A stretch of DNA of 23,778 nt from a virus: positions 1-23,778 of the IMG/VR virus record IMGVR_UViG_3300021957_006654; one strand, written 5' to 3'. Below, one piece after another: positions 1-23,778 of this stretch (within the stretch, counting starts at the first letter, position 1; every line of letters begins with the position of its first letter). A program made the position numbers and the translations under genes. Under the pieces are notes generated by a model. It saw only the letters and a list, made by a program, of their open reading frames with translations, did no database searches and was not told where the DNA came from.

Positions 1-1962
1 AGAATATTAGGTGGACCATTCACTAAAGGAGTATCAGAAATTTTAGATGCTAGGAATAAACTACTAAGTTTACAGAGCGGTAGAGAAGATTCTCAATTAG
101 TTTACCTTAATAGTAACCATTCCTGGATAAAATTATCCTCTGCTGTTAATACAGAAGACGGTAACGACTTAGCTAAGAATAATGTATTACTAGGAGGCAC
201 ACTCTACAATCAAACCATAAGACAGGGATTCAGACCAGGACAAGAAGATAGTTCCTATGAAATAAGTCCAGAGTTTGGTTTTATACCTATGCCTGGATTA
301 GATAGCCTAATTGTACAGTCAAAAAATGTTTTCGGATCTATAAAAGCAGCATCTGTAGAATTTAAAGCAAATTCTCCTACTCAACTCAGTAATTTAGAAT
401 CTTTATTTTTAAGACCAGGATTTTCTATATTAGTAGAATGGGGAAATTCACATTATGTTGATAAAGATGGCAACATCTCTTCTGTAATAGAGACTGTTGG
501 TGATGATGTATACTTTAAAGGTAATGACCCTGTACAGATACAAGATAAAATAGAAAAATTAAAAGTTGATCAAAATTATGCTTACGATGGAATGTTCGGG
601 ACAATCAAAAACTTTACATGGTCTTATGCAAAAAATGGAGAATATGACTGTAAAGTCGATATTATTTCTAAAGGTGAGTTAGTTGAATCTATAAAATCTT
701 TAATATTTGTTAATACAGATAAAGATGAAGCTGCAGAAGAAGGAGACAGATCACAAATTGGAACATCTCTAGAAGAGTTACTAGAAGAAATAAAAAACTA
801 CAGAAAAGAAGGTAAGTTTATACCTTCTAAAAGCAAAGAGTTACATGATAAAATTGTAGAAGAGACTGGTGAGTTAAAAATAATATCACATAAAGTAGAC
901 GCAAAAGAAAGTACTGAGATAAATAAATTTTTCTACTTACCACTTTCACAGATACTATCTGCTATAAATCAATCTTTAATGATTAGATCTACAGATAATA
1001 AGCATATTGTTAAATTTAAAACTGTGAAAGGAGAAGACGATACCCAACCTTATGTTACATTTCCAGAACATTTTATGTTGGACCCAGAAATTGGATTTTT
1101 ACCAGGCAAGGCATACTCTTTCCAAGGAGAAGAAAATCCTTCAGACTCAATGTTAGATATAAATGTGAATATCGACTTAGTTTTAAGTATATTAGATGGT
1201 TTTAAAAACAGTTCTGATAAAGAAAAAACTACAGTTTTTCATTTAGTTAAATCAATTTTAAATAATTTAAATGAAAATGCAGGAGGAGTTAACAATTTCG
1301 ACATACACTATGAAGATAGTAATTTTACCTACTACGTTGTCGATAGAGATTTACCACCAGAAGCTACAGAAATAGATGTAATAGGATTAGGATCTTCTGT
1401 TTTAGATCTTTCTTTAGGTAGTAAGCTTTCTAACAGAATAGCTAGTTTTGTAGCTGTAGCAGCACAAGTATCTAGAACAGATGTAGGAGAGGATATGCTA
1501 TCAATGCAAAAATGGAATGATGGATTAATTGATAGATTTTATCCTACTAAATTTATAAGAGATGAAAAAATTCCTGTATCTACAGAAGAAACCACTAATA
1601 CAGTTTTAGAAGAATTTAAAAAAGATATAGAGAAGGATGATAATGAAACATATGTGGAAGGGAGTAAGTCTATGAAATCATTAAAAGCTACACATACAAA
1701 ACAAACAGTAGCAGCGTTAACAAAATATAAAACAGATAGAAAAGAACCTTTACCGGGAATTATACCTTTAGAATTAAATATAGAACTTAAAGGTATAAGC
1801 GGATTAAAAGTTGGACAGGGATTAAAAATTTCTAATGAAATACTACCTGAAAGGTATAAAGAAATAACTGGATTTATAATCACAGGTATAGAGCAACAGT
1901 TTACAGAAAATTTATGGACCACTAAATTAACAAGTCAAATGTTTATCATACCTAAGAACTAA
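1..1962 (+). CDS. Virion structural protein, baseplate-hub-like (5' truncated)
   Basis: The frame is open from base 1, so the gene begins upstream; 653 codons are visible. I see no enzymatic motif. The early part carries the pattern LFLRPGFSILVEWG (near residues 135-148 of the visible part), which I associate with structural proteins of contractile-tailed phages. The C-terminus (LKVGQGLKISNEILP followed by a GFIITGIEQQ-type strand and WTTKLTSQ) resembles the last beta domain of baseplate hub proteins (gpD/gp27-like). The middle is rich in Lys and Glu. The next gene starts two bases after the stop, and replication genes follow, so this is probably the end of a structural block. The family call is inference from pattern memory; the specific hub role is uncertain. 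An internal ATG at 289 is not the likely start because homologous-looking sequence precedes it. Confidence 0.55.
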   Translation, partial: RILGGPFTKGVSEILDARNKLLSLQSGREDSQLVYLNSNHSWIKLSSAVNTEDGNDLAKNNVLLGGTLYNQTIRQGFRPGQEDSSYEISPEFGFIPMPGLDSLIVQSKNVFGSIKAASVEFKANSPTQLSNLESLFLRPGFSILVEWGNSHYVDKDGNISSVIETVGDDVYFKGNDPVQIQDKIEKLKVDQNYAYDGMFGTIKNFTWSYAKNGEYDCKVDIISKGELVESIKSLIFVNTDKDEAAEEGDRSQIGTSLEELLEEIKNYRKEGKFIPSKSKELHDKIVEETGELKIISHKVDAKESTEINKFFYLPLSQILSAINQSLMIRSTDNKHIVKFKTVKGEDDTQPYVTFPEHFMLDPEIGFLPGKAYSFQGEENPSDSMLDINVNIDLVLSILDGFKNSSDKEKTTVFHLVKSILNNLNENAGGVNNFDIHYEDSNFTYYVVDRDLPPEATEIDVIGLGSSVLDLSLGSKLSNRIASFVAVAAQVSRTDVGEDMLSMQKWNDGLIDRFYPTKFIRDEKIPVSTEETTNTVLEEFKKDIEKDDNETYVEGSKSMKSLKATHTKQTVAALTKYKTDRKEPLPGIIPLELNIELKGISGLKVGQGLKISNEILPERYKEITGFIITGIEQQFTENLWTTKLTSQMFIIPKN

Positions 1963-1964
1963 TT

Positions 1965-2489
1965 ATGTATTTACCTAAATCAAAATATAGTAGTACAAAA
2001 TATACTAACGGTAAGGATTACGTCACAGAAGACGGTAAATACTATACAGGTCCGTACTTTATTACATACAACGATAAGTTCTATACTGGGAATAAACCTT
2101 CTAAAAATGCAAAAGAGCTAAGAAGATTAGATGATAAATTAATATTTGCTAATTTTGTTGGTGAACATATACAGCCAACTTCTAAAGATTTTGAAAGAGG
2201 GTATGTAGTAAGATATTTTTCTCAAGATACTAGAACTAAAGAAGTTATTGAAACTAAAAAACAAAGACACGTAGGATTATCACAGTATAATTATATTGAA
2301 AGCCTTAATTTTAAATGGGACTTAACCCAACCAGCTTACGATATAGTAAAAGAAGATTACGTCTATAGTGGTAGTATAACTAGAAATAAAAATATGACCA
2401 TAGAAGCTGATAAACAAATGAAAGGAATCTCATTAATACTAAAAGATCCCTCAGAGTTTGTTATTACGAATAAAAATCGTATATTATAA
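1965..2489 (+). CDS. Unknown phage protein, probably virion-associated
   Basis: 174 residues starting with ATG two bases after the upstream stop. The N-terminal third has a duplicated aromatic motif, KYYTGPYF (about residues 26-33) and KFYTGNKP (about 38-45), which I have seen in phage proteins of unknown function. The remainder is rich in Tyr, Lys and charged residues, with no signal peptide, membrane segment or catalytic motif that I recognise. Tight coupling to the hub-like gene suggests a structural or assembly role, such as a tail or baseplate accessory, but this is inference from position only. Confidence 0.6.
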   Translation: MYLPKSKYSSTKYTNGKDYVTEDGKYYTGPYFITYNDKFYTGNKPSKNAKELRRLDDKLIFANFVGEHIQPTSKDFERGYVVRYFSQDTRTKEVIETKKQRHVGLSQYNYIESLNFKWDLTQPAYDIVKEDYVYSGSITRNKNMTIEADKQMKGISLILKDPSEFVITNKNRIL

Positions 2490-2503
2490 GAAAGGTTTCA
2501 TAA

Positions 2504-3829
2504 GTGTTTTATATAGTTGAAAAAGAATCTAAGTTATTAAACTTAGAAAAGTTATCGAAATTAGGGTTATATGTAGATGTTATAAGTTCAAATGATCTTT
2601 ATCATCAAAAGCTTACAAAAACAGTAGCAGTATACATTAGACCTGTACATTCTAAGCATGGATTTATTATACCTGTCAGTCACGATGAAGGATTGAATGT
2701 ATCTAAAGAACGTGTCTACCAAATTTTATTATCTGCTAGTACACTTTATACCTTAAATAAAAAGAACCTTCTCTATCACTTTAATCTACAAGAAGCCATA
2801 GACTTATCGTTAGTCTATAGTATGACAAACTACGATAGATTAGAATATTCTAGAGAGACTACTACATTAAATTATTTTTATAACAGATATAATAGTTTTG
2901 AACATATAAATCAGTTAATTCCATTATCTAAATTATATGAAAGTTGTGAAAAAGTATATGAAAAAGTTAAAGATGTAGTAGATTATAACATACCTGAAGG
3001 ATTTGATTTCTATAATAAAACTGCTACTAATGTATTTTTTCTACTAGAACAAGCTGGATTAGGTATTTTTTATGAAAATTTTAATAAAATGTTTAAACCT
3101 CGTAACCCGAGGTACAATACAATAGATAATACAGTACTAACCTCATATAACTTATACAATGTTACTTCTAGACCTACTAATGCTTTTAACAGCGTTAATT
3201 TCGCTGCAATACCTAAGGGAAGGGACTATAGATCCTGCTTTCGGCCGCAAGGAGACTATTTTGTCGAGTTGGATTTTGACGGGTATCACCTGCGTTTACT
3301 TTGTGATCAGATTAATTACCCTCTTACAAATGAATCAGCTCATACTCAGTTAGCAAAACAATATTTTAATAAAGAAGAAATCACAGAAGATGAATATGAT
3401 AAAGCAAAACAAATTAACTTTCACGCAATTTATGGAAAGATACCAGAAAAATATGCTTTCCTTGAAATTTTTACAAAGATCAATGACTATATCAAAGATC
3501 TGTGGGAAAGATACGAAAATGACGGAAGAGTCTTGGCGCCTATTAGTGGAAAACCATTCACAAGAGGGTTAAAAGACATGAATCCACAAAAATTAATGAA
3601 TTATATCATGCAATCGCTTGAAACTTCAAGAAATATTCTTATATTAAAAGAAGTACTAGGCTACTTAAAAAATAAGAAAACTAAGTTAGTCTTGTATACA
3701 TACGATGCATTATTATTTGACTTTCATAAGGAAGACGGAAAAGAAACATTAGAAGAACTAAAGGAGATACTGGAATCAGGGGGTAAGTACCCAATAAAAT
3801 TTAAATATTCAAAAGACCTTAGTTTATAA
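2504..3829 (+). CDS. Short divergent family A DNA polymerase
   Basis: 441 residues, GTG start with AAAGGTT seven bases upstream. The C-terminal half has the three family A (Pol I/T7) polymerase motifs in order. Motif A is D257-F-D-G-Y-H262-L-R264. Motif B (O helix) is K302-Q-I-N-F306-H-A-I-Y310-G311, matching the K-x3-F-x3-Y-G spacing. Motif C is Y-T-Y-D401-A. The two metal-binding Asp are therefore present. The N-terminal half looks like a worn-down exonuclease fold: I see no DxE or other acidic set, so proofreading is probably absent. The steric-gate Glu of motif A is His262, and the usual O-helix Arg (four residues before Lys302) is Tyr298. The protein is much shorter than typical Pol I (about 600-900 residues). 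It sits just before gp32 and the other replication genes, so it is probably the replicative or an accessory polymerase. Confidence 0.7.
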   Translation: MFYIVEKESKLLNLEKLSKLGLYVDVISSNDLYHQKLTKTVAVYIRPVHSKHGFIIPVSHDEGLNVSKERVYQILLSASTLYTLNKKNLLYHFNLQEAIDLSLVYSMTNYDRLEYSRETTTLNYFYNRYNSFEHINQLIPLSKLYESCEKVYEKVKDVVDYNIPEGFDFYNKTATNVFFLLEQAGLGIFYENFNKMFKPRNPRYNTIDNTVLTSYNLYNVTSRPTNAFNSVNFAAIPKGRDYRSCFRPQGDYFVELDFDGYHLRLLCDQINYPLTNESAHTQLAKQYFNKEEITEDEYDKAKQINFHAIYGKIPEKYAFLEIFTKINDYIKDLWERYENDGRVLAPISGKPFTRGLKDMNPQKLMNYIMQSLETSRNILILKEVLGYLKNKKTKLVLYTYDALLFDFHKEDGKETLEELKEILESGGKYPIKFKYSKDLSL

Positions 3830-3848
3830 AACGAAAACATATTTATAA

Positions 3849-4307
3849 ATGATAGAACAACAAGTTATAGCGGCGTTCGATTACGACATTGAACCGTTAG
3901 ATTTATACGACGATATGAGCAACAAACTTTTCTGTACTTTTGCTACTGAAGAGACTTTAGAAGGAGTCTTAGAAGAGATTCAAGAAAGGTATAAAATAAT
4001 CTACAACAAAATTTTCGTACTATATTCAAAATCGCAAGAGGAATATATATGTACCTATAATGTTGACTTTGGAAACGTAGGAACGTTTTTAGAGAATACT
4101 ATTTTAGTGCATAGAAAGAAAGAATCTAACACATTATATACAATCAACGCATTAAACACTTTAATTAAAGAACTTAATGAAGGTGTATTAGATACAAATT
4201 ACCGCATCAACTGGACAGATTATAGAAATTGCATTCTATTAACTAAAGGTCCGGAACTCAAAAGAGTGAACACAAAACTTTATAAGATTATAGAGTTGGA
4301 GAACTGA
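3849..4307 (+). CDS. Unknown phage protein upstream of gp32
   Basis: 152 residues, ATG start. No recognised domain, signal peptide or membrane segment. The protein is acidic and helical in the first half (a Glu-rich stretch around residues 33-47), and ends with a patterned region containing TLYTINALNTLIKELN and a WTDYRN motif. It lies between the polymerase and the promoter-driven gp32 gene, so a replication-linked role (small regulator or accessory factor) is possible. I cannot name a function. Confidence 0.6.
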   Translation: MIEQQVIAAFDYDIEPLDLYDDMSNKLFCTFATEETLEGVLEEIQERYKIIYNKIFVLYSKSQEEYICTYNVDFGNVGTFLENTILVHRKKESNTLYTINALNTLIKELNEGVLDTNYRINWTDYRNCILLTKGPELKRVNTKLYKIIELEN

Positions 4308-4313
4308 TAAAAA

Positions 4314-4345
4314 GTTCTTATATTATTAGTAATAAGTTATAAATT
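4314..4345 (+). promoter_or_regulatory. Promoter for the gp32 gene
   Basis: GTTC at 4314-4317, preceded by AAAAA, then exactly 20 bases, then TATAAATT at 4338-4345. The same layout (AAAAAGTTG-N20-TATATTWA) precedes nrdB, the 12713 gene and the 19951 gene, and with a 19-base spacer the 17516 gene. It resembles the Bacteroidota primary sigma consensus (TTTG at -33, TAnnTTTG at -7). Transcription would start about 8 bases before the gp32 ATG, giving a very short AU-only leader. A 13-base perfect palindrome (TTATTAGTAATAA, 4323-4335) lies in the spacer and could be an operator. Confidence 0.55.
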
Positions 4346-4357
4346 AAAATTAGTTAT

Positions 4358-5146
4358 ATGGATTTAAATGCTATACGCGCAAAGCTTGATTCGTTAAATA
4401 GTAGCGGTCAGCAAAGAGAAAAAACGGATTATTCCACAATTTTTTGGAAACCACAACTGGGCAAACAAACAGTAAGGATTGTACCTTCTGTATATGACCC
4501 TGCATTCCCTTTTAAGGAATTAAAATTTCATTACGGTATTGGAAAATACCCTATGGTTGCATTATCAAACTTTGGTAAACAAGACCCTATTGAAGAGTTT
4601 GTAAAAGAACTTAAGAAAACCTCAGATAAAGACAATTGGTCATTAGCTGGTAAGATATCACCTAAGACTAGAATCTTTGCTCCTGTTGTAGTAAGAGGAG
4701 AAGAAGATAAAGGAGTTAGATTATGGGGATTCGGAATTACTATCTATAAAGCATTACTTGCTTTAGCAGAAGATGAAGATGTAGGTGACTTTACTGACGT
4801 TATAAACGGATGGGATTTAGTAGTAGAACAGAGAGAAGGTAATCCTTATCCTGAAACTACTGTTAGAATTAAACCTAAACAAACCGCTTTATCAGATAAT
4901 AACGATTCAGTAGATACTTGGTTAAAAACTCAACCTAACCCAGTAGAAGTACATACTCAGTATGATTACGACTTTATTAAGAAGCAATTACAGAACTATC
5001 TTAATCCAGGATCAGCAGAAGAAGCTGCTCCAGCTGCAGGAGCTGAAACTCCAGCTGCACCAGCCAAAACAGACTTTACTTTAGAGACAGCAACTGCTGA
5101 TAATAAAGACACGGTAAGTAAATTTGATGATTTATTTAACGAATAA
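4358..5146 (+). CDS. 32: gp32-like single-stranded DNA-binding protein
   Basis: 262 residues. It coats single-stranded DNA during replication and recombination. The core contains patterns typical of T4-type gp32: FWKPQLGKQTVRIVP (about 30-44), FPFKELKFHYGIGKYP (about 51-66), then RIFAPVVVRGEE and the VRLWGFG strand. An Ala/Pro-rich linker (about residues 220-240) leads to an acidic tail ending SKFDDLFNE, as expected for the protein-recruitment tail of gp32. T4 gp32 binds zinc through one His and three Cys; this protein contains no cysteine at all, so it cannot use that site. It is slightly shorter than T4 gp32 (301). It has its own promoter, and uvsX follows two bases after the stop. Confidence 0.9.
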   Translation: MDLNAIRAKLDSLNSSGQQREKTDYSTIFWKPQLGKQTVRIVPSVYDPAFPFKELKFHYGIGKYPMVALSNFGKQDPIEEFVKELKKTSDKDNWSLAGKISPKTRIFAPVVVRGEEDKGVRLWGFGITIYKALLALAEDEDVGDFTDVINGWDLVVEQREGNPYPETTVRIKPKQTALSDNNDSVDTWLKTQPNPVEVHTQYDYDFIKKQLQNYLNPGSAEEAAPAAGAETPAAPAKTDFTLETATADNKDTVSKFDDLFNE

Positions 5147-5148
5147 GA

Positions 5149-6222
5149 ATGGCAAATAAGAAAGAAGAAGTAAAAGCAAGAGCGACTGCTGCAGTACGCA
5201 AGTCGTTCAATCTATCAAATTTTAAACAGAAGAAAGGTTATTCTAACGCTTCTGTAAAATTTAAAGAACAAGGTTGGATACCACTATCTCAAGCCTTTCA
5301 GGATATTACATCTTTACCCGGTATTCCTACCGGACACATCACTCTATTGCGTGGACATAGTGATACGGGCAAGACAACTGCCCTACTAGAAGCTGCGGTG
5401 AATGCTCAAAAACAGGGCATTCTCCCAGTATTTATCGTTACTGAGATGAAATGGTCTTGGGAACACGCAAAAGAAATGGGATTACAGTTTGAAGAAGTTA
5501 AGGATAAAAATGGAACTGTTGTCGATTATGAAGGTCATTTTCTATATGCCGATAGAGGACAGTTAAATACTATAGAAGACGTAGCAGTCTATATGGCAGA
5601 CTTAATGGATGAACAAGCTAAAGGTAACTTGCCTTATGATATGTGTTTCTTCTGGGATAGTATAGGCTCAGTACCATGTGAACTATCAGTACGTTCTAAT
5701 AAGAACAATAATGAATGGAATGCAGGTGCAATGTCTACTCAGTTTGGTAATAACCTTAATCAAAAGATCTTATTATCTAGAAAAGAAAACTCACCCTATA
5801 CTAATACGTTAGTAGCTATCAATAAAGTATGGACTATGAAACCTGAATCGCCGATGGGTCAACCTAAGCTTCAAAATAAAGGTGGAATGTCTATGTGGTA
5901 TGATGCAACCTTAGTAGTTACCTTTGGTAACATTACCAATCCAGGTACATCTAAGATTAAAGCTATAAAAGACGGTATGCAAGTAGAGTTTGCTAAACGT
6001 ACTAATGTACAGATAGAGAAGAACCATATTGGAGGAGTGCAATCTAGAGGAAGAGTAGTTATGACTTCTCATGGATTTATACCAGACGATAAAAGACAAA
6101 TCGATAAGTATAAAGATGCTCATAAGGAACATTGGTTAAAATTAGTAGGTAGTTTAGACTTCGATCTTATCGAAGAAGGTGATCTGGAAGAAGATGTAAT
6201 AGCACCTAATTTATTAGACTAG
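5149..6222 (+). CDS. uvsX: UvsX-type RecA/Rad51 recombinase
   Basis: 357 residues. An ATP-dependent strand-exchange recombinase that loads on gp32-coated DNA and starts recombination-dependent replication. Walker A is G69-H-S-D-T-G-K75-T-T. The Walker B strand ends in FFWD170-S. The order of motifs, and the MKWSWE segment after the Walker A helix, fit phage UvsX rather than bacterial RecA. The C-terminus is acidic (LIEEGDLEEDVIAP). The N-terminus is basic (KKEEVKARATAAVRK), as expected for the polymerisation arm. It sits directly between gp32 and the 5' nuclease, and its stop codon overlaps the next GTG start by one base, so the three are translationally coupled. Confidence 0.9.
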   Translation: MANKKEEVKARATAAVRKSFNLSNFKQKKGYSNASVKFKEQGWIPLSQAFQDITSLPGIPTGHITLLRGHSDTGKTTALLEAAVNAQKQGILPVFIVTEMKWSWEHAKEMGLQFEEVKDKNGTVVDYEGHFLYADRGQLNTIEDVAVYMADLMDEQAKGNLPYDMCFFWDSIGSVPCELSVRSNKNNNEWNAGAMSTQFGNNLNQKILLSRKENSPYTNTLVAINKVWTMKPESPMGQPKLQNKGGMSMWYDATLVVTFGNITNPGTSKIKAIKDGMQVEFAKRTNVQIEKNHIGGVQSRGRVVMTSHGFIPDDKRQIDKYKDAHKEHWLKLVGSLDFDLIEEGDLEEDVIAPNLLD

Positions 6223-7235
6223 TGGCATATCAAAATATTCTAAAGAATTTAAAGGAGACCCCACCCCGAGCGTTAAACGATCACATTCTGATCGTTGATG
6301 CGATGAACACTCTAATTAGATCGTTCTCGCTGCTCAAAGCGATGAACCCATCAGGCTCCCATGTAGGTGGTCTGGTAGGGTTTCTTCGTTCTTTGGGGTA
6401 TGTTACTAGAATATTTGATCCAACAAGAGTTGTAGTTGTGTGGGACGGTAAAGGTGGATCAGGAAATAGGAAGAATATTGATCCTAACTATAAAGCACAA
6501 AGAGCTACCTCAAGAATTACCCATTGGGGTTTATACGATACCAAAGAAGAAGAGACTGAAGCACTAATAGGACAGTTATTTAGAACTCAAGATTATTTAG
6601 AGTGTTTACCAGTACAGCAAATGGTATTAGAAAAGTTAGAAGCCGATGATATAATGGCATATCTAGCTAAAAGAGCTTCATTAGCAGGTAAAAAAGTAAC
6701 AATTGTATCATCTGATAAAGACTTTTTACAGTTAGTAAATAATAATATAGAGGTATATGCTCCTGTTAAGAAGAAAACGTTTACAAAAGATAATATCTTT
6801 GAAGAGCTGAAGGTACTTCCTACAAACTATAATATAGTTAAAGCACTGTTAGGTGATAACTCAGATAACTTACAGGGGGTAAAAGGATTAGGTATTAAGA
6901 CTATTGTTTCTCAATTTCCTAAATTATTAACAGAAAAGACAGACTTAGAGTATGTTTATAAAGTAGCAGAAGAAAAATTAGATGAAAAGAAAATCTTTCC
7001 TAAAATTATTCATAACTGGGATAGAGTAGAGACTAATTTTAAGTTGATGGATCTACATAATACTGCATTAGATGATAAAGAAGTAGAGTATGTTGAAGAA
7101 ATATTAAAATCACCAATACCGGATTTACAGACAGGTGCATTTTTACATCATTTAGATCAAGATAAAATTGAAGGAGTTACAAAAAATACGGAAGGTTGGT
7201 TAGAAAACTTTAGAGGATTAACAACAGTAAAATGA
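6222..7235 (+). CDS. rnh: 5'-3' exonuclease/RNase H, FEN family
   Basis: 337 residues, GTG start overlapping the uvsX stop by one base. It removes RNA primers and flaps during lagging-strand synthesis, like T4 RNase H. The metal-binding acidic residues of the FEN family are visible in order: D26 (ILIVD26AMN), D75 (VVVVWD75G), E140-x-D142-D143, D165-x-D167 (SSDKDF), and D212-x2-D215 in the helix-three-turn-helix GDNSDNLQGVKGLG. Basic and aromatic residues between 80 and 105 (NRK, NYKAQR) match the substrate arch. All key acids are intact, so it should be active. It overlaps the next gene by four bases (ATGA). Confidence 0.88.
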   Translation: MAYQNILKNLKETPPRALNDHILIVDAMNTLIRSFSLLKAMNPSGSHVGGLVGFLRSLGYVTRIFDPTRVVVVWDGKGGSGNRKNIDPNYKAQRATSRITHWGLYDTKEEETEALIGQLFRTQDYLECLPVQQMVLEKLEADDIMAYLAKRASLAGKKVTIVSSDKDFLQLVNNNIEVYAPVKKKTFTKDNIFEELKVLPTNYNIVKALLGDNSDNLQGVKGLGIKTIVSQFPKLLTEKTDLEYVYKVAEEKLDEKKIFPKIIHNWDRVETNFKLMDLHNTALDDKEVEYVEEILKSPIPDLQTGAFLHHLDQDKIEGVTKNTEGWLENFRGLTTVK

Positions 7236-7648
7236 TTAAAGGAGTAGTAGCAGGTAATTTTGATGTGATACATCCAGGCTATATAGAAATGTTTAAAGAA
7301 TGTTCTAAGTACTGTACTCAGTTAATAGTATTTTTACATTCAGATCCTTCTATAGAGAGACCTGAAAAGTTAAAACCTATACTTTCGGTCGAAGAAAGAA
7401 AAGAAATATTACTTTCTATAAAGTATATTGATGATGTATACAGTTACACTTATGAAGTAGAATTATATGAACTTTTAAAATTAGGCAGTTTCGGTGTAAG
7501 GTTTTTAGGAGAAGATTATGTCGGTAAACCATATACAGGAGACGTTTTAAAAATACCAATACACTGGTTAGATAGAGGACATGGTTGGTCAACAACAAAA
7601 TATAAAAAATTAATAGCAGAAAGTTATGAAAAAAGCAATAATAGTTAG
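7232..7648 (+). CDS. Cytidylyltransferase-like nucleotidyltransferase (HPGY variant)
   Basis: 138 residues, ATGA overlap with the nuclease gene. It belongs to the HxGH nucleotidyltransferase superfamily, closest in pattern to TagD-like glycerol-3-phosphate cytidylyltransferases. The start is GVVAGNFDVIHPGYIEMF, with SVEERKEILLSIKYIDDV in the middle and the closing WSTTKYK motif that matches the usual ISTTxI signature. The second His of HxGH is Tyr (HPGY), which could weaken or retune catalysis. It would activate a small phosphate as a CDP or ADP derivative for glycan or surface chemistry; the substrate is unknown. A second member of the same superfamily overlaps its 3' end. Confidence 0.75.
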   Translation: MIKGVVAGNFDVIHPGYIEMFKECSKYCTQLIVFLHSDPSIERPEKLKPILSVEERKEILLSIKYIDDVYSYTYEVELYELLKLGSFGVRFLGEDYVGKPYTGDVLKIPIHWLDRGHGWSTTKYKKLIAESYEKSNNS

Positions 7649-8048
7649 CGGGTACTTTAACCCATTACACAAAGGTCATTTAGATTTATTTGAAAAAGCA
7701 AAAGAAATAGGTGACGCTCTCATAGTCATCGTTAATAACGATAAACAAAGAGAAATGAAAGGTTCTAAATTCTTTCAAGATGAAGAAGAAAGAGTTAGAA
7801 TTATAAGATCACTAAGCGTAGTTGATATGGCTTGGATTTCAATAGATAAAGATAGTACTCAAATCGAGACTTTAAAATGCATGTTTAATAAATTTCATGA
7901 GACTTATAAAATAGCTTTTGCTAACGGTGGAGATCAAAACAATGACACTATACCAGAAGCAAACATATGTAATCAGTATGGAATAGAGTTAATTGATGGA
8001 TTAGGAGATAAAATACAGTCTAGCAGTTGGTTGTTAGAAGAAAAATAA
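7626..8048 (+). CDS. HldE/RfaE-like nucleotidyltransferase
   Basis: 140 residues, starting inside the preceding gene (23-base overlap, different frame). The intact signature is HKGH in SGYFNPLHKGHLDLF. VVNM-type second strands are replaced by VIVNNDKQ, and a GGDQNNDTIPEANIC segment matches the GGDY..LPE region of the adenylyltransferase half of HldE. The ending IQSSSWLL stands where related enzymes have STTxL. Two tandem members with different signatures may act on different substrates or form a heterodimer. Placement inside the replication operon may be historical. The exact nucleotide and acceptor cannot be read from the sequence. Confidence 0.75.
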   Translation: MKKAIIVSGYFNPLHKGHLDLFEKAKEIGDALIVIVNNDKQREMKGSKFFQDEEERVRIIRSLSVVDMAWISIDKDSTQIETLKCMFNKFHETYKIAFANGGDQNNDTIPEANICNQYGIELIDGLGDKIQSSSWLLEEK

Positions 8049-8071
8049 TTATATTACAACAAAGGTTATAA

Positions 8072-9406
8072 ATGACGCTAAAAAGTTTACAACAATACGG
8101 GAAGGGGTTTCAACTTAAAGTACTAGGTTCACTACTTACAGATAAAGGATTTCTAATTAATGTTAGAGATGTTTTACATGAATATTATTTTGATGCTGAT
8201 TCACATAAATGGATAATCGGACAGATTATAAGTTACTTCGATAAGTATCATACTAATGTTACTATGGATGTACTTAGAGTTGAACTTCAAAAGATAGAAA
8301 ATGAAGTACTTCAAGTAGCTTTAAAAGAAGAATTAAGAAACTCATACGAAGCTTCACAAGATGATTTAGACTACGTTCAAGAAGAATTTACAACGTTTTG
8401 TAAGAATCAAGAAATGAAGAACGCTATACTTAGCTCAGCTGATCTACTTAAGAAAGGTGATTTTGACGGTATTAGAAGTAATATCGAAAATGCTATGAAG
8501 GCGGGTATGGATAAAAATATAGGACATGAATATAATAAAGACATTGAAACGCGTTATAGGGTTGATTATAGACCTACTATCCCTACTCCGTGGCCTGTTC
8601 TCAACGAAGGGATTCAAGGTGGATTTGGACCAGGAGATTTAAGTATAGTATTTGGTTCACCAGGAGGAGGTAAATCTTGGGCAATGGTAGCTATAGCTGG
8701 ACATGCTGTAAGGTTAGGTTATAAAGTTAACTTTTATACTTTAGAACTTGGAGAAGACTATGTTGGTAAAAGATTTGACTGTTACTTTACCGGATACAGT
8801 ATAGATGAAGTAAACGAACATAGAAAAGAAGTTACAGATCTTGTAGAAGAATTAAAAGGAAGATTAATAGTTAAAGAGTATCCACCAAAAGGTGCATCTA
8901 TTAATACTATAAAAGCTCATATTCAAAAATGTATAGATATGGATCATAAACCAGATCTAGTAGTTATTGATTATGTAGATTATTTAAAAGCACCATCTAA
9001 AGGTAGAAACTATGAAAGAAAAGATGAAATAGATGATGTATTTATAGCAACTAAAGGTCTTGCAAAAGAAATGAAAATACCAGTTATTACACCGTCTCAG
9101 GTAAATAGAATGGGAGCAAGAGATAGTATTATAGAAGGAGATAAAGCAGCAGGTAGTTACGATAAGATGATGGTAGCTGATATGTGTTTCTCTCTTTCAA
9201 GACAAAAAGAGGATAAGGTTTTAGGTACCGGTAGGGTACATGTTATGAAAAATAGGTATGGACAAGACGGGATGACATATAATATTAAGATGAACACTAA
9301 CAACGGTCAGATTGAATTTTTAGAAAGAACTTCACAAGAAGAACTAGAGGCAATAGATGCTCCTATGTCTAAGGAAGGTGTACTAAGTTTATTGAAAAAA
9401 ATATAG
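8072..9406 (+). CDS. 41: Replicative helicase, gp41/DnaB type
   Basis: 444 residues, ATG with AAAGGTT five bases upstream. A hexameric 5'-3' DNA helicase of the phage replisome. The N-terminal helical domain (1-165) precedes a RecA-like core: Walker A G195-S-P-G-G-G-K201-S202, the catalytic-Glu region VNFYTLELGEDYVGKR, Walker B LVVIDYVDYL, and the Q/N sensor region VITPSQVNRMG. A KNRYGQDG arginine-finger-like motif follows near residue 392. The order matches T4 gp41 and DnaB. No primase is encoded in the window. A promoter sits immediately downstream for the nrd genes. Confidence 0.9.
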   Translation: MTLKSLQQYGKGFQLKVLGSLLTDKGFLINVRDVLHEYYFDADSHKWIIGQIISYFDKYHTNVTMDVLRVELQKIENEVLQVALKEELRNSYEASQDDLDYVQEEFTTFCKNQEMKNAILSSADLLKKGDFDGIRSNIENAMKAGMDKNIGHEYNKDIETRYRVDYRPTIPTPWPVLNEGIQGGFGPGDLSIVFGSPGGGKSWAMVAIAGHAVRLGYKVNFYTLELGEDYVGKRFDCYFTGYSIDEVNEHRKEVTDLVEELKGRLIVKEYPPKGASINTIKAHIQKCIDMDHKPDLVVIDYVDYLKAPSKGRNYERKDEIDDVFIATKGLAKEMKIPVITPSQVNRMGARDSIIEGDKAAGSYDKMMVADMCFSLSRQKEDKVLGTGRVHVMKNRYGQDGMTYNIKMNTNNGQIEFLERTSQEELEAIDAPMSKEGVLSLLKKI

Positions 9407-9412
9407 TAAAAA

Positions 9413-9444
9413 GTTGTTTGAAAGTGTAATATATACTATATTTA
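9413..9444 (+). promoter_or_regulatory. Promoter for the nrd operon
   Basis: AAAAAGTTG with TTG at 9414-9416, a 20-base spacer, and TATATTTA at 9437-9444, matching the recurrent architecture in this window and close to the Bacteroidota -33/-7 consensus. The predicted start lies near 9449-9452, so the transcript would begin at the base of the structured leader described next. Confidence 0.6.
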
Positions 9445-9449
9445 TATAA

Positions 9450-9486
9450 GGCCCGAAAGACAAAAATCAATCGGGTTATTTTGTCT
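9450..9486 (+). promoter_or_regulatory. Structured leader of nrdB, possible H-type pseudoknot
   Basis: Two perfect stems interleave. Stem 1 pairs CCCGA (9452-9456) with TCGGG (9471-9475), extendable by two G-U pairs. Stem 2 pairs AGACAAAA (9458-9465), inside the loop of stem 1, with TTTTGTCT (9479-9486). The order 1a-2a-1b-2b with linkers of 1, 5 and 3 bases is compatible with an H-type pseudoknot, or with two mutually exclusive hairpins acting as a switch. No T-run follows the 8-bp stem, so it does not look like a terminator. It lies at the predicted 5' end of the nrd mRNA, 27 bases before the nrdB ATG. Confidence 0.5.
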
Positions 9487-9513
9487 AACACACCCAATAA
9501 TATATAAAGATAT

Positions 9514-10491
9514 ATGAGTTTATTAAAAGAAAGAGTTGTCTACAAACCCTTCGAATATCCCCAAGCATACGATTACTGGCTTAAACAACAACAGGCACAT
9601 TGGCTACATACAGAAGTACCGATGGCACAAGACGTAACCGATTGGAAGTCTAATATGAAAGACCACGAAAAGAACGTTGTTGGTCAGATTCTAAAAGGAT
9701 TTGCTCAAACAGAAACAGTTGTTAATGATTACTGGTCAACACTAGTAACTAAGTGGTTTAGGAAACCAGAAGTAATAATGATGGGCACTACTTTAGGTTC
9801 TAGTGAAACAATTCATGCAGAAGCTTACTCTTTATTAAATGAACAATTAGGTTTAGATGACTTCTCAGAGTTTTTAGAAGATGAAGCTACTATGGCTAAG
9901 ATAGAAACGTTAATGAATGTTAGAGACCACCATGATGGTACTCCTAACTGGCATGAAAGAGCTAAATCATTAGCTATATTTTCTGCATTTACAGAAGGAG
10001 TTAATTTATTTAGTTCATTTGCAGTTTTGCTATCTTTTAAAATGAGAAATAAACTTAAAGGTGTAGGTCAAATAGTAGAATGGTCTGTAAGAGACGAATC
10101 TCTTCACTCTGACGCTGGATGCTGGTTATTTAGAACTCTTATGGAAGAAAATCCTAAATTTAAAACTAAAAAGCTAATTAATGAAATAGAAGATGCAGCT
10201 GAAATGATGATGAAATTAGAGTTTGATTTTATAGATAAAGTATTTGAATTAGGAGACTTAGAAAATCTAACTAAAGATGAGCTAAAGAATTTTATTAAAC
10301 ATAGAATTAATACAAAGATGAAGGATTTAGGTCTTACACCTATTGTACCATCAGCAGAGATAGACAAAGGAGCATTAAAAACAATGAAATGGTTTGATGC
10401 AGTAATAGCAGGTAAACAACATACAGACTTCTTTGCAAGCAGAGTAACAAATTATAGTAAAGGTCACCTTGATTGGTCGACAGCATTTTAA
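9514..10491 (+). CDS. nrdB: Class I ribonucleotide reductase, small subunit
   Basis: 325 residues. It holds the dimetal/radical cofactor that starts dNTP synthesis by the large subunit. Metal ligands in order: E67 (at the position of E. coli Asp84, 31 residues before the next ligand), E98 and H101 (E98-T-I-H101), E161, and E195-x2-H198 (DESLH). The radical tyrosine is kept as Y105 (E98-TIHAEA-Y105). The first ligand is Glu rather than Asp, as in several non-classical subclasses, so cofactor metal and subclass cannot be assigned from sequence alone. There is no ATP-cone. It has its own promoter and a structured leader, and nrdA follows 10 bases after the stop. The protein ends SKGHLDWSTAF, a plausible tail for docking to NrdA. 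Confidence 0.93.
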   Translation: MSLLKERVVYKPFEYPQAYDYWLKQQQAHWLHTEVPMAQDVTDWKSNMKDHEKNVVGQILKGFAQTETVVNDYWSTLVTKWFRKPEVIMMGTTLGSSETIHAEAYSLLNEQLGLDDFSEFLEDEATMAKIETLMNVRDHHDGTPNWHERAKSLAIFSAFTEGVNLFSSFAVLLSFKMRNKLKGVGQIVEWSVRDESLHSDAGCWLFRTLMEENPKFKTKKLINEIEDAAEMMMKLEFDFIDKVFELGDLENLTKDELKNFIKHRINTKMKDLGLTPIVPSAEIDKGALKTMKWFDAVIAGKQHTDFFASRVTNYSKGHLDWSTAF

Positions 10492-10501
10492 ATAAAAGGT
10501 T

Positions 10502-12217
10502 ATGACACTAACAGTAGATTATTCCCAATGGGAAAAAGGAAAAGATTATCCAGAATGGATGAATGAAGTTTCGTTAGCAACTATTTCTAACGGATACTTA
10601 CTACCTGGAGAAACACCAAAAACAGCATTCAGAAGAGTAGCTGATACTATTGCAAAAAGATTAGATCGCCCAGATTTAGCAAATAAATTTCACCGTTATA
10701 TGTGGAAAGGTTGGTTAAACTTAGCATCACCAGTTCTCTCTAATACAGGAACTGATAGAGGATTACCAATATCTTGTTTTGGTATAGATACACCCGACTC
10801 AATTAGAGGTATAGGGTTAACTAATGCTGAATTAATGAGACTAACTTCTTTAGGAGGTGGAGTAGGAATAGGATTATCTAAAGTAAGAGGTAGAGGTCAA
10901 AAAATAGGGGACGGTTCAACTGGCAATTCTGAAGGAGTTGTACCATGGGCTAAAATTTATGACTCTACTATCATTGCTACTAATCAAGGTGCTGTAAGAA
11001 GAGGAGCAGCATCAGTAAATCTTGACATTAACCACCCAGATATCAAAGAATACCTACAAATTAGAAGACCTAAAGGAGATCCAAATAGACAGTGTTTAAA
11101 TTTACATCAGTGTATTATTGTAGATGATGCATTTATGCAAAGACTTGAACATAGAGAGACTGAAGCTATGGAACTATGGGTACAGATACTTAAATCCAGG
11201 GTAGAAACAGGGGAACCTTATATAATGTTTAGTGATAATGTTAATAATGACAATCCACCTGCATATAAAAAGAACAACTTAGATGTTAGTATGACTAATA
11301 TATGTTCCGAGATTACTTTACATACAGATGAAGAACATTCATTTATTTGCTGTTTATCATCAGTTAATTTAACTAAATGGGATGAATGGAAAAATACTGA
11401 TTTAGTAGAAACTTCAATATACTTCTTAGATGGAGTATTAGAAGAATTTTTAACTAAAACTTCCGGAAGAGAATCATTAGCTAGACCTCATAGATCTGCA
11501 AAAAAGGGTAGAGCAGTAGGTTTAGGTGTATTAGGATGGCATACTCTATTACAATCTAAGAGAGTACCTTTCTCATCTATAGCAGCTACATCACTTACTA
11601 ACCAAATATTCTCAGATATTAAAAATAAAGCAGAAGCTGCTTCAAGACAACTAGCTGAAGAGTACGGAGAGCCTTTATGGTGTAAGGGTACTGGTATGAG
11701 AAATACACATTTACTTGCAATTGCACCAACAGTATCAAATAGTACAATAGCAGGAGGAGTCTCAGCAGGAATAGAACCAATACCTGCGAATGTATTTACT
11801 TTTAATTCAGCAAAAGGTACTTTTATTAGAAAAAATAAAGCTTTAGAAGAGTATTTAGAAGAAAAAGGTGCTAATACTGAAGAAGTATGGGACCAAATTA
11901 TGAAAGATAGAGGTAGTATAGCAAATCTACCAGAAGATATTATGCCTGCAGACGATAAACCAATATTTTTAACGTTTGCTGAGATAAATCAGTTGCAATT
12001 AGTAGAGCAGGCAGCTGCTAGACAGAAATATATTGATCAAACACAGTCATTAAATTTAGCGTTTGATCCAACAGATAGTCCTAAGTTTATTAATGAGGTA
12101 CATCAAACAGCTTGGAGACTTGGAATTAAAACATTATATTATTTAAGAACAGATTCAGTAATCAACGGAGATATAGGTTCAAGAACCGCTCTAGATTGCC
12201 TATCATGTGATGGTTAA
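10502..12217 (+). CDS. nrdA: Class I ribonucleotide reductase, large subunit
   Basis: 571 residues. It reduces ribonucleoside diphosphates to dNDPs. Active-site features: C92 (PISC92FG, the first redox Cys), N266-x-C268-x-E270 (the thiyl radical Cys with its Asn and Glu), C283/C284 (second redox Cys region, CCLSSVNL), the adjacent tyrosines in TLYYLRT for radical transfer, and a C-terminal C566-L-S-C569 pair that thioredoxin can reduce. It is shorter than E. coli NrdA (761) because the N-terminal ATP-cone is absent; the overall activity site for dATP inhibition is therefore missing, which would let dNTP synthesis continue at high dATP. AAAAGGTT abuts the ATG. Its 3' end overlaps the next small gene. 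Confidence 0.93.
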   Translation: MTLTVDYSQWEKGKDYPEWMNEVSLATISNGYLLPGETPKTAFRRVADTIAKRLDRPDLANKFHRYMWKGWLNLASPVLSNTGTDRGLPISCFGIDTPDSIRGIGLTNAELMRLTSLGGGVGIGLSKVRGRGQKIGDGSTGNSEGVVPWAKIYDSTIIATNQGAVRRGAASVNLDINHPDIKEYLQIRRPKGDPNRQCLNLHQCIIVDDAFMQRLEHRETEAMELWVQILKSRVETGEPYIMFSDNVNNDNPPAYKKNNLDVSMTNICSEITLHTDEEHSFICCLSSVNLTKWDEWKNTDLVETSIYFLDGVLEEFLTKTSGRESLARPHRSAKKGRAVGLGVLGWHTLLQSKRVPFSSIAATSLTNQIFSDIKNKAEAASRQLAEEYGEPLWCKGTGMRNTHLLAIAPTVSNSTIAGGVSAGIEPIPANVFTFNSAKGTFIRKNKALEEYLEEKGANTEEVWDQIMKDRGSIANLPEDIMPADDKPIFLTFAEINQLQLVEQAAARQKYIDQTQSLNLAFDPTDSPKFINEVHQTAWRLGIKTLYYLRTDSVINGDIGSRTALDCLSCDG

Positions 12218-12437
12218 CGTAAAAGAAATATTATCAGCTTGGGCTATAAGTGTTAATCCCACCGAAGAACAAGCTAAAAAAGCAGCATACAGACTTAGTG
12301 TCTGTGATGGCTGTGACAACAAACTAAAGAATAGGTTTGGTGTTATTGTTTGTATAGAATGTGGTTGCGTATTAAGCAAAAAAGCTTTTTCTCCACTAGA
12401 AAATCCTTGTCCGGAAAGGAAATGGGATCAGGAGTAA
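12210..12437 (+). CDS. Small zinc-ribbon protein linked to nrdA
   Basis: 75 residues from the ATG at 12210 (a GTG at 12207 would add one Met). The start lies inside the nrdA 3' end. Six or more cysteines in paired motifs (CDGC, CIECGC and a final CP before RKW) predict one or two zinc sites. The pattern C..C...CxxCGC...CPxxxW is one I associate with small phage proteins of unknown role, often near redox genes. Coupling to nrdA suggests a partner in RNR or thioredoxin biology, but no function can be assigned. Confidence 0.7.
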   Translation: MVNVKEILSAWAISVNPTEEQAKKAAYRLSVCDGCDNKLKNRFGVIVCIECGCVLSKKAFSPLENPCPERKWDQE

Positions 12438-12464
12438 TTGCTATGTCGAACAAACACTGCTATT

Positions 12465-12674
12465 ATGAAAACAGTAAAACTTCCTCCTATTGAGGAACTT
12501 AAAGAGTTGATTAAAGATGGAAATAACCTTACTTTTTATAAAAGAGTAAAATGGGAAGGTCCAATTGAAAGTGTTAATTTTTTGAAACGTAAAATTAAAG
12601 AATATAACACATTTTTAGAAGATAGTAAAGAAGAAGATACCGATAAATTAACCCCAAAAGGAGTTGGTCTTTAG
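12465..12674 (+). CDS. Small protein of unknown function
   Basis: 69 residues from the ATG at 12465; a TTG at 12438 directly after the upstream stop would add nine residues. Charged and helical, starting MKTVKLPPIEELKELIK, with an acidic patch (about residues 52-60) and no recognised domain. It sits in the nrd operon. Support comes from tight spacing and coding-like composition only. Confidence 0.5.
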   Translation: MKTVKLPPIEELKELIKDGNNLTFYKRVKWEGPIESVNFLKRKIKEYNTFLEDSKEEDTDKLTPKGVGL

Positions 12675-12694
12675 AGGTATTTTTCGTATATTTA
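12663..12694 (+). promoter_or_regulatory. Promoter before the small basic gene and thioredoxin
   Basis: GTTG at 12663-12666 (inside the end of the previous gene), 20 bases, then TATATTTA at 12687-12694, preceded by TTCG as in two other promoters here. The predicted start is about 14 bases before the ATG at 12713. Confidence 0.5.
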
Positions 12695-12712
12695 ATATAT
12701 AAAATAAATACT

Positions 12713-12871
12713 ATGTCTAAAATTTCAGCTAAGGGTAGATATACCCAACTTATGGAGTGGTTAAAAACATATAAAGCTTCTCCAGTTTTTAAAAATAAAG
12801 ATAGTAAAGACAAAAAGTTTACTAGAAAACAATCTAGAATGTCTTACTATAAGAATAAAGGAGGAAGATGA
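12713..12871 (+). CDS. Small basic protein
   Basis: 52 residues, easily missed by length cutoffs. Lys/Arg-rich, with KNKDSKDKKFTRKQSR in the second half, so it may bind nucleic acid. It follows its own promoter, ends in an ATGA overlap with the thioredoxin start, and its last codons contain the Shine-Dalgarno sequence of thioredoxin. These features support a real gene. Function unknown. Confidence 0.65.
   Translation: MSKISAKGRYTQLMEWLKTYKASPVFKNKDSKDKKFTRKQSRMSYYKNKGGR
12857..12864 (+). promoter_or_regulatory. Strong Shine-Dalgarno for thioredoxin
   Basis: AAAGGAGG ends three bases before the ATG at 12868. It is the clearest canonical ribosome-binding site that I noticed in the window, where most starts have only an A-rich or AAAGGTT leader. 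It fixes the thioredoxin start and suggests high or coupled translation. Confidence 0.6.
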
Positions 12872-13128
12872 AAAAACTTATCAAATTCTGGGCGGAATGG
12901 TGTGGACCTTGTCAAACATATTCAGACATATGGGACGAAGTAACACCTAAATTTAAAGATCAGGTGGAATTTATTAATATAAACGTTGATAAAGATACAA
13001 CTGGACTTGCAGCCAAATACAAAGTAAGGTCTATACCATTTACTGTTTTAATAAAAGAAGATGGTTCAGAGATTACAAAAACCGGTTTATTAACCAAAAA
13101 TGAATTAGAAGAACTAATACTATCATAA
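12868..13128 (+). CDS. Thioredoxin
   Basis: 86 residues, a compact thioredoxin fold. The active site is W11-C12-G-P-C15, and the cis-Pro loop is RSIPFTVL near residues 52-59. It is shorter than E. coli thioredoxin (about 109), lacking most of the first strand and helix, as is usual for phage versions. It likely reduces the C-terminal CxxC of the phage NrdA after each turnover. Encoded downstream of nrdBA, with a strong ribosome-binding site. The next gene begins immediately after its stop (TAAATG). Confidence 0.9.
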   Translation: MKKLIKFWAEWCGPCQTYSDIWDEVTPKFKDQVEFININVDKDTTGLAAKYKVRSIPFTVLIKEDGSEITKTGLLTKNELEELILS

Positions 13129-13425
13129 ATGTTACGAAACCCTAATAGTATTCCGGAAACGGATACAGTTATAAAAGATCCAGTATTGGATCCATTTTTT
13201 ATTACTAGATCTCAATCAGGCGGTTTTACCGTATTTGAGAACGTAGTTAAAGGCGATAATAATACAGAATATATTAAGAGCCTTGGATATCCTTCAAACT
13301 TTGGTTCTGCACTTAATATGATTGCAAGAGAAAAGTTAAACGAAGGAGGAAAAGTATATAATTTAAAAACATATGTAGAACGTTGGGAGTCTGTAAAAAA
13401 TTCCTTAACTTCTATATTACAATAG
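13129..13425 (+). CDS. Conserved-looking phage protein of unknown function
   Basis: 98 residues, ATG right after the thioredoxin stop. Aromatic motifs DPFFITRSQSGGFTVFE (about 21-37) and a C-terminal VYNLKTYVERWESV segment suggest a small folded domain, but I do not recognise a family. It ends in TAG and is in the same frame as queC, with no other stop between the two. Readthrough would give a fusion, although queC has its own ATG at 13474. Confidence 0.65.
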   Translation: MLRNPNSIPETDTVIKDPVLDPFFITRSQSGGFTVFENVVKGDNNTEYIKSLGYPSNFGSALNMIAREKLNEGGKVYNLKTYVERWESVKNSLTSILQ

Positions 13426-13456
13426 CGTTTGCCTATACGCTTCAAATACCTGGCAA
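13424..13456 (+). promoter_or_regulatory. Possible pseudoknot between the 98-residue gene and queC
   Basis: AGCGT (13424-13428) pairs with ACGCT (13437-13441), and TTGCC (13429-13433) pairs with GGCAA (13452-13456). The order 1a-2a-1b-2b is that of an H-type pseudoknot, with a 10-base A-containing third loop. The first stem overlaps the upstream stop codon, and the element ends 17 bases before the queC ATG. The stems are short, so chance is a real possibility. It does not match the preQ1-I consensus that I know. Confidence 0.3.
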
Positions 13457-13473
13457 ATTTAATTACTATACAA

Positions 13474-14265
13474 ATGGAAAAAAATGTTGTAGTTAGTCTT
13501 AGCGGAGGGATGGACTCCTCAACTTTATTACTCAGATGTTTATCAGAGTATGATAATGTAACAGCTATATCTTTTGATTACGGTCAAAAACATAGAGTTG
13601 AACTTGAAAGAGCACAATCATTAGTGGATTATTTAAACGATAATGGTCAGTATGTTAATTATCAAGTTATTAAATTAGAAGGTTTGGTTAATTTATTAGA
13701 TTCAAATCTTGTAGAAGGAGGTGATGATGTACCAGAAGGTCATTATGAAGAAGAAAATATGGTAGCGACTGTGGTACCTAATAGAAATAAAATTTTCTCT
13801 TCTATTACTCAAGCAGTAGCTTTATCTATAGCTAAAAGAACTGAAGAAGAGTGTGATATCGCTCTAGGTATTCACGCTGGTGATCATGCAATTTACCCAG
13901 ACTGTAGACAAGAGTTTAGAGATGCTGATTATGAAGCATTTAAAATTGGTAATTGGGATGCAGATACTGTAGGTTTTTTCATACCTTATATAGAAACAGA
14001 TAAATTAGGAATATTAAAAGATGGGCAAGAATTGGTTAAAGAGCTTGGAATTAATTTTGAAGATGTATATAAACGTACTAATACTTCTTATAAGCCTTTT
14101 CCTAGCGGGAATAGCGACTATAAATCCGCAAGTTCAGTGGAAAGGATTGAAGCATTTATTGGCTTGGGTGTCGATGACCCTGTTCAATATGAGGACGAAA
14201 CTGGACCAGTAGATTATTCAGTAGCTAAAACACACGTAGAAAAATTATTAGCAGATTATGCGTAA
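13474..14265 (+). CDS. queC: QueC-like 7-cyano-7-deazaguanine synthase, zinc cysteines lost
   Basis: 263 residues from the ATG at 13474; a TTG 45 bases upstream is in frame but lies in a structured region. QueC converts 7-carboxy-7-deazaguanine to preQ0 using ATP and ammonia. The PP-loop is S10-G-G-M-D-S15. The FDYGQKH motif and a VVPNRNKIF segment match the family. The C-terminal zinc site, normally four Cys (SC...CxxCxxCVER), reads SY206...D215-Y-K-S218-A-S-S221-VER, so all four Cys are replaced while the flanking ERIEAF...GVDDP is kept. The fold is probably conserved with a changed or metal-free site. The product could be preQ0 or a related 7-substituted base. queD and queE lie about 6 kb downstream. 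Confidence 0.85.
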   Translation: MEKNVVVSLSGGMDSSTLLLRCLSEYDNVTAISFDYGQKHRVELERAQSLVDYLNDNGQYVNYQVIKLEGLVNLLDSNLVEGGDDVPEGHYEEENMVATVVPNRNKIFSSITQAVALSIAKRTEEECDIALGIHAGDHAIYPDCRQEFRDADYEAFKIGNWDADTVGFFIPYIETDKLGILKDGQELVKELGINFEDVYKRTNTSYKPFPSGNSDYKSASSVERIEAFIGLGVDDPVQYEDETGPVDYSVAKTHVEKLLADYA

Positions 14266-14401
14266 GAAACTATCAAAATACGTAGAAGTATGTAAATGTA
14301 ATTGGAGAGAAATATTTGCATTATCATTTGTATTGCATTTTGTTTTCGATTGGTTTATATTCGCTCTAGGAGTTTTGTTAGGGATGCATTTAGGACATTA
14401 A
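14258..14401 (+). CDS. Mini membrane protein
   Basis: 47 residues, ATG inside the queC 3' end (8-base overlap), stop one base before the next ATG. A basic start (MRKKLSKY) with Cys12 and Cys14, then one hydrophobic segment (about residues 19-42) rich in Phe, Leu and Val. Probably a single-pass inner-membrane protein. The close fit between two genes supports it. Function unknown. Confidence 0.55.
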   Translation: MRKKLSKYVEVCKCNWREIFALSFVLHFVFDWFIFALGVLLGMHLGH

Positions 14402-14402
14402 T

Positions 14403-14729
14403 ATGAGAAAATTATTTTTAATAATAGCGTTATTTTTTACTTTCAATAGTTTGGAAGCTCAAAAAGTAGAGAAAATAGATCCATCATTGTATGGATACTG
14501 GATAAACTTGGATAATGAAATACTTATTATACAAGTAAACAACACCTTTACAAGAAGAAATGGATCAGAGATTATTTCACAAGGTGAATTACAGGTAGTA
14601 GATGGAGAATTATTAGTTATTAGAACTGATATTGAAGAAGAATATTTATTAGGATTTACTATCAGAAATGATATTTTTGTTGTAGCTAAACCTGACAGTT
14701 CTCAGGCTTGGGTATTTACAAGATTATAG
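14403..14729 (+). CDS. Small secreted protein
   Basis: 108 residues with a clear Sec signal peptide (RKLFLIIALFFTFNSLEA) and likely cleavage before Gln20, the AQ pattern common in Bacteroidota. The mature part (about 89 residues) is predicted to be mostly beta: GYWINLDNEILIIQVNNTF, then alternating strands ending SSQAWVFTRL, reminiscent of small lipocalin-like domains. No cysteines are in the mature region. It is one of four exported proteins here and may act in the periplasm or outer membrane. Exact role unknown. Confidence 0.7.
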   Translation: MRKLFLIIALFFTFNSLEAQKVEKIDPSLYGYWINLDNEILIIQVNNTFTRRNGSEIISQGELQVVDGELLVIRTDIEEEYLLGFTIRNDIFVVAKPDSSQAWVFTRL

Positions 14730-14739
14730 TATTAAGGAT

Positions 14740-14811
14740 TGCGGGGTGGAGAAGTGGTATCTCGCCGGGCTCATAACCCGGAGGTCGCAGGTTCGAATCC
14801 TGTCCCCGCCA
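14740..14811 (+). tRNA. Initiator-type tRNA-fMet (CAT)
   Basis: A complete cloverleaf can be drawn. Acceptor GCGGGG (14741-14746) pairs with CCCCGC (14804-14809); T8 and G9 follow. D stem GAGA/TCTC (14749-14752, 14760-14763). Anticodon stem CCGGG/CCCGG (14765-14769, 14777-14781) with loop CTCATAA and anticodon CAT at 14772-14774. T arm GCAGG-TTCGAAT-CCTGT (14787-14803). Three initiator hallmarks are present: position 1 (T14740) and 72 (C14810) do not pair; the anticodon stem has three consecutive G:C pairs next to the loop; and the D stem has A11:T24. A73 is followed by CTA, so the CCA end would be added or repaired by host enzyme. The body resembles bacterial fMet tRNA. Confidence 0.9.
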
Positions 14812-14834
14812 CTACGTTTTTTAAAAATGTAATT

Positions 14835-15746
14835 ATGAATAAATCAATTTTTATTTTAATGTTTGCACTTGCCGGAGTGAGTGTGAGCTGTGAGAAATCC
14901 GACTGGTTTTCTCCTGACGAGGTAGATGCAATCAAAGCTGGATATAATGTTCAGACACAAGATTTGCAGTTTGCAAATAATGCATTAACTACCCAAGTTA
15001 CTGATCTTACAACACAGGTGACGAATTTAACTACTGAAGTTGAAACGTTAACTGCATCTGTAAGTACATTAACTACATCAAACGGTACATTAACAACCGA
15101 AAATACAGCGTTATCAGCTACTAATACAGCTAATGTAACGACTATTGCAGGTTTAAATGATGATGTAACCGCTTTGACGTCTCAAGTTACAACTCTGACA
15201 ACAGAAGTTGCAGACTTAGAGGCAGATATAGTAACATTAAACACTACTATTACAAACTCAGGTGCTACTAACACTGACTTAACTAGTCAGATTACTACTT
15301 TAACAGCTACTAATACTACATTAGCAGCTCAAGTAACTACGTTGCAAGCTGAGGCAGATGCTTTAGAGGCTAATGTCTTAACTATGAAGAACTTTAAATC
15401 TCTTAGAGATAAGTTAGATGTTATGGTAGCAGCAACTATTTCAGATACTAATTTAAATAAAGCTATTGACTCTATTTCTATAGGTCTTACTAGCACAAGT
15501 CTTACACCATCTGTATTAGATGGGTTGATAAGCGCGGAAGCAGATTGGCTATTTGATAATGCCATTAAATCTGGGACTGTATCAATGACTACTGCAGCTA
15601 GCAGTTTTTATGATACTTCTGCAGATACAAACGTGGTTAATTACAGAACATTAGTTACTGAATTAACTGCTGCATGGAATGCTGCTAAAGAATCACAATT
15701 AATTTTATGGTTCATCGAGTTTATTAACGAGTACGAAAATCTTTAG
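14835..15746 (+). CDS. Coiled-coil lipoprotein, probably cell-envelope
   Basis: 303 residues from the ATG at 14835; the open frame upstream runs through the tRNA and is not coding. Residues 1-19 form a signal peptide ending GVSVSC, a Bacteroidota-like lipobox, with the following residues EKSDW acidic. Residues about 45-195 are long heptads with Leu/Val at a/d and Thr in most other places (LTTQVTDLTTQVTNLTTEV), giving a parallel coiled coil. The C-terminal 95 residues form a helical domain ending in aromatic residues (LILWFIEFINEY). I propose a surface- or periplasm-anchored rod. A role in blocking superinfection or remodelling the outer membrane is possible but only inferred. A terminator follows. 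Confidence 0.7.
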   Translation: MNKSIFILMFALAGVSVSCEKSDWFSPDEVDAIKAGYNVQTQDLQFANNALTTQVTDLTTQVTNLTTEVETLTASVSTLTTSNGTLTTENTALSATNTANVTTIAGLNDDVTALTSQVTTLTTEVADLEADIVTLNTTITNSGATNTDLTSQITTLTATNTTLAAQVTTLQAEADALEANVLTMKNFKSLRDKLDVMVAATISDTNLNKAIDSISIGLTSTSLTPSVLDGLISAEADWLFDNAIKSGTVSMTTAASSFYDTSADTNVVNYRTLVTELTAAWNAAKESQLILWFIEFINEYENL

Positions 15747-15765
15747 TATTCAGTTATAATATATT

Positions 15766-15797
15766 GAGAGCCGCCTTGTGCGGCTTTCTCTATTTAT
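15766..15797 (+). terminator. Rho-independent terminator after the lipoprotein
   Basis: AGCCGC (15769-15774), five-base loop CTTGT, and GCGGCT (15780-15785), a six-pair GC-rich stem, flanked by GAG/CTC that can extend it and followed by a T-rich run. It stands out in this AT-rich DNA and separates the lipoprotein from the radical SAM gene. Confidence 0.7.
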
Positions 15798-15811
15798 ATA
15801 AAAGATATGTT

Positions 15812-16909
15812 ATGAATAAGGAAATTTTTAAAGACTATATATGTTCTAGACCATTTCTTACCTTAGATGTACACGATAATGATAGATATTTATGTTGCGC
15901 TGCATGGTTAAAAAAAGATCTTCCTAAAAATGTATCTCCAAAAGAAGCATGGGAATCTGAAGAAGCAAACTTAGTAAGAGAAAGTATCCTAGATGGTTCA
16001 TATAAGTATTGTGATTCTAATATGTGCCCTTTTCTTCATACTTTAAAAGTAAAAGGACATCCAGTAAAAGCAGATAATACTGATATGATGAATACCCTAA
16101 CTCTATTTAGGAAAGATAGTATATTACCTCCAAATGTCCAAAAAGCTATAGACGATTACAAAAAAGGAGAAAGCACACCTGAAACAGTCTTCTTTTCTTT
16201 TGATAGGACCTGTAATCTTGAATGTCCTTCCTGTCGTATTGAATTATTTACTGCAAACAGCAAAAAGATTAAAGAAGTAGAAGGTGATATAGAATTAATT
16301 AAAGAACAGTACAGCAGTACTTTAAAAAGGATATACATAACCGGTTCAGGAGACCCATTTGTATCGGTAGGTTTTAGAAATTTTTTAAGAAACTTTAAAA
16401 AATCTGATTGGCCTAAATTAGAAAATATTCATTTACATACTAATGCTACAAGGTGGACGAAAAAGATGTGGGATAGCATGAAAGAAGTTCAACCTTATAT
16501 TGGTACTTGTGAAATAAGTATAGATGCAGGTACAAAAGATACATACGAAAATAAAACTAGAATAAACGGCAATTGGGAAGAACTTATTGAAAATTTAAAA
16601 TTTATTGCAACTATACCTACAATAAGATTTATAAACACATCGTTTGTAGTACAGCAAAAAAATTACAAAGAAATGAAAATATTTTACAACTTAATTAGAG
16701 AAATATTTGATCATAAAGCTATGATATTTTTTAGTAAAATACAAGATTGGGGAGTTATGCAAGAAGGAGAGTTTATAAAACAAGAAGTACACAACCCTAA
16801 TCATCCAGAACACAGCGAATTTTTAAAAAGTGTAAGGGAGGTATTACCAGCTAAAAATGCATGGACAAATTTACATGAATTTACTTTAAAAACTAATAAG
16901 GTTATATAA
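15812..16909 (+). CDS. Radical SAM protein with N-terminal SPASM-like cysteines
   Basis: 365 residues; the ATG at 15812 is chosen because the upstream frame runs through the terminator. The canonical cluster motif is C134-N-L-E-C138-P-S-C141, followed by TGSGDP (SAM-binding glycine motif). Residues 1-75 carry five cysteines (C11, C28, C29, C67, C72) in a layout like the SPASM/twitch auxiliary-cluster domain, but placed before the barrel. The middle motif ISIDAGTKDTYE fits the family. SPASM proteins often act on peptides; some act on sugars or cofactors. It is followed by a 2OG oxygenase and lies in a cassette with a carbamoyltransferase. It needs a reductant, which the phage FNR/ferredoxin could supply. 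Confidence 0.8.
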   Translation: MNKEIFKDYICSRPFLTLDVHDNDRYLCCAAWLKKDLPKNVSPKEAWESEEANLVRESILDGSYKYCDSNMCPFLHTLKVKGHPVKADNTDMMNTLTLFRKDSILPPNVQKAIDDYKKGESTPETVFFSFDRTCNLECPSCRIELFTANSKKIKEVEGDIELIKEQYSSTLKRIYITGSGDPFVSVGFRNFLRNFKKSDWPKLENIHLHTNATRWTKKMWDSMKEVQPYIGTCEISIDAGTKDTYENKTRINGNWEELIENLKFIATIPTIRFINTSFVVQQKNYKEMKIFYNLIREIFDHKAMIFFSKIQDWGVMQEGEFIKQEVHNPNHPEHSEFLKSVREVLPAKNAWTNLHEFTLKTNKVI

Positions 16910-16918
16910 AATTTATAT

Positions 16919-17491
16919 ATGTTACTACATCAAAAGGTTTTATTTAGTAAGCAAGAAACTCAAAAAATTATATCTTATGCAAATAAGTTAGAAGATAGAG
17001 TTATAGGAACATATCACCCTAATATAAACGATGGCCAACACGATCCAGATGGAGGTCATAATTTAGCAGATCATATAGCTTGGCATAGTTCAGATGAGTA
17101 CAATTGGATGTCTCATAGAATAATAGAATGGCTTAAATCCCTAAATCTTAAATATCAAATTAATAATTTAGGGTATGAATTTATAGTACAGAAGTATTTG
17201 AAAGGTTATGAATTTAAACCTCACATTGACCACGTATTATCAGTAGATAAAAAAACTATACTAAGAGAGAGACTGTATACTATTTTAATACAGTTAGCTA
17301 ATGAGAATGACTATAGTGGAGGAGGACTATTCGTAGATAATAACGGAACTAATCAAATAAATAAAGCACCAGGTAATGTCTGTATATTCGGACCAGCTCA
17401 ATTGCATTGGGTTGAAAAAATAACTGAGGGAGAAAGATGGAGCTGTACAATATTTCTTGAAAAAGATGCTTTAATAAAAAGTTTGATATAA
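16919..17491 (+). CDS. 2-oxoglutarate/Fe(II) oxygenase, prolyl-hydroxylase-like
   Basis: 190 residues. Iron-binding residues: H102-x-D104 (KPHIDH) and H163 (QLHWVEKI), with R173 (GERW) placed for 2-oxoglutarate. The hallmark YSGGGLFV loop and the PGNVCIFGPAQLHWV strand match the double-stranded beta-helix family. The complete set suggests an active hydroxylase. The substrate may be a phage or host peptide or a nucleobase; the neighbours (radical SAM, second oxygenase, carbamoyltransferase) favour a modification pathway. A promoter lies over its 3' end. Confidence 0.82.
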   Translation: MLLHQKVLFSKQETQKIISYANKLEDRVIGTYHPNINDGQHDPDGGHNLADHIAWHSSDEYNWMSHRIIEWLKSLNLKYQINNLGYEFIVQKYLKGYEFKPHIDHVLSVDKKTILRERLYTILIQLANENDYSGGGLFVDNNGTNQINKAPGNVCIFGPAQLHWVEKITEGERWSCTIFLEKDALIKSLI

Positions 17492-17512
17492 TTTTAAAAA
17501 TTCGTATATTAT
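17482..17512 (+). promoter_or_regulatory. Promoter for the 17516 gene (predicted leaderless)
   Basis: AAAAAGTTTG with TTG at 17483-17485, a 19-base spacer, and TATATTAT at 17505-17512, preceded by TTCG. The next ATG is at 17516, so the predicted start point falls within a base or two of the start codon. Confidence 0.5.
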
Positions 17513-17515
17513 AAT

Positions 17516-17674
17516 ATGATTAAGTTAGACGTAAAGGTAGGTGATACTATTCTTATGGGTAGATTCAAAAATAAAAAAGTTAAAATTAAGACTATTAATA
17601 CTGACGAGTTTGGTATGCCGATAATAAATGGAAGACCTGCCTGTACATTTAGAATGGTACCAAACCCAAGATAA
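17516..17674 (+). CDS. Small conserved-looking phage protein
   Basis: 52 residues, below usual length cutoffs. The sequence VGDTILMGRFKNKKVKIKTI, then GMPIINGRP and TFRM, looks like a small beta-barrel (SH3/KOW-like) and matches a short protein pattern I have seen in marine phages. Basic overall. The stop overlaps the next ATG (TAATG), and a promoter sits upstream. Function unknown; nucleic-acid binding is plausible. Confidence 0.65.
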   Translation: MIKLDVKVGDTILMGRFKNKKVKIKTINTDEFGMPIINGRPACTFRMVPNPR

Positions 17675-18126
17675 TGTTAGTAGAATTCTCAAACTTTTTA
17701 ACACCGGAAGAATCAAATAACTTTATATCCTTATTTGATAAAAGTCTTCAAGAACATCAAGATGATGACATATATAAGTATTACTATAAGAATCTGATGG
17801 GTGTTGATTTGCAAACTAATAAGTTTAATAAATTTGACTTTAAAAAAGTAAGAGTCCAACTGTTAGATGAGTCTATAAAACAAATAGTAAAGCCACATGG
17901 ACATCTCAATCCATGGTCTTTCGTAATTTTTTTAAATACAGATTTTGAAGGAGGAGAACTTATTTTTGATGACAAGGTATATAGTCCAGAAATAGGTAAA
18001 ATGTTATATTTCACCGGTGATGAACCTCATAGGGTTAACAACTGTGTTGGTGATAGATATACATTAGTTGGATTCATGCATAATAATCCGATGAAAGTTA
18101 AAAAAACCAATAACAACTTAATATAA
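17674..18126 (+). CDS. Short 2OG/Fe(II) oxygenase-fold protein (HxH variant)
   Basis: 150 residues. Core of the beta-helix fold: H75-G-H77 (KPHGHLNPWSFVIFLN), TDFEGGELIFDD, PEIGKMLYFTGDEPH119RV and GDRYTLVGFM. The first iron motif is HxH instead of HxD, so the carboxylate ligand is missing. It could still bind iron, as halogenase-type variants do without it, or be non-catalytic. It shares overlapping stops and starts with both neighbours, so it is translationally tied to the 17516 protein and the carbamoyltransferase. Confidence 0.75.
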   Translation: MLVEFSNFLTPEESNNFISLFDKSLQEHQDDDIYKYYYKNLMGVDLQTNKFNKFDFKKVRVQLLDESIKQIVKPHGHLNPWSFVIFLNTDFEGGELIFDDKVYSPEIGKMLYFTGDEPHRVNNCVGDRYTLVGFMHNNPMKVKKTNNNLI

Positions 18127-19766
18127 TGGTACAATTAGGAATATCAGCTTTTTATCATGATTCAGCTGCTTGTCTAGTAGTTAACGGGCAAGTTATGGCA
18201 GCAGCAGAAGAAGAAAGATTCACCGGTATAAAACACGATGATAGTTTTCCTATCAATGCTATTAAATACTGTCTTGAAGAAGGTAGAATTAAACTAGCAG
18301 ACATAAAAGAAGTATGTTGGTATGAAAAACCTAAAAAGAAAGAAGAAAGAGTATATAAAATATTTAACAAAAGGCCGTTAAGGACCTTATTTTTAAGATT
18401 CAAAGCAAAAAAAAGATTTAAAGAGCAAAACCCTTTTTTAGTTCTAAAATCTATTGGTTATAAAGGAAGAGTTAAGTTCGTAGATCATCATCGTTCACAT
18501 ACTAACTTTAGTTACTACACCAGTCCATATAAAGAGGCTGCCATACTTACCATCGATGGAGTAGGAGAATTTGAAACTATAACTATATCAAAAGGACAGG
18601 GTAATAGTATTACTAAAGTTCATTCAATAAGTTTCCCACATTCACTGGGTATGTTATACTCAACAATTACATCGTTTTTGGGCTTTAAACCCAATGAAGG
18701 TGAGTATAAAGTAATGGGTCTCGCCCCATATGGTGATCCTAGTAGATATTACGAAAAACTGAATAAACTATTTAAAGGATCTGGTAGTAATTTATATTTA
18801 TTACAAAGATACTTTACCTGGGAGTATTCAGACCAGGTTATGTTTAATAAAAGATTATGTCGACTATTAGAATTACCCCCAAGACTACCAGAGGAACCGG
18901 TTTTACAAGACCACATGGACTTGGCAGCAGCATTACAGAAAATATACGAAAGAGAATTTGTATACTTGGTAAAAAAATCAAAAGAACTTACAGGTACCAC
19001 CAACTTATGTCTAGGAGGAGGGTGCGCGTACAATGGGGTGGCGAACGCCTTAGCATATAATTATTTTGATTGTGTACATGTACCATTTGCACCTTCTGAT
19101 GCTGGGTCTGCTATAGGAGCTTGTTTAAAAAAACATACTAAAGTTTCACCTTACTTAGGTCCAAATTTTACTAATAAACAAGTACATAAGGTTTTAGCAA
19201 AATACAAAGATAAATTACAGTATTTTAAGCTAACAGAAGAAAAACTTATAACTAAAACAGCTCAACTTTTAAATGCTCAAAATATCATAGGATGGTTTCA
19301 AGGTAGAATGGAATTTGGAGCGAGAGCTTTAGGTAATAGGTCCATATTAGCATCTCCTAGAAACCCTATTATGAGAGAAAGACTTAATCAAATAATTAAA
19401 AAAAGAGAAGGATTTAGACCTTTTGCACCTTCTGTACCAAAAGAAGAAGCAAGTAAATTTTTTGATATGAAAGAAGATATACCTTATATGAACCAAGTTG
19501 TAAAAGGTAAGACCGTACTAATACCTTCAGCAACACATGTAGACGCTACCTGTAGAGTTCAGACTGTTACAGAAGAACAAAATCCTATTTATTATAAATT
19601 ATTAAAGGAAGTAGGAGGAATGTGTAATATACCTATTCTTTTAAACACATCATTTAATTTAAAAGATCAAACTATCACATTAGATCCAGATCAGGCTATA
19701 AAAAGGTTTCTGGAATCAAGAATTAATTTTTTAGTAATTAATAATTTTTTAATTAAAAAGAAATGA
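18126..19766 (+). CDS. O-carbamoyltransferase, NodU/TobZ family
   Basis: 546 residues. It transfers carbamoyl from carbamoyl phosphate (via carbamoyl-AMP) to a hydroxyl on a sugar or other acceptor. The N-terminal Kae1-like domain begins GISAFYHDSAACLVVNG, has the metal-binding H121-H-R-S-H125, a DGVGE ATP motif, and CLGGGCAYNGVANA. The C-terminal domain has GWFQGRMEFGARALGNRSI and FRPFAPSV, both hallmarks of the family, and ends near LLNTSFNLKDQ. Full length, comparable to TobZ (about 570), with no lesions seen. Together with the oxygenases (which could make the hydroxyl) it suggests stepwise modification of a base, sugar or envelope glycan. Confidence 0.9.
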   Translation: MVQLGISAFYHDSAACLVVNGQVMAAAEEERFTGIKHDDSFPINAIKYCLEEGRIKLADIKEVCWYEKPKKKEERVYKIFNKRPLRTLFLRFKAKKRFKEQNPFLVLKSIGYKGRVKFVDHHRSHTNFSYYTSPYKEAAILTIDGVGEFETITISKGQGNSITKVHSISFPHSLGMLYSTITSFLGFKPNEGEYKVMGLAPYGDPSRYYEKLNKLFKGSGSNLYLLQRYFTWEYSDQVMFNKRLCRLLELPPRLPEEPVLQDHMDLAAALQKIYEREFVYLVKKSKELTGTTNLCLGGGCAYNGVANALAYNYFDCVHVPFAPSDAGSAIGACLKKHTKVSPYLGPNFTNKQVHKVLAKYKDKLQYFKLTEEKLITKTAQLLNAQNIIGWFQGRMEFGARALGNRSILASPRNPIMRERLNQIIKKREGFRPFAPSVPKEEASKFFDMKEDIPYMNQVVKGKTVLIPSATHVDATCRVQTVTEEQNPIYYKLLKEVGGMCNIPILLNTSFNLKDQTITLDPDQAIKRFLESRINFLVINNFLIKKK

Positions 19767-19873
19767 TAAAAAGTATACATAAAATTATAAAAAAATGGAG
19801 GCAAGAAAAAGAATATCAAAAGAAAATTGCTGAACTTAAAAAGAGAGATCCATTTAATTATAAAAATTTTTAA
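19763..19873 (+). CDS. Very small basic phage protein
   Basis: 36 residues starting at the ATGA overlap with the carbamoyltransferase stop. Lys-rich helix (KKWRQEKEYQKKIAELKKRDP) ending FNYKNF. Short proteins with a similar KKRDPF ending occur in marine phages, to my recollection. The overlap and composition favour a real gene, but the evidence is modest. Confidence 0.5.
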   Translation: MIKSIHKIIKKWRQEKEYQKKIAELKKRDPFNYKNF

Positions 19874-19876
19874 AAA

Positions 19877-19908
19877 GTTGTATAATTATAATAATATTCG
19901 TATATTAA
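19877..19908 (+). promoter_or_regulatory. Promoter for the queD-queE operon
   Basis: AAAAAGTTG with TTG at 19878-19880, 20 bases, TATATTAA at 19901-19908, preceded by TTCG. It shares the exact spacing with the nrdB promoter. The -7 region is itself a perfect palindrome (TATATTAATATA). Transcription would start near 19913. Confidence 0.6.
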
Positions 19909-19920
19909 TATAATGACTAT

Positions 19921-19949
19921 AGTGTCGTAGCACCACTTTAAAAACACGA
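19921..19949 (+). promoter_or_regulatory. Possible weak pseudoknot in the leader
   Basis: AGTG (19921-19924) can pair with CACT (19934-19937), and TCGT (19925-19928) with ACGA (19946-19949). The order is interleaved, with an A-rich third loop, ending one base before the ATG. Only four pairs each, so chance is likely; listed because it has the same topology as the nrdB leader. Confidence 0.2.
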
Positions 19950-19950
19950 A

Positions 19951-20136
19951 ATGGAAAATAAAGAAAAAAAGGTTATGAATCAAGCTCACCCTGACGCAAA
20001 AAAACATCAATTTGTGTCGTTTATTAAATCAGGAATTCGTATATTTGGATATATACTACTGCCATTCAATATATTGGCAGGCGCTAGTGTACTAGTAGTA
20101 TCAGAAGTAATAGGTATAATCGAAGAATTAGTTTAA
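19951..20136 (+). CDS. Small membrane protein
   Basis: 61 residues. A hydrophilic start, then SFIKSGIRIFGYILLPFNIL and GASVLVVSEVIGIIEELV, two hydrophobic stretches that may form a hairpin in the inner membrane. The pattern resembles a short protein common in marine phages. An in-frame ATG at 19975, preceded by AAAAGGTT, could be the real start (53 residues). First gene after the promoter, upstream of queD. Confidence 0.65.
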   Translation: MENKEKKVMNQAHPDAKKHQFVSFIKSGIRIFGYILLPFNILAGASVLVVSEVIGIIEELV

Positions 20137-20145
20137 AAAAAAGTT

Positions 20146-20634
20146 ATGGGAAAATATCAATCAACAAAGCTATTTGACAATTATTCAGTAGCATTAAGAC
20201 AACATAAAGCAGCTCATTCACATTGTGAGTTATTACACGGGTATGCTTTAAAATTTAAAGTATGGTTCGAATCTATTGAACCAATGGAAGAAAAACAATT
20301 AGACGAAATGAATTGGATTATGGATTATGGTGGATTTAAATCTACTGATGCAGAACCAACTCCTGGTAACGGTCTAAAAGATTGGATGAATTATATGTGG
20401 GATCATACTGTATTAATTGAAAAAGATGATCCTCAATTAGAGACATTTAAATACATGGAGGAATTAGGTCTATGTGCTCTAAGAGTAATGGATGCTATGG
20501 GTGCAGAATCTTGTGCTAAAATGGTATTCGATAAGTTTAACGAAAGAATGGCTTTAACAGGCGGAGGTAGAGTCAAAGTAGTTAAAGTAGAATGTTGGGA
20601 AGCAGAGAGAAACTCATCAATATACGAAGGTTAA
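20146..20634 (+). CDS. queD: QueD, 6-carboxytetrahydropterin synthase-like
   Basis: 162 residues. It makes 6-carboxy-tetrahydropterin from dihydroneopterin triphosphate in the 7-deazaguanine pathway. Features: KAAH24 (first zinc His), C27 (catalytic Cys), H31-G-Y33 where the usual motif is HGH, WIMDYGGFK (family motif), WDHTVLIEKDD (catalytic His region) and a final ECWEAERNSSIY (Glu that binds the pterin). The third zinc His is Tyr33; His26 might substitute. Its stop overlaps the queE ATG (TAATG). Confidence 0.85.
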   Translation: MGKYQSTKLFDNYSVALRQHKAAHSHCELLHGYALKFKVWFESIEPMEEKQLDEMNWIMDYGGFKSTDAEPTPGNGLKDWMNYMWDHTVLIEKDDPQLETFKYMEELGLCALRVMDAMGAESCAKMVFDKFNERMALTGGGRVKVVKVECWEAERNSSIYEG

Positions 20635-21413
20635 TGTCATTAGGTAGAGTAGAAGATTACGATAAAAACTTACCTATTGTAGAAATCTATACTGCTGTTC
20701 AATCTGAAGGTTCAAGAGCAGGGTATCCTACAGTTGTTATTAGAACTACTGGATGTACTCATAGATGTTACTTTGGAGAAGGAGGATGGTGTGATAGTTG
20801 GTATACTTCTATACATCCAGAAAAAGGTAAGTTTACCTTTAATGATATTATCAAAATGTATGATGATAATCCACATATATCTGAAATGATGCTAACAGGG
20901 GGTTCTCCTACTATGCATAAAAAACTTGTTAACGAACTAACACATCTTGCTCATGAGAGAGATATCTTCATTACTATGGAAAATGAAGGAAGTCATTTCC
21001 TTCCTACTGACTTTCCTATTAACCTCCTTAGTATTAGTCCTAAATTCAGTAATTCAGTTCCTGTTATCGGGGTTGAGACTCCTGAAGGAAAAATTACTGA
21101 TGAGAGAATGATTAAACAGCATAATAAGTTTAGACTTAATTATCCTGCAATAAAAGAAAGTATAGCATATCATTCAGATTACCATATTAAACCTGTATGG
21201 GACGGTAAAGATGAAAATGCTCTTAAAGAAATATTAGAGTGTTTAGAAATATTAGATACTCCTCAGGATAAAGTATGGTTTATGCCGGCAGGAGATAGTA
21301 GAGAAGCTTTACATAAGTCTTACCCTATATTATTTGATTGGGTGAGAGATAATGGTTATAGAATGACATGGAGACCCCATATCATAGCATTTGAAGATCA
21401 AAGAGAAGTATAA
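20634..21413 (+). CDS. queE: QueE, 7-carboxy-7-deazaguanine synthase
   Basis: 259 residues from the ATG at 20634, which overlaps the queD stop (TAATG); an in-frame ATG 42 bases upstream lies inside queD. A radical SAM enzyme converting carboxy-tetrahydropterin to 7-carboxy-7-deazaguanine. The start has EIYTAVQSEG and a RTTGC motif. The cluster cysteines are C41-x3-C45-x7-C53 rather than CxxxCxxC, with YFGEGGW between the last two; QueE proteins are known for unusual spacings. LTGGSPTM binds SAM, and SISPKFSNS fits the family. It needs reduced ferredoxin or flavodoxin, and an FNR gene starts at its stop codon. Confidence 0.88.
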   Translation: MSLGRVEDYDKNLPIVEIYTAVQSEGSRAGYPTVVIRTTGCTHRCYFGEGGWCDSWYTSIHPEKGKFTFNDIIKMYDDNPHISEMMLTGGSPTMHKKLVNELTHLAHERDIFITMENEGSHFLPTDFPINLLSISPKFSNSVPVIGVETPEGKITDERMIKQHNKFRLNYPAIKESIAYHSDYHIKPVWDGKDENALKEILECLEILDTPQDKVWFMPAGDSREALHKSYPILFDWVRDNGYRMTWRPHIIAFEDQREV

Positions 21414-22120
21414 TGAACGTAGCAGTATTAGTAGATATAATTAAAGAGACAAAATCAAATTGGAGATTTATATTTGAAGATCCATTATATGATGAATTAA
21501 AGTATACTTCTGGTGAATTAATACAACTATGTATGAAACCAGGATTAGAAGGATCAGCTGTAAGAAACTACTCGGTAGCATCTTGGCCAGATGGAACAAA
21601 TAAATTTGAACTTATAGTAACTTACCTAAAGGGTGGTGCTATGAGTGAATACTTGTTCAATGAAGCAAAGATAGGAGATGAGTTTATTTACAGAGGACCA
21701 ATGGGGAGTTTTGTCTTACCAGAAAAGATTGATAGAGATATTTTCTTTATCTCTACTGGATCTGGTATCAGTCCATTTAGATCTATGATCAACTATGTTG
21801 CTGAAAATGATATTAAAACTAAAGATATTAAATTATTTTTTGGAACAAGAACACAAGAAGATATATGTTATTGGGATGAAATGAAATTACTAGAACAAAT
21901 GGTTCCTAATTTCGAATTTGTACCAGTATTATCAAGAGAGGAATGGGACGGTAAAACAGGATATGTTCACGAACATTACTTAGATTTAATTGATAATAGA
22001 AAAGATAAACCCCTTATTTATTATTGTGGGTGGGATCGTATGATTAGAGAAGGAAGAGGCCATCTAGCTGAAAGAGGTTTTGAGATGATAAAAGATATAA
22101 GAGTTGAAATATTTGGTTAA
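21413..22120 (+). CDS. Ferredoxin-NAD(P)+ reductase-like flavoprotein
   Basis: 235 residues, start overlapping the queE stop by one base. The FAD-binding motif is R51-N-Y-S54, followed by LKGGAMSEYL, GPMGSF, the NAD(P) glycine motif TGSGISPFRSM and a C-terminal YYCGWDRMIREG replacing the usual CGPP. No iron-sulfur domain is fused, so it is a stand-alone reductase. Known chemistry: hydride from NAD(P)H to one-electron carriers. Adjacent genes (QueE before, ferredoxin after) argue it feeds electrons to the phage radical SAM enzymes. Confidence 0.85.
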   Translation: MNVAVLVDIIKETKSNWRFIFEDPLYDELKYTSGELIQLCMKPGLEGSAVRNYSVASWPDGTNKFELIVTYLKGGAMSEYLFNEAKIGDEFIYRGPMGSFVLPEKIDRDIFFISTGSGISPFRSMINYVAENDIKTKDIKLFFGTRTQEDICYWDEMKLLEQMVPNFEFVPVLSREEWDGKTGYVHEHYLDLIDNRKDKPLIYYCGWDRMIREGRGHLAERGFEMIKDIRVEIFG

Positions 22121-22135
22121 ATAAATAAATAAAAA

Positions 22136-22348
22136 ATGGCACAGTATACAGTTATAAAGATGCTTAAAAAAGAGTTCGAAGCTAAAAGATCGAAAGCTTT
22201 ATTGACGTTAGAGTTACTAACAGAGCATCCAGCAGGTATTGGTGATCATTCTACAGAAGATTTCTATAAGAATGCAACAGAAGCAATTACTGCATTAGCA
22301 GAAGCAGACGATGTACTAGAGACTATAGAAAGACACTTCGGAGAATGA
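22136..22348 (+). CDS. Small helical acidic protein
   Basis: 70 residues, mostly helix (KKEFEAKRSKALLTLELL, then NATEAITALAEADDVLETIERHFGE) with a GIGDHSTEDFY turn. No cysteine or known motif. Overlaps the ferredoxin start by four bases (ATGA), so it may be a partner or an unrelated conserved phage protein. Function unknown. Confidence 0.65.
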   Translation: MAQYTVIKMLKKEFEAKRSKALLTLELLTEHPAGIGDHSTEDFYKNATEAITALAEADDVLETIERHFGE

Positions 22349-22653
22349 GTTACATAATCGGTAAACCTTGTGAGTCTACTTGCGATACAGCTTGTGTTGC
22401 AGTATGCCCGGTGGATTGTATTAATGGACCTATAGAAGTTGAAGGACTAGGGCAGGAAGTTGATGGGATGAAAATAGGTCCAAAAGACATGTTATATATT
22501 AATCCCGAAGAGTGTATTGATTGCGGAGCTTGTTTGCCTGAATGCCCAGTTGATGCTATTTATGATAGCGAGGAGGATGCTATCTTAAAGGATGGAACCG
22601 ATGAATACGTTAATAGAAATTATAAATTTTATGGTCTTGAATACAAAGGTTAG
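22345..22653 (+). CDS. Ferredoxin, 7Fe/FdxA-like
   Basis: 102 residues. First cluster region C9-x7-C17-x3-C21-P with an extra C13 and C25; second region C57-x2-C60-x2-C63-x3-C67-P, a classical [4Fe-4S] motif. The first spacing is that of 7Fe ferredoxins ([3Fe-4S] plus [4Fe-4S]), although C13 could allow a second [4Fe-4S]. It is a small soluble electron carrier, probably between the neighbouring FNR and QueE or the radical SAM protein at 15812. Confidence 0.88.
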   Translation: MSYIIGKPCESTCDTACVAVCPVDCINGPIEVEGLGQEVDGMKIGPKDMLYINPEECIDCGACLPECPVDAIYDSEEDAILKDGTDEYVNRNYKFYGLEYKG

Positions 22654-23269
22654 AATTTTTCTAACAAGTCTATTAGTTTTAACGTTATCTTGTACAAAAG
22701 CACAGGATTTACGAAAACCTACAGGTAATACAGAATTAAGAGAAGAAGTTATAATTGATACTGATATCTTTACTGTAATTTACTCAGAAACAAAAGAACA
22801 GCCACTTGAACTTACTTATAGATCTAGTAATAGACCTAAAAATGTAGATAGAGGGTCTATGAACTTTTATACTGAAGATGATTACCATACATCTGATAAT
22901 GCTGACTACTATAAAAACGTATGGGATAAAGGTCATCTCGCACCTGCAGCAACATTCTCTGATTCTAGAGAAAATTTAAAACAGACATTCACCTATCTAA
23001 ATAGCGCTCTACAAAACCAATACCTTAATAGAGGAGCATGGAGATTATTAGAAGAGCAAGAAAGAAGATGGGATGATGCACAGGAATTAATAGTAACTGT
23101 ATTTATACAATTTTCGGATTCTATATTACCCACAGGAGCTAACATTCCTTCCTATTTCACCAAACAAATATATTTCACAGATGATAACGAATATAAATGT
23201 TACTACTTTCCTAATGAAAGACCTGAAAAGGACTGGGAAGAGTACCTTATAGAGTGCGATCATGACTAG
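22631..23269 (+). CDS. Exported DNA/RNA non-specific endonuclease (NUC family)
   Basis: 212 residues from the ATG at 22631, which gives a good signal peptide (NTKVRIFLTSLLVLTLSCTKAQ); an earlier ATG lies deep in the ferredoxin gene. Cleavage may be after TKA or at the Cys as a lipoprotein. The beta-beta-alpha-metal active site is D99-K100-G-H102-LAPA (usually DRGH), with the metal Asn N124 (LNSALQ) and E141 (WRLLEE). The key His, Asn and Glu are present, so activity is likely. It would cut DNA or RNA outside the cytoplasm. Overlaps the ferredoxin by 23 bases. The gap to the TonB receptor holds a hairpin and a palindrome. Confidence 0.85.
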   Translation: MVLNTKVRIFLTSLLVLTLSCTKAQDLRKPTGNTELREEVIIDTDIFTVIYSETKEQPLELTYRSSNRPKNVDRGSMNFYTEDDYHTSDNADYYKNVWDKGHLAPAATFSDSRENLKQTFTYLNSALQNQYLNRGAWRLLEEQERRWDDAQELIVTVFIQFSDSILPTGANIPSYFTKQIYFTDDNEYKCYYFPNERPEKDWEEYLIECDHD

Positions 23270-23301
23270 TAAACAGGTTAAAGAGATTACGAATTAGAAC
23301 A

Positions 23302-23317
23302 CGATCAAAATTGATCG
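23302..23317 (+). repeat. Inverted repeat (hairpin) upstream of the TonB receptor
   Basis: CGATCA (23302-23307), AAAT, TGATCG (23312-23317): a perfect six-pair stem with a four-base loop. It is not followed by a T-run, so it is more likely an operator or RNA structure than a terminator. Confidence 0.5.
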
Positions 23318-23336
23318 ATGTAAAGGTTATATTTTG

Positions 23337-23352
23337 TTTAATTTAAATTAAA
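23337..23352 (+). repeat. AT palindrome five bases before the TonB receptor start
   Basis: TTTAATTTAAATTAAA is a perfect 16-base palindrome ending five bases before the ATG at 23358. The element TATATTTTG (23328-23336) directly before it is a near match to the Bacteroidota -7 box, so a promoter with an overlapping operator is possible, but such AT runs also arise by chance here. Confidence 0.3.
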
Positions 23353-23357
23353 TTTTA

Positions 23358-23778
23358 ATGAGAAAACTCGTTACACTACTGTTAGTTTTTCTAACATTAG
23401 GAGCTTACGCTCAAGACAGAGGTGGTGACCAAAAAGAGGTTATCATTGAAAAGCTTGAAGAAGTAGTAGTTACATCGGGTGTTATTGACGTTGCCAAAGA
23501 AAGGGAGACGCCAATCGCCGTAAGTACTATTTCAGCTCAAGAAGTTCAATTAAAGACAGGTAATTTAGAATTTCCTGAAATAATGAACAAGACACCAGGT
23601 GTCTATGCTACAAAACAAGGAGGTGGATATGGTGATAGCCGTATTTCATTGAGAGGTTTTGATCAGCGTAATACATCTTTCCTTATCAACGGACAACCGG
23701 TCAATGATATGGAAAACGGTTGGGTGTATTGGTCAAACTGGGCTGGATTAACTGATGTTGCATCAGGTATTCAGATCC
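23358..23778 (+). CDS. TonB-dependent outer-membrane receptor (3' truncated)
   Basis: 140 codons visible. A signal peptide (RKLVTLLLVFLTLGAYAQ, cleavage before Gln) is followed by a TonB-box-like EEVVVTSGVID and a plug domain: TPIAVSTISAQEV, FPEIMNKTPGVYATKQGGG, SRISLRGFDQRNTSFLINGQPVND. The order matches TonB-dependent receptors of Bacteroidota. No N-terminal carboxypeptidase-like domain is present, unlike SusC. The barrel lies beyond the window. It would import large nutrients (siderophores, glycans, vitamins) using TonB energy. Base composition appears slightly less AT-rich than the replication genes, hinting at recent acquisition from a host. Confidence 0.9.
   Translation, partial: MRKLVTLLLVFLTLGAYAQDRGGDQKEVIIEKLEEVVVTSGVIDVAKERETPIAVSTISAQEVQLKTGNLEFPEIMNKTPGVYATKQGGGYGDSRISLRGFDQRNTSFLINGQPVNDMENGWVYWSNWAGLTDVASGIQI

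Follow-up and report, generated by a model that had tools for sequence, protein, structure and literature searches.

Initiator tRNA is the special type of tRNA that starts every protein. Phages are known to encode it: cyanophages carry an initiator tRNA-fMet gene, and T5 is listed with tRNA-fMet (review PMC4810235). The window analyzed here—a stretch of 23,778 bases that makes up a whole IMG/VR virus record—resembles these phages in bearing an initiator tRNA. However, while the initiator is one among many tRNAs in T5 and the cyanophages, the CAT tRNA of the window is the sole tRNA gene on the contig, and it lies in an exchangeable slot for a single tRNA.

Initiators also occur widely in sequence collections. 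A search of the named phages with the initiator of a related contig (L121) yielded 479 records, with one annotated tRNA-fMet among the matches listed. We scored four of the matches with covariance models, and three are clear initiators: the tRNA-fMet of Stenotrophomonas phage vB_Sm_QDWS359 (88.8 bits as initiator, 74.2 as elongator), the tRNA-Met of Mycobacterium phage Erdmann (86.6 and 75.8), and an unannotated tRNA of Prevotella phage Lak-B4 (91.5 and 68.5). The match in Klebsiella phage Roth01 scores as an initiator weakly. The three clear cases share the excess of the initiator score with the window, although these phages are unrelated to that of the window; in vB_Sm_QDWS359, unlike the window, a second tRNA lies directly 3′ of the initiator. 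Moreover, one initiator pattern found 60 IMG/VR stretches, some of them from an unrelated phage family (about 60 kb) in which the initiator stands alone. The preliminary description of this DNA had treated a phage initiator tRNA as unusual, which is overstated in view of T5, the cyanophages, and the collections. The window tRNA is itself ordinary and adds one more case to the known phage initiators. The surprise lies in the setting, a slot that holds different single tRNAs in the relatives, which is more unusual than the initiator gene.

In L393 (10120-10352, minus strand), from an unrelated phage family, only 3 nt separate the end of the lone initiator from a small ORF (...GGYALLPFNIVVACIVLIISELIGIIEEMV), which resembles a 61-aa ORF of the window. 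Similar initiators are present in L370, L387, L415, and L418. A second tRNA-like sequence lies just upstream of the L393 initiator (about 10430-10510, minus strand), and the similar upstream matches in related contigs fall below the tRNA cut-off.

Identity of the window tRNA

We aligned tRNAs of three kinds from Bacteroidota-class genomes (initiator, elongator Met, and Ile-CAT) and built a covariance model for each. The window tRNA scores 95.4 bits with the initiator model, 64.2 bits with the elongator Met model, and 50.8 bits with the Ile-CAT model, corresponding to margins of 31 and 45 bits. The held-out elongators score 64-67 bits as initiators and 97-101 bits as elongators, and the viral Ile-CAT tRNAs obtain their top score from the Ile model. 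These scores rule out the elongator Met and Ile-CAT identities, the outcome that the preliminary description had named as its refutation, and bear out the preliminary reading of the gene as a phage-encoded initiator tRNA.

ARAGORN reports a tRNA-Met(CAT) at 14740-14812, and Rfam RF00005 matches 14740-14811 over the whole model with 63.4 bits, flagging 1:72 as a non-standard pair. The gene forms a full cloverleaf with a CAU anticodon. Read directly, the acceptor end has an unpaired T1·C72 and A73. The D stem consists of G10-C25, A11-T24, G12-C23, and A13-T22, with the purine11:pyrimidine24 feature present as A:T, and the anticodon stem CCGGG/CCCGG provides G:C pairs at 29:41, 30:40, and 31:39 around the loop CTCATAA. 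The three initiator marks named in the preliminary description—the unpaired 1:72, the three G:C pairs, and A11:T24—are all correct. They occur together in 121 of the 131 distinct host initiators and in none of the 64 other host tRNAs; A11:T24 and the three G:C pairs are present in 131/131, and the unpaired 1:72 in 121/131. While the 131/131 is partly built in, because the host initiators were fetched by initiator-like patterns, the 0/64 is free of that bias, with none of the three marks present in any of the 16 other CAT tRNAs or the 48 tRNAs with other anticodons. In addition, the formylase determinants (PMC9976931)—G2:C71, C3:G70, G4:C69, A73, and the unpaired 1:72—are all recognizable in the window tRNA, which is thus predicted to be formylated and to enter the P site.

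The surroundings are those of a phage. The replication block has a T4-like order, with a family A polymerase fragment, a gp32-like SSB, a UvsX/RecA-like ATPase, a 5′-3′ exonuclease, a DnaB helicase, ribonucleotide reductase, and thioredoxin; 3′ of it, queC is followed by a variable region, queD, a radical SAM gene occupying the queE position, and genes of the ferredoxin type (Table 1). These genes uphold the view that the contig is viral, and not bacterial, at the tRNA. Bacterial contamination is ruled out by the phage genes on both sides of the tRNA, in an order repeated in other viral contigs. In a megablast comparison of the whole window with the named phages, the tRNA is the only part that matches.

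Table 1. Features of the window in and around the tRNA slot
Feature	Position	Strand	Remarks
queC-like gene	13429..14265	+	Pfam PF06508 (1.3e-36); PHROG 1550; order common to relatives
tRNA slot	14266..14834		Also in L121, L132, L146, L168, L145, L147, L157, L269, and others
Small protein gene, signal-peptide-like N-terminus	14403..14729	+	Stop codon ends 10 nt 5′ of the tRNA
Initiator tRNA-fMet(CAT)	14740..14811	+	A73 at 14811; CCA not encoded (CTACG after A73)
Spacer, tRNA A73 to next start codon	14812..14834	+	23 nt
Coiled-coil lipoprotein-like gene, directly 3′ of the tRNA	14835..15746	+	L121 homologue, 76% identity
61-aa ORF	19951..20136		Resembled by the small ORF of L393
queD and queE-like genes	20146..21413		

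A CAT tRNA of L380 (2681-2754) scores equally as an initiator (78.3 bits) and as an elongator (78.7 bits). Next to it, in a large array of tRNAs, are one clear initiator and one clear elongator.

Initiators of related phages and hosts

Searches with QueC and with the small subunit of RNR identified the relatives, 160 loci in a large group of viral contigs. Two of them (L121 and L132) have an initiator at the place equivalent to that in the window, with the same neighbors and the same T1·C72. Related contigs have four more initiators at other places (L427, L431, L432, and L434), with A1·A72 in three. In these six initiators, 1:72 is always unpaired while the mismatch letters vary, and every stem pair is intact. 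Such a mismatch, kept while its letters change between T·C and A·A, is expected from selection for initiator function. In the seven phage initiators, 100% of the stem cells are paired and 9/20 pairs have changed on both sides, a value reached by 0/500 shuffles and by none of the slid controls; the alignment is small, its sequences are related, and the outcome of the shuffles should not be read as a probability. At the level of sequence, the compensatory stem changes and the kept initiator marks demonstrate that selection acts on the tRNA fold. An exact match to the 5′ part of the window tRNA was absent from the other viral contigs.

The larger related contigs have only 0-6 tRNAs each. Four include an initiator, which is the sole tRNA in one contig of 177 kb (L432). 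This initiator-like tRNA (165-237) has A1·A72, and its anticodon stem has two of the G:C pairs instead of three, as 29:41 is A:T.

Escape from nucleases by mutation of the anticodon loop has been proposed for phage tRNAs (PMC10264068). The same paper reports that tRNA-fMet is generally absent from the phage repertoire where the Shigella VapC cleaves it at the anticodon. Loop-mutation escape is not seen here, as the host loop CTCATAA is unmutated in 7/7 phage initiators. A search for an RNA ligase for tRNA repair gave no match, and neither did its control. Peptide deformylase was found neither in 17 related contigs nor in the window, with positive controls in 10 bacteria, so that nothing else points to a dedicated initiation program.

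The closest host initiator is that of Balneolia L062, which has T1·C72 and nearly the whole 3′ half in common with the window tRNA. In contrast, most of the sampled Bacteroidota initiators have T·T, C·A, or C·T at 1:72. The window tRNA also differs from the host initiators in its 7-nt D loop, A13:T22, and C27:G43. Balneolia as the host is only a lead, suggested by the closest initiator and by the only T·C among the hosts in a biased sample.

The exchangeable slot 3′ of queC

A tRNA occupies the slot in 25 of the 80 distinct relatives whose sequence extends 600 bases or more beyond queC; it is single in 24, and one relative has a pair (Ala plus Gln). Six isotypes are represented: Ala, Gln, Glu, Ser, Thr, and initiator Met. 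The slot is without a tRNA in 55/80, about two thirds, and the slot tRNA is therefore dispensable. On the queC protein tree, in which many forks are weakly supported, the isotype switches at least 10 times among the occupied slots, and the initiator arises in two separate places. The queC-like gene is, as judged from gene order, the conserved left anchor of the slot. The small protein gene 5′ of the tRNA has homologues at the equivalent place in L121, L132, L146, and L168, and no Pfam or PHROG match. The genes 3′ of the slot vary strongly, and include lipoprotein, radical SAM, carbamoyltransferase, and queD genes. A narrow literature search found no earlier description of an exchangeable queC-tRNA slot.

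That isotypes replace one another in the slot speaks against a tie between the initiator and a special initiation program of the phage group. The preliminary description had linked the initiator to missing Shine-Dalgarno (SD) sequences, and it is highly improbable that the tRNA specifically favors SD-less or leaderless phage mRNAs. SD-like motifs precede only 1/23 genes in the window, as compared with 39% of the genes in T4 by the same method. However, they are equally rare (0-5% of genes) in ten relatives in which the slot tRNA is Ala, Ala plus Gln, Glu, or Thr, and Bacteroidia in general make no use of SD sequences (PMC9976891, PMC6847099). The absence of SD sequences, being equally typical of these relatives and of Bacteroidia, fails to explain the initiator, and the proposed link is not borne out.

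Explanations for the slot tRNA

What does the phage gain from the tRNA? Our preferred reading, with a probability of roughly 0.6, is that the gene encodes an ordinary, functional, host-type bacterial initiator tRNA of a T4-like phage of marine Bacteroidota or Balneolota, which tops up the host pool and is one occupant of an exchangeable slot. We favor an initiator because the initiator model is far ahead, the marks are absent from the 64 non-initiators, the formylase determinants are present, and the 1:72 mismatch is kept. The slot is part of this reading because L121 and L132 have the same slot and neighbors, and because the isotype has changed so often on the queC tree. The identity, the selection on the fold, and the conserved, compact setting are the parts that the sequence comparisons establish. 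The reading is weakened by the many relatives without a slot tRNA, the lack of a deformylase, and the host-identical anticodon loop.

The tRNA is wedged between two genes on the same strand, and would probably be co-transcribed with queC. RNase P and 3′-processing activities of the host would free it from the transcript, and the host would add the CCA. Considering the identity elements, the host MetRS would then charge the tRNA and the host formylase would formylate it. Used in initiation, it may enlarge the initiator pool during infection, and may make up for host initiator that is turned over or cut by defenses aimed at tRNAs. The lineage appears to take up, host by host, the tRNA that is limiting for it.

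Alternatively, the tRNA fold may be selected as punctuation for any isotype, with 5′ and 3′ cleavage cutting the operon transcript and leaving the gene that follows with a short, defined leader. The occurrence of six isotypes at one place is consistent with this idea, as is the spacing. The distance from the tRNA end to the next ATG is 8-19 nt in 17/21 slots examined (23 nt in the window), while this length is found in 13% of all gaps between genes and in 20% of those without overlap; this pattern was seen post hoc, and the relatives share ancestry and are not independent samples. The tRNA begins 5-10 nt after the preceding stop in 13/21 slots, and a tRNA within 25 nt of the next start is rare elsewhere (2/116 in host contigs, 15/97 in other viral contigs). 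Nevertheless, we consider punctuation unlikely: cleavage alone has no need of the isotype marks, including the 1:72 mismatch, that are kept; most relatives have no tRNA in the slot; and the short gap could be the minimum leader needed by any gene after a tRNA. Passive capture of a host tRNA, as a neutral passenger or at a recombination hot spot on the edge of a variable gene cassette, would fit the strong variation 3′ of the slot and the many relatives without a slot tRNA. This is quite unlikely as well, as the compensatory stem changes and the kept initiator marks indicate selection on the RNA, and no integrase family was found among the ORFs scanned. It is very doubtful that both roles are combined, with the isotype-exchangeable tRNA acting as an operon cutting signal whose maturation yields short-leader mRNAs for ribosomes without SD pairing, while the freed tRNA also aids translation.

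The slot provides a natural experiment, in which close relatives differ in the single tRNA carried at one place. With the background fixed, ideas about phage tRNAs—codon supply, defense escape, and RNA processing—can be compared. The initiator is the telling case, because it is useless for codon compensation in elongation.

The queC, queD, and queE-like genes flank the variable region and may serve DNA modification. All of the slot tRNAs have anticodons other than GUN, and they are therefore not queuosine substrates.

Follow-up and report, generated by a model that had tools for sequence, protein, structure and literature searches.

The window analysed here (the whole stretch of 23,778 bp, which is a complete IMG/VR record) belongs to a marine virus of Bacteroidota and ends within the gene of a TonB-dependent receptor (TBDT), and this gene is almost certainly a genuine phage-borne one. 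Of the three roles put forward in the original prediction (wider nutrient uptake, a decoy, or replacement of a phage receptor), nutrient uptake appears the best supported, with nucleic-acid fragments as the candidate substrate.

Receptor gene and its surroundings

Judged from the sequence, the segment at the 3' end of the window comprises codons 1-140 of a TBDT gene of the Bacteroidota type (Table 1). The open reading frame (23358-23777, + strand, 140 aa in the list of reading frames) is open at the contig end and runs past the end of the record, so that the window holds ~1/6 of the gene and the remaining ~5/6, including the whole barrel, lies beyond. The signal peptide, TonB box and plug that had been predicted for a receptor of the Bacteroidota type are borne out by the reading frame, the Pfam match and inspection of the sequence. 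The barrel and the integrity of the gene were judged on relatives, the window's own copy being incomplete. The relatives L005 and L033 possess the beta-barrel domain (PF00593), with both plug and barrel above the Pfam cut-off, and the TonB box, plug and barrel are strongly conserved in the alignment (A1). A structure model calculated from 31 sequences gives a strand-rich barrel of low confidence (mean pLDDT 65.5; below 50 for the plug) and is uninformative as to the ligand. The phage relatives have one of two architectures, which differ in whether an N-terminal CarbopepD domain is present, and the window's form lacks it. Membership in the SusC/RagA group was rejected (TIGR04056 has no match in L005 and scores 88.6 in L033, against a cut-off of 368). 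Among the neighbours of the receptor nothing resembling SusD stood out on an inspection made without a SusD profile.

Table 1. Features at the 3' end of the window
Feature	Position	Strand	Basis and remarks
Radical SAM protein, QueE-like by context	20592..21413	+	Pfam Radical_SAM 2.8e-5, below curated cut-off; locus comparison
FAD/NAD-binding reductase	21413..22120	+	Pfam NAD_binding_1 2.3e-21
4Fe-4S ferredoxin	22345..22653	+	Pfam Fer4 3.4e-9; order kept in relatives
Endonuclease_NS, secreted, DNA/RNA non-specific	22631..23269	+	Pfam PF01223, 6.8e-21; start inferred, longest ORF from 22592
Leader element GGTTATATTTTGTTTAA with TGTTTAA, upstream of receptor	23325..23341	+	Motif counts upstream of genes
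TBDT, N-terminal part	23358..23778	+	ORF; Plug match; 82-86% identity to full-length viral relatives; cut by contig end
Receptor signal peptide MRKLVTLLLVFLTLGAYAQ, ~19 codons	23358..23414	+	Read by eye from sequence
TonB box LEEVVVTSG of receptor	23454..23480	+	Read by eye; conserved in alignment A1
Receptor Plug domain (part)	23499..23723	+	Pfam PF07715, E = 1.7e-13, residues 48-122

All main genes of the window are located on the + strand. The receptor had been described as directly following phage metabolic genes on the same strand. The gene next to it is not the ferredoxin but that of the Endonuclease_NS, which the original prediction does not mention. The product of the latter shows a lipobox-like signal (LTLSC, read from the sequence). 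The QueE-like gene, preceded by a PTPS (QueD-like) gene, served as the anchor of the empty-site comparison described below.

Of 81 phage receptor genes, 43 have the TGTTTAA motif of the leader element in the 150 bp before them, compared with 8/699 other phage genes and 5/74 bacterial receptor genes, an enrichment that is descriptive only, because the motif was chosen by visual inspection ahead of the count and the sequences share ancestry. Taken by itself, the five-base GGTTA part is frequent in the background (78/699).

Elsewhere in the window, QueC (PF06508) is encoded at 13429-14265 and the PTPS/QueD-like and QueE-like proteins at 20146-21413, a set that would fit 7-deazaguanine DNA modification. 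A carbamoyltransferase (PF16861 and PF02543, 18126-19766) is conserved in the relatives. Two cytidylyltransferase-like proteins lie in tandem at 7232-8048, and a radical SAM protein is followed by a 2OG-Fe(II) oxygenase-like protein at 15764-17491. As a tRNA-Met gene (anticodon CAT) occupies 14740-14812, the 335-aa reading frame listed from 14739 starts too early, its true start being probably near 14800.

Phage origin of the junction

The replication block of the window (polymerase, SSB, UvsX-like recombinase, exonuclease, DnaB) has the annotated gene order of Flavobacterium phage vB_FspM_immuto_2-6A (NC_055915; immuto), a cultured Baltic phage of Flavobacterium sp. LMO8, and the RNR, thioredoxin and QueC genes follow its order as well. 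With NrdA proteins 83% identical between the two, the window's lineage is, by these comparisons, related to immuto. No TBDT was found in the immuto genome (NC_055915), and its own Endonuclease_NS differs in following the RNR genes and in belonging to another branch.

Within the window's lineage the order of genes is carbamoyltransferase, PTPS, QueE-like, ferredoxin, nuclease and receptor. The window aligns without a break from the ferredoxin through the nuclease into the receptor with three other contigs (L011, L005 and L016), and in two pieces across the ferredoxin-receptor region with a fourth (L014), at 71-81% DNA identity in both cases. Extension beyond the receptor, proposed earlier as a check, is provided by the relatives, which have phage genes on both sides of it; in several contigs the genes that follow it encode an S1/P1 nuclease and a small membrane protein and, after these, an AAA_28 kinase-like and a phosphoribosyltransferase-like protein. 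A T4-like Gp23 capsid gene is present on 5 of the 29 receptor-bearing records tested; these are 75-252 kb long and include those of L012 (191 kb) and L053 (252 kb). The other 24 records are fragments, in which the absence of Gp23 says little. The PHROG terminase search is a weak test, since bacterial controls match too. One further contig (L252, 7.2 kb) encodes a QueE-like protein 100% identical to that of the window and ends before the receptor.

An artefact, in the form of host DNA fused to a phage contig or of a prophage boundary, is extremely improbable. The contig does stop within the gene, and it does so where the plug is most conserved; sequence shared with bacterial copies may cause assemblies to break there. 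Against this, other contigs have the junction too, relatives carry phage genes on either side of the receptor, and the nearest bacterial copies are at most ~76% identical to the phage copy L005. The exception, L097, is filed as a bacterial MAG and is itself a phage sequence (labelled phage in the tree). A chimeric join and a prophage edge, either of which had been named as a way in which the prediction could fail, are thus ruled out by the unbroken junction shared with L011, L005 and L016 and by the position of the receptor inside a conserved phage gene order in the relatives. Host contamination is ruled out for the window's lineage, within the best 80 of the 416 IMG/VR stretches with relatives, by the phage gene order and the Gp23-bearing records.

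Viral and bacterial relatives

Relatives of the 140-aa query are encoded by 416 IMG/VR stretches, the best 80 of which were analysed. The copies comprise 67 longer than 780 aa (range 824-924 aa) and 14 shorter ones, the window's included, all of which touch a contig end. Internal breaks are found in 0 of the 81 copies, and so the broken barrel that had also been considered is not seen in the relatives. The dN/dS values of nine pairs of copies are 0.05-0.21, and the receptor is under purifying selection. It is a phage cargo gene: the copies of the relatives are parts of phage genomes, are unbroken and evolve under selection.

The receptor is an accessory gene in the window's lineage. Among the 61 loci that share the QueE-like gene and could be evaluated, 4 have it (window included), a proportion drawn from the 80 loci nearest in that gene and no population estimate; others keep a nuclease or phosphoribosyltransferase slot without the receptor. 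A second receptor-bearing phage lineage (L025, L044, L052, L062 and similar) has GroEL-/GroES-like genes, as recognised by eye, and a third (L018, L028, L097) encodes a very long protein (~2,150-2,290 aa) close to the receptor, on the other strand.

The view that such transporters are rarely described in phages holds for the open literature searched, in which only those of the megaphages Mar_Mega_1 and LR745206 were found (PMC9723777; earlier reports may exist elsewhere), but not for metagenomic viral contigs, as the 416 stretches with the gene demonstrate. What the megaphages share is a phage-encoded TBDT gene ('SusC'), for which a role in increasing nutrient uptake by the infected cell has been proposed (PMC9723777). 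The differences are that LR745206 is a megaphage of ~635 kb, that the megaphage receptor is only ~31% identical over 24% of L005, and that no nuclease neighbourhood is described for it in the relevant passage of that paper (PMC9723777).

Bacterial relatives, with up to ~76% identity to L005, are mostly from marine Bacteroidota (one-genome-per-species data). A FastTree phylogeny with 146 rows requires 10 changes of the phage label, and its well-supported branches alone demand at least 6. Because the phage copies form several clades scattered among the bacterial ones, the receptor appears to have been captured or exchanged several times, in one direction or the other.

The commonest bacterial copies, as in the marine Flavobacteriaceae loci L088 and L117, belong to the same family (~70% identity, nearly full length) and differ in being chromosomal, with housekeeping genes around them (pgi, M23 peptidase, patatin-like, uvrC), and in having no adjoining nuclease. 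This pgi neighbourhood offers no clue to the substrate or to nucleotides. The bacterial Arcticimaribacter locus (L086) resembles the phage loci, with the receptor followed directly by an S1/P1 nuclease of the phage branch, and differs from them by the additional CNT nucleoside transporter, which was not seen in phage loci. It holds the receptor, S1/P1, the CNT transporter, a LOG-type protein and Endonuclease_NS together.

Genes linked to the receptor

Gene linkage is the strongest clue to function that the sequences offer. In the 80 phage loci, whose counts (each gene taken anywhere in the stretch) are not independent because the contigs are related, an S1/P1 nuclease (PF02265, 2e-60) is found in 20, Endonuclease_NS in 14, a kinase-like gene in 40, an IMPDH/GMP-reductase gene in 19, in most of them directly upstream of the receptor, and SNase in 9, sometimes 7 kb from the receptor. 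About half of the phage loci have no nuclease near the receptor in the stretches examined.

The S1/P1 gene is nearly always 1-4 genes downstream of the receptor. In the reciprocal scan of 18 S1/P1 loci the receptor is upstream in 15; of the others, L171 is cut at the receptor end, and L176 and the distant L177 are without a receptor. The S1/P1 proteins of the phages and Arcticimaribacter group apart from 40 other flavobacterial ones (starred branch of a quick tree, with the bacterial set gathered using the Arcticimaribacter protein as query). The closest bacterial kin of the phage S1/P1, those of Arcticimaribacter, also adjoin the receptor, and a nucleoside transporter gene is close by. General flavobacterial S1/P1 genes were not near a receptor or a nucleoside transporter (20 genomes/loci).

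In the case of the window-type Endonuclease_NS the linkage is loose. It occurs mostly without the receptor, which is present in 2 of 14 loci of the reciprocal scan, a result that gives no support to an exclusive pairing of the two. Sister phages have the nuclease slot without the receptor, and part of the neighbourhood may therefore predate the receptor insertion. Nucleotide genes are abundant in phage early regions regardless, which weakens the argument from neighbourhood.

Proposed function

We propose that the receptor is a real, selected cargo of putatively lytic-type, T4-like phages of Bacteroidota. It would be expressed by the phage during infection and, to judge from its signal peptide and C-terminal barrel signal, be delivered by the host Sec/BAM route to the outer membrane. 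The TonB box, as expected for the family, would couple it to host TonB-ExbBD and so drive active import of a ligand. The gene neighbourhood suggests, as the most likely ligand, a product of the degradation of dissolved DNA or RNA: the adjacent secreted Endonuclease_NS and S1/P1 would trim nucleic acids outside the cell or in the periplasm, and the products would pass through salvage and RNR to supply nucleotides and phosphate for phage DNA synthesis. With good confidence the receptor may be taken to work as an uptake transporter, and the reading as uptake cargo, with the ligand left open, is probable. Uptake is thus likely, and a ligand derived from nucleic acids, a tentative choice with somewhat less than an even chance, is a hypothesis only, because the S1/P1 linkage is opposed by the behaviour of Endonuclease_NS and of S1/P1 in general.

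The receptor could also serve the uptake of a different scarce nutrient (iron chelate, cobalamin, peptide or glycan), in which case its nuclease neighbours would be there by coincidence; this alternative is possible, although we do not favour it. TBDTs commonly carry such ligands, the receptor shows weak, sub-cut-off similarity to models of siderophore, haem-protein and B12 receptors, the nuclease slot is found without the receptor, and the bacterial copies sit in a housekeeping neighbourhood. On the other side, none of the curated substrate families reaches its cut-off, no riboswitch, including cobalamin, was detected in seven sources (only a tRNA), and S1/P1 is tightly linked to the receptor. 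No solved structure of a relative offers a matching ligand; the only match, to the ferric enterobactin receptor, is at the level of the plug. In respect to nucleic acids, no report of their uptake by a TBDT was found in the open literature searched.

In exclusion or decoy, a rather unlikely alternative, the phage receptor would displace or mask host receptors or compete for TonB, and the nucleases would attack rival phage DNA in the periplasm. TBDTs are known phage receptors, and the temperate phage PA-2 replaces a host porin; secreted nucleases beside the receptor fit this role equally well. However, TonB box, plug and barrel are strongly conserved, which suggests a working transporter and not a mask, and exclusion has no need of nearby nucleotide-salvage genes.

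Implications

For the most part, the uptake genes described in phages act in the periplasm or at the inner membrane (e.g. pstS), whereas the phages considered here carry the energised outer-membrane gate itself, which controls the entry of many nutrients in Bacteroidota. A working receptor would open a new diet to infected cells, and phage recycling of dissolved nucleic acids is made directly testable by the link to secreted nucleases. That marine Bacteroidota phages possess a transferable nucleic-acid foraging cassette, consisting of a TonB-driven outer-membrane importer of oligonucleotides or nucleotides, secreted nucleases and salvage genes, is a speculative extension with odds against it; if true, the infected cell would feed on dissolved DNA and RNA to build phage genomes. 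If it works, the phage receptor may also help to identify the substrate of a bacterial TBDT that is widespread and uncharacterised.
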